Source: Terracoccus sp. 273MFTsu3.1 (lineage in GTDB: Bacteria > Actinomycetota > Actinomycetes > Actinomycetales > Dermatophilaceae). Taken from it: a stretch of 64,000 bases of DNA. Within the stretch, counting starts at the first letter, position 1; each line of letters begins with the position of its first letter. The notes below the pieces were generated by a model that was not told the origin of the DNA, did no database searches, and was given only the letters and a program-made list of their open reading frames with translations. Location: assembly GCF_000383675.1 (NCBI RefSeq), contig NZ_KB911820.1, positions 434,001 to 498,000 of the forward strand. The letters are read 5' to 3'. A program made the position numbers and the translations under genes. Positions 1-64,000 of this stretch are shown piece after piece.

Positions 1-666
1 CGCCGCGACCGACCACCGGGACGCGACCGACTCGCTCGCGGTCGAGGGCGGCCCGGCTGGTAGCACCTGGGGAAGGTCGAACACCGTGCCGTCGAGGTGC
101 TCGTGGCCGGCCAGGACGGCCTCGAGCAGCGCCCCGAGTCCGCCGCCGACGTCGACGACCGAGGTCAGCCCCGTGAAGTCGTATGAGCTCGCCACCGCCG
201 TCGCCACCCTCGACGTCAGAGCCGCCATGTTGTCGTTGAAGACCGCGTTGGCCCGCGCGTGGGAGGCCCGGTAGGTCCAGACGTCCTCACCGTGCAGGGC
301 CGAGAAGGCGTTGTCGCCCGTCCGGACGCTGTGGGTGAGGTGACCCCAGGCCGCCCACGTCGCCGGGTCCTGGAGCGTGCGGGCCAGGGGTCGCAGCGAG
401 CCGGGGGCGTCGGTGCGCAACCCGGCCCCGAGCGACGTCGCGGTGTACGTGCCCTCGGTCGACACGGCATACAAGCCCAGTGCGACGAGCACCCGCATGA
501 GCCGGCCGAGAGTGTCCTCGTCCGCCCCCACGCGTGCGGCGAGCTGCGCCAGGGACATCGGCCCGGACGCCAGCTCGTCGCTGAGCCCCAGCTCGGCGGC
601 CGTGCTGACGGCCGCCGACGTCCGGAAGCCGATGATCATCGATCTGAGGTCAGGGGTCGCGTCCAT
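1..666 (-). CDS. SAM-dependent O-methyltransferase (3' end beyond left edge)
   Basis: The first 222 residues of a methyltransferase are visible; the C-terminal part lies outside the window. The N-terminal half reads like the winged-helix dimerisation domain of the O-methyltransferase family (PF00891-type), with an AELGLSDELA segment near residue 20 followed by a helix-rich region. A Rossmann SAM-binding loop VVDVGGGLG starts near residue 170, which is where this family places it. The ATG at 666 is preceded by GGAGGA about 9 nt upstream, which decides the start. The acceptor substrate cannot be told from sequence; such enzymes methylate hydroxyls of small aromatics or natural products. It is about 4 kb from the polyketide locus and on a separate transcript, so I do not assign it to that pathway. 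Confidence 0.75.
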   Translation of the reverse strand, partial: MDATPDLRSMIIGFRTSAAVSTAAELGLSDELASGPMSLAQLAARVGADEDTLGRLMRVLVALGLYAVSTEGTYTATSLGAGLRTDAPGSLRPLARTLQDPATWAAWGHLTHSVRTGDNAFSALHGEDVWTYRASHARANAVFNDNMAALTSRVATAVASSYDFTGLTSVVDVGGGLGALLEAVLAGHEHLDGTVFDLPQVLPAGPPSTASESVASRWSVAA

Positions 667-875
667 CTCGCCATCGTCCTCCGGAAAGGGGACGGCGGAC
701 GGACTCGGCATGGCGCGACACGTCCGCTGCCGCGTCGGACGCTGGGGCTCGGACAGGCTGGGCTGCATCCTCGTGGTGACCACCCTCATAGGTCTGGACC
801 CGTTGGACGCCAAGGCGGCTCGATAGACTCGAGGTGGACGTCGACACCGGCGCCCACCCGGCAAAGGAGCTCGCC

Positions 876-1217
876 ATGAGCACGTCCAGCCTCTTCATGG
901 ATCGGGTCCGTCTCGAGGACGGGTACCACGAGGACGACCTTCCCTTCATCGAGCACGCGCTGAGCCAGCTGTTCACCCAGCTGGAGCGCTTCGACCCGTC
1001 GATGGTCCACATCGGGCTGCGGGTCAAGGACCGTGGGCAGCCGGGCATGCACACCTCGGTCGAGGTCTGCGTCAGCGGACTGCCGACCGTCATCGGGGTC
1101 TCCCACCTCACCGACACCAAGGCCGCGCTCAACGACGCCGAGGCCAAGGTCGTGTCCCAGCTGCGCGAGGCCGCCGACCGCCACCACGACCGTCGTCCCC
1201 GCCAGCCCCGTCACTGA
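876..1217 (+). CDS. HPF/RaiA-like ribosome-associated protein (putative)
   Basis: A 113-residue protein. The central stretch, from VHIGLRVKD through SVEVCVSGLP to a helix KAALNDAEAKVVSQL and a basic end rich in His and Arg, has the strand-strand-helix order of the sigma-54 modulation/S30EA (RaiA/HPF) family, whose members bind the small ribosomal subunit during stationary phase or cold shock. It is a short, single-domain form and lacks the C-terminal dimerisation domain of long HPF. The ATG at 876 follows AAGGAG with six bases between; an in-frame ATG at 834 lacks such a site. It stands alone between oppositely oriented neighbours. The family call rests on pattern only. Confidence 0.45.
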   Translation: MSTSSLFMDRVRLEDGYHEDDLPFIEHALSQLFTQLERFDPSMVHIGLRVKDRGQPGMHTSVEVCVSGLPTVIGVSHLTDTKAALNDAEAKVVSQLREAADRHHDRRPRQPRH

Positions 1218-1248
1218 CAGGCCAACGAGAGTCGAGACGCGCTGTCGC

Positions 1249-3450
1249 TCAGTCGGATCCGGCGGAGAGGACGTCGGCGAGGTCGTAGCTGACGGGCTCA
1301 TCGAGCTGGTCGAAGGTGCACGACTCGGGGGTGCGGTCCTCACGCCACCGGACGAACTGCGCCGTGTGCCGGAAGCGCGTGCCCTCCATGTGGTCGTAGC
1401 GCACCTCGACGACCCGCTCGGGCCGGAGGGGCACGAACGAGAGGTCCTTCTGGTTGTTCCAGCGGGAGTACTCCGACGACCGCGGAGTGCGTACGCCGCC
1501 GCTGTCCTCCGCAGGAGCCGCCCAGTTCCACGGGTGCTCGTCCCACTCGGCGACGAGCGGCTGGAGCTCCTCGAAGAGCTCCTTGCGGCGTGCCATGGGG
1601 AAGGCGCCGATGACTCCGACCGAGGCCAGCTTGCCGTCCTCGCCGTAGAGCCCGAGCAGGAGCGAGCCGATGGCGTCGGGCCCGCTCTTGTGGACCCGGT
1701 AGCCGGCGACGACGCAGTCGGCGGTGCGCTCGTGCTTGATCTTGAACATGAGGCGCTTGTCCGCCTCGTAGGCGATGTCGACCGGCTTGGCGATGACCCC
1801 GTCGAGCCCGGCGCCCTCGAACTGGGTGAACCAGCCCTTGGCGACGTCGCGATCGGCGGTCGCCGCGGTCAGGTGGATCGGGGCCTCGGCGCCGGCGAGG
1901 GCCTGCTCGAGCGCGGCGCGGCGCTCGGCGAACGGCTTGTCGAGGAAGGACTCCTCGCCGAGTGCGAGCAGGTCGAAGGCGACGAAGGACGCCGGCGTCT
2001 CGGCCGCGAGCTTCTTGACGCGCGAGGCCGCCGGGTGGATGCGCTGCTGGAGCAGGTCGAAGTCGAGCCGGTCGCCGGAATCCGGTGAGATGAGGACGAT
2101 CTCGCCGTCGATGACGCACTTGTCGGGGAAGTTCGCGAGCACGGCCTCGACGACGTCGGGGAAGTAGCGCGTCATCGGCTTCTCGTTGCGCGACCCGATC
2201 TCGACGAGGTCCCCGGAGCGGAAGATGATCGACCGGAACCCGTCCCACTTCGGCTCGTAGAGCACGTCGACCTTGACGGCCGAGAAGTCCTTGACCGGCT
2301 TGGCGAGCATCGGGGACACCGGAGGGACGACCGGCATGCCCCACGTCGTGCGCAGGTCGGCGTCGCGCTCCGCCTTGGGAGCCATGTACTCCGTGTCGGC
2401 CTTGTCCTGGCGACGCTTGCTGGGCTGCACGCGCGGCGGCTCGCCCGGCATCTTCGGGTAGTCGGGTGGGAAGTTCAGCTCGCCCAGACCGCGCTCGCTG
2501 ACGTCCTTGTCCCACAAGGCGATCGCAGCCGCGACGTCGCCCACCTCGTCGTCGATGCCGGCCCACGCGTCGCCGCGGTCGGCGACGAGTTGCGGCACGG
2601 TGCGCACCGTGAGCTCCCTCGGGTCGACGGACCCGAGCTCGTCCCACGTGACCGGCGTCGAGACCGGCGCGCCCGGGAGCGGCCGGGGGGAGTAGGCCGA
2701 GGCGATGGTGCGGTCGCGGCAGGCCTGGTTGAAGTCGACGAAGATCTTCTCGCCGCGCTCCTCCTTCCACCACGAGGTGGTGACGAGGTCAGGGAGCCGA
2801 CGCTCGAGCTCGCGCGCGATGCCGATGACGCCGTGGCGCACGTCGAGGAACTCGTGGGTCGGCGCGACCCGCGCGTAGACGTGGACGCCGCGGTTGCCCG
2901 ACGTCTTGGCCCACGCGGTGAGCCCGATCTCGGCCATCACCTCGCGCAGCGCGACCGCCGCCTCGACGGCGTCCTTGAAGCCGCGCCCCGGCTGCGGGTC
3001 GAGGTCGATGCGCAGCTCGTCGGGCTTGTCGACGTCGGCCGTGCGGACCGGCCACGGGTGGAAGGTGATGGTGTTCATCTGCGCGGCCCACACGGCGTCG
3101 GCGATCTCGTCGATGACGAGCTGCGGGTGCTTGCGACCCGACGGATAGGTGCACATGACGGTGCGCGTCCCGTCGGGCACGCCCTTGGGCGGGTTCTTGG
3201 AGAAGAACTCCTCACCCTCGATGCCCTCCGGGAAGCGCTGGAGCGTCACCGGTCGGTCACCGAGCGCCCGGAGCATCGGGTCGGCGACGGCGACGAGGTA
3301 GTGCGCCATGTCGAGCTTCGTCACCGGCCGGCCGTCGGCCATCCCGGCCGCCGGCCACAGCACCCGGTCGGGGCTCGAGACGCGGACCTCCCGCACGCCC
3401 GACGGGCTCGACGGACTGGGCGCTTCGACGACGACGGGCTTGGCGCTCAC
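1249..3450 (-). CDS. Prim-PolC-like primase-polymerase fused to LigC-like ATP-dependent DNA ligase
   Basis: A 733-residue fusion. Residues roughly 20-330 form a LigD-PolDom/Prim-Pol (AEP) domain with the catalytic DLDP (in DELRIDLDP), WWKEERGE and FVDFNQACRDRTIASAYS blocks. From about residue 375 comes an ATP-dependent ligase with the lysine motif EPKWDGFR, VIDGEIV, DGVIAKP and a nucleotide-binding KIKHERTADC motif, ending in an OB-fold. The ligase resembles mycobacterial LigC, and the polymerase part resembles Prim-PolC, which in mycobacteria are separate neighbouring genes acting in gap repair; no phosphoesterase domain or Ku gene is present. The GTG at 3450 is preceded by TACGAT six bases upstream, fitting a leaderless message, so I prefer it to the GTG at 3492. 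Enzyme class is secure; the exact subfamily is inferred. Confidence 0.88.
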   Translation of the reverse strand: MSAKPVVVEAPSPSSPSGVREVRVSSPDRVLWPAAGMADGRPVTKLDMAHYLVAVADPMLRALGDRPVTLQRFPEGIEGEEFFSKNPPKGVPDGTRTVMCTYPSGRKHPQLVIDEIADAVWAAQMNTITFHPWPVRTADVDKPDELRIDLDPQPGRGFKDAVEAAVALREVMAEIGLTAWAKTSGNRGVHVYARVAPTHEFLDVRHGVIGIARELERRLPDLVTTSWWKEERGEKIFVDFNQACRDRTIASAYSPRPLPGAPVSTPVTWDELGSVDPRELTVRTVPQLVADRGDAWAGIDDEVGDVAAAIALWDKDVSERGLGELNFPPDYPKMPGEPPRVQPSKRRQDKADTEYMAPKAERDADLRTTWGMPVVPPVSPMLAKPVKDFSAVKVDVLYEPKWDGFRSIIFRSGDLVEIGSRNEKPMTRYFPDVVEAVLANFPDKCVIDGEIVLISPDSGDRLDFDLLQQRIHPAASRVKKLAAETPASFVAFDLLALGEESFLDKPFAERRAALEQALAGAEAPIHLTAATADRDVAKGWFTQFEGAGLDGVIAKPVDIAYEADKRLMFKIKHERTADCVVAGYRVHKSGPDAIGSLLLGLYGEDGKLASVGVIGAFPMARRKELFEELQPLVAEWDEHPWNWAAPAEDSGGVRTPRSSEYSRWNNQKDLSFVPLRPERVVEVRYDHMEGTRFRHTAQFVRWREDRTPESCTFDQLDEPVSYDLADVLSAGSD

Positions 3451-3456
3451 CCGCCG

Positions 3457-3462
3457 ATCGTA
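3457..3462 (-). promoter_or_regulatory. -10 element of the Prim-Pol/ligase gene (leaderless start)
   Basis: TACGAT on the minus strand, six bases before the GTG at 3450. The spacing places transcription initiation at or next to the start codon, and no Shine-Dalgarno is present. I see no convincing -35. Confidence 0.5.
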
Positions 3463-3495
3463 GCCACGAGGTGTGACCACGGGACGGACCACGCG

Positions 3496-3577
3496 CTGTG
3501 CATTGGGTCAGGGGGTGACTCAGCTACGCGGGAGCCGGACGAAGCGGACGTGAGTCACGGGGTGACCCAATGCACAG
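3496..3577. repeat. Long two-tier inverted repeat with mirrored GGGG internal loop
   Basis: Outer arms CTGTGCATTGGGTCA (3496-3510) and its exact complement (3563-3577) enclose GGGG on both sides (3511-3514 and 3559-3562, which cannot pair), then inner arms GTGACTCA (3515-3522) and TGAGTCAC (3551-3558), and a 28-base loop. It lies between the divergent ligase-fusion and PPOX genes. It could be a double operator, an RNA hairpin in either leader, or a remnant of a small mobile repeat. Confidence 0.75.
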
Positions 3578-3632
3578 GGTGGCGACCGGGGCACCCTGCT
3601 CGCGCCTCGCCCCGAGCGGGTACGTCCTGCCC

Positions 3633-4034
3633 ATGACCCAGGCGCCCACGCTCCACAACCTCGGTGGCGAACGCTTCGTGCTGCTGACGACCTACCGCCG
3701 CAACGGCGAACCGGTCCCGACCCCCGTGTGGGTGCTGCCCGACGCCGGCGCCGCGATCGTCAGCACCCCCGAAGGTGCCGGCAAGCTCAAGCGCCTGCGC
3801 AACGACCCGCGCGTCACGCTGCAGCCGTGCGACCGCCGCGGCAACGTCAAGCCCGATGCGCCGGTCGTCGAGGGCCGCGCCGAGATCATCCGTGACTCGG
3901 CCGCCTCCGAGGCCGTGAACCGCCGGCTCAGCCGCAAGTACGGCGTCGAGTTCCGCATCTTCATGGCCATCGAGTGGGTCGTGCGTCGCGGCAACAGCAC
4001 CCGCGTCGTCGTCCGGATCGCCCCGACCGACTGA
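3633..4034 (+). CDS. PPOX-class, probably F420-dependent, oxidoreductase
   Basis: A 133-residue split-barrel flavin/deazaflavin-binding protein of the pyridoxamine 5'-phosphate oxidase superfamily. Diagnostic stretches are TPVWVLPD near the start, KLKRLRNDPRVTLQPCD in the middle and a VVEGRAEII strand; this pattern and the small size match the actinobacterial 'PPOX class F420-dependent oxidoreductase' group (Rv2061c-like) rather than true PNPOx. Members reduce small molecules with F420H2, but the substrate here is unknown. The ATG at 3633 gives MTQAPTL; an upstream in-frame ATG at 3570 falls inside the long inverted repeat and encodes a non-conserved leader, so I reject it. It stands alone, divergent from the ligase fusion. 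Confidence 0.78.
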   Translation: MTQAPTLHNLGGERFVLLTTYRRNGEPVPTPVWVLPDAGAAIVSTPEGAGKLKRLRNDPRVTLQPCDRRGNVKPDAPVVEGRAEIIRDSAASEAVNRRLSRKYGVEFRIFMAIEWVVRRGNSTRVVVRIAPTD

Positions 4035-4052
4035 GCTCAGCCGCTCAGCCGC

Positions 4053-4859
4053 TCAGCCGCGCGCGACGAGGCTGACGACGTTCGCGAGGGCGATGAGCAC
4101 CGCCGCCACGAACGGCAGACGCCCGCGCGCCACGACGGCCACGATCGCCAGGGCCACGCACGCGGCGAGCAGCACCAGCCCGGTGGCGTCCAGACCGGGG
4201 CCGTATGCCGCCACGACCGACCCCGCGAGCAGCACCGCGGGTGCCAGCCACCGAACGACCCGCTCCCCGAGCCGGTGCGGCAGCCCGCGCACGCCGGTCG
4301 CCTCGTCGTCGGCGAGGTCGGGCAGGGCGTTGAGCAGGTGGGCGCCCACCCCGAGCAGGGCACCGGTCACGAGCACCCACGCCGGCGGCCACACGGGGTG
4401 GGGGAGGGCGAGCGTGACGACGGCCGGCAGCGCGGCGAAGGCGACGGCATACGGCAGCGGGGAGAGCGCGGTGCGCTTGAACCACAGGTTGTAGGCCCAG
4501 CCGGACGCGACGCCGAGGAGCAGGTGGACGAGGCCCGAGGCCCAGCCGCACGCGAGCGACAGCACGACGCAGGCGACGAGCGCGGCTCCGCACGCGGTCC
4601 GGACGACCCGCTCGGTCACGGCGCCGGCCGCCAGGGGCTTGTCGGTGCGCCCGACGGCGCGGTCGCGACGCGCGTCGACGAGGTCGTTCGACCATCCGAT
4701 CGACAGCTGGCCGGTGAGCACGGCCGTGGTCACGAGGGCGCCGCGAGAAAGCGTGTGCCCGGCCGACCAGGCGAGCAGCGCCGTGAGCACGGTGACGGCC
4801 ACGGTCGGGCCCGGATGGCAGGCGAGCGCCAGTCCCCGCACCGTCCGCCGCACCGCCAC
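4053..4859 (-). CDS. UbiA-family prenyltransferase
   Basis: A 268-residue integral membrane protein with about eight hydrophobic segments. Two acidic metal/pyrophosphate motifs are intact: NDLVDARRD at residues 58-66 followed by GRTDKP, and LPDLADDEATG around 180-190. UbiA enzymes transfer a polyprenyl chain to an aromatic or quinone acceptor, or make related lipids. It is divergent from a type III polyketide synthase operon that also encodes an IPP isomerase, so a polyketide-derived phenol is a reasonable acceptor; this is inference, and chlorophyll, menaquinone or heme-type substrates remain possible. TAGGCT lies six bases before the GTG start, suggesting a leaderless transcript. The last residues abut the PPOX gene in a convergent arrangement. 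Confidence 0.85.
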   Translation of the reverse strand: MAVRRTVRGLALACHPGPTVAVTVLTALLAWSAGHTLSRGALVTTAVLTGQLSIGWSNDLVDARRDRAVGRTDKPLAAGAVTERVVRTACGAALVACVVLSLACGWASGLVHLLLGVASGWAYNLWFKRTALSPLPYAVAFAALPAVVTLALPHPVWPPAWVLVTGALLGVGAHLLNALPDLADDEATGVRGLPHRLGERVVRWLAPAVLLAGSVVAAYGPGLDATGLVLLAACVALAIVAVVARGRLPFVAAVLIALANVVSLVARG

Positions 4860-4865
4860 GCGCCG

Positions 4866-4871
4866 AGCCTA
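4866..4871 (-). promoter_or_regulatory. -10 element of the UbiA gene
   Basis: TAGGCT, six bases before the GTG at 4859, no ribosome binding site. The identical hexamer at the identical spacing serves the divergent polyketide synthase gene, so the two transcripts start about 93 bp apart and may be co-regulated. Confidence 0.5.
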
Positions 4872-4940
4872 GGTGTCCACGCGGGCGAGCGCTCCGACGG
4901 CCACTGTCCAACGTCGGCCCCCGGGTGCGTCGGCGGCGCC

Positions 4941-4946
4941 TAGGCT
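4941..4946 (+). promoter_or_regulatory. -10 element of the type III PKS operon
   Basis: TAGGCT, six bases before the GTG at 4953, with no Shine-Dalgarno. It mirrors the element of the divergent UbiA gene. No clear -35 hexamer is seen 16-18 bases upstream, so an activator or alternative sigma factor may be involved. Confidence 0.5.
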
Positions 4947-4952
4947 GGCCGG

Positions 4953-6023
4953 GTGAGCCACCTAGCGGCCGTCCGCGGCGTCCTGCCCGAGCACAGCTAC
5001 GCGCAGGCCGAGGTCACGGCGGCCTTCGCCGACGTGCTCGGCTCCACCGGCTCCGACCGAGCGCTCCTCGAGCGGTTCCACGCCAACGCCGGGGTGAGCC
5101 AGCGTCACCTCGCCCTACCGCTCGAGCGCTACTGGCAGCTGGCGGACTTCGGGGCGGCCAACGACGAGTTCATCCGGGTCGCCACCGAGCTCGGCTCGCA
5201 CGCCGTCACCAAGGCGCTCGCGGCCTGCGGTCTCACCCCGCGGGACGTCGATCTCATCATGTCGACGACGATCACCGGCCTCGCCGTCCCGTCGATCGAG
5301 GCCCGGGTCGCCGCCGAGATCGGGCTGCGCGACGACGTGAAGCGCGTCCCGCTCGTCGGGCTCGGGTGCGTCGCCGGCGCCGCGGGTGTGGCCCGCGTGC
5401 ACGACCACCTCGTCGGCCACCCCGCCGACGTCGCGGTGCTCCTCTCCGTCGAGCTGTGCAGCCTCACCGTCCAGCGCGACGACCGGTCGACCGCGAACCT
5501 CGTCGCCAGCGGCCTCTTCGGCGACGGGGCCGCCGCGGTCGTCATGGTGGGGGCCGACCGCGCCGCGGCGCTCGCGCCCGACCAGCCGCGCGTCGTCGCC
5601 ACCCGCAGCCGCCTCTACCCCGGGACCGAGCGCGCCATGGGCTGGGACGTCGGCGCGACGGGTCTGCGCATCGTCCTCGGCGCCGAGGTCCCCGACCTCG
5701 TGCGCGAGAACGTCCGCGACGACGTCGACCGCTTCCTCGCGGACCATGGCCTGACCCGCGCCGACATCGGCTGGTGGGTCGCCCACCCCGGCGGCCCCAA
5801 GGTCCTCGAGGCGATGCAGGAGGCCCTCGAGGTGGAGCGCGAGGCGCTGGGGGTCACGTGGAGCTCGCTCGACCGCATCGGCAACCTCAGCTCGGCATCC
5901 GTGCTCCACGTGCTCGCCGACACCCTCGCCGACCACACCCCCGAGCCCGGCTCGTGGGGCGTGCTCATGGCGATGGGCCCCGGCTTCTGCCTCGAGCTCG
6001 TCCTGCTCCGCGCGGCCGACTGA
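4953..6023 (+). CDS. Type III polyketide synthase (chalcone/stilbene synthase superfamily)
   Basis: A 356-residue thiolase-fold homodimer subunit that condenses malonyl-CoA onto an acyl-CoA starter and cyclises the chain. The catalytic triad is visible: Cys139 in GLGCVAGA, His278 in VAHPGGPK and Asn311 in GNLSSASV, with the C-terminal GPGF loop at 342-345. Length is normal for bacterial enzymes. It heads an operon whose next two genes are an ICMT-type methyltransferase and a flavin monooxygenase; this trio matches the srsABC operon of Streptomyces griseus, where SrsA makes alkylresorcinols that SrsB and SrsC methylate and hydroxylate. An alkylresorcinol or alkylpyrone product is therefore likely but not proven. 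The start codon is a leaderless GTG. Confidence 0.9.
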   Translation: MSHLAAVRGVLPEHSYAQAEVTAAFADVLGSTGSDRALLERFHANAGVSQRHLALPLERYWQLADFGAANDEFIRVATELGSHAVTKALAACGLTPRDVDLIMSTTITGLAVPSIEARVAAEIGLRDDVKRVPLVGLGCVAGAAGVARVHDHLVGHPADVAVLLSVELCSLTVQRDDRSTANLVASGLFGDGAAAVVMVGADRAAALAPDQPRVVATRSRLYPGTERAMGWDVGATGLRIVLGAEVPDLVRENVRDDVDRFLADHGLTRADIGWWVAHPGGPKVLEAMQEALEVEREALGVTWSSLDRIGNLSSASVLHVLADTLADHTPEPGSWGVLMAMGPGFCLELVLLRAAD

Positions 6024-6035
6024 CAGGAGTCGCCG

Positions 6036-6587
6036 ATGACCTCCCAGTGGCTCTTCACCGGCCTCGTCCTGCTCGTCGGGCTCGAGCGGCTCGCCGAGCT
6101 CGTCGTGTCGAAACGCCATGCGGCGTGGGCGTTCTCGCGCGGTGGCGTCGAGCGGGGCCAGTCGCACTACCCCGTCATGGTCGTGCTCCACACCGGGCTG
6201 CTCGTCGGCGCCGTCGCGGAGGTGTGGCTCGCCGACCGCCCGTTCGTCCCGGCCCTCGCCTGGGTCATGCTCGCGCTCGCCGTGGCCAGCCAGGCCCTGC
6301 GCTGGTGGTGCATCACGACCCTCGGCAACCAGTGGAACACCCGCGTCATCGTCGTGCCCGGCCTCCCGCTCGTCCGCCGTGGGCCCTACGGCGTCATCCC
6401 GCACCCGAACTACGTCGCCGTCGTCGTCGAGGGCTTCGCCCTTCCGCTCGTGCACACCGCGTGGGTGACGGCGCTCGTCTTCACCGTCGCCAACGCTGCA
6501 CTGCTCACCGTCCGCATCCGCGTCGAGAACGCCGCCCTCCGCGAGATCGCCTCTCCTGCAGACGCCCCCAGCGGGGTCACCCGGTGA
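6036..6587 (+). CDS. Isoprenylcysteine carboxyl methyltransferase-family protein (SrsB-like)
   Basis: A 183-residue membrane methyltransferase with four to five hydrophobic segments. The ICMT/PEMT-type signature RRGPYGVIPHPNY lies at residues 114-126 and contains the SAM-binding region. In the srs operon the equivalent protein methylates the hydroxyl of a phenolic lipid, which fits its position 12 bases after the polyketide synthase; the ICMT label describes the fold, not protein prenylcysteine methylation. It overlaps the following flavoprotein gene by four bases (GTGA), so the two are translationally coupled. AGGAG about seven bases before the ATG supports the start. Confidence 0.82.
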   Translation: MTSQWLFTGLVLLVGLERLAELVVSKRHAAWAFSRGGVERGQSHYPVMVVLHTGLLVGAVAEVWLADRPFVPALAWVMLALAVASQALRWWCITTLGNQWNTRVIVVPGLPLVRRGPYGVIPHPNYVAVVVEGFALPLVHTAWVTALVFTVANAALLTVRIRVENAALREIASPADAPSGVTR

Positions 6588-7696
6588 GCGTCGACGTCAT
6601 CGTCATCGGTGGCGGTCCCGTCGGTCTCGCCACGGCGTTGTATGCCGTCCGCTCCGGTCTGTCACCCGTCGTCCTCGAGCCGCGGGCGGGCTCCGTCGAC
6701 AAGGCCTGCGGCGAGGGTCTGATGCCCGGCGGTCTCCAGGCGCTCGCCGGCCTCGGGGTCGACCCGGCCGGACACGACCTCCGCGGCATCCGCTACGTCG
6801 CGCGAGGCCGTGTCGCGGAGGCGGACTTCACGGCCGGTCCCGGCCGCGGCATCCGGCGAACCACCCTGCACGCCGCCCTGAGCGAGGCGGTCGCCGCCGC
6901 CGCCGTCGAGGTGCTCCCGTTCGGCGCGACCGGGGTGACACAGGACGACACAGCCGTGACGGTGCGCACCGACGACTCGGGCGGTGACGGGCCGACACTG
7001 ACCGCGCCGTGGGTCGTCGCCGCCGACGGGCTGCACTCGCCGACCCGCCGCTCCCTCGGGCTCGACCGCGACCACACGACCGCCCACCGCCTCCCCGGGA
7101 GCGGAGGCGTCGCTCGGACCGCCGACACGCGACCGCTCCGCCGCTACGGGCTCCGCCAGCACTACCGCATACGTCCGTGGGGAGACCACGTCGAGGTGCA
7201 CTGGGGCGCTCACGGGGAGGCGTACGTGACGCCCGTCGTCGACGACCTCGTCGGGGTCGCTGTGCTCAGCAAGCAGCGAAACCCCTTGTCCGAGAGCCTG
7301 ACCGAATTCCCGGAGCTGCGCGAGCGCCTCGACGGGGCGCCGGTGGTGACCTCGGTGCGCGGCGCGGGACCGCTGCGGCAGCGCACGACGCACCGCGTCG
7401 CAGGCCGCGTCCTGCTCGCCGGCGACGCGAGCGGCTACGTCGACGCCCTGACGGGGGAGGGCATCTCGCTCGGCCTCGCCCACGCACGGGCGGCGATCGC
7501 GGCTCTCGTCGCCGACGACCCGCAGTCCTACGAGCAGTCGTGGCGTGCGGCCACCCGGCGCTACACGCTGCTCACCCACGCGCTCGTCCAGGTCACGCGA
7601 CCGGCCTGGACCCGGCGCCTGCTCGTCCCCGCCGCCGCGACGCTGCCCCCGGTCTTCCGCGGCGCGGTCAACGAGCTCGCGAGGCCGGGCCGGTGA
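6584..7696 (+). CDS. FAD-dependent monooxygenase/oxidoreductase (SrsC-like)
   Basis: A 370-residue flavoprotein of the p-hydroxybenzoate hydroxylase/geranylgeranyl reductase superfamily. The FAD Rossmann motif VIGGGPVGLATALYA starts at residue 7, an ACGEGLMPGGL block follows near 40, and the second FAD-contact motif GDASGYVDALTGEGI lies near residue 280. The G-D-A-x-G-Y-V-D form is shared with SrsC and with geranylgeranyl reductases, so hydroxylation of the phenolic ring (towards a hydroquinone or quinone) is the favoured role while reduction of a prenyl chain is an alternative. It overlaps both neighbours by four bases. No membrane segment is seen. Confidence 0.82.
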   Translation: MSVDVIVIGGGPVGLATALYAVRSGLSPVVLEPRAGSVDKACGEGLMPGGLQALAGLGVDPAGHDLRGIRYVARGRVAEADFTAGPGRGIRRTTLHAALSEAVAAAAVEVLPFGATGVTQDDTAVTVRTDDSGGDGPTLTAPWVVAADGLHSPTRRSLGLDRDHTTAHRLPGSGGVARTADTRPLRRYGLRQHYRIRPWGDHVEVHWGAHGEAYVTPVVDDLVGVAVLSKQRNPLSESLTEFPELRERLDGAPVVTSVRGAGPLRQRTTHRVAGRVLLAGDASGYVDALTGEGISLGLAHARAAIAALVADDPQSYEQSWRAATRRYTLLTHALVQVTRPAWTRRLLVPAAATLPPVFRGAVNELARPGR

Positions 7697-8313
7697 GCGT
7701 CGTGACGCCGGACGCCGCCGAGGAGCTCGTCGTCCTCGTCTCCCCGGACGGTGAGGCGATCGGCACGGCACCCAAGGCGACGGTGCACCATGCCGAGACC
7801 CCGCTCCACCTCGCCTTCTCCGTCTACCTCCTCGACGACGCCGGCTCGCTCCTCGTGACCCGGCGCGCCCTCGCCAAGGCGACCTTCCCCGGCGTCTGGA
7901 CCAACTCCGCCTGCGGACACCCGGCGCCCGGTGAGCTCGTCGAGGACGCCGTGGGGCGTCGAGCCCGGGACGAGCTCGGCCTCGACGTGCACGGCCTGCG
8001 GCTCGTGCTGCCCCGCTTCTCCTACCGTGCCGAGATGGACGGCGTCGTCGAGTGGGAGCTGTGCCCGGTGCTCGTCGGCCGTGTCAGCGGGGTCGCCCCC
8101 CGGCCCCGGCCCGACCCGGCCGAGGTCGAGGCGGCGGAGTGGGTGCCGTGGCGCGAGTTCGCGGCCGACGTCCTGGCCGGGCGGCGCGACGTCTCGACGT
8201 GGTGCCGGGAGCAGGTCGCCGAGCTGGCCGTCCTCGGCCCCGAGCCGACGGACTGGCCCACCGGCGACGCCGCCGCCCTCCCACCCGCGATGGCCTCCCA
8301 CTCGACTGGGTAG
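7693..8313 (+). CDS. idi: Isopentenyl-diphosphate delta-isomerase, type I
   Basis: A 206-residue Nudix-fold enzyme that interconverts IPP and DMAPP. Catalytic features are present: the Cys in TNSACGHP, the RRARDELGL Nudix helix and the Glu in VEWELCPV. It is coupled by a GTGA overlap to the flavoprotein gene and ends the polyketide operon, so the operon makes or balances prenyl donors while the divergent UbiA protein could use them. The C-terminal tail after CREQVAELA is longer than in E. coli Idi and not recognisable. In actinobacteria with only one idi gene it would also serve general isoprenoid synthesis. Confidence 0.92.
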   Translation: MSVVTPDAAEELVVLVSPDGEAIGTAPKATVHHAETPLHLAFSVYLLDDAGSLLVTRRALAKATFPGVWTNSACGHPAPGELVEDAVGRRARDELGLDVHGLRLVLPRFSYRAEMDGVVEWELCPVLVGRVSGVAPRPRPDPAEVEAAEWVPWREFAADVLAGRRDVSTWCREQVAELAVLGPEPTDWPTGDAAALPPAMASHSTG

Positions 8314-8322
8314 GTGGACCTC

Positions 8323-9018
8323 GTGACCGCCACCTCGACCCAGCGTCCCGTGCCGCCGCGCGTGCCCACCCCTCCTGCACGCGCCGCCGGCGTCGCGCTG
8401 GCCGTGGGACTCGGGCTGGTCGCGTGGGTCGCCGGACGCAAGCCGTTGCACGCCGTCGGGCGGACGTGGGCCGCCGAGCTGCGGGTCGACGCGCCGGTGC
8501 TGCACCTGGGGGTCCCCCTGCTCGTCGACCGGGGAGTCCACCCGTGCACGGTGCGGGTCTCGCGCGCCATGAGCACGGGGGCCGGCTGGTGGGACGTCGG
8601 TGGCCTCGCCGTGCGCGTGCCGGGAGCCGGTCCGTCCGGTGGACCCGCCGACCTCCTCCTCGCCACGACCGGGACCGGACGGGTCAGCCGGTACCTCCTG
8701 CGTCCCGTCCGGCGAGCCACGGGGCGACCGTTGACGACGCTCCTGCCGACGAGGTCCGGGGAGCACTCGCTCGCCCTGCTCGCGAGACCCATCGGCGACG
8801 AGGCCGTGGCGCGCGAGTTCGAGCTGGCCGTCTCCCTCGACGGTGGCCCGTGGCGCGCGGTCGGCCTCCTGCAGCTGCTCGTCGAGCAGGCGGATGCCGT
8901 GACGAGGTTCGACCCGGTCGTCAACGAGCTCGCGGGCACGTCCCCGCCGGACTGGGTCGTCGCCGTGCGCGAGCCCGCCTACCGGTGGGCGCGGCGGCTC
9001 GGTCGGCGTCACGCCTGA
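8323..9018 (+). CDS. Conserved actinobacterial protein, possibly catalase-like fold
   Basis: A 231-residue protein with an N-terminal hydrophobic stretch (residues 20-40). The sequence RVSRAMSTGAGWWDVGGLAVRV followed by DLLLATTGTGRVSRYLL matches a group commonly labelled 'phosphodiesterase' in Streptomyces-type genomes; I recall this group as distantly related to heme catalases, but I see no metal or heme ligand that proves either. It follows the IPP isomerase with almost no gap and is probably co-transcribed. The GTG at 8323 has AGGTGG five bases upstream; the GTG at 8314, immediately after the idi stop, is the alternative. Function unknown. Confidence 0.5.
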   Translation: MTATSTQRPVPPRVPTPPARAAGVALAVGLGLVAWVAGRKPLHAVGRTWAAELRVDAPVLHLGVPLLVDRGVHPCTVRVSRAMSTGAGWWDVGGLAVRVPGAGPSGGPADLLLATTGTGRVSRYLLRPVRRATGRPLTTLLPTRSGEHSLALLARPIGDEAVAREFELAVSLDGGPWRAVGLLQLLVEQADAVTRFDPVVNELAGTSPPDWVVAVREPAYRWARRLGRRHA

Positions 9019-9023
9019 CCTCG

Positions 9024-9470
9024 TCAGTCGACGAGCACCTGGTCGGCCAGCTCTTCGAGGGCGGCGGCCTCGCACCCGGCGGCGAGCGCCTCCTGGGTGG
9101 CCTGCCGGGCCGCGACGAGCGCATCGGGCTTGAGGGCGGCGATGACGGCAGCGACGGCACGCGCCTCGACGCACTCGTCGTACAGCCGGAGCCGGTCGAG
9201 GTTGCACGTGTCGGGGTGCGTGCCGAGGTGGGCCTCGCACGCGGAGTCGAGGTCGCGCTCGAGGTCCCAGAGCGCCACGAGGTCCTCGACCTCCGGGTAG
9301 TGCTCGAGACCGCTGCGGGCGACCTCGAGGGCGTTGCGGTCGTGCACCCCCGCGACCGTGCACGCGAGGCGAGCGACGCGGAAGGCGAATCGTCGGGCGT
9401 GCCCACGCTCGGCGCCCGCGATGCGCGCGGCGAGGCCGGGAGCCACCGCCTCGACCGGGTGCAGCTTCAC
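9024..9470 (-). CDS. Hypothetical protein
   Basis: A 148-residue, mostly alpha-helical soluble protein without a family I recognise. It is rich in Ala, Glu and Asp; notable features are a His/Arg-rich N-terminal segment (ERGHARRFAFRVARL) and cysteines in DSACEAH, DTCNLD and DECVEA that could be structural or bind metal. The GTG at 9470 follows GAGGAG by six bases, which decides the start against an upstream ATG at 9545. It converges on the catalase-like gene with five bases between stops. No functional context. Confidence 0.55.
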   Translation of the reverse strand: MKLHPVEAVAPGLAARIAGAERGHARRFAFRVARLACTVAGVHDRNALEVARSGLEHYPEVEDLVALWDLERDLDSACEAHLGTHPDTCNLDRLRLYDECVEARAVAAVIAALKPDALVAARQATQEALAAGCEAAALEELADQVLVD

Positions 9471-9637
9471 GGGTACTCCTCGACGGTCAGGGGCAGGGCT
9501 GCAGGAACAGCCCACGGGGCCATACCCGCTCCGGCACCTGCCCACCCGGTGTCCGGCCGCCTGCCCTGGACATCATGCACCCGACGACCGTGAACACACG
9601 CAAACGGCCCCGGCGGCCCCGGGACGGACGGCGCTGC

Positions 9638-10348
9638 TCAGCCGACGGGCAGGCGTTCGCGGAGGAACTCCGTCGTCGTCGCCCACGCCAGGGCCGACGC
9701 CGCCGGGTCGTGCCACGGCATGTCGTCGTTGTCGAACGCGTGGTCCGCGCCGGCGTACGTCTCGAAGACGGTGGCGGGCTGCTCGGTCACGGACGCCTCG
9801 ATCCGTCGCACGGTCTCGGTGTCGATGAAGGAGTCGGCGAGGCCGAAGTGGTGCAGGCTCGGCGCCGTCACCGACATCGTCTCGTGCAGGCCCGGCAGGG
9901 CCGAGCCGTAGTAGCTGACGAGCGCGTCGAGGGGCGCGCTGCCGTCGGACTCGAGGTGGGCGGCCACGGTGAAGCCGAGGCCGCCACCGAAGCAGAAGCC
10001 GACCGCGCCGACGCCGGCCGTGACCTCGTCACGGTCGCGCAGCCACTCGACCGTCGCGGTGGCGTCCGAGACGGCCGCCGGCCAGTCGAGGCGCTGCACG
10101 AGGCCCATGCCCTGCTGCAGCGCGTCGTCGCCCTCGACGGGCGTGGTGACGCCGAGGCGCCAGAAGATCTCGGGTGCCACGACGACGTAGCCCTGCTCGG
10201 CGAGCTGGGCCGCGCGGCGCTGGATGTAGTCGCTGACGCCGAAGATCTCCTGGAGCACGACGATGCCGGGCCCGTGCCCCGTCGGTGGGAGCCAGAGGTG
10301 CGCGGGCATCTCGCCGGCATCGGTCGTGACGGTCACGTGTGCGGTCAT
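9638..10348 (-). CDS. Dienelactone hydrolase-family protein
   Basis: A 236-residue alpha/beta hydrolase. The nucleophile is Cys119 in GFCFGGG, the form found in carboxymethylenebutenolidase; Glu35 in VLQEIFGV, an Asp in FGLADSFID and His in GADHAFDN complete the expected site. Dienelactone hydrolase opens the lactone in chlorocatechol and some natural-product pathways, but many homologues have other ester substrates and no aromatic-degradation genes are nearby. CATACT lies six bases before the ATG, and no ribosome binding site is seen, so the message is probably leaderless. The preceding gene ends in a strong hairpin just upstream of this promoter. Confidence 0.82.
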   Translation of the reverse strand: MTAHVTVTTDAGEMPAHLWLPPTGHGPGIVVLQEIFGVSDYIQRRAAQLAEQGYVVVAPEIFWRLGVTTPVEGDDALQQGMGLVQRLDWPAAVSDATATVEWLRDRDEVTAGVGAVGFCFGGGLGFTVAAHLESDGSAPLDALVSYYGSALPGLHETMSVTAPSLHHFGLADSFIDTETVRRIEASVTEQPATVFETYAGADHAFDNDDMPWHDPAASALAWATTTEFLRERLPVG

Positions 10349-10354
10349 GCCGTC

Positions 10355-10360
10355 AGTATG
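10355..10360 (-). promoter_or_regulatory. -10 element of the dienelactone hydrolase gene
   Basis: CATACT six bases before the ATG at 10348 with no ribosome binding site; probable leaderless transcript. Confidence 0.5.
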
Positions 10361-10362
10361 TC

Positions 10363-10397
10363 GACCGTCCGTCCCCGGGGCGGGAGGACGGACGGTC
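10363..10397 (-). terminator. Hairpin terminator
   Basis: A perfect 12-bp stem, GACCGTCCGTCC (10363-10374) with its complement (10386-10397), loop 11 bases. It overlaps the stop codon of the small membrane protein gene and insulates the next promoter. No T tract follows, as usual for high-G+C actinobacteria. Confidence 0.6.
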
Positions 10398-10851
10398 AGC
10401 GGCGCGGCTGCAGCTCGAGCAGGCGGGCGTCGTACATCCGCACGCGCTCGGCGAGGACGTCGTGCTCGCGCTCGTGGCTGCGCAGCACCGCGACGAGGGC
10501 CACGATGGCGATGACGAGGAGCCCACCGAGGGCGACGAGCACCAGGACGCCGGAGCGCGTGTCGGCACGACCGGTCGCGAGCACGACGAGCGCTGCGGTG
10601 AAGAGCAGGGCGACGGCGCCGCCGAGGCCGCCGATCCGGCGCGATGCGGACCGGTCGGTCGCCTCGAGCGCCTGCTGGGCGACGGTGCGCTCCTCACGGG
10701 CGACGCTGCGGCACAGGTAGGTCGCGGCCGGAAAGCGGTGCGTGTCGCGGCGGCGACCGCGCCCGTGCAGCCGGTAGTCCGTGGGGACGTCGACGAGGTG
10801 GGGTCGGGGTGCGCCGAGGGCCGGCGCGGGGTTCGTGGTCAGTGCGGTCAT
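10396..10851 (-). CDS. Hypothetical two-helix membrane protein
   Basis: A 151-residue protein with a basic N-terminal half, two adjacent hydrophobic helices (about residues 75-92 and 103-122) and a charged C-terminal helix, REHDVLAERVRMYDARLLEL, that could form a short coiled coil. I do not recognise a family. GAAGGAG is placed well before the ATG. It lies downstream of the DoxX gene on the same strand, but a strong hairpin separates them, so it probably has its own promoter. Function unknown. Confidence 0.55.
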   Translation of the reverse strand: MTALTTNPAPALGAPRPHLVDVPTDYRLHGRGRRRDTHRFPAATYLCRSVAREERTVAQQALEATDRSASRRIGGLGGAVALLFTAALVVLATGRADTRSGVLVLVALGGLLVIAIVALVAVLRSHEREHDVLAERVRMYDARLLELQPRR

Positions 10852-10870
10852 CTGCGGGCTCCTTCACTCG

Positions 10871-10913
10871 GCCGCTGGGTGCACCCCATCACCATCAGGG
10901 TGCACCCAGCGGC
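10871..10913 (-). terminator. Hairpin terminator after the DoxX gene
   Basis: A perfect 16-bp stem, GCCGCTGGGTGCACCC (10871-10886) with its complement (10898-10913), loop CATCACCATCA. It lies 22 bases after the DoxX stop and ends just upstream of the next gene's ribosome binding site. Confidence 0.7.
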
Positions 10914-10935
10914 GGCTGCGTGGTCGCGGTTCCGG

Positions 10936-11487
10936 TCAGTCGTCCGTGCCGGCGTGCAGCCGGGCCCCGAGGGCGTAGGCGGCGACGACGAGGGCCGAGG
11001 CGGCCAGGACGATGTCCTTGAGGACGTACTGGCCCATGAGCGTCGGGCCGTGCGGGAAGAGCTCGGCCGTGAAGAGGGCGAGCGGCGACATGATCCCGAT
11101 GAGGGCTCCGCCGAGGACGACGATGCCGACGCGCAGGAACTTGCCGGTGACGAGGGTCAGACCGATGACCGTCTCGGTGACGGCGGTGAGCAGCACCGCC
11201 GTGTGGCCGGAGACGAGGCCGAACGTCAGCCGGTCGATCGTCGCCGAGGCGATGGCCTCGGCCGGGCTGAGGCCCGGCACGAACTTGATGACGCCGAAGC
11301 CGAGGAAGACCAGCCCGAGGCTGATCCGCAGGGCCTGGAGGCTGTAGGCCACGAGGAACGCCTGGAGGCGGTCCACGGCCGTGGTGGCTGCGCCGGTGAC
11401 GGTCCCGCGGAGGGATCCGAGGCGGCCGGACGGGATGGATCGGTGGGCCCCGGGCTCTCCGGGACGGTCGAGGACGAACTGCGACAT
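10936..11487 (-). CDS. DoxX/DUF417-like membrane protein
   Basis: A 183-residue protein with four hydrophobic segments: SLQALRISLGLVFLGFGVIKF, a central helix near TAVLLTAVTETVIGL, FLRVGIVVLGGALIGI and a C-terminal helix. The LGFGVIKFVPGLSPAE motif is typical of the DoxX/YkgB-like group, small quinone-associated or stress-linked membrane proteins; no catalytic role is established for most. The N-terminal 40 residues are cytoplasmic, Pro/Gly/Arg-rich and not conserved. The leader is unusual: AAGGAG, eight bases before the ATG, is buried in a long hairpin, so translation may be conditional. Confidence 0.75.
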   Translation of the reverse strand: MSQFVLDRPGEPGAHRSIPSGRLGSLRGTVTGAATTAVDRLQAFLVAYSLQALRISLGLVFLGFGVIKFVPGLSPAEAIASATIDRLTFGLVSGHTAVLLTAVTETVIGLTLVTGKFLRVGIVVLGGALIGIMSPLALFTAELFPHGPTLMGQYVLKDIVLAASALVVAAYALGARLHAGTDD

Positions 11488-11493
11488 GGTGGT

Positions 11494-11533
11494 TGCTCCT
11501 TGAGGTCGAACTGTCGAGACCTCAGAAGGAGCA
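11494..11533 (-). promoter_or_regulatory. Shine-Dalgarno-sequestering hairpin in the DoxX leader
   Basis: Read on the minus strand: TGCTCCTTCTGAGGTC (11533-11518), a ten-base loop, then GACCTCAAGGAGCA (11507-11494), pairing over 14 bp with a two-base CT bulge. The second arm contains AAGGAG, the only ribosome binding site of the gene, followed by ACCACC and the ATG. The structure would block initiation unless melted or bound, as in thermosensors or leader switches. Confidence 0.65.
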
Positions 11534-11674
11534 GGACCGCCGGAAGATACGCCGGACGGCCGGGTTGAGTCGATCTACCTAGACCAAACCCGGGCCGACG
11601 CGGGCAAAACGGGCGCGTGGTCGGGTGGCTTCAATTCGATTGACACCACGGCACATTCGAGAGATGGGCAGGTC

Positions 11675-12109
11675 TCACCAGTTGACGAGCAACCGCTCCT
11701 GCTTGTCGCGGAAGGTCCCCACGAGGATGAGGATGAGGTCGATGAGCGCCCAGATGCCGAGCCCACCGAAGGTGACGAGCTGGAGGATGCCGGTGCCCAC
11801 CTTGCCGACGTAGAAGCGGTGCACGCCCAGGACCCCGACGAAGAAGCAGAGCAGCGCCGCGGCGAGCCTCGACCGGTCGCTGACGGGCAGGCCCTCCGCG
11901 TCGAGGGCCACCGGCGCGAAGGCCGCCGCCAGGGACGGTGCGGCCTGGACGGGCTGGACCGGTGCGGGCGGCAGCAGCGGGCCGAGCTGGTCGGTCCACG
12001 AGTCGCCGTCCCAGTAGCGCGACTGGGGCCCGCCCTCCGGGTCGGGATACCAGCCGGCCGGGATCTCGCGCGGTGCCGGGGGGATCGGCTGGTCGGGCTG
12101 CTGCGTCAT
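11675..12109 (-). CDS. DUF2510-TM2 domain membrane protein
   Basis: A 144-residue protein. A DUF2510 motif, AGWYPDPEGGPQSRYWDGDSWTD trimmed to its core GWYPDP...RYWDG, lies at residues 18-40; a proline-rich linker follows; then the TM2 domain with two helices, LAAALLCFFVGVLGVHRFYVGK and the GIWALIDLILIL helix, joined by the conserved GTGILQL turn. TM2 proteins are small membrane proteins of unknown role. GGAGG before the ATG at 12109 decides the start over an upstream ATG at 12163. Divergent from the sensor kinase operon. Confidence 0.85.
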   Translation of the reverse strand: MTQQPDQPIPPAPREIPAGWYPDPEGGPQSRYWDGDSWTDQLGPLLPPAPVQPVQAAPSLAAAFAPVALDAEGLPVSDRSRLAAALLCFFVGVLGVHRFYVGKVGTGILQLVTFGGLGIWALIDLILILVGTFRDKQERLLVNW

Positions 12110-12271
12110 GGTGGCCTCCGAGGGGTGATGGAAGTCGGGCGGACCCGGCCTCACCCCCAGCATGGTGGACGCCGCCCCGCGGCGGCAGCCCCTTCGACAC
12201 CGGACGGCCCTGTACTTTTCTCCACCCCCGATCGGTCACCAACGTCATGGTCCGGTGCGCCCACCGACCCC

Positions 12272-12277
12272 TACCGT
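12272..12277 (+). promoter_or_regulatory. -10 element of the sensor kinase operon
   Basis: TACCGT six bases before the GTG at 12284 with no ribosome binding site. TGGTCC 18 bases upstream is a weak -35 candidate. Confidence 0.45.
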
Positions 12278-12283
12278 GGTCGC

Positions 12284-13531
12284 GTGACCACGATCCACGC
12301 CCGCGTCGAGCGGCGCCTCGCACCACGCCACACGGCATACGTCGTGCTCGGCGGGGTGGTCGGTGCGCTCGCGGCGCCCGTCGTGTGGGCTCTCGCGAGC
12401 CTCGCGACGGGACTGCTCGTCGTCGTCGTCGGTGTCGTGTTCGTCGGACTGCTCCTGCTCGTGTCGGAGGGCCTGAGCCGATGGCACCGGGCGCGGGCGC
12501 TGGCGCTGCTCGGTGTCGTCGTGGACGCCCCCGCCGCTCCGGTCGAACCGGGATGGCGCGGCTGGGTGGCCCGGCTGGGTCGGGCGACGACGTGGCGACA
12601 GCTGGCGTACCACGCGGTCGTCGGGCCCACGCTGCTCGCTGCGTCGGCCGCCGTCGTCGCGTTCTGCTGGGGCGGTGGTCTCGTCCTCGTGACCTCGCCG
12701 CTCTGGTCCCGGATCAGCCCCGAGGTGCTCGCCCTGTCCGGCGGCCTCCTGCAGGGGATCGGCCGCATCTGGGTGTCGACCGCCGTCGGCTTCGGCCTGC
12801 TCGTCCTCGCCCCGCGGGTGGCCCGCTGGCTCGCCGCGCTCGACCTCGCCATCCTGCGACCGATGCTCGGCGAGACGCGGGGCGAGCAGCTCTCGCCACG
12901 GGTCACGGCGCTCGAGCAGACGCGTGCCGGGGTCATCGACGCGGCCGACGCCGAGCGACGCCGCATCGAGCGCGACCTCCACGACGGCGCACAGCAGCGG
13001 CTCACCTCGCTCGCGCTCAACCTCGGGATGGCCCGCTCGGCGCTGCCCACCGACGCGCCCCCCGAGACGCGACGGGCCATCGAGGAGGCGCACGACGAGG
13101 CGAAGCAGGCCCTCGCCGAGCTGCGGGGCTTCGTCCGCGGCCTGCACCCCGCGGTGCTCGACGAGCGCGGCCTCGACGCGGCCCTGTCGGGCATCGTCGC
13201 CCGGGCGCCGGTGCCGACGAGCCTGCACGTGCTGCTCGCCCGGCGTCCGCCGCGGACCCTCGAGGCCGTCGCCTACTTCGTCGTGTCGGAGGCGCTGACC
13301 AACGTCGCGAAGCACTCCCGCGCGACCCGGGCCGCCGTCCGGGTCACCTCGGACGCCGACCGGCTCGTCGTCGAGGTCAGCGACGACGGCCAGGGCGGCG
13401 CCACGACGGGCGCCGGATCCGGACTCACCGGACTGACGAACCGGGTGGCGTCCGTCGACGGCACCCTCACCGTGACCAGCCCGGTCGGCGGTCCCACAGT
13501 GCTCAGGGCGGAGATGCCGTGCGGGTCGTGA
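12284..13531 (+). CDS. NarL-family sensor histidine kinase
   Basis: A 415-residue membrane kinase. Four hydrophobic segments in residues 18-180 with the WRQLAYHAVVGP block form the 'putative sensor' domain common in actinobacteria, with little extracellular sequence, suggesting that it senses membrane state. The HisKA_3 dimerisation motif ERRRIERDLHDGAQQRL places the phospho-acceptor at His233, and a GHKL ATPase domain follows with VVSEALTNVAKHS, VSDDGQGG and GSGLTGLTNRV. Its stop overlaps the response-regulator start by 13 bases. TACCGT six bases before the GTG suggests a leaderless transcript. Confidence 0.92.
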   Translation: MTTIHARVERRLAPRHTAYVVLGGVVGALAAPVVWALASLATGLLVVVVGVVFVGLLLLVSEGLSRWHRARALALLGVVVDAPAAPVEPGWRGWVARLGRATTWRQLAYHAVVGPTLLAASAAVVAFCWGGGLVLVTSPLWSRISPEVLALSGGLLQGIGRIWVSTAVGFGLLVLAPRVARWLAALDLAILRPMLGETRGEQLSPRVTALEQTRAGVIDAADAERRRIERDLHDGAQQRLTSLALNLGMARSALPTDAPPETRRAIEEAHDEAKQALAELRGFVRGLHPAVLDERGLDAALSGIVARAPVPTSLHVLLARRPPRTLEAVAYFVVSEALTNVAKHSRATRAAVRVTSDADRLVVEVSDDGQGGATTGAGSGLTGLTNRVASVDGTLTVTSPVGGPTVLRAEMPCGS

Positions 13532-14160
13532 TCGCCGAGGACTCGATCCTCCTGCGGGACGGGCTGATCCGCCTGCTCACCGCCAACGGCATCGAGGTCG
13601 TCAAGGCCGTGGGCGACGCCGAGGCGGCCCTCGTCGCCGTGGAGCGGCACCGGCCCGACCTGGCCCTGCTCGACGTGCGGATGCCGCCGAGCCACACGGA
13701 CGAGGGACTGCGCGCCGCGCTCGTCATCCGCGCGCAGTGGCCGGAGGTCGCGCTGCTCATCCTCAGCCAGTACGTCGAGGAGCGATACGCCGCCGACCTG
13801 CTCGCCAGCACCACCTCCGCCGTCGGCTACCTCCTCAAGGACCGGGTCGCCGACGTCGACGACTTCGTCGACTCGCTGCGCCGCGTCGCGGACGGGGGCA
13901 CGGCGCTCGACCCGGAGGTCGTCGCCCAGCTGCTGCTGCGGCGCGACAAGAGCCCCCTCCAGCGCCTCACCGACCGGGAGCGCGAGACGCTCTCGCTCAT
14001 GGCCGAGGGCCGCTCCAACACCGGCATCGCCCGCGCCCTGCACGTCAGCGAGAGCGCGATCGCCAAGCACGTCAACGCCATCTTCACCAAGCTCGACATG
14101 CCGACGACGGCGGGGGACCACCGCCGCGTCCTGGCCGTGCTCCAGTACCTCTCGGAATAG
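13519..14160 (+). CDS. NarL/LuxR-type response regulator
   Basis: A 213-residue regulator: receiver domain with Glu7-Asp8, phospho-acceptor Asp52 in LLDVRMP and Lys in YLLKDRV, then a LuxR-type helix-turn-helix (LTDRERETLSLMAEGRS to SESAIAKHVNAIFTKL, about residues 150-195). The sequence is very close in style to LiaR/VraR-like regulators and it is coupled to the kinase by overlap. The GTG at 13519 is chosen because it begins the conserved VRVVIAED strand. The adjacent DUF4097 gene is its probable co-transcribed partner; a role in cell-envelope stress is inferred. Confidence 0.92.
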   Translation: MRVVIAEDSILLRDGLIRLLTANGIEVVKAVGDAEAALVAVERHRPDLALLDVRMPPSHTDEGLRAALVIRAQWPEVALLILSQYVEERYAADLLASTTSAVGYLLKDRVADVDDFVDSLRRVADGGTALDPEVVAQLLLRRDKSPLQRLTDRERETLSLMAEGRSNTGIARALHVSESAIAKHVNAIFTKLDMPTTAGDHRRVLAVLQYLSE

Positions 14161-14170
14161 GGGATCCACC

Positions 14171-15046
14171 ATGTCCATGCACGAACCGACCGGGCCGACC
14201 TCGGTCCCCGACGACCGCGTCCACGGCGACTCGATGGCCGGGTCCGAGCCCTACGGCGACTCCTGGCTGCGGCCTACCCTGACCAGCGAGCCGGCCGAGT
14301 CGCCCGCCCCGCCGCGCCCACCCGCGCCGTCCGCACGCCCGTGGTGGCTCGTCGCCGGCCTCGGGGCGACCCTCGTGCTCGCGAGCGCCGCGGGTGTCAC
14401 GACGTGGGGCGCGGCCACCGGGGGTCTCTGGCGCAGCGCCGACCAGCACCACACCTACGAGCGGCCCCTCGGCGCCCTGACGATCAGGGGCGGGGCGGGC
14501 GACATCGAGGTCCGTGGCGGCGGCGAGGCGGGCACGGTGCGGGTGGACCGCCACGTGTCGTGGGGGCCGGGATCGAGCGAGCCGACCCCGCGAGAGGAGT
14601 GGGCCGGGTCGACGCTCGCCGTCGACGCGGAGTGCCACGGCTTCGTCGCCTGGTGCTCGGTGGACTACGTCGTCACCGTCCCGGACGCGGCGGACGTCAC
14701 CGTCGACACCGGGTCCGGGGACATCGCGCTCTCCGGCTCCCTCGGCGGGATCACGCTCAAGACAGGCTCCGGGGACATCGAGACGGCGAACCTCAAGGCC
14801 GAGCAGCTCACCGCGGAGGCGGGCAGCGGCGACATCGACGTCGAGCTCGCGACCGCAGCCTCGCCGGTGTCGGTCAGGACGGGTTCGGGCGAGGTCTCCG
14901 TGCGCCTGCCGCAGGACACCGTCTACGCCGTGGACACCGTGACGGGGTCCGGCGACACGGAGGTCAGCGTCCCGACCAATCCGGACGGCACGTCGACCCT
15001 GCGGATCCGGACCGGGTCCGGCGACATCTCCGTCGACTACCGCTGA
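14171..15046 (+). CDS. DUF4097-family membrane-anchored beta-repeat protein
   Basis: A 291-residue protein: a Pro-rich cytoplasmic N-terminus (1-55), one transmembrane helix (about 57-78, WWLVAGLGATLVLASAAGV), then an extracellular beta-helix-like domain built of repeated GSGDI/TGSGD units (at least five between residues 175 and 288). DUF4097 proteins, including LiaG, are often encoded with LiaRS-like two-component systems that answer envelope damage, matching its place ten bases after the response regulator. AGGGG precedes the ATG. The operon ends 30 bases later in a strong hairpin. Ligand unknown. Confidence 0.82.
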   Translation: MSMHEPTGPTSVPDDRVHGDSMAGSEPYGDSWLRPTLTSEPAESPAPPRPPAPSARPWWLVAGLGATLVLASAAGVTTWGAATGGLWRSADQHHTYERPLGALTIRGGAGDIEVRGGGEAGTVRVDRHVSWGPGSSEPTPREEWAGSTLAVDAECHGFVAWCSVDYVVTVPDAADVTVDTGSGDIALSGSLGGITLKTGSGDIETANLKAEQLTAEAGSGDIDVELATAASPVSVRTGSGEVSVRLPQDTVYAVDTVTGSGDTEVSVPTNPDGTSTLRIRTGSGDISVDYR

Positions 15047-15075
15047 CGCGGCCGACGCACCCCGTGCACGACGAA

Positions 15076-15112
15076 GCCGTATGCCGCCGAGGGGGTTTCG
15101 GCGGCATACGGC
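15076..15112. terminator. Bidirectional terminator built from two GTATGCCG octamers
   Basis: Perfect 15-bp stem GCCGTATGCCGCCGA (15076-15090) with its complement (15098-15112), loop GGGGGTT. It separates the convergent DUF4097 and antitoxin genes. Each arm holds one copy of the dispersed octamer, so the terminator is two octamers facing each other. Confidence 0.75.
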
Positions 15113-15128
15113 CCTGGGAGGTGCCGGC

Positions 15129-15494
15129 TCAGGTGGGGTTGCCGGCGGGGGTGTCCTCGTCGAAGGCGCTGTGCTTGTCGTCGGGCACGGCTGACGCGGC
15201 CGGGGTGGGAGGAGCCGCCTGGTCGTGATGCTCGACGATCTTGTCGATGCCCTTGTCGACCGAGGCACGGACCTTGGTCACGGTGTCGGCGTGCTTGCCG
15301 CCGGTCTTCTCGTCGATCTTGGCCTCGGCCTTGTCGAGGGCCCCGTCGACCTTGCCCCGGTTGTCGTGCGCGTAGCTCGCGGCAACCGACATCGCGGCCT
15401 TGGCCATCTCGACGACTGCGTCGCCGAAGTCCTTGGCCTTCTCCTGCAGGTGGACCTCGTCCGCCTTGCTCTTCAGCTGCTCACCGAATGACAC
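15129..15494 (-). CDS. Rv0909/MT0933-type antitoxin-like protein
   Basis: A 121-residue acidic/lysine-rich helical protein. The DEKTGGKHADTV segment at about residues 62-73 within an amphipathic Lys/Ala/Glu repeat pattern is the signature of the MT0933-like antitoxin family (PF14013), whose M. tuberculosis member Rv0909 neutralises Rv0910, a SRPBCC-fold toxin. No toxin is adjacent, but a SRPBCC gene lies 1.3 kb upstream on the same strand. The N-terminus, SFGEQLKSKADEVHLQEKAKD, is longer than in Rv0909. GAGGAG before the GTG decides the start. Many family members occur without toxins, so an antitoxin function is uncertain. Confidence 0.65.
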   Translation of the reverse strand: MSFGEQLKSKADEVHLQEKAKDFGDAVVEMAKAAMSVAASYAHDNRGKVDGALDKAEAKIDEKTGGKHADTVTKVRASVDKGIDKIVEHHDQAAPPTPAASAVPDDKHSAFDEDTPAGNPT

Positions 15495-15811
15495 GGTGTC
15501 TCCTCATCTCGCACTGGTCCGACCCTCGTCGGCTCACTGCATCCACAGTCATACCCGGCGCCCGTTTCCCGCAACCGGGGTCGACCCCGAAATCGACCCC
15601 GATCGACCCTGATTCGGCGTCCCCCCGGTCCTTCTGCACCACATGTCGTGCATGTCCTGGAACGTCCCTCGACCGATGTCTCGTCGCTCACGTGGGCCGA
15701 TCTGTGACGTGGGGAACAGCGGCGCCCGCGCCACCGGCAGAGACTGGAGGGGCAGGCGGAAGCACTTGGCCCACAACCGAATTGGCGTGATGGGCGTCGG
15801 GCAACCGCCCG
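15495..15811. other. 317-bp intergenic region
   Basis: No convincing gene. Near 15582-15610 a short run repeats TCGACCCCGA-like units three times, including the palindrome CGGGGTCGACCCCG. An imperfect GC-rich hairpin at about 15790-15820 (CGGGC/GCCCG core with a flanking GGGCG/GCGCCC) probably terminates the SDR gene. The antitoxin promoter should lie between 15510 and 15560, where TATGAC on the minus strand is a candidate -10. Confidence 0.4.
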
Positions 15812-16843
15812 TCAGCGCCCGCGCGCGGTCGACCACGCCCAGTCGAGGACCGACCGGTGCCGGGACCACGTCGGGTCACCGGCCGACGGCGACTGGGGGT
15901 CGCCGTCGACCGCGGCCCCGTCGGGGGCCCCGTCGCCGGCCCGCGTCGTCGCGAGCGCCCGCGTCACCGCGTCGGAGACGCCGAGCCGTCCGCCGGGCGG
16001 CTCGCCGAACACGTCGGCGGCGTCGCGCTCGCCGACCATGTCGTGCCCGAGGCTCGGGATGAGCGACTCGACGGTCCCGTTCGGGACGTCGACGAGGACC
16101 CCGGCCACGCGCGCGACCGTCTCGACGGGGGCCAGCCACACGGGAACCTGCACGCGCAGCAGCCGGGCGCGGGCGGCATACGTCCGCAGGAGCGCGACGT
16201 AGCTGAGCCGGTCGGGGCCGACGACGTCGAGGTGGCCCGTGACGTCGGGTCGCTCGAGCGCCTCGGCGAGGAACCACACGGCGTCCGCGACCGCCACGGG
16301 CTGGATGACCGAGCTGCCCATCCACGCCGGCACGGTCTGCACGACGCCGAGCCGGGTCGACATCTGGCGCATCACCTCGAAGCTCGTCGACCCCGCCCCG
16401 ACGACCATCGACGCGCGCAGGGTCAGCACCGGGCAGTCGGCCGTCGCGAGGATCTCCTCGACCTCGAGCCGCGAGAGCAGGTGGTCCGAGAGCTCGTCGT
16501 GGGGCAGGTCGGGCACGATCCCGGAGAAGTAGACGAGGCGGCTCGCGCCGACGACGCCCGCGGCATACGCCACGTTGTCGGCGGCCTGCCGGTCACGCTG
16601 CATGAAGTCGTCCGCGTCGAGGCCGTGCACGAGGTAGCAGACGGCGTCGACGCCCTCGAGCGCCTCGAGGACGCGGTCCTCGTCGTGCACGTCGACGCGC
16701 CGCCACTCGACGTCGCCGGACCACGGGTATGCCGTCGCCGGGCTGCGGTGGTGGGTGGCCACGACCTCGTGGCCGCGGCCGAGCAGCTCGGGGACGAGCC
16801 GGGACCCGACGTAGCCGCTCGCGCCGACGACGGCGACCCTCAT
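15812..16843 (-). CDS. NAD(P)-binding SDR-family (NmrA/atypical) protein
   Basis: A 343-residue Rossmann protein: MRVAVVGASGYVGSRLVPEL carries the GxxGxxG dinucleotide motif at residues 7-12, and VDAVCYLVHGLD, VYFSGIV and LTLRASMVVGAGS follow as in atypical SDRs of the complex I NDUFA9/NmrA type. The classical YxxxK catalytic pair is not obvious, so it may be a regulator or a reductase with an unusual active site. A C-terminal extension ends in RSVLDWAWSTARGR. It overlaps the SRPBCC gene by four bases and is co-transcribed with it. Substrate unknown. Confidence 0.78.
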   Translation of the reverse strand: MRVAVVGASGYVGSRLVPELLGRGHEVVATHHRSPATAYPWSGDVEWRRVDVHDEDRVLEALEGVDAVCYLVHGLDADDFMQRDRQAADNVAYAAGVVGASRLVYFSGIVPDLPHDELSDHLLSRLEVEEILATADCPVLTLRASMVVGAGSTSFEVMRQMSTRLGVVQTVPAWMGSSVIQPVAVADAVWFLAEALERPDVTGHLDVVGPDRLSYVALLRTYAARARLLRVQVPVWLAPVETVARVAGVLVDVPNGTVESLIPSLGHDMVGERDAADVFGEPPGGRLGVSDAVTRALATTRAGDGAPDGAAVDGDPQSPSAGDPTWSRHRSVLDWAWSTARGR

Positions 16844-17394
16844 CGCCGGTTGCGCTCGCGACGGTCCCGCCGGAAGGAGCCGAAGAGGTCGGTCGCCGAG
16901 CGGACGAGGTCGAGCGGGCTGTCGTCGTCCGCCTCGGCGTCCGGGACCGGCCCCGACACCGACATGCACGTGAGGAACCGCTCGATGAGCGGGTCGGAGG
17001 CGCGCTGGACGAGGCCGGTGCCGAAGTCCATCGGGAAGCCGAGGAAGACGAGGTCGGTGACGAGGTGCGCGCGGGTGCGGTCGTCGTCGCCCGTGACGGG
17101 GTGCAGGGTCAGCGTGATGTCGATGGTCGCCCTGCCGAGGCCGTGACGCTCCTGGCCGGTGGCCGTCAGACGCGCACGTCCGGCCTTCTCGTCGCGTTCG
17201 ACCATCGAGCCGGTGCCGTCGAAGTACATCGAGAGCGGACCGAGCTTGGCCGTGATCTCTCCGACGAAGTCGTCGCCGTCGACCTCGGTGACCTTGGCGC
17301 CCGGGAAGCAGCGGCCGATCCGGCGCAGGTCCATGAAGTTCGTCCAGACCACGTTCCGCGGCGCGTCGAGCTCCTGCTCGTGCCCCAGCCTCAT
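16840..17394 (-). CDS. SRPBCC/CoxG-like protein
   Basis: A 184-residue START/SRPBCC-fold protein. DAPRNVVWTNFMDLRRIGRCFPGAKVTEVDGDDFVGEI matches the CoxG (carbon monoxide dehydrogenase subunit G) family pattern, here split as DAPRNVVW and RCFPGA plus GEITAKLGPL; a basic tail, FRRDRRERNRR, follows. No CO dehydrogenase genes are present, so the name describes the fold. Members bind hydrophobic ligands or act at membranes. It is translationally coupled to the SDR gene. The same fold is used by Rv0910-type toxins, which is of interest because an Rv0909-type antitoxin gene lies downstream. Confidence 0.7.
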   Translation of the reverse strand: MRLGHEQELDAPRNVVWTNFMDLRRIGRCFPGAKVTEVDGDDFVGEITAKLGPLSMYFDGTGSMVERDEKAGRARLTATGQERHGLGRATIDITLTLHPVTGDDDRTRAHLVTDLVFLGFPMDFGTGLVQRASDPLIERFLTCMSVSGPVPDAEADDDSPLDLVRSATDLFGSFRRDRRERNRR

Positions 17395-17496
17395 CGCGTG
17401 TCCTTCCGTCAGGCGCGCCGCCCGGTGGCTGACCGGCGGCGCTTCGTCACCCGTGGCATACCCGAACGGCCTCGGACACGGGCGCCGTGTCGAGGG

Positions 17497-18669
17497 TCAG
17501 TCGGTGGCGCCGGGCGGCAGCAGCTCCCAGTGCAGGCCGTCGCCCCAGCTCCCGCCCGCCGTCCGGTCGACCGCGTGCTCGCGACCGAACTCGACGAAGC
17601 CGACCGACCGGAGCACGCCGTTGCTCGCCTCGTTGTCGGCGGCCGTCTCTGCGACGAGGCGGCGCACGCCGAGCCCGCCCTCGCTCGTCGGGGCCAGCGC
17701 GTGGGCGACGGCGAGCCGGGCCGCCTCCTTGGCGGCGCCACGGCCGCGGGCGCTCGGGAAGAACTGGTAGCCGAGCTCGGCCGTGTCGGTGATGGCCCCA
17801 CCACGGCTGAAGACGGTGACGCTGCCCAGGGCCCGGTCGGTGCCGAGGTCGGCGACGCACCAGTCGACCGCCGTGCCCTCGGACATCCGCTCCTGTCGGG
17901 TGCGCAGCCACGCCGGAAAGGTCTCGGGTCGCAGGATCGACCGGGACGGCATCCAGTGCTCGGGGTCGTCACGCGGCTCGATCGCGTCGACGTCCTCGGC
18001 CCGCCACGGCCGCAACCGGACGCGGTCGCCCTCGACCGGGACCGCGGCGAACCACGGCGTCTGCGGCTCGAGCGGGACGCCCGGGGTGATGCTGGCGGTC
18101 CACGTGTCGAGCGCCTCGGTGCCGCCCTCGGGGTCCGGGTGGCTGCCCGGGATGGTGCCGTGGAAGGTGAACCCCGTGGACCACGCGGTCCGCCTCGAGC
18201 CCCAGTTGCCGACGACGGCGCGCCAGTGGACGCGGGTCACCGGGGCGCCCCAGACGGGTGTCGCGAAGGCGTGCGCGACGACGAGCCGGACGGCGCGCGA
18301 CATGAGGCCGTGACCACGGGCGGCCGGGTGCAACCCGAATCCGAGCTCGCACGCGGACGGCGCCGCGCCGGGACGCAGGTCGATGGTGCCGGCGTAGCGG
18401 GAGGTGCCCGTCGCGTCGGTCCACTCGATGGCCCACGACCGTGTCGCCCCGGGCTCACCCCACGCGCTGAGGTTCCGCTCGACCCAGCCGAGCGCGTCCT
18501 CGCGGGCGTAGGGCCGCGGGACGGTCGTCCACCGCAGGCTCTCGGGGTCGTTGCTCTGCTCGACGATCGCGTCGGCGTCGTCGACGGAGTGGGCGCGCAG
18601 CGTCACGACGCCGTCGGTCAGCAGGGTCACGGGCGAGGTCACGGCGGGCGGCTGGGAGGCGTCGGTCAC
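17497..18669 (-). CDS. Tandem GNAT acetyltransferase
   Basis: A 390-residue protein with two GNAT domains of the RimJ/RimL type. Domain 1 (about 20-185) has CELGFGLHPAARGHGLMSRAV as its acetyl-CoA-binding loop, domain 2 (about 205-385) has AELGYQFFPSARGRGAAKEA and ends in NEASNGVLRSVGFVEFG. The R/Q-x-x-G-x-G/A loop is canonical in domain 1 (ARGHGL) and in domain 2 (ARGRGA), so both may be active. The substrate may be an amine, a protein N-terminus or an antibiotic. GTG at 18669 is preceded by a weak CAGGCT at six bases, so it may be leaderless. Confidence 0.85.
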   Translation of the reverse strand: MTDASQPPAVTSPVTLLTDGVVTLRAHSVDDADAIVEQSNDPESLRWTTVPRPYAREDALGWVERNLSAWGEPGATRSWAIEWTDATGTSRYAGTIDLRPGAAPSACELGFGLHPAARGHGLMSRAVRLVVAHAFATPVWGAPVTRVHWRAVVGNWGSRRTAWSTGFTFHGTIPGSHPDPEGGTEALDTWTASITPGVPLEPQTPWFAAVPVEGDRVRLRPWRAEDVDAIEPRDDPEHWMPSRSILRPETFPAWLRTRQERMSEGTAVDWCVADLGTDRALGSVTVFSRGGAITDTAELGYQFFPSARGRGAAKEAARLAVAHALAPTSEGGLGVRRLVAETAADNEASNGVLRSVGFVEFGREHAVDRTAGGSWGDGLHWELLPPGATD

Positions 18670-19124
18670 GGCGTCAGCCTGCCAGCCGGTGCACGCCCTC
18701 GTCACCCGCGATTCGCGCCTTCGGAACGAAGGAGGACCGGGAGCCAGCGTGCTGGCTCCCGGTCCTCAGGCCCGCTTCCCCTCCACAGGCTGCGTACCGA
18801 GACTTACCGTACCCAATGGGCCACCCGGGCAAACACGCGTTGCGGGCCACTCCGGACGTCGCAGCTCGGGGGAGGATGCGTGGGAGCCGACCGGCTCGCG
18901 ACGCGAGGAAGGGTTGCCGTGGAGACAGGGGCCGAGAGGGGCGGGCGACGCCCGGCGCTCGTGCGACGACAGCCCGGTGGTGGGGCGGAAGTCTCCCCCT
19001 GGCCTCGACTCCCGCCCCGACCCACCGGTGCCAGACGTCACCATACGAAGGTCGAGCGCCGTGACGGGTCGTCGTTGCGCACCTGGGCGCTGCGCGCAAC
19101 AGGCCCCGACGTCTGGGCGTCCCC
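18670..19124. other. 455-bp divergent intergenic region
   Basis: No protein gene stands out. It holds a strong hairpin at 18732-18767, a possible minus-strand promoter (TTTGCC, 16 bases, TACGGT; -10 at 18811-18806) whose transcript would run into that hairpin, and GC-rich sequence from 18840 to 19100 without clear signals. The promoter of the HTH-repeat gene must also lie here but I cannot place it. Confidence 0.35.
18732..18767 (-). ncRNA. Candidate small RNA end or orphan terminator hairpin
   Basis: A perfect 17-bp stem, GAGGACCGGGAGCCAGC (18732-18748) with its complement (18751-18767), separated by only GT, so the apical base pairs must open. It stands in a divergent region where no gene needs a terminator. 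A second small hairpin, CCTTCG/CGAAGG, follows at 18719-18733 on the minus-strand side. A transcript from the candidate promoter at 18811 would be about 70-80 nt long. It matches no SRP, RNase P or tmRNA motif that I know. Confidence 0.3.
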
Positions 19125-20699
19125 GTGCTGAACGAGCAGGTGCAGTGGGTGCTGCGCAACGCCCGACTGCAGGCCGCCGACCCGGCCCTGCGCAGCGCGG
19201 CGGGCTTCGCACACGGGGCGGGTCGGGCCGAGCCGGTGCACCGGGCCCAGGTCGGGCGCTGGGAGAATGGCCGCGTCGAGGTGACCCGGGCGCTCGTGCG
19301 TCGCTACGAGACGGTGCTCGACCTGCGCGAGGGCCAGCTCCTCGCTGCCGTCGACCTCTTCTCCCGCTCGCACCAGCCCGTGCGTCCGGCCGCCACGCTC
19401 CCTCCGCCGACCCCGCCCGACGTCGACGCCACGCTGGTCCTGCTCGAGCGGGCACTCGCCGACGAGCGGATGAGCGGCGGCGACTGGGACCGGCTCTCGG
19501 ACCACCTGGGCCGGATGCCCCACGCGATGGTGCGGGCCGGCGACTGGGAGGGGCTGATCCGGCGCCTCCTCCAGGAGGTCAGCCTCGGGCTCGACCTCGA
19601 CTACGTGCAGCGCGCCGAGGCCCTCGCCCGCCTGGCCGGGCACCCGCGCAGCGCCGGCGTCGTCGCCGCGCTGGCGGCCGAGGTCGTGGCCCGCCCCGAC
19701 GCGCAGTTCTACGTCGACACCCTGAGCCTGCTCCGCTTCATGGAGGCCCCGCGCGGCTACGCCGTCCTCGTGGGCCAGCTGCGGGAGCCCACCAACGCCA
19801 GCTCGCTGCGGGCCTGCCTCAGCGTGCTGACGACGCTCGTGCGCGGCACCGGTCTCGACCCCGAGACGCGGCTCGAGGCGGTCCGGCTCGCGGTCGAGCA
19901 CCTGCGCGACCCCTCGCACCCGTATCTCGTGCACCGCGGCGCCGCCAACCTCGTGCGCACGCTGGGGCCCGACGGCCACCGCGTCGCGACGGTGCTCACG
20001 GCCGAGGACCGTCGTGCCGCGGCCTCGATCATCCGTCACGGTCGAGCCATCACCGCCCAGGCGATCCGCGAGGCCCACCTGCGCATCCGGGGCGAGCTGG
20101 AGGCGGCCGAGGGGCACGCGACCGCCCACGAGCCGATCCTCGGCGACCTGCTGCAGACGGCGCTGGGCGAGACGAACGAGGAGGACCGCTCCTACGCCCT
20201 CGGCATCCTCATGCTGTCGCCGCAGAGCCGGATCATCGGCCGGGTCCACGCCGCGGCGTTCGCCGACGCGCTCGCGCGCCAGGACACCGTGGCGGCGCAC
20301 GAGAGCATGACCGTGCTGACGTGGATGGCCCAGGTCGAGGACCTCGACCTCTTCGAGCGGGTCGCGCTGTCCCCGGCCTCAGCGCCGGACGTCGCCAAGG
20401 AGGCGGGCTACGTCGTCGGCAACACGGTGGAGCCGCGGGGCCGGCGTCGCGACGAGCGCGAGGAGGCCGTCGCCCGCCGGATCGCCGAGATCATCGCCAC
20501 CGGCCGGACCGAGCCCGAGGTCCAGCTGCTCCGCGGTCTCGTCTACGCCCTCGGCATGCGGGGTCGTCATGACCTCGTCGCGGCCCTCGTGGACGCCCTG
20601 CCCGAGCCGGGGTCCGACCCGCTCGCGATGGCCGAGCAGGCCCGCGCCACCCTCGTCTGGTGGCTCGACGTCCCCGAGCACCTGAGACCGCTCCGCTGA
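19125..20699 (+). CDS. XRE-like HTH protein with helical-repeat domain
   Basis: A 524-residue protein. Residues about 30-75 (RAQVGRWENGRVEVTRALVRRYETVLDL) form a helix-turn-helix of the XRE/Cro type in the arrangement common in actinobacteria. The rest, residues 100-520, is a long all-helical region of roughly 35-40-residue repeats resembling ARM/HEAT or TPR solenoids, without a catalytic motif. Such architecture suggests a regulator with a protein-binding scaffold. GTG at 19125 is the first usable start; its ribosome binding site is weak, so the N-terminus is uncertain. No partner gene is evident. Confidence 0.6.
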   Translation: MLNEQVQWVLRNARLQAADPALRSAAGFAHGAGRAEPVHRAQVGRWENGRVEVTRALVRRYETVLDLREGQLLAAVDLFSRSHQPVRPAATLPPPTPPDVDATLVLLERALADERMSGGDWDRLSDHLGRMPHAMVRAGDWEGLIRRLLQEVSLGLDLDYVQRAEALARLAGHPRSAGVVAALAAEVVARPDAQFYVDTLSLLRFMEAPRGYAVLVGQLREPTNASSLRACLSVLTTLVRGTGLDPETRLEAVRLAVEHLRDPSHPYLVHRGAANLVRTLGPDGHRVATVLTAEDRRAAASIIRHGRAITAQAIREAHLRIRGELEAAEGHATAHEPILGDLLQTALGETNEEDRSYALGILMLSPQSRIIGRVHAAAFADALARQDTVAAHESMTVLTWMAQVEDLDLFERVALSPASAPDVAKEAGYVVGNTVEPRGRRRDEREEAVARRIAEIIATGRTEPEVQLLRGLVYALGMRGRHDLVAALVDALPEPGSDPLAMAEQARATLVWWLDVPEHLRPLR

Positions 20700-20716
20700 G
20701 GCCGGCCGCTGCTCGC

Positions 20717-20722
20717 TAGGTT
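20717..20722 (+). promoter_or_regulatory. -10 element of the inositol-phosphatase family gene
   Basis: TAGGTT followed by GGGGGC and the GTG at 20729; the spacing of six indicates a leaderless message, although the G run could also serve as a poor ribosome binding site. Confidence 0.4.
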
Positions 20723-20728
20723 GGGGGC

Positions 20729-21529
20729 GTGGAGACCGACGAGGTGCTGAGCCTGCTCAAGGACGTGGCCGAGGAGGTCATCAACCCGCGGTTCCGGGCG
20801 CTCGCCGCCGGGGAGATCCACGAGAAGCGACCCGGCGACCTCGTCACCGACGCCGACCGGGAGGCCGAGGTGCTCATCACGGCCGCCCTCGTCGCCGCCT
20901 ACCCCGACGCCGTCGTGCTCGGCGAGGAGACCTTCGCGGGCGACCCCGCGCTCATGGGACGGTATGCCGCCGCCGACCACGCGTTCACCGTCGACCCCGT
21001 CGACGGCACGAAGAACTTCGTCCACGGCTCCAAGGACCATGCAGTCATGGTCGCCGAGACGGTCGCCGGCGAGGCCGTGCGGGCCTGGATCTGGCAGCCG
21101 CAGCACGAGCTCGGCTTCGTCGCCGAGCGCGGGGCCGGCACGTGGCGCCACGACGCCGAGGGGTCTCGTCGGTTGACGGTCCCGGAGCGGCCGGAGGGCG
21201 CCCTGCGGGGCCGCACCTCCCGTCGCGCCTGGATCGGCCAGTCGCTCGACGGCCTCGAGCCGATGACCCTGACGTGGGTGTCGTGCGGCATCGACTACCC
21301 CCAGCTCGTCGAGGGCGCGGCCGACTACATCGTCTACGCCAAGGCCGCGCCGTGGGACCACGTGCCCGGCTCGCTCCTGCTCTCCGAGGCCGGCGGCCTG
21401 CTCGGCACCACCGCGGGCGTCACGTACTCACCCCGCGACATCGCGCCCCCGGGGCTCGTCGCCGCCGGCAGCCCCACGGCATACGACCACGTATGCCGTG
21501 CGCTCGCCGCGAGCGGCCACCTGCCCTGA
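20729..21529 (+). CDS. Inositol monophosphatase-family phosphatase
   Basis: A 266-residue Mg-dependent phosphatase. Metal-binding motifs are complete: DLVTDADREAE near 38-47, GEET at 65-68, DPVDGTKNFVHG at 89-100 and WDHVPGSLLLSEAGG near residue 215. The family contains inositol-1-phosphatase, histidinol-phosphatase HisN and fructose-1,6-bisphosphatase-like enzymes; sequence alone does not separate them, and no his gene is near. It has a normal length and is followed eight bases later by the BenE transporter. Confidence 0.85.
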   Translation: METDEVLSLLKDVAEEVINPRFRALAAGEIHEKRPGDLVTDADREAEVLITAALVAAYPDAVVLGEETFAGDPALMGRYAAADHAFTVDPVDGTKNFVHGSKDHAVMVAETVAGEAVRAWIWQPQHELGFVAERGAGTWRHDAEGSRRLTVPERPEGALRGRTSRRAWIGQSLDGLEPMTLTWVSCGIDYPQLVEGAADYIVYAKAAPWDHVPGSLLLSEAGGLLGTTAGVTYSPRDIAPPGLVAAGSPTAYDHVCRALAASGHLP

Positions 21530-21536
21530 TCCGCCG

Positions 21537-22781
21537 GTGACGTCGCACCACCGCCAGTCCGGCTCGTCCGGCTCGGCCGTCCCGTCCGGCTCGGCCGTCC
21601 CGACCGGTTCGACGGCACACGCGGGGCTGGCCGGGGTCGTCTGCGGGCTCGTCGGCTTCACGAGCTCGTTCGCCGTCGTGCTGACCGGCCTGCGGGCCGT
21701 CGGCGCCGGTCCGGAGGAGGCGGCCTCGGGCCTGCTCGTCCTCTGCGTGACGATGGGCCTCGGCTGCGTGCTCTTCTCGTGGCGGCTGCGGATGCCGATC
21801 ACCATGGCGTGGTCGACGCCGGGCGCGGCGCTGCTCGCTGCAGCGGCGGTGCCGGCAGGTGGGTTCGCCTCTGCGGTGGGCGCTTTCGTCGTCTGTGGAC
21901 TGTTGCTGGCGTTGTGTGGTCTCGTGCGACCGCTCGAGCGGCTCGTCGAGGCGATCCCCGGGCCGCTCGCGAGCGCGATGCTCGCGGGGGTGCTGCTGAC
22001 GCTCTGCGTCGCCCCGTTCCGGGCGGTCGTCGCGACGCCGGCCGCCATCGCGCCGGTCATGGTGACCTGGCTCGTGCTCGTCGCGGTCGCGCGGCGGTGG
22101 GCCGTCATCGGTGCGCTCGTCGCGGCGCTCGTCGTCATGGCGGTGCAGGGGGTCTTCGGGCGGCTCGACCTCGGGTCGGCCGCGCCGTCCGTCGTCCTCG
22201 TCGCACCGACCTGGGACGCGACCACCCTTCTCGCCGTGGCGGTCCCGCTCTTCATCGTCACCATGACGAGCCAGAACATCCCCGGCATGGCGGTGCTCGC
22301 GTCGTTCGGCTACCGGCCCGGCATCCGCGGTCCGCTGCTCTACACCGGTGGTGCGAGCGCGCTGGGAGCCATCGGCGGCGCGCACGCGATCAACCTCGCC
22401 GCGATCTCCGCGGCGCTGGCCGCCGGGCCCGAGGCGCACCCGGACCGCAGCCGGCGCTGGGTCGCGGGTGTCGCGTGCGGCGTCACGTACCTCGCCTTCG
22501 GCCCGCTCGCCGGGATCGTCACGGCAGCAGCGCGTTCGGCGCCCGCCGGCCTCATCGAGACCATCGCGGGCCTCGCCCTGCTCGGCACCTTCGCGAACGC
22601 GGCAGCGGCCGCGCTGACCGACGTCTCGAGCCGCGAGGCCGGTGCCGTCACCCTCGTCGTGGCCGCGTCGGGCATCACCGTCGCCGGGGTCGGCGCCGCC
22701 TTCTGGGGGCTGGTCGCCGGCGTGCTCGTCCTCGTCGCCCTGCGACTCGAACGTCGCCGCCGGGACCGGCTCACCGGCTAG
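21537..22781 (+). CDS. benE: BenE-family benzoate/H+ symporter
   Basis: A 414-residue membrane transporter with about twelve hydrophobic segments and the BenE hallmarks MAWSTPGAALL, TMTSQNIPGMAVL and GGAHAINLAAISAAL. The family imports benzoate or related aromatic acids with protons; no benzoate-degradation gene is in the window, so substrate assignment follows the family only. The N-terminal 25 residues contain a perfect tandem repeat of SGSAVP. The GTG start lies eight bases after the phosphatase stop, suggesting co-transcription. It ends base-to-base against the convergent hemerythrin gene, leaving no room for a terminator. Confidence 0.88.
   Translation: MTSHHRQSGSSGSAVPSGSAVPTGSTAHAGLAGVVCGLVGFTSSFAVVLTGLRAVGAGPEEAASGLLVLCVTMGLGCVLFSWRLRMPITMAWSTPGAALLAAAAVPAGGFASAVGAFVVCGLLLALCGLVRPLERLVEAIPGPLASAMLAGVLLTLCVAPFRAVVATPAAIAPVMVTWLVLVAVARRWAVIGALVAALVVMAVQGVFGRLDLGSAAPSVVLVAPTWDATTLLAVAVPLFIVTMTSQNIPGMAVLASFGYRPGIRGPLLYTGGASALGAIGGAHAINLAAISAALAAGPEAHPDRSRRWVAGVACGVTYLAFGPLAGIVTAAARSAPAGLIETIAGLALLGTFANAAAAALTDVSSREAGAVTLVVAASGITVAGVGAAFWGLVAGVLVLVALRLERRRRDRLTG
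21566..21601 (+). repeat. 18-bp perfect tandem duplication in the benE N-terminus
   Basis: GTCCGGCTCGGCCGTCCC occurs twice head-to-tail (21566-21583, 21584-21601), adding six residues in frame. Likely a slippage product and possibly variable between strains. Confidence 0.85.
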
Positions 22782-23414
22782 TCACTCCTCGGAGGCGCCC
22801 GCGGAGGCCTTCTTGGAGCGGGCCGCGCGGGCAGGAGCCGTCTTGGCGGCCCGCTTCGCGTCGCGGGCGGCCTTCTTCGCCGTGGCCGACGCCTTGGTCG
22901 TCTTCTTCGCGGCGACGTAGCGCTCGGGGTCCTTGTCCTTCGGGGTGATCCCCTCGGCCCAGCGGACCGCCTCGTAGCGCAGGAACTGGACCGCGATCTC
23001 GTGACGCAGCTCGAGACTCGCGCGCTGGCGGAAGTCGGCGAGGTCCTGGCGCTCCTCCTCGCCCATGTGGTCGCTGTTGTGGACGTTGGCGTCGACGACG
23101 GCCGTCCACCACGCGTCGGACCCGGTGCGGCAGCGCCCGACCTTGCGCACGGACTTGCGGATGTCGTTGTGGTCCTTGACGGCGTCCTCGACCTCCTCGT
23201 CGACGGACTCGGCGTCGGCGCCGCCCGTGCCGATGCGCAAGAGCTCCGGGTAGAAGTAGAGCTCCTCGGCCTCGGCGTGCGTCTCGAGGAGGATCTCGAG
23301 CCGCTTCCAGACGGCGGCGAGGCCCTCGTGGTCGTCGCGCGGCCACTCCTCGAGCATGGCGAACATCCGTCGCTGCTCGTCGTGCTGGCGGAGGATGACG
23401 TCGGTGATGTCCAC
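22782..23414 (-). CDS. Hemerythrin domain protein with histone-like Lys/Ala tail
   Basis: A 210-residue protein. Residues 1-150 form a four-helix hemerythrin domain with diiron ligands visible as QHDEQRR, ETHAEAEELYFYPEL (HxxxE), KDHNDIR and NVHNSDHMGEEE (HxxxH plus Glu); it may bind O2, sense iron or guard against nitrosative or oxidative stress. From about residue 158 the chain becomes a repetitive Lys/Ala/Arg tail (AAKKTTKASATAKKAARDAK and similar) like the C-terminal tail of mycobacterial HupB or histone H1, implying nucleic-acid contact. The GTG at 23414 starts the conserved VDITDVILRQHDEQ block. Confidence 0.8.
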   Translation of the reverse strand: MDITDVILRQHDEQRRMFAMLEEWPRDDHEGLAAVWKRLEILLETHAEAEELYFYPELLRIGTGGADAESVDEEVEDAVKDHNDIRKSVRKVGRCRTGSDAWWTAVVDANVHNSDHMGEEERQDLADFRQRASLELRHEIAVQFLRYEAVRWAEGITPKDKDPERYVAAKKTTKASATAKKAARDAKRAAKTAPARAARSKKASAGASEE

Positions 23415-23572
23415 GGGAGGGCCTCTCTGTCGTCCGGCGGGTTCCGGATCCACTGTGCCGCATCCATACCCGATGCCGTCGTGGGCTTGGCCGTTTCGCG
23501 TATCACCGGCGCCCGCTGGTGCCACCGTTGGTCGGGAGAGTTCACCGGCGCAGGGATGGGTGGTGGGTCCGC

Positions 23573-24994
23573 ATGACGAGCAACGACCTGGTCGTGGTGC
23601 TTCCGGGGATCACGGGCAGCACGCTCGGGGTCCGGGGGGAGGACGGCTCTCCGGCGAGCGAGAACCTCATCTGGGCCCCGAGCGCCGGGGCCGTCTGGAA
23701 GCTGCTGACCGGCGGCCAGTCGATCCTCAAGAAGGTCCTGCCGGAGGGGATCGGCGACGATCACCCGGGCGACGGCGTCGAACCCGTCGCGCTCATGCCC
23801 GACGTCCACGTCCTGCCGGGCATCTGGACGCCGATCCGCGGCTACGACGTGCTCGTCAGCGCCCTCGAGAAGCAGGGGTACCAGCGGGGCACCGGCGGCA
23901 AGCCGGCCACGCTCATCACGTACGCGTACGACTGGCGCCTCTCCAACCGCTACAACGGCGCGCGACTCAAGACCGTCGTCGAGCCGGCGCTCGAGCGGCT
24001 GCGGGCGCAGGGCGGGGCGTATGCCGACGCGAAGGTCGTCTTCGTCTGCCACTCCATGGGTGGCCTCGTCGCCCGCTGGTACATCGAGAAGTGCGGCGGC
24101 GCCGAGGTGACGCGCAAGCTCATCACCCTCGGCACCCCCTGGCGCGGTGCGACCGACGCGCTGACGCAGCTCGTCAACGGCGTCAAGAAGGGCATCGGCC
24201 CGCTGTCGGTCGACCTCACGGACTTCTCGCGCAGCATGCCCTCGCTCTTCCAGCTGCTGCCGGAGTTCGCGTGCATCGGCAACGCCGGGGGCTACGCGAA
24301 GACGACCGAGGTGTCGGTGCCCAACGTCAGCACCGCGATGGTCGCCGACGCGATGGCCTTCCACACCGACCTCCAGGCCGCCGAGTCGGCCCGGCCGGAG
24401 AGCCGGACGTCCGCGCACATGATCGTCGGTATCCGGCAGCCCACCGCGACGACGGTCCAGCTCTCGGGTGGCACGGCCACGGCCTACCAGGACTTCGGCA
24501 CCGACAACGACTTCGGTGACGGCACGGTGCCGCTGACCGGGGCCGTCGGTCTCGGCGAGGCGCTCGACACGAACCTGGCCGTGCGCGTGCCGGACCAGCA
24601 CACCAACCTCCAGTGCAACCAGCTCGTCCTCGACCAGGTGCAGGAGATCCTCAGTGCCAAGCCGGTCCGTCGGCGCGAGATCACCGACACGAACGTGCGC
24701 GCCGTCGTGCCCGACCTCGTGACCCAGGGGCAGGCCCTCAAGGTGGCCTTCGACCTCGAGGCGGACGACCCGGGCGTCGACCCGCCGCGCAAGGCCGTGA
24801 CCGTCACCGTCACGAGCGAGCAGGGCACGGTGCTCGCGAGCGTCGAGCCGACCCTGCGCAGGGGCCACGGCGTCGCGACCTTCGACGACCTCCCGCCCGG
24901 CACGCACACCGTGAGCGTCAGCGGCTCGGGACCCACCTCGACCGTGCGACCTGTCACCTCGACGACGCTCGTCTGGCCGAGGTCCACCGGCTGA
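23573..24994 (+). CDS. LCAT-like alpha/beta hydrolase (lipase/acyltransferase)
   Basis: A 473-residue alpha/beta hydrolase of the lecithin:cholesterol acyltransferase family (PF02450-like). PGITGSTLG at the N-terminus is the family oxyanion region, Ser161 in VCHSMGGLVARW is the nucleophile, Asp in FGDGTVPL and His in DQHTNLQ complete the triad. After residue 390 a beta-rich domain follows that reads like an immunoglobulin-type fold (KAVTVTVTSEQGTVLAS). No signal peptide is seen. Possible substrates are phospholipids or acylated polymers. The ATG at 23573 is used; no strong ribosome binding site is present. Confidence 0.78.
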   Translation: MTSNDLVVVLPGITGSTLGVRGEDGSPASENLIWAPSAGAVWKLLTGGQSILKKVLPEGIGDDHPGDGVEPVALMPDVHVLPGIWTPIRGYDVLVSALEKQGYQRGTGGKPATLITYAYDWRLSNRYNGARLKTVVEPALERLRAQGGAYADAKVVFVCHSMGGLVARWYIEKCGGAEVTRKLITLGTPWRGATDALTQLVNGVKKGIGPLSVDLTDFSRSMPSLFQLLPEFACIGNAGGYAKTTEVSVPNVSTAMVADAMAFHTDLQAAESARPESRTSAHMIVGIRQPTATTVQLSGGTATAYQDFGTDNDFGDGTVPLTGAVGLGEALDTNLAVRVPDQHTNLQCNQLVLDQVQEILSAKPVRRREITDTNVRAVVPDLVTQGQALKVAFDLEADDPGVDPPRKAVTVTVTSEQGTVLASVEPTLRRGHGVATFDDLPPGTHTVSVSGSGPTSTVRPVTSTTLVWPRSTG

Positions 24995-25025
24995 CGGTGT
25001 CGGCGACGGGTGGTTGGGTGAGGGG

Positions 25026-25433
25026 ATGACCTCAGAGACCACTGGATCGACGATCGGCTGGGACTGCGTCGCGCTCGACTGCGCGGACGCGGCGGGAGTG
25101 GCGCAGTTCTACGCCGACCTGCTCGGTGGCCGCGTGGAGGCCGACCCCGACGGCGACTGGTTCAACGTGCTGTGGGACGGCCCGCGCATCGCGACCCAGC
25201 TGGCACCGGGGCACGAGTCGCCCGACTGGCCCCGCGGCCAGCAGCAGGCGCACCTCGACTTCGTCGTCGTCGACATCGCCGCGGCCCACGAGCGGGTGCT
25301 CGCCCTCGGCGGCACGGCCCTCGACCCCGTCGAGCCACCTGAGGCGGGTCCTGAGCGCGGCTTCCGCGTCTACGCCGACCCTGCCGGCCACCCGTTCTGC
25401 CTCTGCCGCCCGACCCCTGACGCCTGGGGCTGA
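25026..25433 (+). CDS. VOC-superfamily (glyoxalase-like) protein
   Basis: A 135-residue protein with two beta-alpha-beta-beta-beta modules: WDCVALDCADAAGVAQFYADLLG and HLDFVVVDIAAAHERVLALGG, ending in RVYADPAGHPFCLC. It matches the small 'glyoxalase-like' VOC group frequent in actinobacteria. Metal ligands are partly recognisable, but the reaction is unknown; VOC enzymes include isomerases, dioxygenases and antibiotic-binding proteins. An in-frame GTG lies twelve bases upstream of the ATG chosen. It converges on the MFS gene with 16 bases between stops. Confidence 0.8.
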   Translation: MTSETTGSTIGWDCVALDCADAAGVAQFYADLLGGRVEADPDGDWFNVLWDGPRIATQLAPGHESPDWPRGQQQAHLDFVVVDIAAAHERVLALGGTALDPVEPPEAGPERGFRVYADPAGHPFCLCRPTPDAWG

Positions 25434-25449
25434 GGCCGGCCCGCGGCCG

Positions 25450-27048
25450 TCAGCCGAGGCCGAGCCCGTCGAGCGAGGTCGACGGCTTCTGGTCGGGCAG
25501 CCGCAGCATGCGGAACGAGTTGGCGAGACCCAGCAGGCCCGCGATGAGCGGGACGAGCAGCGCGATCTGGAGAGAGCGGTTGCGGGCCTCGTCGTTGATG
25601 GCCAGCACCTCGGCCTCCACCTCGGCGGGCTGGCCGGAGATCTGCTGCTCCAGCTGGCTGTTGCTCATGATCTCGGCGTCGTGCTCGAGAGCCTGGGCGA
25701 TCTGCTGCTGCTGCGCGGCCGGGATGACCGGGCTGCTCTGCGCCAGCTGGGTGAAGCCGACCGAGAGCGCGGCGAGCATGAGACCGCCCGCCATGGCGAG
25801 ACCGAACGAGAGGCCGAAGGACCCGGCGGCGGAGTTGACGCCGGCAGCCTCGCTGACGCGCTCCTCCTCCACGGGGGCGAGGGTGTAGTTGTTCAGCTGC
25901 GACACGAGGAGGCCGAGGCCGCAACCGGTGATCGCGAGCGGGACGACGAAGTACCACGCGCTGTCGGCGCGAGGCACGAGCGGGAGGATGACGGCGACAC
26001 CCAGACTCGTGAGGACGAAGCCGGTGCGGATGATCGACGCCGGTCGCCGGTCACCGGCCCTGCGTCCGGCCACCAGGGCCGCTGCGAACATCGTCAGCGA
26101 CAGCGGGGCCAGCGACAGGCCGGACTGGAGGGCGTTGTACTCCAGCGTCATCTGGAAGTAGAGCGGGAGGGCGATCATGGCGCCGCCGAGGGTGACCTGC
26201 TGGAGCAGCTGGCCCGAGACGCCGGCCGTGAAGTTCGGGTGTCGGAACAGGTCCGGGTCGAGCAGGGTGACCTGTCCGGCACGCTTGCGCCGGCGGAGCC
26301 ACCGGGCCAGGAGCACGAGCGCCGTCGCCCCGACGACGAGGAGCAGGCCGACGTACCGACCGCCCTCCTGCCAGACGAGGATGCCGAGCACCACCCCGCC
26401 CATGCCGAGGGCGGACAGGATCGCGCCGACCACGTCGATCTCGCGCGAACCGGTGTACTCCACGTCCCGGACCAGCCGGATCTGGCTCAGGACGACGACG
26501 ATGATGAGGACCTCGAGAGCGAACCCGACGCGCCACGACAGGTACGTCGTGACGAACCCGCCGAGCAGCGGGCCGATCGCGGCGGCGATGGCTGCCGAGG
26601 CGCCGACGAGCGCGTAGGCCTGCTTCTGGGCCGCCCCGGAGAAGTTGCCGTGGATCAGTGACTGCATCGCCGGAAGGAGCAGCGATGCTCCCAGGCCTCC
26701 GATGATCGCCCAGAAGATGATGATCGCCGTGAGGCTCTGGGCGAGGGTCATCGCGAGCGCACCGATGGCGTATCCGAGCAGACCCAGGACGTAGGCGCGC
26801 TTGCGCCCGACGAGGTCGCCGACCTTGCTGTTGATGAGGATGAAGGCGGCGGAGACGAGCGCCTCGAGCGCGATGGCCGACTGGACCCCGCTGGCCGTCG
26901 TGTCGAGGTCGGTGATGACGGCCGAGATCGACACGTTCATCAAGGAGGTGTCGACCACGAGGACGAACATCGCCATGGCCAGCAGGAGCATCAGGCGGCG
27001 GCTCCCCGGCACCTCGGGGTCCGAACCTTGGGCGGGGTTCTGCGTCAT
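25450..27048 (-). CDS. DHA2-type MFS drug efflux transporter
   Basis: A 532-residue transporter with about 14 hydrophobic segments. Motif A-like GDLVGRKRAY follows helix 2, and VLVVDTSLMNVSISAV in helix 1 matches the DHA2 family (QacA/EmrB-type, 14 TMS) that exports drugs and cationic compounds with protons. A large extracytoplasmic loop near residues 445-485 is rich in Gln and Glu (AAQQQQIAQALEHDAEIM), a common feature in actinobacterial homologues. GAGAGGGTGAC before the ATG is a good ribosome binding site. No TetR or MarR regulator is adjacent. Confidence 0.9.
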   Translation of the reverse strand: MTQNPAQGSDPEVPGSRRLMLLLAMAMFVLVVDTSLMNVSISAVITDLDTTASGVQSAIALEALVSAAFILINSKVGDLVGRKRAYVLGLLGYAIGALAMTLAQSLTAIIIFWAIIGGLGASLLLPAMQSLIHGNFSGAAQKQAYALVGASAAIAAAIGPLLGGFVTTYLSWRVGFALEVLIIVVVLSQIRLVRDVEYTGSREIDVVGAILSALGMGGVVLGILVWQEGGRYVGLLLVVGATALVLLARWLRRRKRAGQVTLLDPDLFRHPNFTAGVSGQLLQQVTLGGAMIALPLYFQMTLEYNALQSGLSLAPLSLTMFAAALVAGRRAGDRRPASIIRTGFVLTSLGVAVILPLVPRADSAWYFVVPLAITGCGLGLLVSQLNNYTLAPVEEERVSEAAGVNSAAGSFGLSFGLAMAGGLMLAALSVGFTQLAQSSPVIPAAQQQQIAQALEHDAEIMSNSQLEQQISGQPAEVEAEVLAINDEARNRSLQIALLVPLIAGLLGLANSFRMLRLPDQKPSTSLDGLGLG

Positions 27049-27105
27049 GTCACCCTCTCGGCCACCGAATGGCCGAAGTCTACCGACGTCGAAGGACGGC
27101 GTCAG

Positions 27106-27903
27106 TCAGTCGAGGACGATGCCGAAGTGGGCGACGAGGGCTGCGCGCACGGCGTCCTCGTCGGCGAGAGCCGTCTCCTCGCGTCGGCCCTGTGTCGTCG
27201 TGATGAGCCGGTCCCCGCTCAGGGTGACCCGTCCCGTCGGGGTCAGCAGCGACGCGAGCCGTGACCGCGTGAAGTGGCTGTCGGGCGAGGTCTGCTGCCA
27301 CTCGTTGCGCGCCGCGAAGTCGGAGAGCGGGTGGGGCACCGTCGAGAAGCCGAACCGGTCGCGCCAGTCCTCGCCGTCGCGGCGCTCGCGCGAGACCCAT
27401 GTGTCGTCGCGCCGCACGAGTCCCACGAGGTGGCCGCGTTCGCGTCGCTCGACGCTGTCGCGCAACGGCAGCGGCTCGATGAACCCCTCGCCGAACCCGA
27501 CGTCCGCGAGCACGGGCTCCTCGAGCCGGCCGCCCGACACGACGAGCGCGACGTGGTCGCAGTCGTCGGTGAGCCCACCGGCCGCCGTGGTCACGCGCGC
27601 GGAGACGAGGTCGACGGCATACCCGAGGCTGCGCAGCAGCAGGGCGAAGAGGCCGTTGAGCTCGTAGCAGTAGCCGCCGCGCCGGGCACCGACGACCTTG
27701 GCCAGCAGCGACGCGCGGTCGAGTCGGATCGGACGGCCGAGCGAGATGTCGAGGTTCTCGAACGGCACCGCCAGCAGGTGTGCCCGGTGCAGTGACGCGA
27801 GCGCCGTCGGGGTGGGGGACTCGGGAGCGGCCGCGCCGATGCGCCGAAGGTATGCCGTCGCCTCGGTGGCCGTCAGCGTGTCGGTCGTCGTCAGTGAGGT
27901 CAC
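27106..27903 (-). CDS. nat: Arylamine N-acetyltransferase
   Basis: A 265-residue enzyme that moves acetyl from acetyl-CoA to arylamines or hydrazines. The cysteine-protease-like triad is complete: Cys79 in RRGGYCYELNGLF, His117 in DDCDHVALVV and Asp134 in VLADVGFGEGF. Length and the AVPFENLDI motif at 45-53 are normal. The GTG at 27903 has CAGGAT six bases upstream, so the message may be leaderless. In mycobacteria NAT is linked to isoniazid acetylation and cholesterol catabolism, but no such genes are next to it here. Confidence 0.92.
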   Translation of the reverse strand: MTSLTTTDTLTATEATAYLRRIGAAAPESPTPTALASLHRAHLLAVPFENLDISLGRPIRLDRASLLAKVVGARRGGYCYELNGLFALLLRSLGYAVDLVSARVTTAAGGLTDDCDHVALVVSGGRLEEPVLADVGFGEGFIEPLPLRDSVERRERGHLVGLVRRDDTWVSRERRDGEDWRDRFGFSTVPHPLSDFAARNEWQQTSPDSHFTRSRLASLLTPTGRVTLSGDRLITTTQGRREETALADEDAVRAALVAHFGIVLD

Positions 27904-27936
27904 CCCGTCATCCTGCGACCTCGAGCCACCTCGAGG

Positions 27937-28959
27937 TCAAGCGGGCGCCGGAAGTGGCAGCGTCACGCCGACCATCGTCACGCCTCGGCCGTCCCACTCG
28001 TAGGCCGTGCGTTCGAGCAGGTCTCCCGCGGCGGACCGGAGGACGGCCGGGTCGAGCGACGGGACGTCGAGCGGGCCGCGCTCGAGCACCTGGGTGCCGT
28101 CGTCGTAGCGGACGAGGACCTCGAGGCGGCGGGGGAGACGCGGCGGTCCGTCGAGCGAGAGCACGCGCGCGACGGCACGCTCGACGCAGCCGTCGAGGAC
28201 CGCCACGACCTTGGACCGGGTCCGCGTCGCGGGCAGCGACCGGCTCGCGCTGACCGACCTGCGCGGTCCGGGGAGGCGGATCGTCGCGTCGTCGGTGCCG
28301 CGTGCGATGGAGACGAGGCGCCGGGCCATCGCGGTGGTGACGAGGCGCTTGAGGTCGTCCTCATCGAGACCGTGGAGGTCGGCGACGACGAACAGCCCTG
28401 CGGCGTGGAGCTTCTCGTACGTCGTGGGACCGACGCCCCAGAGCTCGTCGAGGCGCAGACGAGGCCGGACCCGCGCCTCGAGCTCGGCGTCGACGACGAC
28501 GAGGCCGTCGGGCTTGGCACGCCGGCTCGCGAGCTTGGCCATGAGCTTGGTGCGCCCGACGCCGACCGAGACCGGGAGCCCGACCTCGGCGCGGGCGGCC
28601 GCGCGCAGGGCCACCGCCATCCCGCGCGGATCGCCGCGGTCACGTCCGGTGACGTCGAGGAAGGCCTCCTCGACCGATCCCGGCTCGACGAGGGGCGTGA
28701 AGCGGCGGAACACCTCGAACAACCGGACGGACGCCTCCTCGTAGGCCTCCGCGCGGTAGCCGGTGACGAGCACCTGAGGCCAGCGGCGCTGGACCTGGCG
28801 CAGCGGCATACCGGCGTGGATGCCGAGTGCACGTGCCTCGTAGGACGGGCACGCGACGACCTCGTGCGCTACGACCATCGGCCGCCCGCGGAGCGCCGGG
28901 TCGTCGCGTTGCTCGACGGAGGCGAAGAACGCGTCGGCGTCGGCGTGCAGGATCACCAC
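27937..28959 (-). CDS. dinB: Y-family DNA polymerase IV
   Basis: A 340-residue translesion polymerase. The first metal-binding motif is HADADAFFASVEQRDD at residues 5-20; the palm then has YEARALGIHAGM, and helix-hairpin-helix LDELWGVGPTTYEKL lies near 200, followed by a little-finger domain. The second catalytic motif reads SVEEAFLD instead of the usual S-x-DEA-x-LD, so the first acid is Glu rather than Asp. GGAG nine bases upstream supports the GTG at 28959; a GTG at 29037 would add a Pro/Ala-rich leader and would sit inside a palindrome. SOS control is plausible but no LexA box is visible. Confidence 0.85.
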   Translation of the reverse strand: MVILHADADAFFASVEQRDDPALRGRPMVVAHEVVACPSYEARALGIHAGMPLRQVQRRWPQVLVTGYRAEAYEEASVRLFEVFRRFTPLVEPGSVEEAFLDVTGRDRGDPRGMAVALRAAARAEVGLPVSVGVGRTKLMAKLASRRAKPDGLVVVDAELEARVRPRLRLDELWGVGPTTYEKLHAAGLFVVADLHGLDEDDLKRLVTTAMARRLVSIARGTDDATIRLPGPRRSVSASRSLPATRTRSKVVAVLDGCVERAVARVLSLDGPPRLPRRLEVLVRYDDGTQVLERGPLDVPSLDPAVLRSAAGDLLERTAYEWDGRGVTMVGVTLPLPAPA

Positions 28960-29023
28960 CGGCCCAGTCTCCGCCCGGCCACCGACAGGCCCGACGGATG
29001 GCGCGCGTGGTGGTGCTGCGCCG

Positions 29024-29043
29024 GGTGGGGTGATCACCCCACC
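29024..29043. promoter_or_regulatory. Perfect 20-bp palindrome upstream of dinB
   Basis: GGTGGGGTGATCACCCCACC is fully self-complementary and lies 65 bp before the dinB start in the gap after the patatin gene. It looks like a dimeric repressor operator. A smaller palindrome, GATCCG-C-CGGATC, follows at 29067-29079. Confidence 0.55.
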
Positions 29044-29091
29044 GACTGCCGCATCATCCGCGACACGATCCGCCGGATCATGCCCGGGCGC

Positions 29092-30102
29092 TCAGTAGCC
29101 GGCGTGGTCGAGGGCCTCGGTCGTCAGCTGGCGGCCGAGCTCGATCATCTCCGCCGCCCGGTGGAAGTCGAGGGTCCGGACGGCGTTCGACGGCACGGTG
29201 ACGAGCACGTCGGGCGGGTTGCTCGCCATCCGGTAGCGCGAGATGAGGGCGCTCATCGTCTCGAACGACATGTTGAGCAGGTCGACGAGCCCGACGTCGG
29301 CCGACCGTACGACGAGGGCCTCGCTCGGCGTCTGGGGCAGGTCGGCCACGGCCTCGGGAGGGATCGGCTGGTCGTGGGGGAGGTGGTCGTGGTCGCGGGA
29401 GTGCCCGCCGAAGCGGCTCGTGATGGCGCGGATCCGCTCGGACTCGAGCACCTCGGCGGCGCTGCGCCGCAGCCGGGTCGTCCACTCCTCGCGCGACACG
29501 GGCTCCGACGACTCCTTGACCGGGGTCGTCGCCCCTCCGGTGGCCCGCATGCCCGACAGCGAGATGGCGATCGTCAGGTCCGCCGAGGACGCGGCGGTCG
29601 GCTCGATGGGGATGGGGTTGATGAGTCCTCCGTCGACGAGGACCCGGCCGTTGATGACGGCGGGGGTGATGACGCCGGGGATGGCGATCGACGCGCGGAT
29701 CGCGTGCTCGACCGGCCCGCGCTGGAACCACACCTCTCGGCGCGCGTTGATGTCGGTCGCGACGGCGGTGTACGGGATCGGCAGGCTCTCGATCGTCGCT
29801 CCGTCGAGGATCTCCCCGACCTTCGCGATGATCCGCTCGGCCCGGATCGCGCCGTTGGGCGAGGTGATGCTGAGGTCGAGCAGCCGCCACACCTCACGCT
29901 GGGTCAGGCTCCGGGCCCACTCGGTGTACGCGTCGAGCTTGCCCGCGGCCGCCACTCCGCCGACGAGCGCGCCCATCGACGTGCCCGCGATCGACACGAT
30001 CTCGAAGCCACGCTCGGCGAGCACCTCGAGCGCGCCGACGTGGGCGTAGCCGCGCGCCCCGCCCGACCCGAGCACGACCGCTGCACGCATCCCCTCAGCC
30101 AC
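29092..30102 (-). CDS. Patatin-like phospholipase
   Basis: A 336-residue patatin/RssA-type lipid acyl hydrolase. GSGGARG at 12-18 is the oxyanion hole, Ser42 in GTSMG is the nucleophile and Asp157 in VDGG completes the dyad. No signal peptide, so it acts in the cytoplasm or at the inner face of the membrane. A His/Asp-rich insertion, GHSRDHDHLPHDQP, after residue 220 is unusual and might bind metal. TATCGT seven bases before the GTG suggests a leaderless transcript. It lies between dinB and the ECF41 sigma gene on the same strand. Confidence 0.9.
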   Translation of the reverse strand: MAEGMRAAVVLGSGGARGYAHVGALEVLAERGFEIVSIAGTSMGALVGGVAAAGKLDAYTEWARSLTQREVWRLLDLSITSPNGAIRAERIIAKVGEILDGATIESLPIPYTAVATDINARREVWFQRGPVEHAIRASIAIPGVITPAVINGRVLVDGGLINPIPIEPTAASSADLTIAISLSGMRATGGATTPVKESSEPVSREEWTTRLRRSAAEVLESERIRAITSRFGGHSRDHDHLPHDQPIPPEAVADLPQTPSEALVVRSADVGLVDLLNMSFETMSALISRYRMASNPPDVLVTVPSNAVRTLDFHRAAEMIELGRQLTTEALDHAGY

Positions 30103-30109
30103 GTCCTCG

Positions 30110-30115
30110 ACGATA
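30110..30115 (-). promoter_or_regulatory. -10 element of the patatin gene
   Basis: TATCGT seven bases before the GTG at 30102. An internal ATG four codons later has GAGGGG next to it, but the spacing is too short for a ribosome binding site. Confidence 0.45.
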
Positions 30116-30144
30116 GTCCGCGTCCCGGACGGCTCGCGCGCCGG

Positions 30145-31065
30145 TCAGGACGTCAGGAACCAGATCTCCATCGCGTCGAGGCGCTCGCGGTCGGCGACCA
30201 TCTCGATGCCGGTGACGAGGTCGCGGTCGTCCACCGTGAAGCGGAAGGCCACCATCGCCTCGCCCCGCAGCGTCCACACTGCGCCGATGCCGCCGTCGAA
30301 GGCCGCGAGCCGTGCCGACCTGGCGCCGCCGTTGAACCGCTGCGCCACGGCCTCGGGTCCGCGGAGCACGTCGGGAGAGCCCATCGCGACCGCTGCCTCG
30401 TCGGCGCTCAGCACGACGTCCGGGTCGAGCATCTCGAGCAGGGCGGAGAAGTCGCCGCCCCGTGCGGCGGCCAGGAAGGCGGTGACGACCTCGCGCTGCC
30501 GGGTCCGGGCCGGGGCGGACTCGTCCGCGTCGGCCGCGCGCACCCGGCGGCGGGCGCGGCTCGCGAGCTGCCGGGTCGCGGCGGGGGAGCGGTCGAGGAT
30601 GTCGGCGATCTGCTCGAACGGCATGCCGAAGAGGTCGTGGAGCACGAAGGCGAGCCGCTCGGCCGGGGCGAGCGTGTCGAGGACGACGAGCAGGGCCAGG
30701 CCGATGCTGTCGGCGAGCTCGACCTCGCTCGCCGGGTCGGGGGCGGGGCGCGTCGGCTGGGTCGGCGCGGTGCGCGCGTCGCCACCCGCGACGAGCTCGG
30801 CGAGGCCGGCGTCCCAGCTGTCCTCGCGGCGCGAGCTGCGCGACCGCAGCATGTCGAGGCTGATCCGCCCGACGACGGTCGTGAGCCAGCCCGCGAGGTT
30901 GGTGACCTCGGTCGTGTCGCTGCGGCTGAGGCGCAGCCACGCCTCCTGCACGGCGTCGTCGGCGTCCGCGCCCGAGCCGAGCACGCGGTAGGCCACGGCG
31001 CGCAGCCGCGGCCGCTGCTGCTCGAACTCTCGGGCGAGCCACTGCTCGCGGGTCCCGTCGTCCAT
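30145..31065 (-). CDS. ECF41-type RNA polymerase sigma factor (SigJ-like)
   Basis: A 306-residue sigma factor. Sigma-2 (residues about 10-75, with RVLGSGADADDAVQEAWLRL) and sigma-4 (about 115-170, LAPAERLAFVLHDLFGMPF to RSPAATRQLASRARRRV) are followed by a C-terminal SnoaL/NTF2-like domain (190-306), the arrangement of ECF41/SigJ, in which the extra domain replaces an anti-sigma factor. Two promoter sequences matching the ECF41 type lie in the 118-bp gap to the divergent VOC gene, one for each direction, so it very probably controls itself and its neighbours. The signal is unknown. Confidence 0.9.
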   Translation of the reverse strand: MDDGTREQWLAREFEQQRPRLRAVAYRVLGSGADADDAVQEAWLRLSRSDTTEVTNLAGWLTTVVGRISLDMLRSRSSRREDSWDAGLAELVAGGDARTAPTQPTRPAPDPASEVELADSIGLALLVVLDTLAPAERLAFVLHDLFGMPFEQIADILDRSPAATRQLASRARRRVRAADADESAPARTRQREVVTAFLAAARGGDFSALLEMLDPDVVLSADEAAVAMGSPDVLRGPEAVAQRFNGGARSARLAAFDGGIGAVWTLRGEAMVAFRFTVDDRDLVTGIEMVADRERLDAMEIWFLTS

Positions 31066-31067
31066 CT

Positions 31068-31094
31068 CGTCACATCCTCCGGTCGTGATCCGTC
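31068..31094 (+). promoter_or_regulatory. ECF41-type promoter for the VOC-PPOX operon
   Basis: CGTCACA (31068-31074), exactly 16 bases, CGTC (31091-31094). This differs by one base from TGTCACA-n16-CGTC, which I recall as the ECF41 consensus, and it reads towards the VOC gene at 31184. Confidence 0.65.
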
Positions 31095-31102
31095 ATAGCA
31101 CT

Positions 31103-31129
31103 GACGAGCCGGCGCCACCCGATGTGACA
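31103..31129 (-). promoter_or_regulatory. ECF41-type autoregulatory promoter of the sigma gene
   Basis: On the minus strand TGTCACA (31129-31123), exactly 16 bases, CGTC (31106-31103): a perfect match to the remembered ECF41 consensus, about 40 bp before the sigma start. Confidence 0.75.
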
Positions 31130-31183
31130 CCACCGCTCGACAACCCACCGGATCACCCACCCGATCACCCACAGGAGACCACG

Positions 31184-31522
31184 ATGTCCGCCGTGAACAC
31201 CCTCATCTACCCCGTCACCGACCTCTCCGCCGCGAAGCAGGTCTTCACGACCCTCCTCGGCACCGAGCCGCACACCGACGAGTCCTACTACGTCGGCTAC
31301 TCCGTCGACGGCCAGGAGATCGCCCTCGACCCGAACGGGCACCGCAAGGGCCTGACCGGTGCGACGCCCTACTGGTCGGTCGACGACCTCGAGGCGACGG
31401 TCGCGGCACTCACCGCGGCCGGCGCGACCGTCAGCCAGCAGCCGACCGCGGTCGGTGGCGGCCGCACCGTGGCGGTGCTGTCCGATGCCGATGGCAACAT
31501 GATCGGCGTGATGCAGGGATGA
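31184..31522 (+). CDS. VOC-superfamily protein, probable ECF41 target
   Basis: A 112-residue single-domain glyoxalase-like protein: NTLIYPVTDLSAAKQVFTTLLG opens the first module and PYWSVDDLEATVAALTAAGATV the second; DADGNMIGVMQ ends it. ECF41 sigma genes are usually next to small enzymes (carboxymuconolactone decarboxylases, oxidoreductases, epimerases), and a VOC protein fits that habit. AGGAGA before the ATG is a clear ribosome binding site. It overlaps the next gene by four bases. The substrate is unknown; detoxification of a reactive small molecule is an inference. Confidence 0.82.
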   Translation: MSAVNTLIYPVTDLSAAKQVFTTLLGTEPHTDESYYVGYSVDGQEIALDPNGHRKGLTGATPYWSVDDLEATVAALTAAGATVSQQPTAVGGGRTVAVLSDADGNMIGVMQG

Positions 31523-32049
31523 CCGCCGACGACGTCACCGACAGCACCGAGGGCGTATGCCGTCCGGCCGCCGACGTGCCCCCGTCCCCTCCTCCTCCGC
31601 GCCCCACGGCGGAACGGGTCCGGGACACCCGGGAGCTGCTGGACCGGGAGATCGACTGCTGGGTCGCGACGACCGACCCCGCGACCGGTGCGCCTCACCT
31701 CGTGCCCCTGTCGTTCGACTGGGACGGGCGCGCGATGCTGCTCTCGACCGGTGAGCGCAGCGTCGCGGGACGCGGTCTGGCGTCCGGCGCAGGAGTGCGG
31801 ATCGGGCTCGGTGCGACGCGTGACGTCGTCATGGTCGACGGCTCCGTCGAGGTGGTCCCGACCGCCGCGCTCGAGCCCGCCGAGGCCGATCGTTTCGCCC
31901 AGCGGACAGGTTTCGACCCTCGGGAGACCTCGGGTTCGTACGTCTTCTTCCGGGTCGTCCCGAGTCGCATCCAAGCCTGGCGCGAGGAGAACGAGCTGCG
32001 TGACCGCGACGTGATGCTCGATGGCCGCTGGATCACGTCCGACGACTGA
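31519..32049 (+). CDS. Pyridoxamine 5'-phosphate oxidase-like split-barrel protein
   Basis: A 176-residue protein. After a Pro-rich N-terminus (20-28) comes a PPOX-type flavin/F420-binding split barrel: DCWVATTDPATGAPHLVPLSFDWDG, RIGLGATRDVVMVDGSVEVV and a FFRVVPSRIQAW strand. The cofactor may be FMN, F420 or heme. It is coupled by ATGA to the VOC gene, so both should be made together under the ECF41-type promoter. The gene is followed by a palindrome and a hairpin terminator. Substrate unknown. Confidence 0.75.
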   Translation: MTADDVTDSTEGVCRPAADVPPSPPPPRPTAERVRDTRELLDREIDCWVATTDPATGAPHLVPLSFDWDGRAMLLSTGERSVAGRGLASGAGVRIGLGATRDVVMVDGSVEVVPTAALEPAEADRFAQRTGFDPRETSGSYVFFRVVPSRIQAWREENELRDRDVMLDGRWITSDD

Positions 32050-32064
32050 CCGAGCCTGACGAGT

Positions 32065-32083
32065 TCGACTGTGTCACAGTCGA
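32065..32083. promoter_or_regulatory. 19-bp near-perfect palindrome
   Basis: TCGACTGTG-T-CACAGTCGA, nine-base arms around one central base. The one-base centre does not suit an RNA hairpin, so a protein-binding site is more likely, although it lies 16 bp after a stop codon and 300 bp before the next gene. Confidence 0.4.
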
Positions 32084-32168
32084 TCCCACGCCCACCACAG
32101 GTCGACGGGGCGGCGGCTCCGAGGGGGCGTGACGGCATACGCGATCGGCGTCGGTGACGCCGCGTGAC

Positions 32169-32210
32169 GAGGGGCCGGGAGGGATGTCACCGACACCCGC
32201 CCGGCCCCTC
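32169..32210 (+). terminator. Hairpin terminator after the ECF41 target operon
   Basis: GAGGGGCCGGG (32169-32179) pairs with its complement at 32200-32210 across a 20-base loop. Confidence 0.55.
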
Positions 32211-32237
32211 ACGGCTGCCCGCAGCGAGGGGCGGGTC

Positions 32238-32291
32238 TTGCGCCCCCGCGCCGACCTGTGCACTATGGAGGTGCAGATGTAAGCGCTTACA
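32238..32291 (+). promoter_or_regulatory. Promoter and LacI operator of the first sugar locus
   Basis: TTGCGC (32238-32243), 17 bases, CACTAT (32261-32266) is a good housekeeping promoter. Just downstream, TGTAAGCGCTTACA (32278-32291) is a perfect 14-bp palindrome with the central CG of LacI-family operators, placed at about +6 to +19 where a bound repressor would block transcription. Confidence 0.75.
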
Positions 32292-32363
32292 GGGCCGGGG
32301 AGACCCGGTCAGGGGCTTGGTCGCGACACATCACTCAACGACGAGACGCGAGAGGTGGGACCC

Positions 32364-33395
32364 ATGGCGACAGCACGCAAGAACCCGGACGGCACCGCCT
32401 CGGCGGGCGCCACCATCTACTCCGTCGCCGAGCGCGCCGGCGTCTCCATCGCCACCGTCTCCCGCGTCCTCCAGGGCGCCGGCACCGTGTCGACGACGAC
32501 GGCCCAGAAGGTCCTCGACGCCGTCGACCAGCTCAACTACGTGCCGCTCGGTGCCGCCCGCAGCCTCGCCGTCCGCCACCACGAGGCGCACGGTCTCGTG
32601 CTGCCCGAGCTCACCGGTCCCTACTACTCCGAGCTGCTCATGGGCTTCGAGTCCCGGGCCGCCGAGCTCGGCCAGAGCGTCACCCTGATGCTCACCGACG
32701 GCAAGGCCGATCTCGCCCGTGCCGTGCGCCAGCTCGCCACCCGGGTCGACGCCATCGCCGTGCTCGGCTCGGCCGCCATGCCGCCCGCCGTCGCCCGGGC
32801 CCTCCACGGCCAGAAGCCCGTCGTCATCATCGCGGGCACGCCGCAGGAGGGCATCGAGAGCGTCCGCGCCGAGAACGCCCACAGCGCCGAGCAGCTCACC
32901 GAGCACGTGCTCGCCCACGGCCGCACTCGACTCGTCTTCGTCGGTGACCCCGAGGGCGCGCCCGACATCGCGGAGCGCCACGCCGGCTTCGTCGCCGCCC
33001 ACCGGGCGCGCGGCCTGGAGCCCGCTGCCCCGGTCCGCGTCCCGTTCCGCGAGGGGGAGGGCGCGGCCGTCGCCGAGCGCATCCTCGCCGGCGAGATCGA
33101 GGCCGACGCCCTCGTCTGCGCCAACGACGAGCTCGCCCTCGCGATCATGAGCCACCTCCAGGACGCCGGCCGCGACGTCCCCGGCGACATCGCCGTCGTC
33201 GGCTGGGACGACGTCATGACCTCGCGCTACGTGCGCCCCGGCCTCACCACCGTGCGCCAGCCCGTCCACGAGCTCGGCGTCATCGCCGCCGAGCGCCTCC
33301 ACCAGCGCGTCTCCGGCGGGCTGCCGCAGCTCGAGCCGCAGATCCTGCCGACGGAAGTCGTCGTCCGCGGGTCGTGCGGCTGCCCCACCCGCTGA
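32364..33395 (+). CDS. LacI-family transcriptional regulator
   Basis: A 343-residue regulator: LacI helix-turn-helix at about 18-40 (YSVAERAGVSIATVSRVLQG), hinge PLGAARSLAVRHHEAHGLVLP, then a periplasmic-binding-protein-like effector domain ending in GWDDVMTSRYVRPGLTTVRQP. A perfect LacI operator just downstream of its own promoter indicates autorepression and control of the following transporter and hydrolase genes. The effector is probably the imported oligosaccharide. GAGAGGTGGG supports the ATG at 32364 over a GTG nine bases earlier. A cysteine pair, CGC, stands near the C-terminus. Confidence 0.9.
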   Translation: MATARKNPDGTASAGATIYSVAERAGVSIATVSRVLQGAGTVSTTTAQKVLDAVDQLNYVPLGAARSLAVRHHEAHGLVLPELTGPYYSELLMGFESRAAELGQSVTLMLTDGKADLARAVRQLATRVDAIAVLGSAAMPPAVARALHGQKPVVIIAGTPQEGIESVRAENAHSAEQLTEHVLAHGRTRLVFVGDPEGAPDIAERHAGFVAAHRARGLEPAAPVRVPFREGEGAAVAERILAGEIEADALVCANDELALAIMSHLQDAGRDVPGDIAVVGWDDVMTSRYVRPGLTTVRQPVHELGVIAAERLHQRVSGGLPQLEPQILPTEVVVRGSCGCPTR

Positions 33396-33496
33396 CCGCC
33401 GCGCGCGACGCGCCTCCGCCCATCCCCCTGCCCCCGTCCGTCCCTCCCCCAACCCCCGACACCGATGTCGGAGACACCCGAGAAAGTGAGACACCG

Positions 33497-34783
33497 ATGA
33501 GACGCACCACAGCCATCACGGTCGCGTGCATGACTGCCGCGGCCCTCACCGTGACCGCCTGCGGTCGCAGCGCCGAGAACGGCGGCACCACCGCCGGTCA
33601 GACAGGCGCCGCGGTCAGCACCGGCAAGGCCACCGGCACGATCACCGTCTGGGCGATGGGTGCCGAGGGGGACAACCTGCCCAAGCTGACGAAGGACTTC
33701 GAGGCCGCCAACCCCGGCGTCAAGGTCCAGGTCACGGCCATCCCGTGGGATGCCGCGCACGACAAGTTCACGGCCTCGATCGCCTCCGGCAACACACCGG
33801 ACGTCGCCATGGTCGGCACGACGTGGATGGGCGAGTTCGCGAGCAGCGACGCGATCGACCCGACGCCGGCGCAGATCGACAAGTCCGCGTTCTTCGAGGG
33901 TGCCCAGAAGACCACCGAGGTCAACGGCACGTCCTACGGCATTCCCTGGTACGTCGAGACCCGCGTGCTCTTCTACCGCACCGACCTCGCCAAGAAGGCC
34001 GGCTACGACAGCGTGCCCACCGATGCACAGGGCCTCAAGGACATGGCCAAGGCCATGCAGACCAAGGCCGGCGCGCAGTACGGCATCGGCCTCCAGGCCG
34101 GTGGCGAGGGCTCGTGGCAGACCCTCATGCCGTTCGCCTGGAGCGACGGCGCCGACCTCACGAAGGACGGCGGCAAGTCGTACAACTTCGACAGCCCCGA
34201 GATGGTCAAGGCCGCGAAGTACTACCAGTCGTACTTCACCGACGGCATCTCCAACAAGAGCGCCCCGGCGACCCCGACGACCGAGCCCGACTTCGCGAGC
34301 GGCAAGGTCCCGATGTTCATCTCCGGCCCGTGGATGATGTCCGCGGTCGAGAAGGTCGGCGGCGCCGGCTTCAAGGACAAGTACAACGTCGCGCCGATCC
34401 CCGCCGGCTCGGCCGGGTCGTCGTCGTTCGTCGGTGGCTCGAACTTCGTCGTCTTCAAGAACACGAAGAACCGCGACACCGCCTGGAAGTTCGTCCAGTG
34501 GCTCGCCGACCCCAAGGTCCAGTCGAAGTGGTACACCATCTCGACCGACCTCCCGTCGGTCAAGAGCGCCTGGCAGGACCCCGCGCTCGCCTCGGACAAG
34601 AAGCTCGCCGTCTTCGGCAAGCAGCTCGAGACCGCCAAGGCGCCGCCGTCGTTCCCGACGTGGGAGCAGGCCGTCAAGGGGCTCGACACCGAGATGGAGA
34701 AGATCACCAAGACCGGCGAGGACCCGGCCACCGGTCTCAAGACGGCCCAGCAGCAGGCCGAGTCCATCGGCACGGGAATGTGA
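33497..34783 (+). CDS. Sugar ABC transporter lipoprotein binding protein
   Basis: A 428-residue family 1 (MalE/UgpB-like) solute-binding protein. A signal peptide ends at the lipobox LTVTAC with lipidated Cys22, followed by a Gly/Thr linker and ITVWAMGAEGDNLPKLTKDFEAANPGV, the classic start of CUT1 binding proteins, here cut to its diagnostic TVWAMG and FEAANPGV parts; WYVETRVLFYRTDL and a C-terminal helical region follow. It delivers an oligosaccharide to the two permeases encoded next. The 101-bp gap upstream has only a small palindrome, CCGACA-n4-TGTCGG, at 33456-33471 and a weak ribosome binding site. Confidence 0.92.
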   Translation: MRRTTAITVACMTAAALTVTACGRSAENGGTTAGQTGAAVSTGKATGTITVWAMGAEGDNLPKLTKDFEAANPGVKVQVTAIPWDAAHDKFTASIASGNTPDVAMVGTTWMGEFASSDAIDPTPAQIDKSAFFEGAQKTTEVNGTSYGIPWYVETRVLFYRTDLAKKAGYDSVPTDAQGLKDMAKAMQTKAGAQYGIGLQAGGEGSWQTLMPFAWSDGADLTKDGGKSYNFDSPEMVKAAKYYQSYFTDGISNKSAPATPTTEPDFASGKVPMFISGPWMMSAVEKVGGAGFKDKYNVAPIPAGSAGSSSFVGGSNFVVFKNTKNRDTAWKFVQWLADPKVQSKWYTISTDLPSVKSAWQDPALASDKKLAVFGKQLETAKAPPSFPTWEQAVKGLDTEMEKITKTGEDPATGLKTAQQQAESIGTGM

Positions 34784-34787
34784 TCCG

Positions 34788-35798
34788 ATGACCGCCCAGA
34801 CCGGCACGACCGGGTCCCCCGCCGGACCCGTGACGCCGCCTCCGGTCACCGCCCCGGGACGACCCGACACAGGGTCGTCCCGGGGGGCGGGCGACGGAGG
34901 CTCCCCCGGCCGGGTCGGCTCGGCCCGGCGACGGGAGGGGCGGGCGGCCTGGATCCTCGCGATCCCCTTCTGCCTGCTCTTCCTCGCCTTCACGGCCTGG
35001 CCGGTGGTCCAGTCGCTCTTCATGAGCATCACGGACACCAAGGCCCGCGACCTGCGACACCCCTTCAGCGTCAACATCATCGGCCTCGACAACTTCACGA
35101 AGGCCCTGTCGGACCCGACCTTCCGCAAGGCCGCCGCCAACACGGCGTACTTCGTCCTCGTCGGTATGCCGCTGACGCTCGTCGTCGCGCTCGCCGCCGC
35201 GGTCGCGCTCGACAAGGGGATCACGCGTTTCCGCGCGGTCTTCCGCCTCGGCTTCTACATGCCGGTCATCACCTCGATCGTCGCGGTGGCCGTCGTGTGG
35301 CGCTTCCTCCTGCAGGACCCGGGTGGCCTCATCAACACCGCCCTCGGGTGGTTCGGCATCACCGGGCCCAACTGGCTCGGTGACCCGAACTGGTCGATGC
35401 CGGCGCTCATCATGATGGCCGCGTGGCGCAACTTCGGCACCGCGATGATCATCTTCCTCGCGGGGCTGCAGGCCGTGCCCGCCGAGCTCCACGAGGCGGC
35501 CGCGATCGACGGCGCCAACGCCTGGAAGCGGTTCCGCTACGTCACCATGCCGCTGCTGCGACCGACCCTGCTCTTCGTCATGGTCACGACGGCCATCGGC
35601 TACCTCCAGTTCTTCGAGGAGCCGTTCGTCATGACCAAGGGCGGCCCGCTCAACAGCACGATCTCGCTGTCGATGTACACCTACCAGCAGTTCGGCTTCG
35701 GCAACTACGGTCTCGCGTCGGCGATGAGCTACATCATCTTCGTCGTCATCGCGATCGTCACGGCCCTGCAGTTCCGCCTGCTCCGAGAGAGGACCTGA
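34788..35798 (+). CDS. CUT1 sugar ABC permease (MalF-like)
   Basis: A 336-residue inner-membrane permease with six hydrophobic segments after a 45-residue Pro/Gly-rich cytoplasmic N-terminus. The EAA loop that docks the ATPase is visible as ELHEAAAIDGANAWKRFRYV near residue 245. It follows the binding protein by four bases and precedes the second permease by one base, so the three are co-transcribed. No ATPase gene follows; a shared MsiK/MsmX-type ATPase must energise the system. Confidence 0.92.
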   Translation: MTAQTGTTGSPAGPVTPPPVTAPGRPDTGSSRGAGDGGSPGRVGSARRREGRAAWILAIPFCLLFLAFTAWPVVQSLFMSITDTKARDLRHPFSVNIIGLDNFTKALSDPTFRKAAANTAYFVLVGMPLTLVVALAAAVALDKGITRFRAVFRLGFYMPVITSIVAVAVVWRFLLQDPGGLINTALGWFGITGPNWLGDPNWSMPALIMMAAWRNFGTAMIIFLAGLQAVPAELHEAAAIDGANAWKRFRYVTMPLLRPTLLFVMVTTAIGYLQFFEEPFVMTKGGPLNSTISLSMYTYQQFGFGNYGLASAMSYIIFVVIAIVTALQFRLLRERT

Positions 35799-35799
35799 G

Positions 35800-36714
35800 A
35801 TGTCCGTCGACACCGCACCGCGACCGACCGGTCCGACAGCCCCGGCTCCGGCACCGACGTCGAAGGCGAGCAGGACCGGATCGGGCATGGTCGGCTCGAG
35901 CCAGGGCAGCCGCTGGTGGCTCTACGTGCTGCTGACCGTCGCGCTCGTCGCCGTCATCGCCCCGTTCGTCTGGATGGTGCTCGGCAGCTTCAAGGGTGAG
36001 GGCGAGCTGCGCCAGGTCCCGCCGACGTGGCTGCCCGAGAGCGCCTCGCTCGACAACTACACGCAGCTGTTCAGCAAGCTGAACTTCGGCCAGTTCTTCA
36101 CGAACTCGATCGTCGTCGCCGTCGTCGTGACGGCCGGCAACCTCATCTTCTGCTCGATGCTCGGCTACGCCCTGGCGATGCTCGACTTCAAGGGCAAGAA
36201 GGCGATCTTCATCGCGGTCATGGGCACGCTCATGATCCCGGGCGTCGTGACCTTCGTGCCGCTCTTCGTGCTCGTCGCGAACGCCGGCCTCATCAACACC
36301 CTGCCCGGCCTCTTCCTGCCGTTCCTCGTCAGCCCGTTCGGCGTCTTCCTCATGCGCCAGTTCATCCTCGGCCTGCCGAGGGACCTGCTCGACGCAGGGC
36401 GCGTCGACGGTGCCGGTGAGCTGCGGATCTTCTGGAAGATCATCCTGCCACTGTGCGGACCCGCCCTCGCGACGCTGGGCATCCTGACGTTCCTCGGCAG
36501 CTGGAACAACTTCCTGTGGCCGCTCGTCGTGGCGCAGTCCGAGGACAAGTACACCCTCCCGGTGGCCCTGGCCCTCTACTCGACCGGTCAGAACAGCACG
36601 AACTACGGGCTGCTGCTCGCCGGCGCCACGGTCGTCATCATCCCGATCCTCGTCGTCTTCCTCATCTTCCAGAAGCGCTTCATCGAGGGCATCGCCACCA
36701 CCGGCCTCAAGTAA
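35800..36714 (+). CDS. CUT1 sugar ABC permease (MalG-like)
   Basis: A 304-residue permease with six hydrophobic segments (first at about 42-62). The EAA-type loop LPRDLLDAGRVDGAGELRIFW lies near residue 195, in the MalG position, and the C-terminus RFIEGIATTGLK matches the family. It pairs with the preceding MalF-like protein to form the channel. The next gene, a secreted glucanase, starts 34 bases later behind an AGGAG site. Confidence 0.92.
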   Translation: MSVDTAPRPTGPTAPAPAPTSKASRTGSGMVGSSQGSRWWLYVLLTVALVAVIAPFVWMVLGSFKGEGELRQVPPTWLPESASLDNYTQLFSKLNFGQFFTNSIVVAVVVTAGNLIFCSMLGYALAMLDFKGKKAIFIAVMGTLMIPGVVTFVPLFVLVANAGLINTLPGLFLPFLVSPFGVFLMRQFILGLPRDLLDAGRVDGAGELRIFWKIILPLCGPALATLGILTFLGSWNNFLWPLVVAQSEDKYTLPVALALYSTGQNSTNYGLLLAGATVVIIPILVVFLIFQKRFIEGIATTGLK

Positions 36715-36748
36715 GCCGTCCCCACCCCGGAAACAGGAGCACTGCACC

Positions 36749-38374
36749 ATGTCCGAGAAGAAGCTCTACACCCCCAGCCGCCGCTCGATGCTCGTCGGGG
36801 GCGCGGCCTCCGTCGCCGCCTTCGCGCTCGCACCCTCGGCGTCCGCGTCGACCACCGGCGCGCGCCAGGCGCCCGCCTTCCTGCGCTCGTCGGGCCCGAA
36901 TGCCGTCCGTTCCCTCCAGGGCGCCACGGTGCGCACGTGGGCGGCCGACACGTGGCGCAGCCTCGTCGCGATGACCGACCCGAGGACCGGCCTGCCGGCC
37001 GACAACATCCCGGCCTCGCTCGCCGCCGGCGACCGCTCGGGCTACACGTCGCCGACGAACATCGGCGGCTACCTCTGGTCGACCGTCGTCGCCCGCGAGC
37101 TCGGCATCATCACCCGTGGCGAGGCGACCGCCCGCCTGATCCGCACGCTCAAGACGGTCGAGCGGATGGAGCACCACACGCCGAGCGGCATGTACTACAA
37201 CTGGTACGACGAGGCGACCGCCACGGCGCTGCACACGTGGCCGGACTCGGGCGACAAGGTCGTCCCGTTCTGCTCCAGCGTCGACAACGGCTGGCTCGGC
37301 GCGGCGCTGCTCGTCGTGGCCGGGTCCGACAAGGCCGCCGCCCCGTGGGCCAGGCGCATCTTCGACCGGATGCGCTGGGACTCCTTCTACAACGACAACA
37401 GCGACCCGGCCCACCAGGTGCGCGCCGGCGGTCTCATCCACGGCGGGTTCTACCCGTACGAGGACGGGCGTCCCGGCGGCACCTACCAGGGCACCCACAT
37501 CGGCGGCGACCCCGTCTGGCTCACGACGCACCACTACGACACGACGGTGTCGGAGACCCGCATCACGAGCTACCTCGGCATCATCACCGGTCAGATCCCC
37601 GCGAAGCAGTACTTCGCGATGTGGCGCACGTTCCCCGCGACGTGCGACTGGTCGTGGCACGAGATGCAGCCCGTCGGCGAGAACCGCACGTACTACGGCC
37701 TCGACGTCTACGAGGGTGCCTACACCTACCGCGGCATGCACATCGTGCCCGGCTGGGGCGGCTCGATGTTCGAGGAGCTCATGCCCGACGTCTTCGTCGA
37801 CGAGGCCGCCTGGGCGCCCCGCTCGTGGGGTCGCAACCACCCGCTCCACGTCCGGGCCCAGCGTGAGCACGGGCTCATCGACGCCGGGTACGGCTACTGG
37901 GGCTTCAGCCCGTCGAGCAACCCCGCCGGCGGCTACCGGGAGTACGGCGTCGACGCGCTCGGCCTCAACCCGACGGGCTACATGTCCGACCAGGAGAGCA
38001 CGAACTACGACCCGGGCTTCGGCGACTGCCGTGCGGCGACGAACCCGAACCCGACCTACGGCGACGGCGTCGTCACGCCGCACGCGTCGTTCCTCGCGAT
38101 GATGCACGAGCCGGACGAGGCGTTCACCAACCTCGCCAACCTCAAGGCCGACTTCGACTCCTACGACCGCGGCGGCTTCTTCGACGCCGTGGCCGTCCGG
38201 TCCGGGACCGTCGCCCGCCGCTACCTCTCGCTCGACCAGGCCATGGTCATGGGCGCCGCGGGCAACGTGCTCGGCAACGACGTCCTCCGTCGCGCCTTCA
38301 GCACCACAGCCGTGGAGCGCGTCCTGCGCCCGGTCATCGGTGTCGAGGAGTTCGGCGCGAGCCCGATCGCCTGA
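36749..38374 (+). CDS. Secreted GH144-like (glucoamylase-domain) glycoside hydrolase
   Basis: A 541-residue exported protein. A TAT signal (SRRSMLVGGAASVAAFA, residues 10-26) ends at a SASA site near 34. The mature part is an alpha/alpha-barrel type hydrolase: NWYDEATATAL, SVDNGWLGAALLV, then GYGYWGFSPSSNPAGGY, GVVTPHASFLAM and RYLSLDQAMVMGAAGN. These blocks match the 'glucoamylase' domain (PF10091) of GH144, whose characterised bacterial member is an endo-beta-1,2-glucanase. With a GH3 enzyme and an oligosaccharide importer beside it, it probably cuts an extracellular beta-glucan into transportable pieces. GH family assignment is from motif memory. Confidence 0.65.
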   Translation: MSEKKLYTPSRRSMLVGGAASVAAFALAPSASASTTGARQAPAFLRSSGPNAVRSLQGATVRTWAADTWRSLVAMTDPRTGLPADNIPASLAAGDRSGYTSPTNIGGYLWSTVVARELGIITRGEATARLIRTLKTVERMEHHTPSGMYYNWYDEATATALHTWPDSGDKVVPFCSSVDNGWLGAALLVVAGSDKAAAPWARRIFDRMRWDSFYNDNSDPAHQVRAGGLIHGGFYPYEDGRPGGTYQGTHIGGDPVWLTTHHYDTTVSETRITSYLGIITGQIPAKQYFAMWRTFPATCDWSWHEMQPVGENRTYYGLDVYEGAYTYRGMHIVPGWGGSMFEELMPDVFVDEAAWAPRSWGRNHPLHVRAQREHGLIDAGYGYWGFSPSSNPAGGYREYGVDALGLNPTGYMSDQESTNYDPGFGDCRAATNPNPTYGDGVVTPHASFLAMMHEPDEAFTNLANLKADFDSYDRGGFFDAVAVRSGTVARRYLSLDQAMVMGAAGNVLGNDVLRRAFSTTAVERVLRPVIGVEEFGASPIA

Positions 38375-38404
38375 CCCACCGCAGCCGCACCACCCGCACC
38401 ACCA

Positions 38405-38445
38405 TCCCGTGGCCGTCCGACCGCACGCATCGGGCGGCCACGGGA
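38405..38445 (+). terminator. Intercistronic hairpin between the glucanase and GH3 genes
   Basis: TCCCGTGGCCG (38405-38415) pairs with its complement at 38435-38445. It may partly terminate transcription or protect the upstream message end, since the GH3 gene follows on the same strand without another clear promoter. Confidence 0.5.
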
Positions 38446-38471
38446 CCCCTCACCGACGAAAGGCACCACCC

Positions 38472-40298
38472 GTGCGCCCCGAGCTCTCCACCTCCGAGGA
38501 CGGCGTCGCCTACCGCGACCTCAACGGCAACGGCCGGATGGATCCCTACGAGGACCCACGCCTGACCGTCGAGGAGCGCGTCGAGGACCTCCTCGGGCGG
38601 CTCTCCCTCGAGGAGAAGGTCGGCCTCATGTTCCAGACCGTCATCGAGGCCGGTGCGGACGGCACGGTGCTCGAGCACCCGGGCACCATCAGCAAGTCCC
38701 CCACGAGCACCGTCGTGCTCGACAAGCACCTCAACCACTTCAACGTGCACGCCCTCGACGACCCGCGGATGGCGGCCCGGTGGAGCAACGCCCTGCAGGC
38801 TCTCGCCGAGGGCACGCCACACGGCATACCCGTGACGGTGTCGACCGACCCGCGGCACGCGTTCATCGAGAACGTCGGGGTGTCGTTCTCCGCCGGCGCG
38901 TTCTCGCAGTGGCCGGAGCCGCTGGGCCTCGCCGCGCTGCGCGACGCGGACGCGGTGCGGCGCTTCGCCGACATCGCCCGCCAGGAGTATGCCGCCGTCG
39001 GCATCCGCGCCGCGCTGCACCCCACGCTCGACCTCGCGACGGAGCCGCGCTGGGCGCGCCAGGCCGGCACCTTCGGTCAGGACCCGAATCTCGTGACCGA
39101 GCTCGGGGTGGCGTATCTCAAGGGCTTCCAAGGTGATTCGCTCGGCCCGGGCAGCGTCGCGTGCACGAGCAAGCACTTCCCCGGTGGCGGTCCGCAGAAG
39201 GACGGCGAGGACGCACACTTCCCCTACGGGCGCGAGCAGGTCTATCCCGGAGGGCGGTTCGCCGACCACCTCAAGCCGTTCCCGCCGATCATCGAGGCCG
39301 GCACCGCGGGGATCATGCCCTACTACGGGATGCCGGTCGACCTCGTCGTCGACGGCGTGCCGATCGAGCCGATCGGCTTCGGCTACAACAAGCAGGTCGT
39401 CACCGGACTGCTCCGCGAGAAGCTCGGCTACGACGGCGTCGTCGTCACGGACTGGGAGCTCGTCAACGACAACCACGTCGGCGACCAGGTGCTCCCGGCA
39501 CGGGCGTGGGGTGTCGAGCACCTCGACCCGCACGGCCGCATGGAGCTGATCCTCGAGGCCGGTGCCGACCAGTTCGGCGGCGAGGAGTGCGTCGACATCC
39601 TCCTCGACCTCGTCGCGCAGGGACGGGTCTCCGTGGCTCGCGTCGACGAGTCGGCGCGCCGCATCCTCGCCGTGAAGTTCCGGCTCGGGCTGTTCGACGA
39701 CCCGTACGTCGACGAGGACGCCGCCGCCACGACCGTGGGTCGGGGTGACTTCCGTGAGGAGGGGTATGCCGCCCAGGCCCGTTCGGTGACGGTGCTGCAC
39801 AACGCGGACGATCGGCTCCCGCTCGAGCAGGGGCTGCGCATCTACGCCGAACGCGTCTCACCCGAGGCGGTGGTGCGGCACGGCAAGCTCGTCGACCGGC
39901 CCGAGGACGCCGACGTCGCCGTCGTGCGGCTCACCGCCCCGTTCGACCCGCGTTCGGACCTCTTCCTCGAGTCGTGGTTCCACCAGGGCTCGCTCGACTT
40001 CCCGCCCGGCCTCATCGCCCGGCTCGAGCGGATCGCCGCGGTCTGCCCGCTCGTCGTCGACGTCGTGCTCGACCGACCGGCTGTCGTCACGCCGCTGCTG
40101 CGCTTCGCGTCGGCCGTCGTCGGCAGCTACGGCAGCAGCGACGACGCCCTGCTCGACGCCGTCACCGGCACCATCGCCCCCGAGGGTCGGCTGCCCTTCG
40201 ACCTCCCGCGGTCGATGGACCAGGTGCGGGCGCACGGGGAGGACGTGCCGGGCTACGACGACCCGCTCTTCGCGTTCGGCCACGGCCTCACGATCTGA
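38472..40298 (+). CDS. GH3-family beta-glucosidase, cytoplasmic
   Basis: A 608-residue glycoside hydrolase family 3 enzyme without signal peptide. The TIM barrel carries KHFPGGGPQKDGEDAH, here the substrate-subsite block, and the nucleophile Asp327 in VVVTDWE; the C-terminal alpha/beta sandwich ends in FAFGHGLTI. Hydrolysis of the imported beta-linked oligosaccharide to glucose is the likely role. The sequence GYDGVVVTDWELVND and the locus order recall the beta-1,2-gluco-oligosaccharide system of Listeria innocua (GH3 enzyme Lin1840). GAAAGG lies nine bases before the GTG chosen. Confidence 0.85.
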   Translation: MRPELSTSEDGVAYRDLNGNGRMDPYEDPRLTVEERVEDLLGRLSLEEKVGLMFQTVIEAGADGTVLEHPGTISKSPTSTVVLDKHLNHFNVHALDDPRMAARWSNALQALAEGTPHGIPVTVSTDPRHAFIENVGVSFSAGAFSQWPEPLGLAALRDADAVRRFADIARQEYAAVGIRAALHPTLDLATEPRWARQAGTFGQDPNLVTELGVAYLKGFQGDSLGPGSVACTSKHFPGGGPQKDGEDAHFPYGREQVYPGGRFADHLKPFPPIIEAGTAGIMPYYGMPVDLVVDGVPIEPIGFGYNKQVVTGLLREKLGYDGVVVTDWELVNDNHVGDQVLPARAWGVEHLDPHGRMELILEAGADQFGGEECVDILLDLVAQGRVSVARVDESARRILAVKFRLGLFDDPYVDEDAAATTVGRGDFREEGYAAQARSVTVLHNADDRLPLEQGLRIYAERVSPEAVVRHGKLVDRPEDADVAVVRLTAPFDPRSDLFLESWFHQGSLDFPPGLIARLERIAAVCPLVVDVVLDRPAVVTPLLRFASAVVGSYGSSDDALLDAVTGTIAPEGRLPFDLPRSMDQVRAHGEDVPGYDDPLFAFGHGLTI

Positions 40299-40314
40299 GG
40301 CACATGGCAAGCAG

Positions 40315-40356
40315 GCCGGCCCCCGACTGCGTGTTCACGCAGTCTCGGGGGCCGGC
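40315..40356 (+). terminator. Strong terminator ending the first sugar locus
   Basis: GCCGGCCCCCGA (40315-40326) pairs with its complement (40345-40356), and inside it CTGCGTG pairs with CACGCAG with a two-base bulge. TTCC follows. Confidence 0.8.
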
Positions 40357-40436
40357 TTCCGCGTTCCTGGTTCGCTGCCACGCCGAGAGGAGCACGATGC
40401 GACCACCATCGCGCAAGACCTCGAGACAGGGGAACC

Positions 40437-41159
40437 ATGATGAAGTCCAGTCGTGTCGCCACGGTGCTGCTAGCCGGTGCCGGAGTGGTCGCGGGCATCG
40501 CCAGCACGGCAGTGCCCGCCTCCGCCGCCATGAACGTGCCCGCCAGCGCAAGCATCGTCAACCGCGTCTGCTCGGGCGCGATCTCGTGGTGGGGCGGCGA
40601 GTCCGCCTACTCCACCCAGTACAACGTCGACACGCGCTCCCACGGGACGGTGAAGATCTGTTACGCGGTCTACAAGTTCAACGACAGCAACAGCTCGTAC
40701 GACTGGTATGCCGCCGATCTGCAGACGGTGTGGACGAACGCCAGCGGCAGCAACAGCAATGCGGCGGCCGTCCTGGGCCAGACCATCTCGTCGGCGAAGT
40801 ACACGTCGAGCAACGACTACTCGGCGACGCCGACCTACAAGTCCACGACGTCGTGCGGCACGCCGATCAACGTCGGCCTGACGGCGACCACGGGTGTCTT
40901 CGAGGCCAGCGTGAGCACCCCGATCCAGCTCTGCAGCGGCTACACCGTGACGCGGGGAAGCTTCGGACAGAAGAGCGCGTCGTGGACGACGCCCAAGGTC
41001 GGTAAGTCACCCAGCGTCGAGACGGGCTACCACCAGAAGGTGACGGCCGGACGCCCCACCTACACGTTCACGGTGATGGTGCCCTACTACAGCTACTCCT
41101 ACAACGGCACCATCTGGGTCCGGGCCGAGAACTACCGCTGGTACACCTACAAGATCTGA
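40437..41159 (+). CDS. Secreted protein of unknown function, Tyr/Ser/Thr-rich
   Basis: A 240-residue exported protein. The signal peptide (residues 1-31) ends at PASAA; the mature part has four widely spaced cysteines (RVCSG, KICYA, TTSCG, IQLCSG) that could make two disulfides, and a beta-rich, tyrosine-laden C-terminus (TVMVPYYSYSYNGTIWV). I do not recognise a family. Codon choice looks less G+C-biased than in neighbours (many AAC/AGC/TAC runs), hinting at separate origin. AGGGG precedes the double ATG. It lies between two sugar loci but behind a strong terminator, so there is no evidence that it belongs to either. Confidence 0.6.
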   Translation: MMKSSRVATVLLAGAGVVAGIASTAVPASAAMNVPASASIVNRVCSGAISWWGGESAYSTQYNVDTRSHGTVKICYAVYKFNDSNSSYDWYAADLQTVWTNASGSNSNAAAVLGQTISSAKYTSSNDYSATPTYKSTTSCGTPINVGLTATTGVFEASVSTPIQLCSGYTVTRGSFGQKSASWTTPKVGKSPSVETGYHQKVTAGRPTYTFTVMVPYYSYSYNGTIWVRAENYRWYTYKI

Positions 41160-41408
41160 TCAGCCGGTGTAGCCCTCGACGGTGCGCTCGGAGCGCACCT
41201 CGGCGCCGTCGGGGTCCTGGCCGAACTCGCGCCGGGCCCGGCGCTGCCGCAGCAGGTCCCAGCACTGGTCCAGCTCCACCTCGACGCTGCGCAGTCGGGC
41301 GTGCTCCTCGTCGACGGTGATGTCGCCGGCCTGCAGGGCCGAGCGCAGTCGGTGCTCCTCGTCGATGAGCGAGCCGATGCGGTCCTGGATCGAGGGGTCG
41401 TCAGCCAT
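41160..41408 (-). CDS. DUF2630-family protein
   Basis: An 82-residue helical protein: QDRIGSLIDEEHRLRSAL, then EEHARLRSVEVELDQCWDLLRQRRARREFG and a VEGYTG end. This pattern matches DUF2630, a small actinobacterial family of unknown role, probably a coiled-coil dimer. The ATG at 41408 begins MADDPS. It converges on the secreted protein with abutting stop codons and diverges from the hydrolase gene with about 40 bases between. Confidence 0.8.
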   Translation of the reverse strand: MADDPSIQDRIGSLIDEEHRLRSALQAGDITVDEEHARLRSVEVELDQCWDLLRQRRARREFGQDPDGAEVRSERTVEGYTG

Positions 41409-41448
41409 GGGCCCACGATCGCACGGCCCCACGGGCGCCGTCGAGGGC

Positions 41449-41454
41449 TAGCAT
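41449..41454 (+). promoter_or_regulatory. -10 element of the alpha/beta hydrolase gene
   Basis: TAGCAT, seven bases before the GTG at 41462. Because an alternative ATG at 41453 would lie within this element, it decides the start. Confidence 0.5.
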
Positions 41455-41461
41455 GTGGACA

Positions 41462-42145
41462 GTGACCACATTCGCGCTCGTCCCGGGTGCAGGCGGCGCT
41501 GCCTGGTACTGGCACCGGGTCGTTCCGCTCCTCGAGGACGCCGGCCACGAGGCCGTCGCGGTCGACCTGCCCGCCGACGACCCGGCCGCCGGGCTGTCGG
41601 AGTACGCCGCCCTCGTGACCTCTGCGGTCGAGGGGCGTGACGACGTCGTGGTCGTCGGGCAGTCGATGGGCGGCTTCACCGTGCCGATGGTCGCGGCGCG
41701 GCGACCCGTCGCCGGCATCGTCCTGCTCAACGCCATGGTCCCGCTCCCGGGCGAGACCGCCGGTGCGTGGTGGGACGCCGTGCGGTCGGAGGAGGCCCGG
41801 GTCGCGGCGGCCCGCGCCGGTGGGTGGAGCGAGGAGATCGACCTCGACACGTACTTCCTCCACGACGTCGACCCGGCGGTCGCGGCGACGGGCGAGGAGC
41901 ACCAGCGACCCGAGGCGGAGCGCGCCTTCGAGACGCCGTGCGCCATCAATGCCTGGCCCGACGTGCCGACCCGCGTCGTGGCCGGCGCCGACGACCGCTT
42001 CTTCCCGGCCGATCTCCAGCGTCGCGTGGCGCTCGACCGGCTGGGCCTCGACATCGATGTCGTGCCCGGCGGGCACCTGGCCGCACTCTCGCACCCGACC
42101 GAGCTCACGGCATACCTCATGGCATTCCCCAGGCGTCGGGAGTAG
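41462..42145 (+). CDS. Alpha/beta hydrolase
   Basis: A 227-residue alpha/beta hydrolase of the salicylate esterase/hydroxynitrile lyase-like group. PGAGGAAWYWHRVVPLLEDAGHE is typical at the N-terminus (oxyanion region PGAGG), Ser68 in VGQSMGGFT is the nucleophile, ADDRFFP carries the acid and GGHLAALSHP the His. Substrate unknown; esters of small aromatics are typical. TAGCAT before the GTG suggests a leaderless message. A 55-residue membrane protein follows after nine bases. Confidence 0.82.
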   Translation: MTTFALVPGAGGAAWYWHRVVPLLEDAGHEAVAVDLPADDPAAGLSEYAALVTSAVEGRDDVVVVGQSMGGFTVPMVAARRPVAGIVLLNAMVPLPGETAGAWWDAVRSEEARVAAARAGGWSEEIDLDTYFLHDVDPAVAATGEEHQRPEAERAFETPCAINAWPDVPTRVVAGADDRFFPADLQRRVALDRLGLDIDVVPGGHLAALSHPTELTAYLMAFPRRRE

Positions 42146-42154
42146 GACTGGGGC

Positions 42155-42322
42155 ATGGGAAGGTCCGTGCTCGGCGTGCTCTACGCGCTCGTGATGGTGG
42201 CCGTCGTCGTGGCCGTCGACGTCCTCTTCTTCAGGGACCACGCGTGGGCGCGGCTCATGGCCAACGTGGGCATCGTCCTCGTGTTCGGCGCCTTCTACCT
42301 GAGGTTCTTCCGATCCGTCTGA
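42155..42322 (+). CDS. Small membrane protein, 55 residues
   Basis: MGRSVLGVLYALVMVAVVVA begins a 55-residue protein with two hydrophobic helices (residues 4-22 and 33-49) around a short polar turn, RDHAWARLMAN, ending in RFFRSV. The ATG is nine bases after the hydrolase stop, with GGACTGGGG as weak ribosome binding site. The coding potential (strong third-position G/C, clean hydrophobic helices) supports a real gene. Similar short two-helix proteins are common and unnamed in actinobacteria. Confidence 0.6.
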   Translation: MGRSVLGVLYALVMVAVVVAVDVLFFRDHAWARLMANVGIVLVFGAFYLRFFRSV

Positions 42323-42369
42323 CCGCCGCACGTCGGGTCGCCGACCTGTGCGCGTGCAAGGCTGGGTCC

Positions 42370-42951
42370 GTGATCGACGACTTCGCCAAGGCGTACCTCC
42401 ACGACAACCTGCGCTGGGTCCGGACGTCCCTGCTGCAGAAGCTCGACGGGGTCTCGGAGTACGACGCGCGCCGACCCCTGACGACGACGGGCACCAACCT
42501 GCTCGGCCTCGTCAAGCACCTCACGCTGTCCGAGGCGCGCTACCTCGGCGGCATCCTGGGGCGCCCCTTCCCCGAGCCGCTGCCCCAGTTCGACGACGCG
42601 GGCTTCGTGAGCCGCGACCAGCTGTGGGTCAGGGCGGACGAGTCGCGGGCCGAGGTCGTCGAGCGCTACCGGCGCGCCTGCGCCCACGCCGACGCGACGA
42701 TCGAGGCGCTGCCGATCGACGCGCCGGGCCACGTCCCGTGGTGGCCGCGACCGGACGTCATGCTCTTCAACCTCATGGTGCACGTCCTCACCGAGACCAA
42801 CCGCCACGCCGGCCACGCCGACATCCTCCGGGAGCAGGTCGACGGCGTCGTCGACGACGGCGCCGTCTCGACGAGCGACGCCGCCGACGACTGGGCGGCC
42901 CATCGCGAGAGGGTCGAGCAGGCTGCACGCGCAGCGGGAGCCGGCGCCTGA
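42370..42951 (+). CDS. DinB/DUF664-family protein
   Basis: A 193-residue four-helix-bundle protein. TTTGTNLLGLVKHLTLSEARYLGG carries the first metal-ligand His of the DinB/DUF664 fold and VMLFNLMVHVLTETNRHAGHADILRE the other two (H in MVHVL and HAGHAD). The fold is used by mycothiol- or bacillithiol-dependent transferases; the actinobacterial DUF664 members may be mycothiol-linked, but this is inference. It is unrelated to the DNA polymerase gene dinB. AAGGCT six bases before the GTG may be a weak -10. Confidence 0.8.
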   Translation: MIDDFAKAYLHDNLRWVRTSLLQKLDGVSEYDARRPLTTTGTNLLGLVKHLTLSEARYLGGILGRPFPEPLPQFDDAGFVSRDQLWVRADESRAEVVERYRRACAHADATIEALPIDAPGHVPWWPRPDVMLFNLMVHVLTETNRHAGHADILREQVDGVVDDGAVSTSDAADDWAAHRERVEQAARAAGAGA

Positions 42952-43052
42952 CAAAGGGGCTCGCCGCGTGCCGTGCCGCTCTTGCGCCGACCTTGCAGGA
43001 TTCCTGCTGCTTCGGGCGGGCGGCCTTGCGACGGCGTCGACACACTGAGGTC

Positions 43053-43073
43053 GTGGCGCCGGTCCGGCGCCAC
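43053..43073. promoter_or_regulatory. 21-bp palindrome before the secreted protein gene
   Basis: GTGGCGCCGG-T-CCGGCGCCAC: ten-base arms around one base, 31 bp before the ATG at 43104. Either an operator or a leader hairpin. Confidence 0.45.
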
Positions 43074-43103
43074 TCGTGACCGACCGTCCCCGGAGGACCG
43101 CCC

Positions 43104-43754
43104 ATGTCTGACCCCGCCCAGGCCCCACGCCGGACGTTGCTCGGCCGTGCCGTCCTCGTGGCGGTGGGAGCCGGCGCCGTGGTCCTCGGCGCCCAGTCGA
43201 TGGGCCCGGCGACCGCGCCGACGCCACGAGCCGCGGCACCGGTGAGCAGCGCGCCGACCGCACCGGTCACGACGCTCGCCCCGGAGAGCGACCTCGTCGA
43301 CGCCAGCGTCTCCACGGGCCTGCGCCCCGTCACGCGGGCGCTGGGACCCGTCGTGGCCGGACAGCAGTCGTGGGTCCGGATCCCGTGGACGACGGACGTG
43401 CCCGTCTGCTCCGTCTCCGTCACGGTGGTGGCGGCCGGTGCGGATGTCGGCTATCCCGTCAACACCGGCGCGTACTCGTCCTTCTACCACCAGAACCGTC
43501 TCGCGGCGTCCGTCCGCGACTACACGGCGGTGCGCCTCCTCGTGCCGGCCTTCTCCTCCGCGAAGGTCGTCACGGCCGACGTCACGGCCAGCTTCACGAC
43601 GACCACGAGCGCCGTGGGCCCGGCCGCGAAAGCCTGTGTCGGCGCGAGTGTCACCCGGACCTACCGCGTAACCCTGCCGGTCCAGCCGTCGTCCACTGCG
43701 CCCGCCGCCGCCCTCGCCGATCCCGTTGCGCCGTCGTCGGATCCGGTCGGCTGA
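43104..43754 (+). CDS. Exported protein of unknown function
   Basis: A 216-residue protein with a basic N-terminus (APRRTLLGR), a hydrophobic export segment (residues 15-33, possibly TAT-type because of the paired arginines) and a Pro/Ala/Thr-rich linker to about 60. The globular part contains two cysteines (VPVCSVSV and AKACVGAS) and beta-rich segments such as SWVRIPWTTDVPV; the C-terminus is again Ala/Pro/Ser-rich. I do not recognise the family. GGAGGA precedes the ATG. It converges on the LacI gene with eleven bases between stops. Confidence 0.55.
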   Translation: MSDPAQAPRRTLLGRAVLVAVGAGAVVLGAQSMGPATAPTPRAAAPVSSAPTAPVTTLAPESDLVDASVSTGLRPVTRALGPVVAGQQSWVRIPWTTDVPVCSVSVTVVAAGADVGYPVNTGAYSSFYHQNRLAASVRDYTAVRLLVPAFSSAKVVTADVTASFTTTTSAVGPAAKACVGASVTRTYRVTLPVQPSSTAPAAALADPVAPSSDPVG

Positions 43755-43765
43755 GCGATTCTGCC

Positions 43766-44803
43766 TCAGTCCGGCGTCGACGCCTCACGGCGCCGGCGGG
43801 CCGGGACCCCGAGGGTCGTCTCGCGCGCCTCGAGCGTCCACGCCACCTCGACCTCCTCGGCGTCACCGCGCTCGCCGTCGATGCGGCGTGACAGCAGCTC
43901 GAGCGCGGCTCGCGCCAGGCCGGTGAGGTCGGGCGAGATCGTCGTGACCGTCGGGTTGGAGTAGCGGGTCTCGGCGATGTCGTCGAACCCGACGATGGCG
44001 ACCTCGTCCGGCACGTCCACGCCGGCCTCGACGCAGGCGCGCAGGGCGCCGATGGCCATGAGGTCGTTGAAGCAGAAGACGGCGTCGGGAGGCTCGGGCA
44101 GCGCGAGCAGCCGTTGCATCGCGGCGTGGCCGTCGGCGCGCTCGAAGTGGGGCACGCCGATGACGAGGTCGGGGTCGTAGGGGAGACCGGCACCCTTGAG
44201 CGCCTGGCGGTAGCCGCGCAGGCGCATGGACGCGGTGCCCCTCGTCGTCTCGCGCCCGACCGCAGCGATGCGTCGACGCCCTTGTGCCACAAGGTGTTCC
44301 GTGGCGGCTCGAGCTGCCGCCACGGAGTCGACCGCGATGTGGTCGAAGCCGGTGGGGACGGGCCGCTCGCCGAGCAGCACCATCGGCAGGCTGTCGGCCC
44401 GTCGCCCGATCTCGTCGGGGGAGAGGGCGAGCGGCGAGAAGATGACGCCGTCGATGACGTGCGACCGCATCCCCTCGAGGACGACGCGTTCGGCATCGGC
44501 GTCGCCGCCCGTCACGTCGAGCAGGACGATGAAGCCGAGCGCGGCCGCCTCCTCCGTGATGCGCGCCGCGAGCTCGGCGAAGTAGGGGGAGTCCATCGCC
44601 GGCACGGCGAGGGCGAGGAACCCGGCGCGACCGTGCTTGAGGCTGCGCGCCGAGAGGTTGGGCCGGTAGTGCAGCTCGGCCATCGCGGCCTCGACGCGCT
44701 CGCGCGTGCTCGCCTTCACGTGGGGGTGGTGGTTGAGCACGTTGGAGGCGGTCTTGACCGACACTCCCGCACGCTCCGCCACGTCCCGCAGCCGCGCCGC
44801 CAA
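43766..44803 (-). CDS. LacI-family regulator of the arabinan locus
   Basis: A 345-residue regulator: helix-turn-helix at about 5-30 (RLRDVAERAGVSVKTASNVLN), then an effector-binding domain (ARSLKHGRAGFLALAVPAMDSPYFAEL) ending at FDDIAETRYSNPTVTTIS. The start is a TTG at 44803 because CGGAGG (44814-44809) stands five bases upstream and no ATG or GTG is better placed; the in-frame GTG at 44923 would put the N-terminus beside the operators. It is divergent from the GH51-led operon, and two operator-like direct repeats lie between them. Arabinose or arabino-oligosaccharide is the likely inducer. Confidence 0.88.
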   Translation of the reverse strand: MAARLRDVAERAGVSVKTASNVLNHHPHVKASTRERVEAAMAELHYRPNLSARSLKHGRAGFLALAVPAMDSPYFAELAARITEEAAALGFIVLLDVTGGDADAERVVLEGMRSHVIDGVIFSPLALSPDEIGRRADSLPMVLLGERPVPTGFDHIAVDSVAAARAATEHLVAQGRRRIAAVGRETTRGTASMRLRGYRQALKGAGLPYDPDLVIGVPHFERADGHAAMQRLLALPEPPDAVFCFNDLMAIGALRACVEAGVDVPDEVAIVGFDDIAETRYSNPTVTTISPDLTGLARAALELLSRRIDGERGDAEEVEVAWTLEARETTLGVPARRRREASTPD

Positions 44804-44928
44804 CCGTGCCTCCGTCCGTGCGGAGCCCTGTCCGGCCCCTGGATGCCCCCGTGGGCCCCCGTCGAGGAACAGGCTAGCGCCCGACGACGCGCTGCGTGGC
44901 GACCTCGGGACACCTCTGGACACTTTTC

Positions 44929-44942
44929 GGTAACCGTTGTAA
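44929..44942. promoter_or_regulatory. LacI-type operator, copy 1
   Basis: GGTAACCGTTGTAA, around an AAC-C-GTT core, in the regulator-GH51 divergent region. An identical copy lies 35 bp downstream, about three helical turns away, so two dimers could bind the same DNA face. Confidence 0.65.
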
Positions 44943-44963
44943 TTTTCAGGCCAGACGCAAATG

Positions 44964-44983
44964 GGTAACCGTTGTAAAACGGT
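44964..44983. promoter_or_regulatory. LacI-type operator, copy 2
   Basis: Second GGTAACCGTTGTAA (44964-44977), here extended into the palindrome ACCGTT-GTAA-AACGGT (44968-44983). It is 34-53 bp before the GH51 ATG, a position suited to blocking transcription of that operon. Confidence 0.65.
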
Positions 44984-45016
44984 GCGGCCCGAACGCCGAC
45001 GGTCAAGGAGGACCGC

Positions 45017-46552
45017 ATGGGACGAGCGATGGTGCGGCTGGACCCCGCCTACACGGTGGGGCCCGTGCGGCCGAGGACCTTCGGGTCCTTCGTCGAGCAC
45101 ATGGGCCGGTGCGTCTACACCGGCATCTACGAGCCGGACCACCCCGACGCCGACGAGCTGGGCTTCCGCACCGACGTCGCCCGGCTCGTCCGCGAGCTCG
45201 GGGTCACCGTCGTGCGCTACCCCGGCGGCAACTTCGTCTCGAACTACCGCTGGGAGGACGGCATCGGGCCCAAGGCCGACCGCCCCACCCAGCTCGACCT
45301 CGCCTGGCGCTCCGTCGAGACCAACCAGGTCGGCACCGACGACTTCGTCGACTGGGCGCGCGGCGTCGGCGTCGAGCCGATGATGGCGGTCAACCTCGGC
45401 ACCCGCGGCGTCCAGGAGGCCATCGACCTGCTGCTCTACTGCAACGCCGACACCGGGACGTCGTGGCCCGACCGGCGGGCCAAGAACGGCCACACGGAGC
45501 CCCACGACATCCGCGTCTGGTGCCTCGGCAACGAGATGGACGGCCCGTGGCAGATGGGCCACAAGACGGCCGAGGAGTACGCCCGGGTCGCCGAGGAGGC
45601 CGCGCGCGCCATGCGCCGGGTCGACCCCGGCCTCGAGCTCGTCGCCTGCGGCTCGTCCAACCGCGGCATGCCCACGTTCGGCACGTGGGAGCGGGTCGTC
45701 CTCGAGCGCTGCTTCGACCTCGTCGACCACATCTCGGCGCACGCCTACTACGAGCCCGTCGACGGCGACGTCGACTCCTTCCTCGCGAGCGGCGAGGACA
45801 TGCACCGCTTCATCGAGTCGGTCGTCGCGACGGCCGACCACGTCGCCGCGGTCCGCGGCTCCGACAAGCGGATCATGGTCTCCTTCGACGAGTGGAACGT
45901 GTGGTTCCAGGAGCGCTTCCACGGCGAGAGCTCCCTCGAGGTCCGCGAGGCGCCCGAGCTCATCGAGGACGTCTACGACGTCACCGACGCCGTCGTCGTG
46001 GGGAGCCTGCTCATCACCCTCCTCCAGCACACCGACCGCGTCTCGATGGCCTGCCAGGCGCAGCTCGTCAACGTCATCGCCCCCATCGCCACCCGGCCCG
46101 GCGGCGCCGCGTGGAAGCAGACGATCTTCCACCCCTTCGCGCTCACGGCGAGGTATGCCCGTGGCACCGTGCTGCGCCCCGCCGTCGCCTGCGACGTGGT
46201 CGAGACCAAGGCCTTCGGGCCGGTCGACTCCCTCGTCGTCACCGCGACCCACGACCCCGACACCGGAGACCTCACCGTCTTCGTCGTCAACCGGAGCCGC
46301 ACCGAGACGTCCGAGCTGACGCTCGACGTCGCGGCCGCCGTGGGGGGCCACCCCACGGCATACGCCCTCGTCGAGCACCTCCAGGTGCACGACGACGATC
46401 CCTCGGCCACGAACACCGAGGACCACCCCGACCGGGTGACCCCGCGCCCCGGGGACGCCGCGGTCGACGTCACCGCCGGCACCACCCTCACGGCAACCCT
46501 GCCGCCCACCTCCTGGCACTGCATCCGCCTCACCGAAGGGACCGTTCAATGA
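45017..46552 (+). CDS. GH51 alpha-L-arabinofuranosidase
   Basis: A 511-residue intracellular retaining arabinofuranosidase. Glu173 in WCLGNEMDGPW is the acid/base and Glu292 in SFDEWNVW the nucleophile; TFGSFVEHMGRCVYTGIYEP at the N-terminus is the usual GH51 opening, here the residues GSFVEHMGR. The C-terminal beta-sandwich starts near 390. It releases arabinose from imported arabino-oligosaccharides. AAGGAGG, seven bases before the ATG, is an excellent ribosome binding site. It heads an operon with a four-base overlap into the binding-protein gene. Confidence 0.95.
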   Translation: MGRAMVRLDPAYTVGPVRPRTFGSFVEHMGRCVYTGIYEPDHPDADELGFRTDVARLVRELGVTVVRYPGGNFVSNYRWEDGIGPKADRPTQLDLAWRSVETNQVGTDDFVDWARGVGVEPMMAVNLGTRGVQEAIDLLLYCNADTGTSWPDRRAKNGHTEPHDIRVWCLGNEMDGPWQMGHKTAEEYARVAEEAARAMRRVDPGLELVACGSSNRGMPTFGTWERVVLERCFDLVDHISAHAYYEPVDGDVDSFLASGEDMHRFIESVVATADHVAAVRGSDKRIMVSFDEWNVWFQERFHGESSLEVREAPELIEDVYDVTDAVVVGSLLITLLQHTDRVSMACQAQLVNVIAPIATRPGGAAWKQTIFHPFALTARYARGTVLRPAVACDVVETKAFGPVDSLVVTATHDPDTGDLTVFVVNRSRTETSELTLDVAAAVGGHPTAYALVEHLQVHDDDPSATNTEDHPDRVTPRPGDAAVDVTAGTTLTATLPPTSWHCIRLTEGTVQ

Positions 46553-47913
46553 CGAACACCACGCCCCGCCCGCAGTCACCCCTCACCCCGCTCTCGCGGC
46601 GCACGATCCTGTCGGGAGCGCTCGGGATCGCCGGCGTCGCCGGTCTCGCCGCGTGCGGCTCCGGCTCGAGCGGCGTCCCCGGCCAGGCACCTGCCGTGTC
46701 GGCCGGCGGGGGAGCGACCGGCTACAGCGGCCCGAAGGTGGCCCTCCAGTTCTGGAACGGCTTCACCGGCGGTGACGGACCCTTCATGAAGCGCCTCGTC
46801 GACCAGTTCAACACCGAGCACGCCAACATCGCCGTCAGCATGAACACGATGCAGTGGGCCGACTACTACGCCAAGCTCCCGGCCGCCGTCACGGCCGGCA
46901 AGGGCCCCGACATCGGCATCATGCACGTCGACTCCGTCGCGACGAACGCGGCCCGCAACGTCATCCAGCCGCTCGACGACGTCGCGACCGCGCTCAAGCT
47001 GAGCGAGTCCGACTTCGCTCCCGTGCCGTGGAAGGCCGGCATCTACAACGGCAAGCGCTACTCCATCCCGCTCGACGTGCACCCGCTCGGGTTCTTCTAC
47101 AACAAGGCCGTCATGGAGCAGGGCGGTCTCGACCCCGAGAAGCCGCCGATGACGGCCGACGACTACATGGCCGCGCTCGAGACGATGAAGGGCAAGGGCA
47201 TCGAGGGCCACTGGGCGAGCCCCTTCCCCTTCACCGGCGGCCTGTCGATCCAGTCGCTCATCTACCAGTTCGGCGGCTCGCTCTTCTCCGACGACGCCAA
47301 GCAGGTGCTCTGGGCCGACGACGCCGGCGTCAAGGCGCTCACGTGGTTCCAGGACCTCGTCACGAAGGGCTACTCGGCCGGCAAGATCGCCCAGGACGCC
47401 GACATCGTCGCCCTCCAGAACGGCAAGACCGCCTTCAACTGGAACGGCATCTGGACGATCAACACCCTCAAGGAGAAGTCGGGCCTGCAGTGGGGTGTCG
47501 CGCCGCTGCCCAACATCGGCGGCACCAAGGCGGCGTGGGCCGGCTCGCACCAGTTCGTCCTGCCGACGATGCGCACGCCCGACGAGAACAAGCAGGTCGC
47601 GGCCCGCGTGTTCCTCAACTGGATCAGCACGAAGAGCCTCGAGTGGGCCAAGGGCGGCCAGGTGCCGGCCCGCAACTCGGTGCGCGAGTCGGCGGAGTTC
47701 AAGGCGCTGACCGACCAGGCGACGCTGGCCAGCCAGATCGACGACCTGCACTTCCCGCCGCCGGTCGCCGGCATCGGAGACGCCATGCCGGAGTTCGACA
47801 AGGCGGTCAACGCCGCCGTGCTCGGCGGGCAGGACCCCAAGACCGTCCTGTCCGACGCGGCCGGTCGCGCGACGAAGATCCTCGAGGCCAACGCCAAGAA
47901 GTACGGGGCCTGA
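46549..47913 (+). CDS. Arabino-oligosaccharide-type ABC binding lipoprotein
   Basis: A 454-residue CUT1 solute-binding protein with a TAT-type lipoprotein signal: twin arginines at 17-18 (SRRTILSG) and lipobox GLAAC with Cys36, followed by a Gly/Ser linker. KVALQFWNGFTGGDGPFMKRLVDQF is the family opening, with the FWNGFTGGDG part diagnostic; SIPLDVHPLGFFYNKAVM contacts sugar in relatives. It shares an ATGA overlap with the GH51 gene. Ligand is inferred from the flanking arabinan enzymes. Confidence 0.92.
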   Translation: MTNTTPRPQSPLTPLSRRTILSGALGIAGVAGLAACGSGSSGVPGQAPAVSAGGGATGYSGPKVALQFWNGFTGGDGPFMKRLVDQFNTEHANIAVSMNTMQWADYYAKLPAAVTAGKGPDIGIMHVDSVATNAARNVIQPLDDVATALKLSESDFAPVPWKAGIYNGKRYSIPLDVHPLGFFYNKAVMEQGGLDPEKPPMTADDYMAALETMKGKGIEGHWASPFPFTGGLSIQSLIYQFGGSLFSDDAKQVLWADDAGVKALTWFQDLVTKGYSAGKIAQDADIVALQNGKTAFNWNGIWTINTLKEKSGLQWGVAPLPNIGGTKAAWAGSHQFVLPTMRTPDENKQVAARVFLNWISTKSLEWAKGGQVPARNSVRESAEFKALTDQATLASQIDDLHFPPPVAGIGDAMPEFDKAVNAAVLGGQDPKTVLSDAAGRATKILEANAKKYGA

Positions 47914-47917
47914 CCGC

Positions 47918-48889
47918 ATGGCTGTGACGACGGCACAGCCCACGAGACCCCCCTCGGGAGCGACGCCTGCGCCGGGTGGGCGTCGCTCCCGGGGAGCGAC
48001 ATCCGGCATCCACGGGTCCCGGTGGACGCCCTACCTCTTCCTGTCGCCCTTCCTGCTGCTCTTCATCACGTTCGTCGCCGTCCCCGGGGTCCTCGGCATC
48101 TGGATCTCCCTGCACGACTGGGACTTCCTGCTGCCCAACAAGCCCTTCGTCGGGGCCCAGAACTACGCCGACCTCCTCGACAGCGGGTCGCCGCAGTTCG
48201 AGGCCTTCTGGAACGGGATGAAGGCGACCGGCATCTTCGTCGTCATCAGCGTCCCGTTCCTCGTCGTGCTGCCGCTGCTGCTCGCGATCCTGCTCAACCG
48301 GCGCTTTCCCGGCCGCACGTTCTTCCGGGCCGTCTTCTTCGCCCCGTTCGTGCTCGGGGTCGCCGTCGTCGGCCTCATGTGGCGCTACCTGCTCGACCCG
48401 TCGTTCGGCATGGTCAACGGCCTGCTCTCGGCGCTCGGCCTGCCGGGCGACACCGCGTGGACGACCGAGCAGCCGTGGGCGTGGATCTCGCTCGCCGCGG
48501 TCACCGTCTGGTGGACCATCGGCTTCAACGCCGTCATCTACCTCGCGGGTCTCGCCGACATCCCGGCGGAGCACTACGAGGCCGCCGAGATCGACGGCGC
48601 GACGCCGTGGCAGAAGCTGCGCTACATCACGATCCCCGGCCTGCGACCCGTCCTGATCTTCGTCGTCGTCACGACGGTGCTCGCCAGCGCCAACATGTTC
48701 GGCCAGAGCTACCTCATCACGCGGGGCGGGCCGGGCGACTCGACGCGCACGGCGATCATGGAGATCACCGACCTCGGCCTCTCGCAGTACCGGATGGGCC
48801 AGGCCTCGGCGATGAGCTACGTGCTCGCGGTCTTCCTCGCGCTCATCTCCCTCGTCAACGTCTGGGCCCTGAGGGAGAAGAAGTCGTGA
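47918..48889 (+). CDS. CUT1 sugar ABC permease (MalF-like)
   Basis: A 323-residue permease with six hydrophobic segments after a basic, Pro-rich N-terminus of about 40 residues. The EAA loop AEHYEAAEIDGATPWQKLRYI is near residue 225. It overlaps the second permease by four bases (GTGA) and follows the binding-protein gene by four. No ATPase is encoded in the operon. Confidence 0.92.
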   Translation: MAVTTAQPTRPPSGATPAPGGRRSRGATSGIHGSRWTPYLFLSPFLLLFITFVAVPGVLGIWISLHDWDFLLPNKPFVGAQNYADLLDSGSPQFEAFWNGMKATGIFVVISVPFLVVLPLLLAILLNRRFPGRTFFRAVFFAPFVLGVAVVGLMWRYLLDPSFGMVNGLLSALGLPGDTAWTTEQPWAWISLAAVTVWWTIGFNAVIYLAGLADIPAEHYEAAEIDGATPWQKLRYITIPGLRPVLIFVVVTTVLASANMFGQSYLITRGGPGDSTRTAIMEITDLGLSQYRMGQASAMSYVLAVFLALISLVNVWALREKKS

Positions 48890-49713
48890 AGCGCCGCAAC
48901 GGACCCCTCTTCTGGCTCGGCATGGGCGTGCTCAGCGTCATCTTCATCGGACCGCTGCTGCTCGTGCTGCTCACGGCGTTCAAGTCGCAGAGCGAGTCGC
49001 GCACCGTGCCGCCGACGTACTTCCCGTCCGAGTGGAGCCTGCGTGCCTTCGACGTCCTCTTCTTCCAGGACGCCGCGAGCCCGGTGCTGCGGTGGTTCCT
49101 CAACTCGATGCTCGCGGCGACGATGCACGCCGCGCTCGTCCTCGTCGTCTGCTCGCTCGCGGGCTACGCCCTGGCCCGCATGGAGTTCCGCTTCAAGAAG
49201 GCGATCTTCGGCGCCATCATCCTCACCCTCTTCGTGCCGGGCTTCATCTTCCTCATGCCGAACTTCCTGCTCCTCGACAAGCTCGGCTGGCTCGACCAGA
49301 TCTGGGCGCTCGTCGTGCCCGGAGCGGCGGGGGCGTTCGGCGTCTTCTTCATGCGGCAGTTCTTCATGGGCCTGCCCAGGGAGCTCGAGGAGAGTGCCAG
49401 GCTCGACGGTGCAGGGCCCTTCCGCACGTGGTGGTCGATCGTGCTGCCCAACGCGCGACCGGCGCTCGTCACGCTCGGTGTGCTCAGCTACCTCGCCAAC
49501 TGGAACGACTTCATCTGGCCGATCTACGTCCTCTTCTCGCCGGAGCGGCTCACCCTGCCCGCGGGTCTGAGCCGCCTCCAGGGCGCGTACACGATCGACT
49601 ACCCCGTGGTCATGGCGGGCGCCATGCTCGCCGCGATCCCCGTCCTCGCGCTCTACGTCTTCGTGCAGCGCTACGTCATCGAGGGCGTCGCCAGCAGCGG
49701 CGTCAAGGGCTGA
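48886..49713 (+). CDS. CUT1 sugar ABC permease (MalG-like)
   Basis: A 275-residue permease with six hydrophobic segments. The EAA loop LPRELEESARLDGAGPFRTWW is near residue 170, and YVIEGVASSGVKG ends the chain as in other MalG-type proteins. The short N-terminus begins directly before the first helix. It is translationally coupled to the preceding permease, and the exported GH43 gene follows after nine bases. Confidence 0.92.
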   Translation: MKRRNGPLFWLGMGVLSVIFIGPLLLVLLTAFKSQSESRTVPPTYFPSEWSLRAFDVLFFQDAASPVLRWFLNSMLAATMHAALVLVVCSLAGYALARMEFRFKKAIFGAIILTLFVPGFIFLMPNFLLLDKLGWLDQIWALVVPGAAGAFGVFFMRQFFMGLPRELEESARLDGAGPFRTWWSIVLPNARPALVTLGVLSYLANWNDFIWPIYVLFSPERLTLPAGLSRLQGAYTIDYPVVMAGAMLAAIPVLALYVFVQRYVIEGVASSGVKG

Positions 49714-49722
49714 GGAGTCCGT

Positions 49723-52044
49723 ATGCGTCCCCTGACCTCCCCGCTCGGCCGCGCCGTCCGGCGCGGAAACGCTTGTCTCGCAGCCTTCGTCGTCGCCGTC
49801 GGCGTGAGCGCCGTGGTCCCTGCGGCCGCCGCGTCCGCCGGTCGTATGCCGGCCGCCACAGCCCCAGCGACGGCCGACAACGCCGTCTCGGACGCGTTCT
49901 CGGACACCTTCGCCGACCCGTCCGTCATCCGCGGACGCGACGGCTGGTGGTACGCGTACGCGACGTCCGACCCGCTGCGCGCGGGTGACGCACCCGGAGC
50001 GATCCACATGGCACGCACCCGCGACTGGTCGAGCTGGGAGTACCTCGGCACGGTCTTCGACGCGGGCAACCGGCCGTCGTGGGCCACCTCGACCGCCGGC
50101 CTCTGGGCGCCCGACATCCGTTACGTCGCAGGGCGATACGTCCTCTACTTCACCGTGACGGACACGACGCTCAACCCCGGCGACGACTCCGCGATCGGTG
50201 CCGCGACGGCGCCCTCGCCGTCGGGTCCCTGGACTCCCGCCCCCGCGCCGGCCGTCCCACCCCGGCCGGCGTCGGGTGGCGGGTTCCTCTGGACGTTCGA
50301 CCCGGCGGGCTTCACGGACGTCGACGGCCAGCGCTACCTCTACTACGGCAGCTACTTCGGCGGCCTGTGGGCGACGAGGATGTCGGCCGACGGCCTGACC
50401 CCGGTCGGCACGGCCACGCAGGTCGCCGTCGACAACCGCTACGAGGGTTCGTACGTGGTGCGCCACGGCGACCTCTACTACCTCATGGGCTCGGCCGCGA
50501 ACTGCTGCGCCGGCCCGACGACGGGCTACTCCGTCTTCGCCGGCCGGTCGCGCTCACCGCTCGGCCCGTTCGTGGACGCCGAGGGCACCCCGCTGCTGAC
50601 GTCGCGCGTCGGCGGCACGACCGTGCTGACGCAGAACGGCAACCGCTTCGTCGGCGCCGGCCACCACGCGGTGGTGACCGATGCCGAGGGACGTGACTTC
50701 ATCGCCTACCACGCCATCGACCGGACGAACCCGTGGCTGACGACGACCTTCGGCATCAACCGTCGACCGATGCTCCTCGACCGCCTCGACTGGGTCGACG
50801 GCTGGCCGCGCACCCGCGCCGGGGCCGGACCGTCCGACACCCCGCAGCCGGCGCCGTCACTGGCCTCCGGGCTCGGGATCACGCCGACCGACCCGTCGAG
50901 GAGCGGTTTCACCGGGCTGGATGACGGACCTGTCGACGCCGTCACCGGAGACACCGGACTCGTGCACGGCACCGCCTCGACGAGTGCCGCGGCGCCGTCC
51001 GGGCCGCTCCACGTGCGCCTCGACCACCGCGGCACCGAGCCGCTCCGGGTCCTGCTCGGGCGCGACCCGGCCGTCAAGGTCACGCTCGACCCCAAGGGCG
51101 GGCGCCTCACGGCCCAGACCGACCGCTGCGGCACCGTCCGCTCGTCCACGACGACGCTGCCCGCACTCCCGGCCGGAGCGTGGCGCACGCTGACGGTCGA
51201 GGCGACGTCCGACGGGCTGACCGCCGAGGTGACCGAGAGCGACCTCGCCGACGTCGTGGCGCGGGTGAGGGTGGCCGGCGACTCCCGTCCCGCCGCTGCG
51301 CCGGTGCGCCTCAGCAGCAGCAGTGCGGTCGTCGACAACGTCGTGGTCAACCCGGCGGCAGCGGATGCGACAACGCTGGCGCCCGTGCCGGTGGCCGGGG
51401 CCCTCCTCTCCGCGGAGGAGTTCGACGACCCGAGCCTCGCCGGGTTCACCTGGGTGCGGCGCAATCCGGCCGTCACCGTCTCCGGCGGGAGCCTGCACTG
51501 GCCCGTCGAGGGCACCGACCTCGTCGGCGGTGGCAACACCGCGAGCGTCCTGCTCCACGACACCCCGGGCGACGGCGACTGGATCGCCGAGGCGAAGACG
51601 ACGCTCGACCTCGGTGTCGACACCGTGCGCAACTACCAGCAGTTCGGTCTGCTCGCCTACGAGGACGACGACGACTTCGCGCGCCTGTCCAACGTCGCGA
51701 TCTGGAACACCCGGCAGACCGAGTTCGGCCGGGAGACTGCCGCCGACCCGGATGCCCCCGACGGTCCGACGAGCTATGGCGGCGCCATCATCGGCACCTC
51801 CGCCCCGACGCTGTGGCTGCGGCTCGCCCACCACCGCGACGCCGCCGGCGAGCACCTCTACCGGGCCGGCACGAGCCGCGACGGGGTGCACTGGACGTGG
51901 GGAGCGACGTGGACCTTCCGCGCCGACACTCACCCGCGCATCGGGCTCGTCGCGCACGGCGGCGCGAGCCCGGCCGTCACCGCCGAGGTCGACCACCTGC
52001 GGTTCTACGCGTCGAGCTGGCCGGCCGACCCGGCGGCAGGATGA
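49723..52044 (+). CDS. Secreted multidomain GH43 arabinanase/arabinofuranosidase
   Basis: A 773-residue secreted enzyme. Signal peptide about 1-38 (AAFVVAVGVSAVVPAAAASA). The GH43 five-bladed propeller (60-370) has general base Asp65 in FADPSVI, a second acid in WAPDIRY and Glu in RYEGSYVV, and GNRFVGAGHHAVV with the conserved His. A concanavalin-like beta domain (about 400-555) follows, then a third module (about 560-765, EEFDDPSLAGFTWVRRNPAVTV) of the DUF1349/beta-xylosidase C-terminal type. Endo-1,5-arabinanase activity fits the locus. The next gene overlaps by four bases. Confidence 0.88.
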   Translation: MRPLTSPLGRAVRRGNACLAAFVVAVGVSAVVPAAAASAGRMPAATAPATADNAVSDAFSDTFADPSVIRGRDGWWYAYATSDPLRAGDAPGAIHMARTRDWSSWEYLGTVFDAGNRPSWATSTAGLWAPDIRYVAGRYVLYFTVTDTTLNPGDDSAIGAATAPSPSGPWTPAPAPAVPPRPASGGGFLWTFDPAGFTDVDGQRYLYYGSYFGGLWATRMSADGLTPVGTATQVAVDNRYEGSYVVRHGDLYYLMGSAANCCAGPTTGYSVFAGRSRSPLGPFVDAEGTPLLTSRVGGTTVLTQNGNRFVGAGHHAVVTDAEGRDFIAYHAIDRTNPWLTTTFGINRRPMLLDRLDWVDGWPRTRAGAGPSDTPQPAPSLASGLGITPTDPSRSGFTGLDDGPVDAVTGDTGLVHGTASTSAAAPSGPLHVRLDHRGTEPLRVLLGRDPAVKVTLDPKGGRLTAQTDRCGTVRSSTTTLPALPAGAWRTLTVEATSDGLTAEVTESDLADVVARVRVAGDSRPAAAPVRLSSSSAVVDNVVVNPAAADATTLAPVPVAGALLSAEEFDDPSLAGFTWVRRNPAVTVSGGSLHWPVEGTDLVGGGNTASVLLHDTPGDGDWIAEAKTTLDLGVDTVRNYQQFGLLAYEDDDDFARLSNVAIWNTRQTEFGRETAADPDAPDGPTSYGGAIIGTSAPTLWLRLAHHRDAAGEHLYRAGTSRDGVHWTWGATWTFRADTHPRIGLVAHGGASPAVTAEVDHLRFYASSWPADPAAG

Positions 52045-53081
52045 GCCGCACCCGCAACTCCCAGACCGCCCACACCACCGTGGCCCTCGCCCTCGCAGCC
52101 GTGCTCCTCGCCGGCTGCGGGGGCGGGACCCCGACCCGCCCCGGAGGCACCGTGACCACACCCGCGACGCAGTCAGCACCGGCCGCGACGAACCCGGTCT
52201 GGCCGAGCAACTTCCCCGACCCGCAGATCCTCCGGGACGGCGACGGCTGGGTGGCCATCGCCACCAACGGCAACGGGATGAACGTCCAGACCCTCGTCAG
52301 CGACGACCTCGCGACGTGGACCCAGGGCAGCGACGCCCTGCCCCAGGTCGCCTCGTGGAGCACGCCCGGCAAGGTGTGGGCTCCCGAGGCACACCGGTTC
52401 GGCACGAAGTGGGTGATGTACTACACGACGATGGCGCCCGACCCGGCCATCCAGTGCATCGGCCTGGCCGTCGCCGACGACCCCAAGGGCCCGTACCGCG
52501 ACTCGAGCAGCAAGCCACTCGTCTGCGAGCAGGACGAGGGCGGCTCCATCGACGCGTCCCCCTTTGTCGCGACGGACGGCACGGCATACCTCTACTGGAA
52601 GAACGACGGCAACGCCGTCGGCAGGGACACGTGGATCTCGGTGCAGCGCCTGTCGGCCGACGGGACGCGGCTCGAGGGTGAGCCGAAGCGCCTGATCCGG
52701 CAGGACCTCCCCTGGGAGGGGACCCTCGTCGAGGCGCCCTTCGTGTGGGAGCGCGACGGCGTCTTCCACCTCTTCTACTCCGCCAACGACTACGGCAGCG
52801 ACAAGTACGCCGTGGGGCACGCGACGGCCTCGTCGCCGACCGGCCCGTTCACCAAGGATGAGGACCCGGTCCTGACGGGCACCGACGTCGCGGCCGGTCC
52901 GGGCCACTGCGCCCTGCTGGAGACGAAGGACGGGCGCGTGCTCATGGTCTACCACGCGTGGGTGCCCGACTCGATCGGCTCGGAGGTGCCCGGCCGGACC
53001 ATGTGGCTCAGCGAGGTCACCTTCGACGGGAAGACGGTCTCGGTCACACCACCGGCGACGCGGCTGCCGTCCGGGTTGTGA
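52041..53081 (+). CDS. GH43 lipoprotein
   Basis: A 346-residue cell-surface GH43 enzyme anchored through lipobox LLAGC (Cys26). The propeller starts at NFPDPQI with catalytic Asp60; the second position reads VWAPEAHRF (Glu instead of the more common Asp, a variant known in some GH43 subfamilies), then GGSIDASPFV and the acid Glu in LVEAPFVWERDG; GPGHCALLE follows. It may be an exo-acting arabinofuranosidase trimming products of the preceding enzyme before import. ATGA overlap with the preceding gene; it ends the operon before a hairpin. Confidence 0.85.
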   Translation: MSRTRNSQTAHTTVALALAAVLLAGCGGGTPTRPGGTVTTPATQSAPAATNPVWPSNFPDPQILRDGDGWVAIATNGNGMNVQTLVSDDLATWTQGSDALPQVASWSTPGKVWAPEAHRFGTKWVMYYTTMAPDPAIQCIGLAVADDPKGPYRDSSSKPLVCEQDEGGSIDASPFVATDGTAYLYWKNDGNAVGRDTWISVQRLSADGTRLEGEPKRLIRQDLPWEGTLVEAPFVWERDGVFHLFYSANDYGSDKYAVGHATASSPTGPFTKDEDPVLTGTDVAAGPGHCALLETKDGRVLMVYHAWVPDSIGSEVPGRTMWLSEVTFDGKTVSVTPPATRLPSGL

Positions 53082-53133
53082 GGTCTGCGGTGTATCAACC
53101 ACCGTGGGCGCGGCTCTGAGTGTCAGGGGAAAC

Positions 53134-53162
53134 GGTGCGGGGCAGGGGGGCTGCCCCGCACC
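53134..53162 (+). terminator. Terminator of the arabinan operon
   Basis: GGTGCGGGGCAG (53134-53145) pairs perfectly with 53151-53162 around a GGGGG loop, 53 bp after the GH43 stop. Confidence 0.75.
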
Positions 53163-53214
53163 ACACCCCGGATCGCTTGGGCGGCTGGCCCGTTGAGGTA
53201 CGTTAACCGCCATC

Positions 53215-53257
53215 AGGGCCCGGGATCGCAGACCTGATCAGTCGCGAGCCGGGCCCT
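53215..53257 (-). terminator. Terminator of the sigma/anti-sigma operon
   Basis: AGGGCCCGG (53215-53223) pairs with CCGGGCCCT (53249-53257); 33 bp after the anti-sigma stop and facing the arabinan terminator. Confidence 0.55.
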
Positions 53258-53289
53258 CAGGCGTGCCTTGGGGCTTCAGGCCGGCCGGC

Positions 53290-53982
53290 TCACGTGCGGG
53301 CCTCGGCGAGCACCTTCCCGGTGCCGGTGCGCACCTCCAGCGCCTGGATCTCGTTGGGGCGCAGTGCCGTCGCGCCGGTGACGCGGGAGTAGCCGGCCGG
53401 CGTCGCCCGCCACGACGCGGCGCTCGTCGCCCTGCCGCTCCGGTCGATGACCCAGAGGGCCAGCTCACCGTTGGTCGGCATGTCCTCGCAGTTGACGTCG
53501 AGCTGGGTGCCCCAGCCGCGCGTCACGAGGGCGATGTCGATCCGGACCTGGCTGCCCGCGACGGCGGCCGCAGCGACGTGCGTCGTCGGCAGGGTCGGCG
53601 TGGTCGGTGTCAACAGCTGCGGACCGAGCCAGGCGCCGGCGGCGAAGAGCACGACCGCGGCTGCGGCGGCCACGACGGACATCCACGCCCGACGCCGCCG
53701 GCGGCGTCGGGCGACCTCGCCGAGGAGGGTGACGAGGTGCTCGTCGTCGTGGTCCGTCATGAGGGGAGCGGGCACGGCGACGGGGGTGTCGGTGAGGTGC
53801 GGACCGCCCTCGGGGCCGGCGAGGTCGAGCAGCCGCGGCATCCCGGAGACCTGGCCGAGCTCGGTCTGGCACTGCCGGCACGAACGCAGGTGCTCGCTGA
53901 AGGCGCGGTGGTCGTCGTCGGACAGGCCACCGAGCACGTACGCGCCGAGCAGCACGTGCAGGTCGTCCGATCCGGTGGTCAT
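53290..53982 (-). CDS. Zinc-finger anti-sigma factor
   Basis: A 230-residue membrane anti-sigma factor. The N-terminal zf-HC2 ASD domain shows HLRSCRQCQTEL (H-x3-C-x2-C) at residues 31-42; a basic stretch RRRRRRRAW precedes the single transmembrane helix (about 100-120); the C-terminal 100 residues are extracytoplasmic and match the 'anti-sigma-K factor' type domain (VTRGWGTQLDVNCEDMPTNG). It should hold the sigma factor, with which it shares a four-base ATGA overlap, until a periplasmic signal or redox change releases it. Confidence 0.9.
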   Translation of the reverse strand: MTTGSDDLHVLLGAYVLGGLSDDDHRAFSEHLRSCRQCQTELGQVSGMPRLLDLAGPEGGPHLTDTPVAVPAPLMTDHDDEHLVTLLGEVARRRRRRRAWMSVVAAAAAVVLFAAGAWLGPQLLTPTTPTLPTTHVAAAAVAGSQVRIDIALVTRGWGTQLDVNCEDMPTNGELALWVIDRSGRATSAASWRATPAGYSRVTGATALRPNEIQALEVRTGTGKVLAEART

Positions 53983-54467
53983 CTCGTCACTCCCATCTCG
54001 TCGAGGATGACGCGCAGGTTGCGCACGGCGTAGTAGGCCCGGGATTTCACGGTGCCCTCGGGCACCCCGACGCGGGTGGATGTCTCGGCGACGGTCAGGC
54101 GTTCGAAGTAGAGGTAGCGCACGATCTCTCGGTGGTTGGTCTGGAGGCGGCCGAGGGCTTCCTCGACGAGTACCTGGTCCAGGGCGCGGTCCAGGGCGGA
54201 GTCCGCCTCGGCCACGTCGACGAGCTGCGCCTGCTGGGGCCGCCGGCCGGCGGCACGGTGCTGGTCGACGATGAGGTGGCGGGCGGTCGTGATGAGGTAG
54301 GCGCGCAGGTTGTCGGCCTCGGGGGCCTGCTTCCAGACGCGCAGGATGACCTCCTGGACGATGTCCTCGACCCGGTTGGCGTCGCTCGTCGCGCGCCAGA
54401 CGACGCGTCGCAGCATCGGCCCGTGCTCGCGGTAGATCTCAGCGACCGCCTCGTCGTCGAGCGGCAT
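53979..54467 (-). CDS. ECF RNA polymerase sigma factor (SigK/SigL-like)
   Basis: A 162-residue sigma factor with only sigma-2 (about 10-70; DANRVEDIVQEVILRVWKQA) and sigma-4 (about 105-158; YLYFERLTVAETSTRVGVPEGTVKSRAYYAV). The anti-sigma gene follows with overlap. Both its own leader and that of the divergent lipoprotein gene contain TGAACC-n16-CGT(C/A)TC, so it very probably activates itself and that lipoprotein. The ATG at 54467 lies downstream of GAGGAGG at a spacing of about 9. Confidence 0.92.
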   Translation of the reverse strand: MPLDDEAVAEIYREHGPMLRRVVWRATSDANRVEDIVQEVILRVWKQAPEADNLRAYLITTARHLIVDQHRAAGRRPQQAQLVDVAEADSALDRALDQVLVEEALGRLQTNHREIVRYLYFERLTVAETSTRVGVPEGTVKSRAYYAVRNLRVILDEMGVTR

Positions 54468-54503
54468 TCCGCAGCCACCTCCTCACTCGTGCTCCACCGT
54501 CCA

Positions 54504-54531
54504 GAGACGCCTGCGCGGCCCGTCAGGTTCA
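54504..54531 (-). promoter_or_regulatory. ECF-type autoregulatory promoter of the sigma gene
   Basis: On the minus strand TGAACC (54531-54526), 16 bases, CGTCTC (54509-54504). Same -35 and spacing as the divergent promoter. Confidence 0.75.
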
Positions 54532-54545
54532 GTCCTGTCCACCCC

Positions 54546-54573
54546 TGAACCGTCTCACGCCGGGAGACGTATC
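54546..54573 (+). promoter_or_regulatory. ECF-type promoter of the lipoprotein gene
   Basis: TGAACC (54546-54551), 16 bases, CGTATC (54568-54573), 43 bp before the lipoprotein ATG. Identical -35 to the sigma gene's own promoter. Confidence 0.75.
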
Positions 54574-54615
54574 CGACATGGACGCCACCCGGGCGTCGAG
54601 ATCGAGGAGGTCATC

Positions 54616-55137
54616 ATGATGCGAACCCGATCCATCAGCACGACGGCGCTCGCCGCCGCGGTCCTGGTGCTCTCGACGGCCTGTGGGTCGTCGACTCCCG
54701 AACCCTCCAGCCCGGCGCCCCCGGCACCGTCGGCCTCCACGTCTGCCGGAACGTCGACCGGAGGTGGCGGCGCCGAGGTCACCGAGCTCAAGACGGCGAG
54801 CTCGTCACTCGGGACGATCGTCACGGACGGCAAGGGCATGACGCTCTACATGTTCGACAAGGACACCAAGGGTGGCTCGACGAGCGCCTGCTCGGGTCAG
54901 TGCCTCGCGGCCTGGCCTCCGGCCCTCATGGGCGCGGCCGCGCCCACGGCGTCCGGGGTCACCGGCACGGTCGCGGCGATCGACACACCGGACGGCAAGA
55001 AGCAGCTCACCCTGGGTGGATGGCCGCTCTACTACTGGGCCAAGGACACGAAGCCCGGTGACGTGACGGGGCAGGCGGTCAAGGACGTGTGGTGGGTGCT
55101 CGACGCCGCCGGGACGCCGATCAAGACCAAGCCCTAG
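54616..55137 (+). CDS. Lipoprotein with PF03640-type repeats
   Basis: A 173-residue exported lipoprotein with lipobox LSTAC (Cys23), a Ser/Pro/Thr-rich linker to about 52, then two copies of the 'secreted repeat of unknown function' (PF03640): LGTIVTDGKGMTLYMFDKD with ACSGQCLAAWPP, and QLTLGGWPLYYWAKD with DVWWVLDAAG. The family is frequent in actinobacterial surface lipoproteins and often linked to SigK/SigL-like regulons or heme/redox proteins. The Cys pair in ACSGQC could bind metal or form a disulfide. GGAGG about eight bases before the ATG. Confidence 0.85.
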   Translation: MMRTRSISTTALAAAVLVLSTACGSSTPEPSSPAPPAPSASTSAGTSTGGGGAEVTELKTASSSLGTIVTDGKGMTLYMFDKDTKGGSTSACSGQCLAAWPPALMGAAAPTASGVTGTVAAIDTPDGKKQLTLGGWPLYYWAKDTKPGDVTGQAVKDVWWVLDAAGTPIKTKP

Positions 55138-55163
55138 GACCTACGGTCGGGGCCGGCCCGGCC

Positions 55164-55169
55164 TAGCGT
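55164..55169 (+). promoter_or_regulatory. -10 element of the uracil-DNA glycosylase gene
   Basis: TAGCGT, six bases before the ATG at 55176; leaderless arrangement. Confidence 0.45.
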
Positions 55170-55175
55170 GGGGCC

Positions 55176-56018
55176 ATGTGCCCCGCCGACCTGCCGAATC
55201 CGGCCCAGCACCCCGTCACCGGCGGCCTCTTCCTGTCGCCGGTGCCGGCGGGCTCGGGCTGGCCGGGTGACCCGGCGACGTCCGAGACGCCGGTCGCGGC
55301 CACCCCGGCGCAGGTGCGCCGGCTCGCGCAGGGTGCGGACGGCATACGCGAGCTCGATGCCCGCATCAGCGTGTGCCGCGCGTGCCCGCGCCTCGTCGGG
55401 TGGCGTGAGTCGGTGGCGACGGAGGGACGTCGCGCGGCGTTCGCCGACCAGCCCTACTGGGGGCGCCCCGGGCCCTCCTTCGGGGACGCGGACGCAGAGG
55501 TGCTCGTCGTCGGCCTGGCACCGGCGGCCAACGGCACGAACCGAACGGGTCGGATGTTCACCGGCGACCGCTCCGGCGACTGGTTGTATGCCGCCCTCCA
55601 CCGGGGTGGGTACGCGAGCCAGCCGACGTCGGTGGCCTCGGGTGACGGGCTCGTGCTGACAGGCCTGCGCATCGTCGCCGCCGTCCGGTGCGCCCCACCC
55701 GCCAACAAGCCCACGACCGAGGAGAAGGCGACCTGCGCGGCGTGGCTCGACCGGGACCTCGAGCTCTGCGAGCCGCGGCTGCGCTCGATGCTCGCCCTCG
55801 GGTCCATCGCCTGGGACGCGGCGCTCGGGGCGGCCCGCCGCCGGGGGTGGGACGTGCCGAGGCCCAAGCCGAGGTTCGGCCACGGCGCCGAAGCCGTGCT
55901 GGCGACCGCCAGCGGGCGGCAGGTGCGCCTCGTCGGCAGCTACCACGTGAGCCAGCAGAACACCTTCACGGGCAAGCTCACCGAGGCGATGCTCGACGAG
56001 GTCATCGCGCGCCTCTGA
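55176..56018 (+). CDS. Type 5 (UdgB-like) uracil-DNA glycosylase
   Basis: A 280-residue Fe-S uracil-DNA glycosylase. [22 protein letters not shown] near 110-130 is the family 5 catalytic/uracil-pocket motif; the 4Fe-4S cysteines are in CRACPR, RCAPP and downstream TCAAW and LCEP regions; [16 protein letters not shown] near 255 is the DNA-intercalating motif block. It removes uracil and possibly hypoxanthine from DNA. TAGCGT six bases before the ATG implies a leaderless transcript. One codon, ATA in DGIRE, is very rare here and arises from the dispersed octamer. Confidence 0.9.
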
Positions 56019-56044
56019 GCGGGGTCGTGGCAGGATCGCCCGTC

Positions 56045-56479
56045 GTGAGCGAGGCACCAGGATTCAGGCCGGTCGTCGGTGTGGCGGACGCGGCCCTCGA
56101 CCAGCGGCTCTCCGACGAGCTCGACGTCGTCAACGCCGCGGCGACTGCAGGCACGCCCGCGGCGCGCGAGCTGACGATCCGGGTCGACGACGCGTCGGGG
56201 GAGCTGGCGGCCGGCGTCAGCGGCTGGACCTGGGGAGTCGCGGCCGGCATCGGCATGACGTGGGTGCGCGAGGACGTGCGTGGGACCGGGCTGGGGGAGC
56301 GGCTGCTCGCCGACTTCGAGTCCGAGGCGCGCTCGCGTGGATGCACCCACGTCTTCGTCACGTCGTTCACGTTCCAGGCTCCCGGCTTCTACGAGAAGCA
56401 GGGCTACCGCGAGATCTTCCGCTGGGAGGGCGTGCCCACGGCGGAGGCGGCTGACGTGCACTTCCGCAAGGAGCTCTGA
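56045..56479 (+). CDS. GNAT-family acetyltransferase
   Basis: A 144-residue single-domain N-acetyltransferase. MTWVREDVRGTGLGERLLADFE holds the acetyl-CoA loop RGTGLGE at about residues 75-81, and APGFYEKQGYREI is motif B. The first third reads GELAAGVSGWTWG, typical of the small-molecule GNAT group that includes phosphinothricin-like and streptothricin-like relatives. The substrate is unknown. GTG at 56045 is 26 bases after the glycosylase stop, so the two may be co-transcribed. Confidence 0.85.
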   Translation: MSEAPGFRPVVGVADAALDQRLSDELDVVNAAATAGTPAARELTIRVDDASGELAAGVSGWTWGVAAGIGMTWVREDVRGTGLGERLLADFESEARSRGCTHVFVTSFTFQAPGFYEKQGYREIFRWEGVPTAEAADVHFRKEL

Positions 56480-56555
56480 ACGCGGGGAGGCGTCTCGAGT
56501 CGCGCTGAGTAGGGGCGACGATGCGCCGGCGGCGGTCATGGGCGAGGGTGGGGGT

Positions 56556-56879
56556 GTGGAGCCACGCAGCGTTCGCCCGTACATTGTCGCCCTCGGCCTG
56601 CTCTGGATCGTCCCCGCCGTCCTCGTGCTCGTGCTGCACCTGACCCTCCCGGACTACAACGCCTCGGGGCAGTGCACCGGTCTCGGCTTCGGCTGCGCCC
56701 CGGCGCCCTCGGACGCCGTCCTCTTCCTCGGCTACCTGGCGGCCCTGCCGCTCTTCCTCCTCGGCATGGTGGCCTGCCTCGTCATCGCCGTCGTCCGTGC
56801 TCGCCGTGACCGGCGCGCCGCCGGCCGCGAGGATGCCGGCGCCGCGGAGGGCCGCGAGGACGGCGACCTCCTGGGCTGA
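56556..56879 (+). CDS. Small membrane protein
   Basis: A 107-residue protein with two hydrophobic helices (about 10-29 and 52-78), a short extracytoplasmic loop containing two cysteines (GQCTGLGFGCAP) and a charged cytoplasmic tail (RARRDRRAAGREDAG). No family recognised. GAGGG seven bases upstream supports the GTG at 56556; an ATG at 56538 is in frame and would add six residues. It converges on the next membrane protein gene. Confidence 0.6.
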   Translation: MEPRSVRPYIVALGLLWIVPAVLVLVLHLTLPDYNASGQCTGLGFGCAPAPSDAVLFLGYLAALPLFLLGMVACLVIAVVRARRDRRAAGREDAGAAEGREDGDLLG

Positions 56880-56898
56880 CGGGGTCGGTGCCCTGACG

Positions 56899-57300
56899 TC
56901 AGAGGCCGTCGACGAGCCGCAGGACGTCGATCCCTAGGACGGCGAGCATCGCGGTCGTCGCCACCACTCCGGTGGCCAGGGCGATCGGGAGGGCCGCGAG
57001 GACGGGCGGCCACGCGGCCGCTCGGGTCCGGAGGGCCAGTCGCGACAGGCCCAGGGCGCCGAAGACGTTGGCACCGATGCCGACCGCCAGCGCCAGCTCG
57101 TAGCGGTCGACGTCAGGCTCGTCGATCGAACCGAGGCCGGCCACCGAGGTGAAGCCGTAGGTCAGGGCGTGCAGGACGAGCAGCGCGAACGCGAGGCCGG
57201 CCAGGAACACCGTCGTCAGGACGCCGATGGCCAGAGACCACCACGGCAGGCTGAGTCCCCAACGACTCTCCACCGCCTCTGTCGTGTCCATGCCGGCCAT
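56899..57300 (-). CDS. Membrane protein of unknown function
   Basis: A 133-residue protein with three to four hydrophobic segments (about 18-45, 70-85 and 96-125) and an acidic loop, GSIDEPDVDRYE, between the first two. No recognised family. GGGAG eight bases before the ATG supports the start. Neighbouring genes give no hint of role. Confidence 0.6.
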   Translation of the reverse strand: MAGMDTTEAVESRWGLSLPWWSLAIGVLTTVFLAGLAFALLVLHALTYGFTSVAGLGSIDEPDVDRYELALAVGIGANVFGALGLSRLALRTRAAAWPPVLAALPIALATGVVATTAMLAVLGIDVLRLVDGL

Positions 57301-57362
57301 CGTCGCAACTCCCGTCGTGAACCGCGTGCGTATGCGTACTCGACCGGGGCCGCCAGGCGCGG

Positions 57363-57833
57363 TCAGAGACGTCGGGCGTAGCCGAGGAGCTCGGGGCAGG
57401 GCAGGAACGAGCTCCTGCTGCGCTCACCGGTCGGCTGCCAGCCGTGCTTCTCGTAGAAGCGGCGGCCCCGGCCGTTGCCGGTGAAGACCCGGAGTCGGGC
57501 GCGCGTGATGCCTCGCTCTCGCAGACGGTCGAGGACGTCGTCGTGCGCGAGTGCCGCCAGACCCGTGCCCCAGTGCTCGACGGCGATGCCGAAGTGCAGG
57601 AACTCGTCACCACGGATGGCGGCGAACCCCGCGACGGCGTCGCCGTGCAGGACCACGAAGCAGTCGGTACCCAGCAGGTCGAGCTCACGCAGCCACCGGT
57701 CGGCGATCGCCTCCCTCGGGAACGGGTGCTGGTCCTGCGGGAAGACGTCGGCGAGCCCGAGCACCGCACCCGGCTCCTGGACGGCAACGACCCCCGGCAC
57801 GTCCGCCGCGGTCATCATCCTGAGAATGGTCAT
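57363..57833 (-). CDS. GNAT-family acetyltransferase
   Basis: A 156-residue N-acetyltransferase with VEHWGTGLAALAHDDVLDRLRE as the acetyl-CoA-binding segment (WGTGLA loop near 90) and TGNGRGRRFYEKHGWQPTG as motif B. The N-terminal MTILRMMTAADVPGVV is a standard GNAT opening. Its start overlaps the stop of the preceding membrane protein gene by four bases (ATGA), so they are co-translated. Substrate unknown. Confidence 0.85.
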   Translation of the reverse strand: MTILRMMTAADVPGVVAVQEPGAVLGLADVFPQDQHPFPREAIADRWLRELDLLGTDCFVVLHGDAVAGFAAIRGDEFLHFGIAVEHWGTGLAALAHDDVLDRLRERGITRARLRVFTGNGRGRRFYEKHGWQPTGERSRSSFLPCPELLGYARRL

Positions 57834-58678
57834 CCGCGGTGCCTCTGGTCCTCGCCGGAGGGGGACGAGCCACCCGTTCGGCTCGTCTCACGTGCCGGCA
57901 CCCAGTGGAGGACGACGGCGACGAGCAGCAGTCCGACGGCTAGTCGTGCGACCCATGCAGCCCATGTGACGGACTGAGACGTGCTCGGGCCGGTGAGCAA
58001 GGACAAGAAGGTACGCATGGAGCGGGTCGCGCCGGCCCAGCGGTCTGAGGGCGCCCCGTCCCCGAGGTCTGCTGCCTGCGGATCGGCGAGGACGAGCGAC
58101 GCCATCGACGCGATGACGCCGAGGCTCGCGCTGGCGAAGGCCAGCAGTCGTCGGGACTCGAGCCGGTCGGTGGCCCACGAGTGCCGCGCGTCCATCGCGG
58201 CACCGAGTGAGAGCACCAGACCGAGCACGACGAGGGAGCCGAGGCACGTGGTCAGCAGGCCCGCCGCGGCGAAGAAGGCCCAGTCGATGAACAGGGACGG
58301 TGCGGTGAGCAGTGGCCCCGCGCCACGGGCGGAGCCGAGCAGCAGCGAGACGGCTGCTCCGAGGTAGGCCGCCGCGATCGAGGCAGCGGCCGCAACCAGT
58401 CCCGGCAGACAGGGGCGCAGGAGCTCCGTGAGCGGGAGCGGTCCGTGTGACCGGGGGCGAGACCAGAGGAGGCGCGCGGGCCACCGAGACCGAGGACGCA
58501 CGAGGATCACTGTGACGAAGGCAAGGCCCGGAACGACGATCGACGTCGAGGCGAGGACGTCCTCGTCGAGGCTCGGACCCACGCCGGCGGTGATCAGGAG
58601 GTTGAGCAGGGCCCAGACGCCGGTCAGCACCCAGCCGGCCCGCTCGCGCACGGCGCGACTCGCTGCGTCCCCTGTCAC
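57830..58678 (-). CDS. Polytopic membrane protein of unknown function
   Basis: A 282-residue protein with about seven hydrophobic segments: two at the N-terminus (AGWVLTGVWALLNLLITAGV and the region near 40-60), then helices near 90-115, 130-165, 190-205 and a C-terminal one at 245-265. No family motif recognised. The GTG at 58678 has CATACT six bases upstream and no ribosome binding site, which points to a leaderless message. It is coupled to the acetyltransferase downstream. Confidence 0.65.
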   Translation of the reverse strand: MTGDAASRAVRERAGWVLTGVWALLNLLITAGVGPSLDEDVLASTSIVVPGLAFVTVILVRPRSRWPARLLWSRPRSHGPLPLTELLRPCLPGLVAAAASIAAAYLGAAVSLLLGSARGAGPLLTAPSLFIDWAFFAAAGLLTTCLGSLVVLGLVLSLGAAMDARHSWATDRLESRRLLAFASASLGVIASMASLVLADPQAADLGDGAPSDRWAGATRSMRTFLSLLTGPSTSQSVTWAAWVARLAVGLLLVAVVLHWVPARETSRTGGSSPSGEDQRHRG

Positions 58679-58684
58679 GTGGGG

Positions 58685-58690
58685 AGTATG
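58685..58690 (-). promoter_or_regulatory. -10 element of the membrane protein/acetyltransferase operon
   Basis: CATACT six bases before the GTG at 58678; the same hexamer and spacing are used by the dienelactone hydrolase gene. Confidence 0.45.
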
Positions 58691-58713
58691 ACCCAGACCT
58701 CCGCCTCGAGCGG

Positions 58714-60204
58714 TCAGGTCGGGGTGAAGTCGACGAGGTGCAGGTGCAGGGTGCCGCCGGTGGGGGCGGGGTAGCGCCGCCCGAGTCGTGCCGGGGGCCG
58801 GGATCGGCCCGGTTGGCCGGTGTCGGGAGCCAGGACCAGGTGTGGTGGTGATGGTTTCCGGGTTGGTGGTTTCTGGGGTGGGCCGATGAGCAGGCCGGTG
58901 TCGGTGTGGAAGGTCAGGCCGTCGGGGCGGGTGGGGTCGCCGGTGATCGTGAACTCGCCGCGGTGGTGCCCGTCGTGGTGGAACGGGCACAGTGCGAGGA
59001 GGTTGGGGGTGTCGGTGGGGCCGCCGTCGCGCCAGTGGGTCAGGTGGTGGATCTCGAGGTGGTGGGTCGATCCGCAGCCGGGGAAGCGGCAGCCGCGGTC
59101 GCGGTCGAGGACCAGGACGCGGGTGCGGTGCGGCACGACGCGCTGGGTGCGGCCCACGTTGACGGGGTGCCCCTGCGTCTCCCAGACGGGGGTCAGGCTC
59201 CCGTCGCAGGTCAGGCCGTTCACGATCGTCTGGGGCAGACGGGGTCGTCCGGTGAGCCAGCCGCCGTCGGTGTCGAGGTGGACCTGAACCCGGTACCGCG
59301 CCCGCCGCGCAGCACCACCCGAAGCAGCACCACCCGCACCGCCCGTCCCGTCGCTGCCTGTCGTGGCGGCGTCGAGGGAGCGGGTGGCCAGCACGATGAG
59401 CGCGTCGGCCCAGGTGACGCGGGGCCGGCCGCCGTCGGTCTCGGTCCACGTCGGGTGCAGCAGGTCGCCGTTGAGCAGCTGCCGGTCGGGCTCCTGCCCG
59501 TCGGCGGTCAGGGTGTGGAAGAGGTGGTCCTTGGCCTCGGCCAGGGCGGCTTCGACGAGGGCGCCGACCTCGGCGGGGGCGTCGTAGCGCAGCCGGAACC
59601 GGCCGTCGGCGTCGAGGCCCATGCTCAGGTGCCCCGGCTCGACCGGCACCGGCTCGCGCCCGACCACGACCCTGCCCGCAGCATCCTCACCGCCCGCAGA
59701 CTCCTGCGCACCCGGACCGTCCGCGCTGCCGCCACTGCTTTCGTCGGCAGGTACCTCGCCGGGCAGGCCGCGGCCGCGGCCGTCGACGCTGTCGGGCTGC
59801 AGGGTGAAGTCGTAGCGGGTGACGGTGCGCTCCAGCTGGGTCACCGTCGCGTGCTGGGCGAACTGGGCCACGCTCGTGTCGAACGCGGCCGGGGTGTGCC
59901 GGGCCACCACCGCGGCCTGGTCCAGGCTGATCCGCCCCTCCCGCAACGCCGCGACGGTGGCGGGCAGCTCCAGCGCCCGGCGCGCGAGCAGCACCACCGC
60001 GCCGGCCTGGCCCCGCGACAGCCCCGCCCGGAGCATCAGCCAGTGCTCCGGCGAGCGCAGCCCCGCCGCCTGCCACGACCCGTCGGCGAGGACCGCGACG
60101 AGGAGGTCGACGAGCCGGGCGTGCGCGTCGTGCAGGTCGGCGGCCAGGGACGCGACGTGCTCCCAGTCCCGCTCGAACTGCTGCACGCTCCGGCTCTGCT
60201 GCAT
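58714..60204 (-). CDS. DUF222-HNH endonuclease-like protein (13E12 type)
   Basis: A 496-residue protein of the family represented by the mycobacterial 13E12 repeats. Residues 1-300 form DUF222 (helical; RISLDQAAVVARHTPAAFDT and DADGRFRLRYDAPAEVGALVEAAL are typical) with a low-complexity Gly/Ala/Ser linker near 140-175 and another near 275-290. The HNH nuclease motif CRFPGCGSTHHLEIHHL...LCPFHHDGHH lies near residues 390-430. The family is multicopy in many actinobacteria and its role is unresolved. A good promoter places transcription at the ATG, so the message is leaderless. Confidence 0.88.
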   Translation of the reverse strand: MQQSRSVQQFERDWEHVASLAADLHDAHARLVDLLVAVLADGSWQAAGLRSPEHWLMLRAGLSRGQAGAVVLLARRALELPATVAALREGRISLDQAAVVARHTPAAFDTSVAQFAQHATVTQLERTVTRYDFTLQPDSVDGRGRGLPGEVPADESSGGSADGPGAQESAGGEDAAGRVVVGREPVPVEPGHLSMGLDADGRFRLRYDAPAEVGALVEAALAEAKDHLFHTLTADGQEPDRQLLNGDLLHPTWTETDGGRPRVTWADALIVLATRSLDAATTGSDGTGGAGGAASGGAARRARYRVQVHLDTDGGWLTGRPRLPQTIVNGLTCDGSLTPVWETQGHPVNVGRTQRVVPHRTRVLVLDRDRGCRFPGCGSTHHLEIHHLTHWRDGGPTDTPNLLALCPFHHDGHHRGEFTITGDPTRPDGLTFHTDTGLLIGPPQKPPTRKPSPPHLVLAPDTGQPGRSRPPARLGRRYPAPTGGTLHLHLVDFTPT

Positions 60205-60211
60205 ACCCCTA

Positions 60212-60240
60212 ATCGTACAGGTGTTCGAACGACTCGACAA
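60212..60240 (-). promoter_or_regulatory. Promoter of the DUF222-HNH gene with internal palindrome
   Basis: Minus strand TTGTCG (60240-60235), 17 bases, TACGAT (60217-60212), then seven bases to the ATG at 60204. Between the hexamers sits the perfect palindrome GTTCGAAC, a half-match to actinobacterial SOS-type sites. Confidence 0.65.
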
Positions 60241-60295
60241 GGCTTATCCACACCGAATCCCTTGCAGCACAGACGTTCTCACTAGTATGCACGCC

Positions 60296-62071
60296 TCAGC
60301 GATATGACCGAGCCTGCAGCTCGAAGAGCTCCGCGTAGGCCCCGCCGGCGGACATCAGCTCGTCGTGCGTGCCGTCTTCCGCAACGCGTCCGTCGACGAG
60401 GTGGACGACCCGGTCGGCCGCTCGCACCGTCGACATCCGGTGGCTCACGATGACGGTGATCCCACCTGTGAGCCGGCTCGCCGCACGCGCCCGCTCGAGG
60501 TAGCCGCCGAGGATCGCGTCCTCGGCCTGCGCGTCGAGGGCCGACGACGGCTCGTCGAGCAGCATGAGCAACGGCCCCTCCCTGAGTGTCCCCCGGGCGA
60601 TCGCGAGCCGCTGCCACTGGCCGCCGGAAAGCTCTGTGCCGCCGGCGAACTGCCGACCGAGCTGCATGTCACGTCCATCCGGGAGTCCCTCCACGAGGCC
60701 GGCAGCATCGGCGCGGTCGAGCGCCGTGTCGACGCGTTCGTCTGTCGCACCGGCCAGGTCGCCCATCGCCACGGCCTCGCGCAACAGCACGTGCGGCGTC
60801 GCGTGGTCCTGGAAGACGGCGCCGATCCGGGCCTGCCAGTCCGCGTGCGGGATGTCGCTGAGCGGCCGGCCGTCGACGAGGATCGATCCCGTCGTCGGGT
60901 CGTGCAGGCGGGCGAGCAGCGAGACGAGCGTCGACTTGCCTGCGCCGTTCTCGCCGACGAGCGCGACGGTCGTGCCACGCTCCAGCACGAGGTCGACTCC
61001 GGCGAGGCTCGGCTCCGTCGCGCCCGGGTAGGTGAACGACACGCCCCGCAGCTCGAGGCCACCACCCAGGGCCGCCGGCGCGAATCCCGACGGTGTGACG
61101 AACCCTGCTGCATACTGCTCCACCTCGTCGAGGCGCGCGACGTGCTGGGAGGTCTGCACGGCATACGCGACGATCCGTTGGAGCATCCCGACCATGTCCT
61201 CGATCTGGGGCACGAGGAGCACGAGCACGACGAGCGAGCCCACGCCGACCGACCCTTTACGCACGAGCCCGAAGACCGCCAGCAGGCTCAGGGCGAGCAC
61301 GGCGATCCAGGCGAGCCGGGAGAGGACGGCGAGCGTACGCGTGCGGCGCGCCGCCGCTGCCACGGCCGCGAGCCGTTCGTCGAGGGCCGCGTCCTGCGCC
61401 TCCAGCAGCGTGGCCGGTGCGCCGCTGCAGCGGACCTCGATGCCGGTCGCCGGGTCGCGCGCGATGTCGAGCAGACGGTCGGCGACCCGGACGGCCTCGG
61501 CGTTCTCGCGCTCGGCGTCCATGCGCGCGCGGATGGCGCGGCCCGACGCCCATGCCGGGAGGAGTGCCGCCGGGATGAGCAGGGTCAGCCACCAGGTGAT
61601 CGAGGCCAGGACCCCTGCCAGTGCCACGGTCCCGGCGACGGCCGCGAGATCCGTCGACAGGCGGATTCCTGCGTTGCCGAGCTGCCGCGCGTGCCGACGC
61701 ACGAGCGCGACCCGGTCGGCCATCTCCGGCATCTCGTGATGGGCAACCGTCGGGATGCGGGCGATGACCTGGAGGACGTGGTGATGGGCGTAGCGCTCGC
61801 CGAGGTCGTCGACGAAGAACCAGACGAGCGGCCACGAGACCGACTGCAGCACGGCGACGACGATTCCCGCACCCACGAGCCACAGCCCGCTCGTCACACC
61901 GGCAGCGTCACCAGCGCCGAGACCGTCGACGATCCGTCCCACCCCCAGCGTGGCGAGGGGTGCCAGCACGGCCGCCACCAGGGCGATGGCAAGACCGACC
62001 GTCGCGAGCCACGGGGCTGCCGCCAGCCCGAGCCGCAGCCACAGCCGGACCCGTCGCGTCAGCGTGCTCAT
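60296..62071 (-). CDS. ABC exporter subunit, fused permease-ATPase (second gene)
   Basis: A 591-residue half-transporter: six-helix transmembrane domain (about 20-310) and ATPase domain (340-591) with Walker A GENGAGKST, signature ELSGGQWQR, Walker B LLMLLDEPSSALD and a switch His in IVSHRMS. It has no N-terminal peptidase domain. It overlaps the upstream half-transporter gene by four bases, so the pair forms a heterodimeric exporter. Both ATPases look intact. The substrate could be a peptide, lipid or drug. Confidence 0.9.
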   Translation of the reverse strand: MSTLTRRVRLWLRLGLAAAPWLATVGLAIALVAAVLAPLATLGVGRIVDGLGAGDAAGVTSGLWLVGAGIVVAVLQSVSWPLVWFFVDDLGERYAHHHVLQVIARIPTVAHHEMPEMADRVALVRRHARQLGNAGIRLSTDLAAVAGTVALAGVLASITWWLTLLIPAALLPAWASGRAIRARMDAERENAEAVRVADRLLDIARDPATGIEVRCSGAPATLLEAQDAALDERLAAVAAAARRTRTLAVLSRLAWIAVLALSLLAVFGLVRKGSVGVGSLVVLVLLVPQIEDMVGMLQRIVAYAVQTSQHVARLDEVEQYAAGFVTPSGFAPAALGGGLELRGVSFTYPGATEPSLAGVDLVLERGTTVALVGENGAGKSTLVSLLARLHDPTTGSILVDGRPLSDIPHADWQARIGAVFQDHATPHVLLREAVAMGDLAGATDERVDTALDRADAAGLVEGLPDGRDMQLGRQFAGGTELSGGQWQRLAIARGTLREGPLLMLLDEPSSALDAQAEDAILGGYLERARAASRLTGGITVIVSHRMSTVRAADRVVHLVDGRVAEDGTHDELMSAGGAYAELFELQARSYR

Positions 62072-63912
62072 CGCTGCTCCCCGGCGAGGAGGCGTGACGA
62101 CTGCAGCGAGAAGAGCCGCGCGTAGGTGCCTCCAGCCGCCATGAGCTCGTCGTGCGACCCGTCCTCGGTGATGCGCCCGCCCTCCAGGACGACGAGGCGG
62201 GGGATGGGCCGCAGCACCGAGAAGCGATGCGACGCGACGAGCGACGTGATGCCCGACGTCAGGGCGAGCTGTCGCTCGACGAGGTGGGCCTCGGACCGGG
62301 CGTCGAGAGCAGCTGCCGGTTCGTCGAGCACCATCATGCCCGCGCCGTGCGCGAGCCCGAACGTCGCTCGTGCCAACGCGATTCGCTGCCACTGCCCTCC
62401 ACTCACGTCCTGTCCGCCGGGGAAGGATGCGTCCAGCACGGTCTCCCACCCACCGGTCAGGTCGTCGATGACGCCCGCAGCGCCGGAGCGGGCTGCGGCC
62501 GCCTCCAGCTCGTCTCGGTCGGCCTCGGTCCAGCGGTGCCCGGCTCCCATCGTGACGTTGTCGCGCGCGCTCAACGGGTAGCGGCAGAACTCCTGTGTCA
62601 GCACGGCGACCCGACGCTGCCAGCGAGTCACGTCCGCGTCCGACATCGTCGCGAGGTCGACCCCGTCGACGACGACGCATCCGCGGTCCGGTCGCAGGGT
62701 CCCGGTCAGGAGCCGGATGAGGGTCGACTTGCCCGCGCCGTTGACACCGACGAGCCCGACGTTCTCGCCCGCGTCGAGGTGGAGCGACAGCCCGTCGATC
62801 ACGGGGACGTCGCGGCCGGCGTACGAGAAGGTGATGTCGCGCAGCTCGACGGTGGGCGGGCGCCCGTGCCCGCCACCACGGAGGGCGTATGCCGTCCGTC
62901 CGCCCCGAGTGACCGCGGATCCGTCCGTGGCAGTGGGGGACTCGGGCAGCGGCTGCCCGTAGAGGCGCTCGGTCTCCTCCAGGTCCGCGAGGACAGCCGC
63001 GCCCCGGACGAAGAGCGGCAGCCCGCCGATCTCGGCCTGTGCGAGGAGCAGCACGAGCGGGATCACGGTCGCGACCGCGCCGACGTCGAACCGCCCGTCG
63101 AGGGCGCCGCGCACGACGTGGACGACGACGCCGACGGCGATCGCAGCCCGGCCGCCGTCGAGGAGCAGGGTCCAGACCGAGTTGTGGATGCGCTTGCGCC
63201 AGAACGGCCTCCACGACAGCCCCATCCGTTGCCAGTAGCGAGCCCCGAGCCAGTCGGCCAGCCCGAAGACCCGCACCTCCTTCGGGGCGAGCCCCGTGGC
63301 CAGGCCGAACGCATACTCCGCGTGGCGTTGGTGCTCCGTGGCCCCGACCCACTGGTCGAGCTCGCGGCGCATGAGGAGCGCCCGCGCGACGGCCACCGCG
63401 ACAGCGGCGCCGACCAGGAGCAGGGCACTCGGCCAGCCCACGGCGGCCCCGACCGAGATCGTCGCCCCGACGAGGGTGAGGACGCCCGTGACGGCGACAC
63501 CACCCTGCATGAGGCCCTGGTCGACCTCCCAGACGCGCGACCGCACTCGCTGGGCGCGGTCGAGGAAGTCGGGGTCCTCGAGGTGCTCGATCCGGACGGG
63601 GGAGACGAAGAGCCGACCCAACCGGCCGAGGACGTCCTTCTCCGTGCGCAAGCTGAGGTCCTGGAACACCGGCTCCTGCGCTCCGGAGATGACGACCTGG
63701 GCGGCGAGCACGGCGACGAGGCCGCCGAACTCCAGTGCGATGGTGCCCGTCGGGCCGCCCGCGGCAGCCGCAGGGAGGTCGGCGACGAGCCCGCCGACGA
63801 GCCAGGGCACGCCGACGGCGACGGCGGAGACCAGGAGCGCGTTGACGCCGACGAGCACCACCCCGAGCGGGTGCACGCGGTACTGGTGGCGCACGAGTCC
63901 GAGCACGCTCAC
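62068..63912 (-). CDS. ABC exporter subunit, fused permease-ATPase (first gene)
   Basis: A 614-residue half-transporter: transmembrane domain (about 15-320), ATPase (360-614) with Walker A GVNGAGKST, signature DVSGGQWQR, Walker B GMMVLDEPAAALD and switch His in ASHRFS. The helical domain diverges from the partner, with EKDVLGRLGRLFVSPVRIEHLEDPDFLDR resembling exporters found beside natural-product or RiPP genes. The GTG at 63912 follows GACAGGG. No precursor peptide is evident within the 78 bases to the divergent gene. Confidence 0.9.
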   Translation of the reverse strand: MSVLGLVRHQYRVHPLGVVLVGVNALLVSAVAVGVPWLVGGLVADLPAAAAGGPTGTIALEFGGLVAVLAAQVVISGAQEPVFQDLSLRTEKDVLGRLGRLFVSPVRIEHLEDPDFLDRAQRVRSRVWEVDQGLMQGGVAVTGVLTLVGATISVGAAVGWPSALLLVGAAVAVAVARALLMRRELDQWVGATEHQRHAEYAFGLATGLAPKEVRVFGLADWLGARYWQRMGLSWRPFWRKRIHNSVWTLLLDGGRAAIAVGVVVHVVRGALDGRFDVGAVATVIPLVLLLAQAEIGGLPLFVRGAAVLADLEETERLYGQPLPESPTATDGSAVTRGGRTAYALRGGGHGRPPTVELRDITFSYAGRDVPVIDGLSLHLDAGENVGLVGVNGAGKSTLIRLLTGTLRPDRGCVVVDGVDLATMSDADVTRWQRRVAVLTQEFCRYPLSARDNVTMGAGHRWTEADRDELEAAAARSGAAGVIDDLTGGWETVLDASFPGGQDVSGGQWQRIALARATFGLAHGAGMMVLDEPAAALDARSEAHLVERQLALTSGITSLVASHRFSVLRPIPRLVVLEGGRITEDGSHDELMAAGGTYARLFSLQSSRLLAGEQR

Positions 63913-63976
63913 CCCTGTCGTCGTGGACGCTGACCCGTCTCCGGTCTACCCGACTCCACCTCCCGGTGCATCCCGT

Positions 63977-63982
63977 TAACGT
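63977..63982 (+). promoter_or_regulatory. -10 element of the right-edge gene
   Basis: TAACGT followed by seven bases and an ATG at 63990; fits the leaderless pattern seen elsewhere in the window. Confidence 0.4.
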
Positions 63983-63989
63983 GGGGCGC

Positions 63990-64000
63990 ATGGCAGACAG
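63990..64000 (+). CDS. Start of a gene cut by the right edge
   Basis: Only ATG-GCA-GAC is visible (Met-Ala-Asp), divergent from the ABC exporter operon and preceded by TAACGT at seven bases. Product cannot be judged. Confidence 0.35.

Follow-up and report, generated by a model that had tools for sequence, protein, structure and literature searches.

Does one ECF sigma factor drive both its own operon and the lipoprotein gene that lies back to back with it? The question is raised by a locus in the window, i.e., the whole 64,000-nucleotide stretch of DNA analysed here, in which the genes for a sigma factor and an anti-sigma factor overlap by 4 bp and a lipoprotein gene is divergent from both. 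An initial annotation had described TGAACC, 16 bases and CGTCTC or CGTATC upstream of the sigma gene and the lipoprotein gene, and had predicted that the sigma factor activates both promoters with a membrane anti-sigma factor as its inhibitor. The features of the locus are the following.

53290..53982, minus strand: anti-sigma factor gene, zinc type (230 aa; Pfam zf-HC2 above cut-off)
53979..54467, minus strand: ECF sigma factor gene, SigL-like (162 aa; Pfam Sigma70_r2/r4)
54504..54531, minus strand: predicted promoter of the sigma/anti-sigma operon, TGAACC (54531-54526), N16, CGTCTC (54509-54504)
54532..54545, no strand: gap of 14 bp between the back-to-back -35 elements
54546..54573, plus strand: predicted lipoprotein promoter, TGAACC (54546-54551), N16, CGTATC (54568-54573)
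54616..55137, plus strand: secreted lipoprotein gene with two PF03640 repeats (111.1 bits against a cut-off of 24.4, in two stretches)

The twin sites were confirmed, being the sole exact matches to TGAACC-N16-CGT[C/A]TC in the window, where 0.02 are expected; a pair of matches appeared in 0 of 100 shuffles. If one mismatch is tolerated, the window holds 2 matches against 1.19 expected, which is unremarkable. The -10 element of the sigma promoter lies 36 nt from the sigma ATG, and the lipoprotein site 42 nt from the lipoprotein ATG. The genome scan for TGAACC-N16-CGTNTC that had been proposed along with the sites was more equivocal. Across the whole genome (4.94 Mb) it recovered the pair, as two of 7 exact sites versus 0 for a reversed control pattern. 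The others were coding, unconserved or unassigned: L003 and L005 stand at the starts of coding frames and are found letter for letter elsewhere in the genus, L004 is intergenic and its spacer resembles none at the sites in the eight other genomes, and L006 and L007 are the remaining two. We therefore rejected the strict scan as a regulon finder. It also missed the third target described below in 8 of 9 Terrabacter genomes, because the target reads CGTCTT there.

In a phmmer search of the PDB, the sigma factor was closest to Mycobacterium tuberculosis SigL (E 1.8e-28), followed by a SigL sigma-4 fragment (2.2e-15) and, as the next ECF factor, SigK (4.6e-11). The best-scoring NCBIfam subfamily model, PRK09645, which we take to be the SigL model, gave 152.9 bits, below its cut-off of 202, and the protein is therefore filed as SigL-like only. 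The anti-sigma factor carries a zinc motif, H31-x3-C35-x2-C38, plus H9; across 17 aligned rows H31, C35 and C38 never vary, and H9 is found in 7 of them. A single strongly hydrophobic segment (residues 101-119) shows in its hydropathy profile, and the NCBIfam anti-sigma model scored 53.7 bits, under the cut-off of 100. By its HxxxCxxC motif and the position of its gene next to the sigma gene, the predicted protein is of the ZAS type. Compared by eye with the ECF19/AS19-1 motifs HTLAGAYALDAL and LDDERAAFERHL, the anti-sigma segments HVLLGAYVLGGL and SDDDHRAFSEHL agree at 7 and 6 of 12 residues; AS19-1 anti-sigma helix motifs are quoted in a passage of PMC7406223.

The lipoprotein has a lipobox cysteine (C23) and a C92-x3-C96 pair, and all three cysteines are invariant in 57 aligned rows. 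PF03640 is, by its Pfam title, a family of unknown function. A structure model of the protein has a mean pLDDT of 84.9, with high confidence from about residue 53 onward; compared with PDB structures (viral library left out) it had no match at E <= 0.001 and none at Z >= 2, and a sequence search of the PDB gave nothing better than E 0.027. An assignment of function from the fold was rejected, as neither the structure search nor the sequence search of the PDB gave a significant match. Surface sensing or redox defence, which had been suggested as the role of the lipoprotein, is a guess.

The surroundings of the locus include two GH43 glycoside hydrolase genes in tandem (49723-53081, Pfam), ahead of which two genes resemble sugar ABC permeases by eye. 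A uracil-DNA glycosylase superfamily gene (55176-56018) lies immediately 3' of the lipoprotein gene.

Site, sigma factor and lipoprotein across genomes

For comparison between genomes we counted TGAAC[CT]-N15-17-CGT upstream of a gene as a site. PF03640 was found by Pfam in 43 of 297 genomes of the window's order, chosen without reference to the sigma factor. The compared set comprised 54 PF03640 genes from 47 genomes, with 5 genomes added from a separate survey and with G050 (a PF03640 fragment at a contig end), a third G406 copy (C2:3047), G003 and G008 left out. A genome was scored as having a SigL-like sigma at 182 bits or more; genomes scored as lacking one had a best match of 155 bits or less. 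We found the site upstream of 30/30 PF03640 genes with a SigL-like gene adjoining (0.042 expected per gene), of 6/9 with an unlinked SigL-like gene, and of 0/15 in genomes without a SigL-like sigma (11 genomes, 4 genera). Three genomes (G425, G444 and G474) have a SigL-like sigma and a PF03640 gene that lacks the site. In another (G103) the lipoprotein gene is 136 kb from the sigma gene, and CGTCCT stands in both promoters.

The Fisher test of site presence against SigL-like status (p = 9e-11, 54 genes) is raw and ignores kinship, and it overstates the support, because about three promoter changes on the lipoprotein tree underlie the pattern. On that tree promoter state changes 3 times and sigma presence 5 times, both clustered, and an independent-pair test could draw on only 3 pairs from supported branches, a number too small to reach significance.

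A set chosen by the lipoprotein gave further counts, which are biased since the query was made from lipoproteins near SigL-like genes. Among the best 80 of at least 575 loci, all 80 from named records, a site lies within about 400 nt upstream in 71 (0.047 expected per locus), a SigL-like gene is present in 71, and both features occur in 66; in five loci a SigL-like gene is present and the site is missing. Gene order in these loci is divergent, sigma-anti-lipoprotein, or lipoprotein first, so that gene position varies and the site stays with the lipoprotein gene. The two promoters also vary together: 2.06 of 3 variable -10 bases were common to the sigma and lipoprotein promoters (68 distinct pairs), compared with 1.16 in shuffled pairs and 1.47 in pairs shuffled within orientation class, and 0 of 5000 shuffles of either kind was as high. 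Spacing was 16 in 66 of the 68 sigma promoters and 62 of the 68 lipoprotein promoters, with 15-17 searched.

We next consider how far the link extends. The class-wide set chosen by the sigma factor held 60 loci, mostly the best-scoring of roughly 140 listed, plus L086 and L076. Of these 62 SigL-like loci, 48 have a self-promoter, with 0.025 expected at each; upstream sequence is nearly absent at L207 and L236. Seven of the 62 have a PF03640 gene nearby (about 4 kb or less), and three of those seven genes carry no site; conservation of the lipoprotein link across the class was rejected on this count. Because self-promoters and PF03640 neighbours differ so in frequency, self-control of SigL-like sigma factors appears to be general across the class and the predicted lipoprotein target mainly a feature of the window's order.

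Within the window's genus, very probably Terrabacter, the lipoprotein gene is often lost. Seven other Terrabacter genomes contain the locus sigma, and 5/7 are without an intact lipoprotein gene. G003 and G008, outside the 54-gene set, have the lipoprotein gene and the twin sites. G007 (L068:2966-3613) still has the promoter and the first part of the gene, the rest being a shortened remnant, which by its sequence appears to be a decaying regulon member. In G006 the gene is gone; its -35 remains, followed after 17 nt by CGT, and now precedes the uracil-DNA glycosylase gene, which is the divergent neighbour of the sigma gene where the lipoprotein gene has been lost. In G001, G004 and G005 neither the lipoprotein gene nor a divergent site was found at the sigma locus, and the incomplete genome G002 gave no SigL-like match. 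The lipoprotein thus seems to be a dispensable, optional member of the predicted regulon.

A third target and other genes behind the site

A further predicted target lies outside the window.

L379:2701-3087 (G000:C1): four-helix membrane protein gene, about 579 kb from the sigma gene

TGAACC-N16-CGTCTY recurs upstream of this gene in 6/6 genus genomes first searched. A protein search of 60 further genomes gave 15 relatives, 9 with the site and 6 with none; the nine include the three remaining Terrabacter genomes, so that the site is present in 9/9 genomes of the genus. The -10 reads CGTCTT in eight of them and CGTCTC in G002, where the site is present though no SigL-like gene was found in that incomplete genome. 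The -35 lies 98-100 nt from the ATG, and the TGA of TGAACC doubles as the stop codon of the preceding gene. The protein has 128-129 aa and four hydrophobic stretches, with no Pfam or NCBIfam match above cut-off. It is present in 0/11 genomes that have PF03640 and lack a SigL-like sigma; many genomes with a SigL-like sigma are also without it. Relatives in L080, L081, L151, L167 and L201 are near SigL-like genes and have their own sites.

A survey of TGAACC-N15-17-CGT gave 335 sites in 200 loci, with some genomes counted twice. The sites precede sigma genes in 113 cases and PF03640 genes in 103. A DUF2231-like membrane protein (23.9 bits in Pfam, below the cut-off of 26.4) lies behind the site in 25 loci, and the other recurrent genes encode YceI (9), the four-helix family (6), a Pfam-less secreted protein (4), cupredoxin (4 sites in 3 loci) and Rieske proteins (3); a few small clusters resemble chance frames. 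The groups were named by Pfam from one or two members each, and their names lean towards envelope redox chemistry. Together with the ZAS motif, the genes for cupredoxin, Rieske and YceI proteins behind such sites in other lineages make an envelope-redox role of the circuit no more than plausible. At L084, L087, L313, L315, L327, L336 and L340 the lipoprotein gene is divergent from YceI near a sigma gene, with TGAAC[CT] sites both ways.

Taken together, the prediction of one sigma factor for both promoters, with a membrane anti-sigma factor as inhibitor, is strongly supported by comparison, in the counts by sigma status, the paired -10 variation and the further target. Weighing against it are the clustering of promoter and sigma presence on the tree, the PF03640 genes that lack the site despite a SigL-like sigma in the genome or locus, the C and A after CGT where M. 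tuberculosis SigL prefers G, the double use of the TGA at the third target, the site of that target in G002, its six relatives with no site, and the 21 matches to the locus sigma in the window genome, by which another sigma factor could read the sites. The lipoprotein as the defining output did not survive, given its loss in most of the Terrabacter genomes and the retention of the distant membrane-protein site. These data leave two other explanations to weigh. The lipoprotein might be an input, a surface sensor acting on the anti-sigma factor with its induction as feedback, much as lipoprotein CseA is described in part of PMC8999054 as modulating SigE in Streptomyces coelicolor. PF03640 is recurrently close to SigL-like sigma/anti-sigma genes in the order and the anti-sigma factor retains an outer domain in which a WG is invariant (17-row alignment), as such a sensor would suggest, but we consider this role unlikely, given that the sigma and anti-sigma genes persist in five Terrabacter genomes that have no intact PF03640 gene, that 55/62 class-wide SigL-like loci have no PF03640 within about 4 kb, and that sites of this kind also precede other envelope genes. 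It is very improbable that the sigma factor controls only itself, with the lipoprotein site either incidental to the short divergent region or used by a different ECF sigma: the -35 left in G006 and the 21 matches to the locus sigma in the window genome fit such a view, but the site accompanies the lipoprotein gene whether downstream, upstream or unlinked, is absent at all 15 PF03640 genes in genomes without a SigL-like sigma, and was not found as a divergent site in the three genomes (G001, G004 and G005) that have no lipoprotein gene.

The sigma-2 loop and the spacing of divergent promoters

The sigma-2 loop of the locus sigma is short (KQAPEADNL). In M. tuberculosis SigL, Asp60 in this loop sets the preference for G directly after CGT, according to a section of PMC6372665. 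The locus pair has C at this position in the sigma promoter and A in the lipoprotein promoter, and thus differs from the SigL-type G. We located the loop in 126 of 159 sigma factors, and the counts use 95 distinct sigma factors with both a loop and a self-promoter. C follows CGT in 32/37 self-promoters of sigma factors whose loop has at most 11 residues, and in 1/58 of those with a longer loop; the other 5/37 short-loop self-promoters keep G. In a quick tree from which most of the loop had been left out, 36/37 short-loop sigma factors form one clade, and the association of short loop with C is therefore, in essence, one event. Against a switch of specificity, the Terrabacter lipoprotein promoters have A (window and G008), T (G003) and G (G007) at this position; at short-loop loci overall, C is found in 25/30 lipoprotein promoters. 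This pairing of loop and -10 base lends itself, as a natural experiment, to the study of -10 recognition by ECF sigma factors.

The spacing of divergent promoters showed a second regularity, which was a post hoc observation. Among 81 distinct divergent pairs the -35 gaps cluster near 2-3, 13-14, 22-25 and 32-45 bp, with a resultant of 0.41 at a period of 10.5, and 0 of 5000 jittered sets was as high; with one gap per genus (n=36) the median p was 0.005. For 13 new pairs among the matches listed, a Rayleigh test set beforehand was not significant (p 0.167), and testing for concentration at the predicted peaks yielded p 0.046, or p 0.032 with one pair per genus (n=9). With replication this weak, the data are no more than suggestive of gaps stepped by about one helical turn.

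Read jointly, a short sigma-2 loop might have switched the -10 base from G to C in a clade of Terrabacter and relatives plus Arthrobacter-type Micrococcaceae, with most promoters following, and divergent -35 spacings might have been held in helical phase, coupling both polymerases. This joint reading is possible and rather doubtful, and it is weakened because G is retained in 5/37 short-loop promoters and replication by the test set beforehand was not significant. If true, it would be a natural rewiring of ECF promoter specificity.

The predicted circuit and known systems

Our data make it very likely that the locus is an autoregulated SigL-type ECF circuit, in which sigma, anti-sigma, divergent lipoprotein and distant membrane protein would share a common TGAACC-N16-CGT signal, as read from their sequences. 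The zinc anti-sigma factor would hold the sigma factor at the membrane until a signal frees it; thiol oxidation of the CxxC zinc site, by analogy with RslA, is the leading guess. RNA polymerase with the freed sigma factor would then read TGAACC-N16-CGT promoters and make more sigma and anti-sigma factor, so that the loop amplifies and then shuts off, along with the divergent PF03640 lipoprotein and, in trans, the four-helix membrane protein encoded at a distance of about 579 kb. The predicted outputs are very probably envelope proteins, with the lipoprotein one of at least three predicted units. Two uncharacterised proteins thereby gain a testable predicted regulator in a wiring that recurs in related bacteria. 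The predicted regulon would be inducible for study in soil bacteria, as PF03640 and the four-helix protein here and as cupredoxin, Rieske, YceI and DUF2231-like genes elsewhere.

The TGAACC element is itself familiar, since work by Hahn in 2005 and Dainese in 2006 is said to give it as the -35 of M. tuberculosis SigL promoters. The SigL-RslA system of that species is the closest to the locus: SigL is the closest solved relative of the locus sigma, and both systems have a ZAS anti-sigma factor with a membrane part. The zinc ligands, His plus HxxxCxxC, are as in RslA (an excerpt of PMC2877774), and a self-transcribed promoter is common to both, the M. tuberculosis SigL holoenzyme transcribing from P-sigL (a further passage of PMC6372665). 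The differences from SigL are a sigma-2 loop about four residues shorter, in which the Asp60 position is missing by our alignment, C or A after CGT where SigL prefers G, and a different set of targets, here the PF03640 lipoprotein and the four-helix membrane protein.

MPT70 and MPT83 are exported or surface proteins. SigK-RskA of M. tuberculosis (ECF18/19), whose regulon includes both and whose sigma factor is placed in ECF18 in a portion of PMC7509140, is a related sigma/anti-sigma pair, but SigK has weaker similarity to the locus sigma (E 4.6e-11) and different targets. In the open-licence literature searched, outside which key papers lie, the parts seen held no report linking PF03640 to a SigL-like sigma, and we make no claim that such a report is absent from print. 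The nearest link there is the SigU regulon of Streptomyces coelicolor, said in part of PMC6295645 to include SCO0930, the namesake of the nearest NCBIfam lipoprotein model (NF040526, the SCO0930 family equivalog); the window lipoprotein scores 128.3 bits against this model, below its cut-off of 275.
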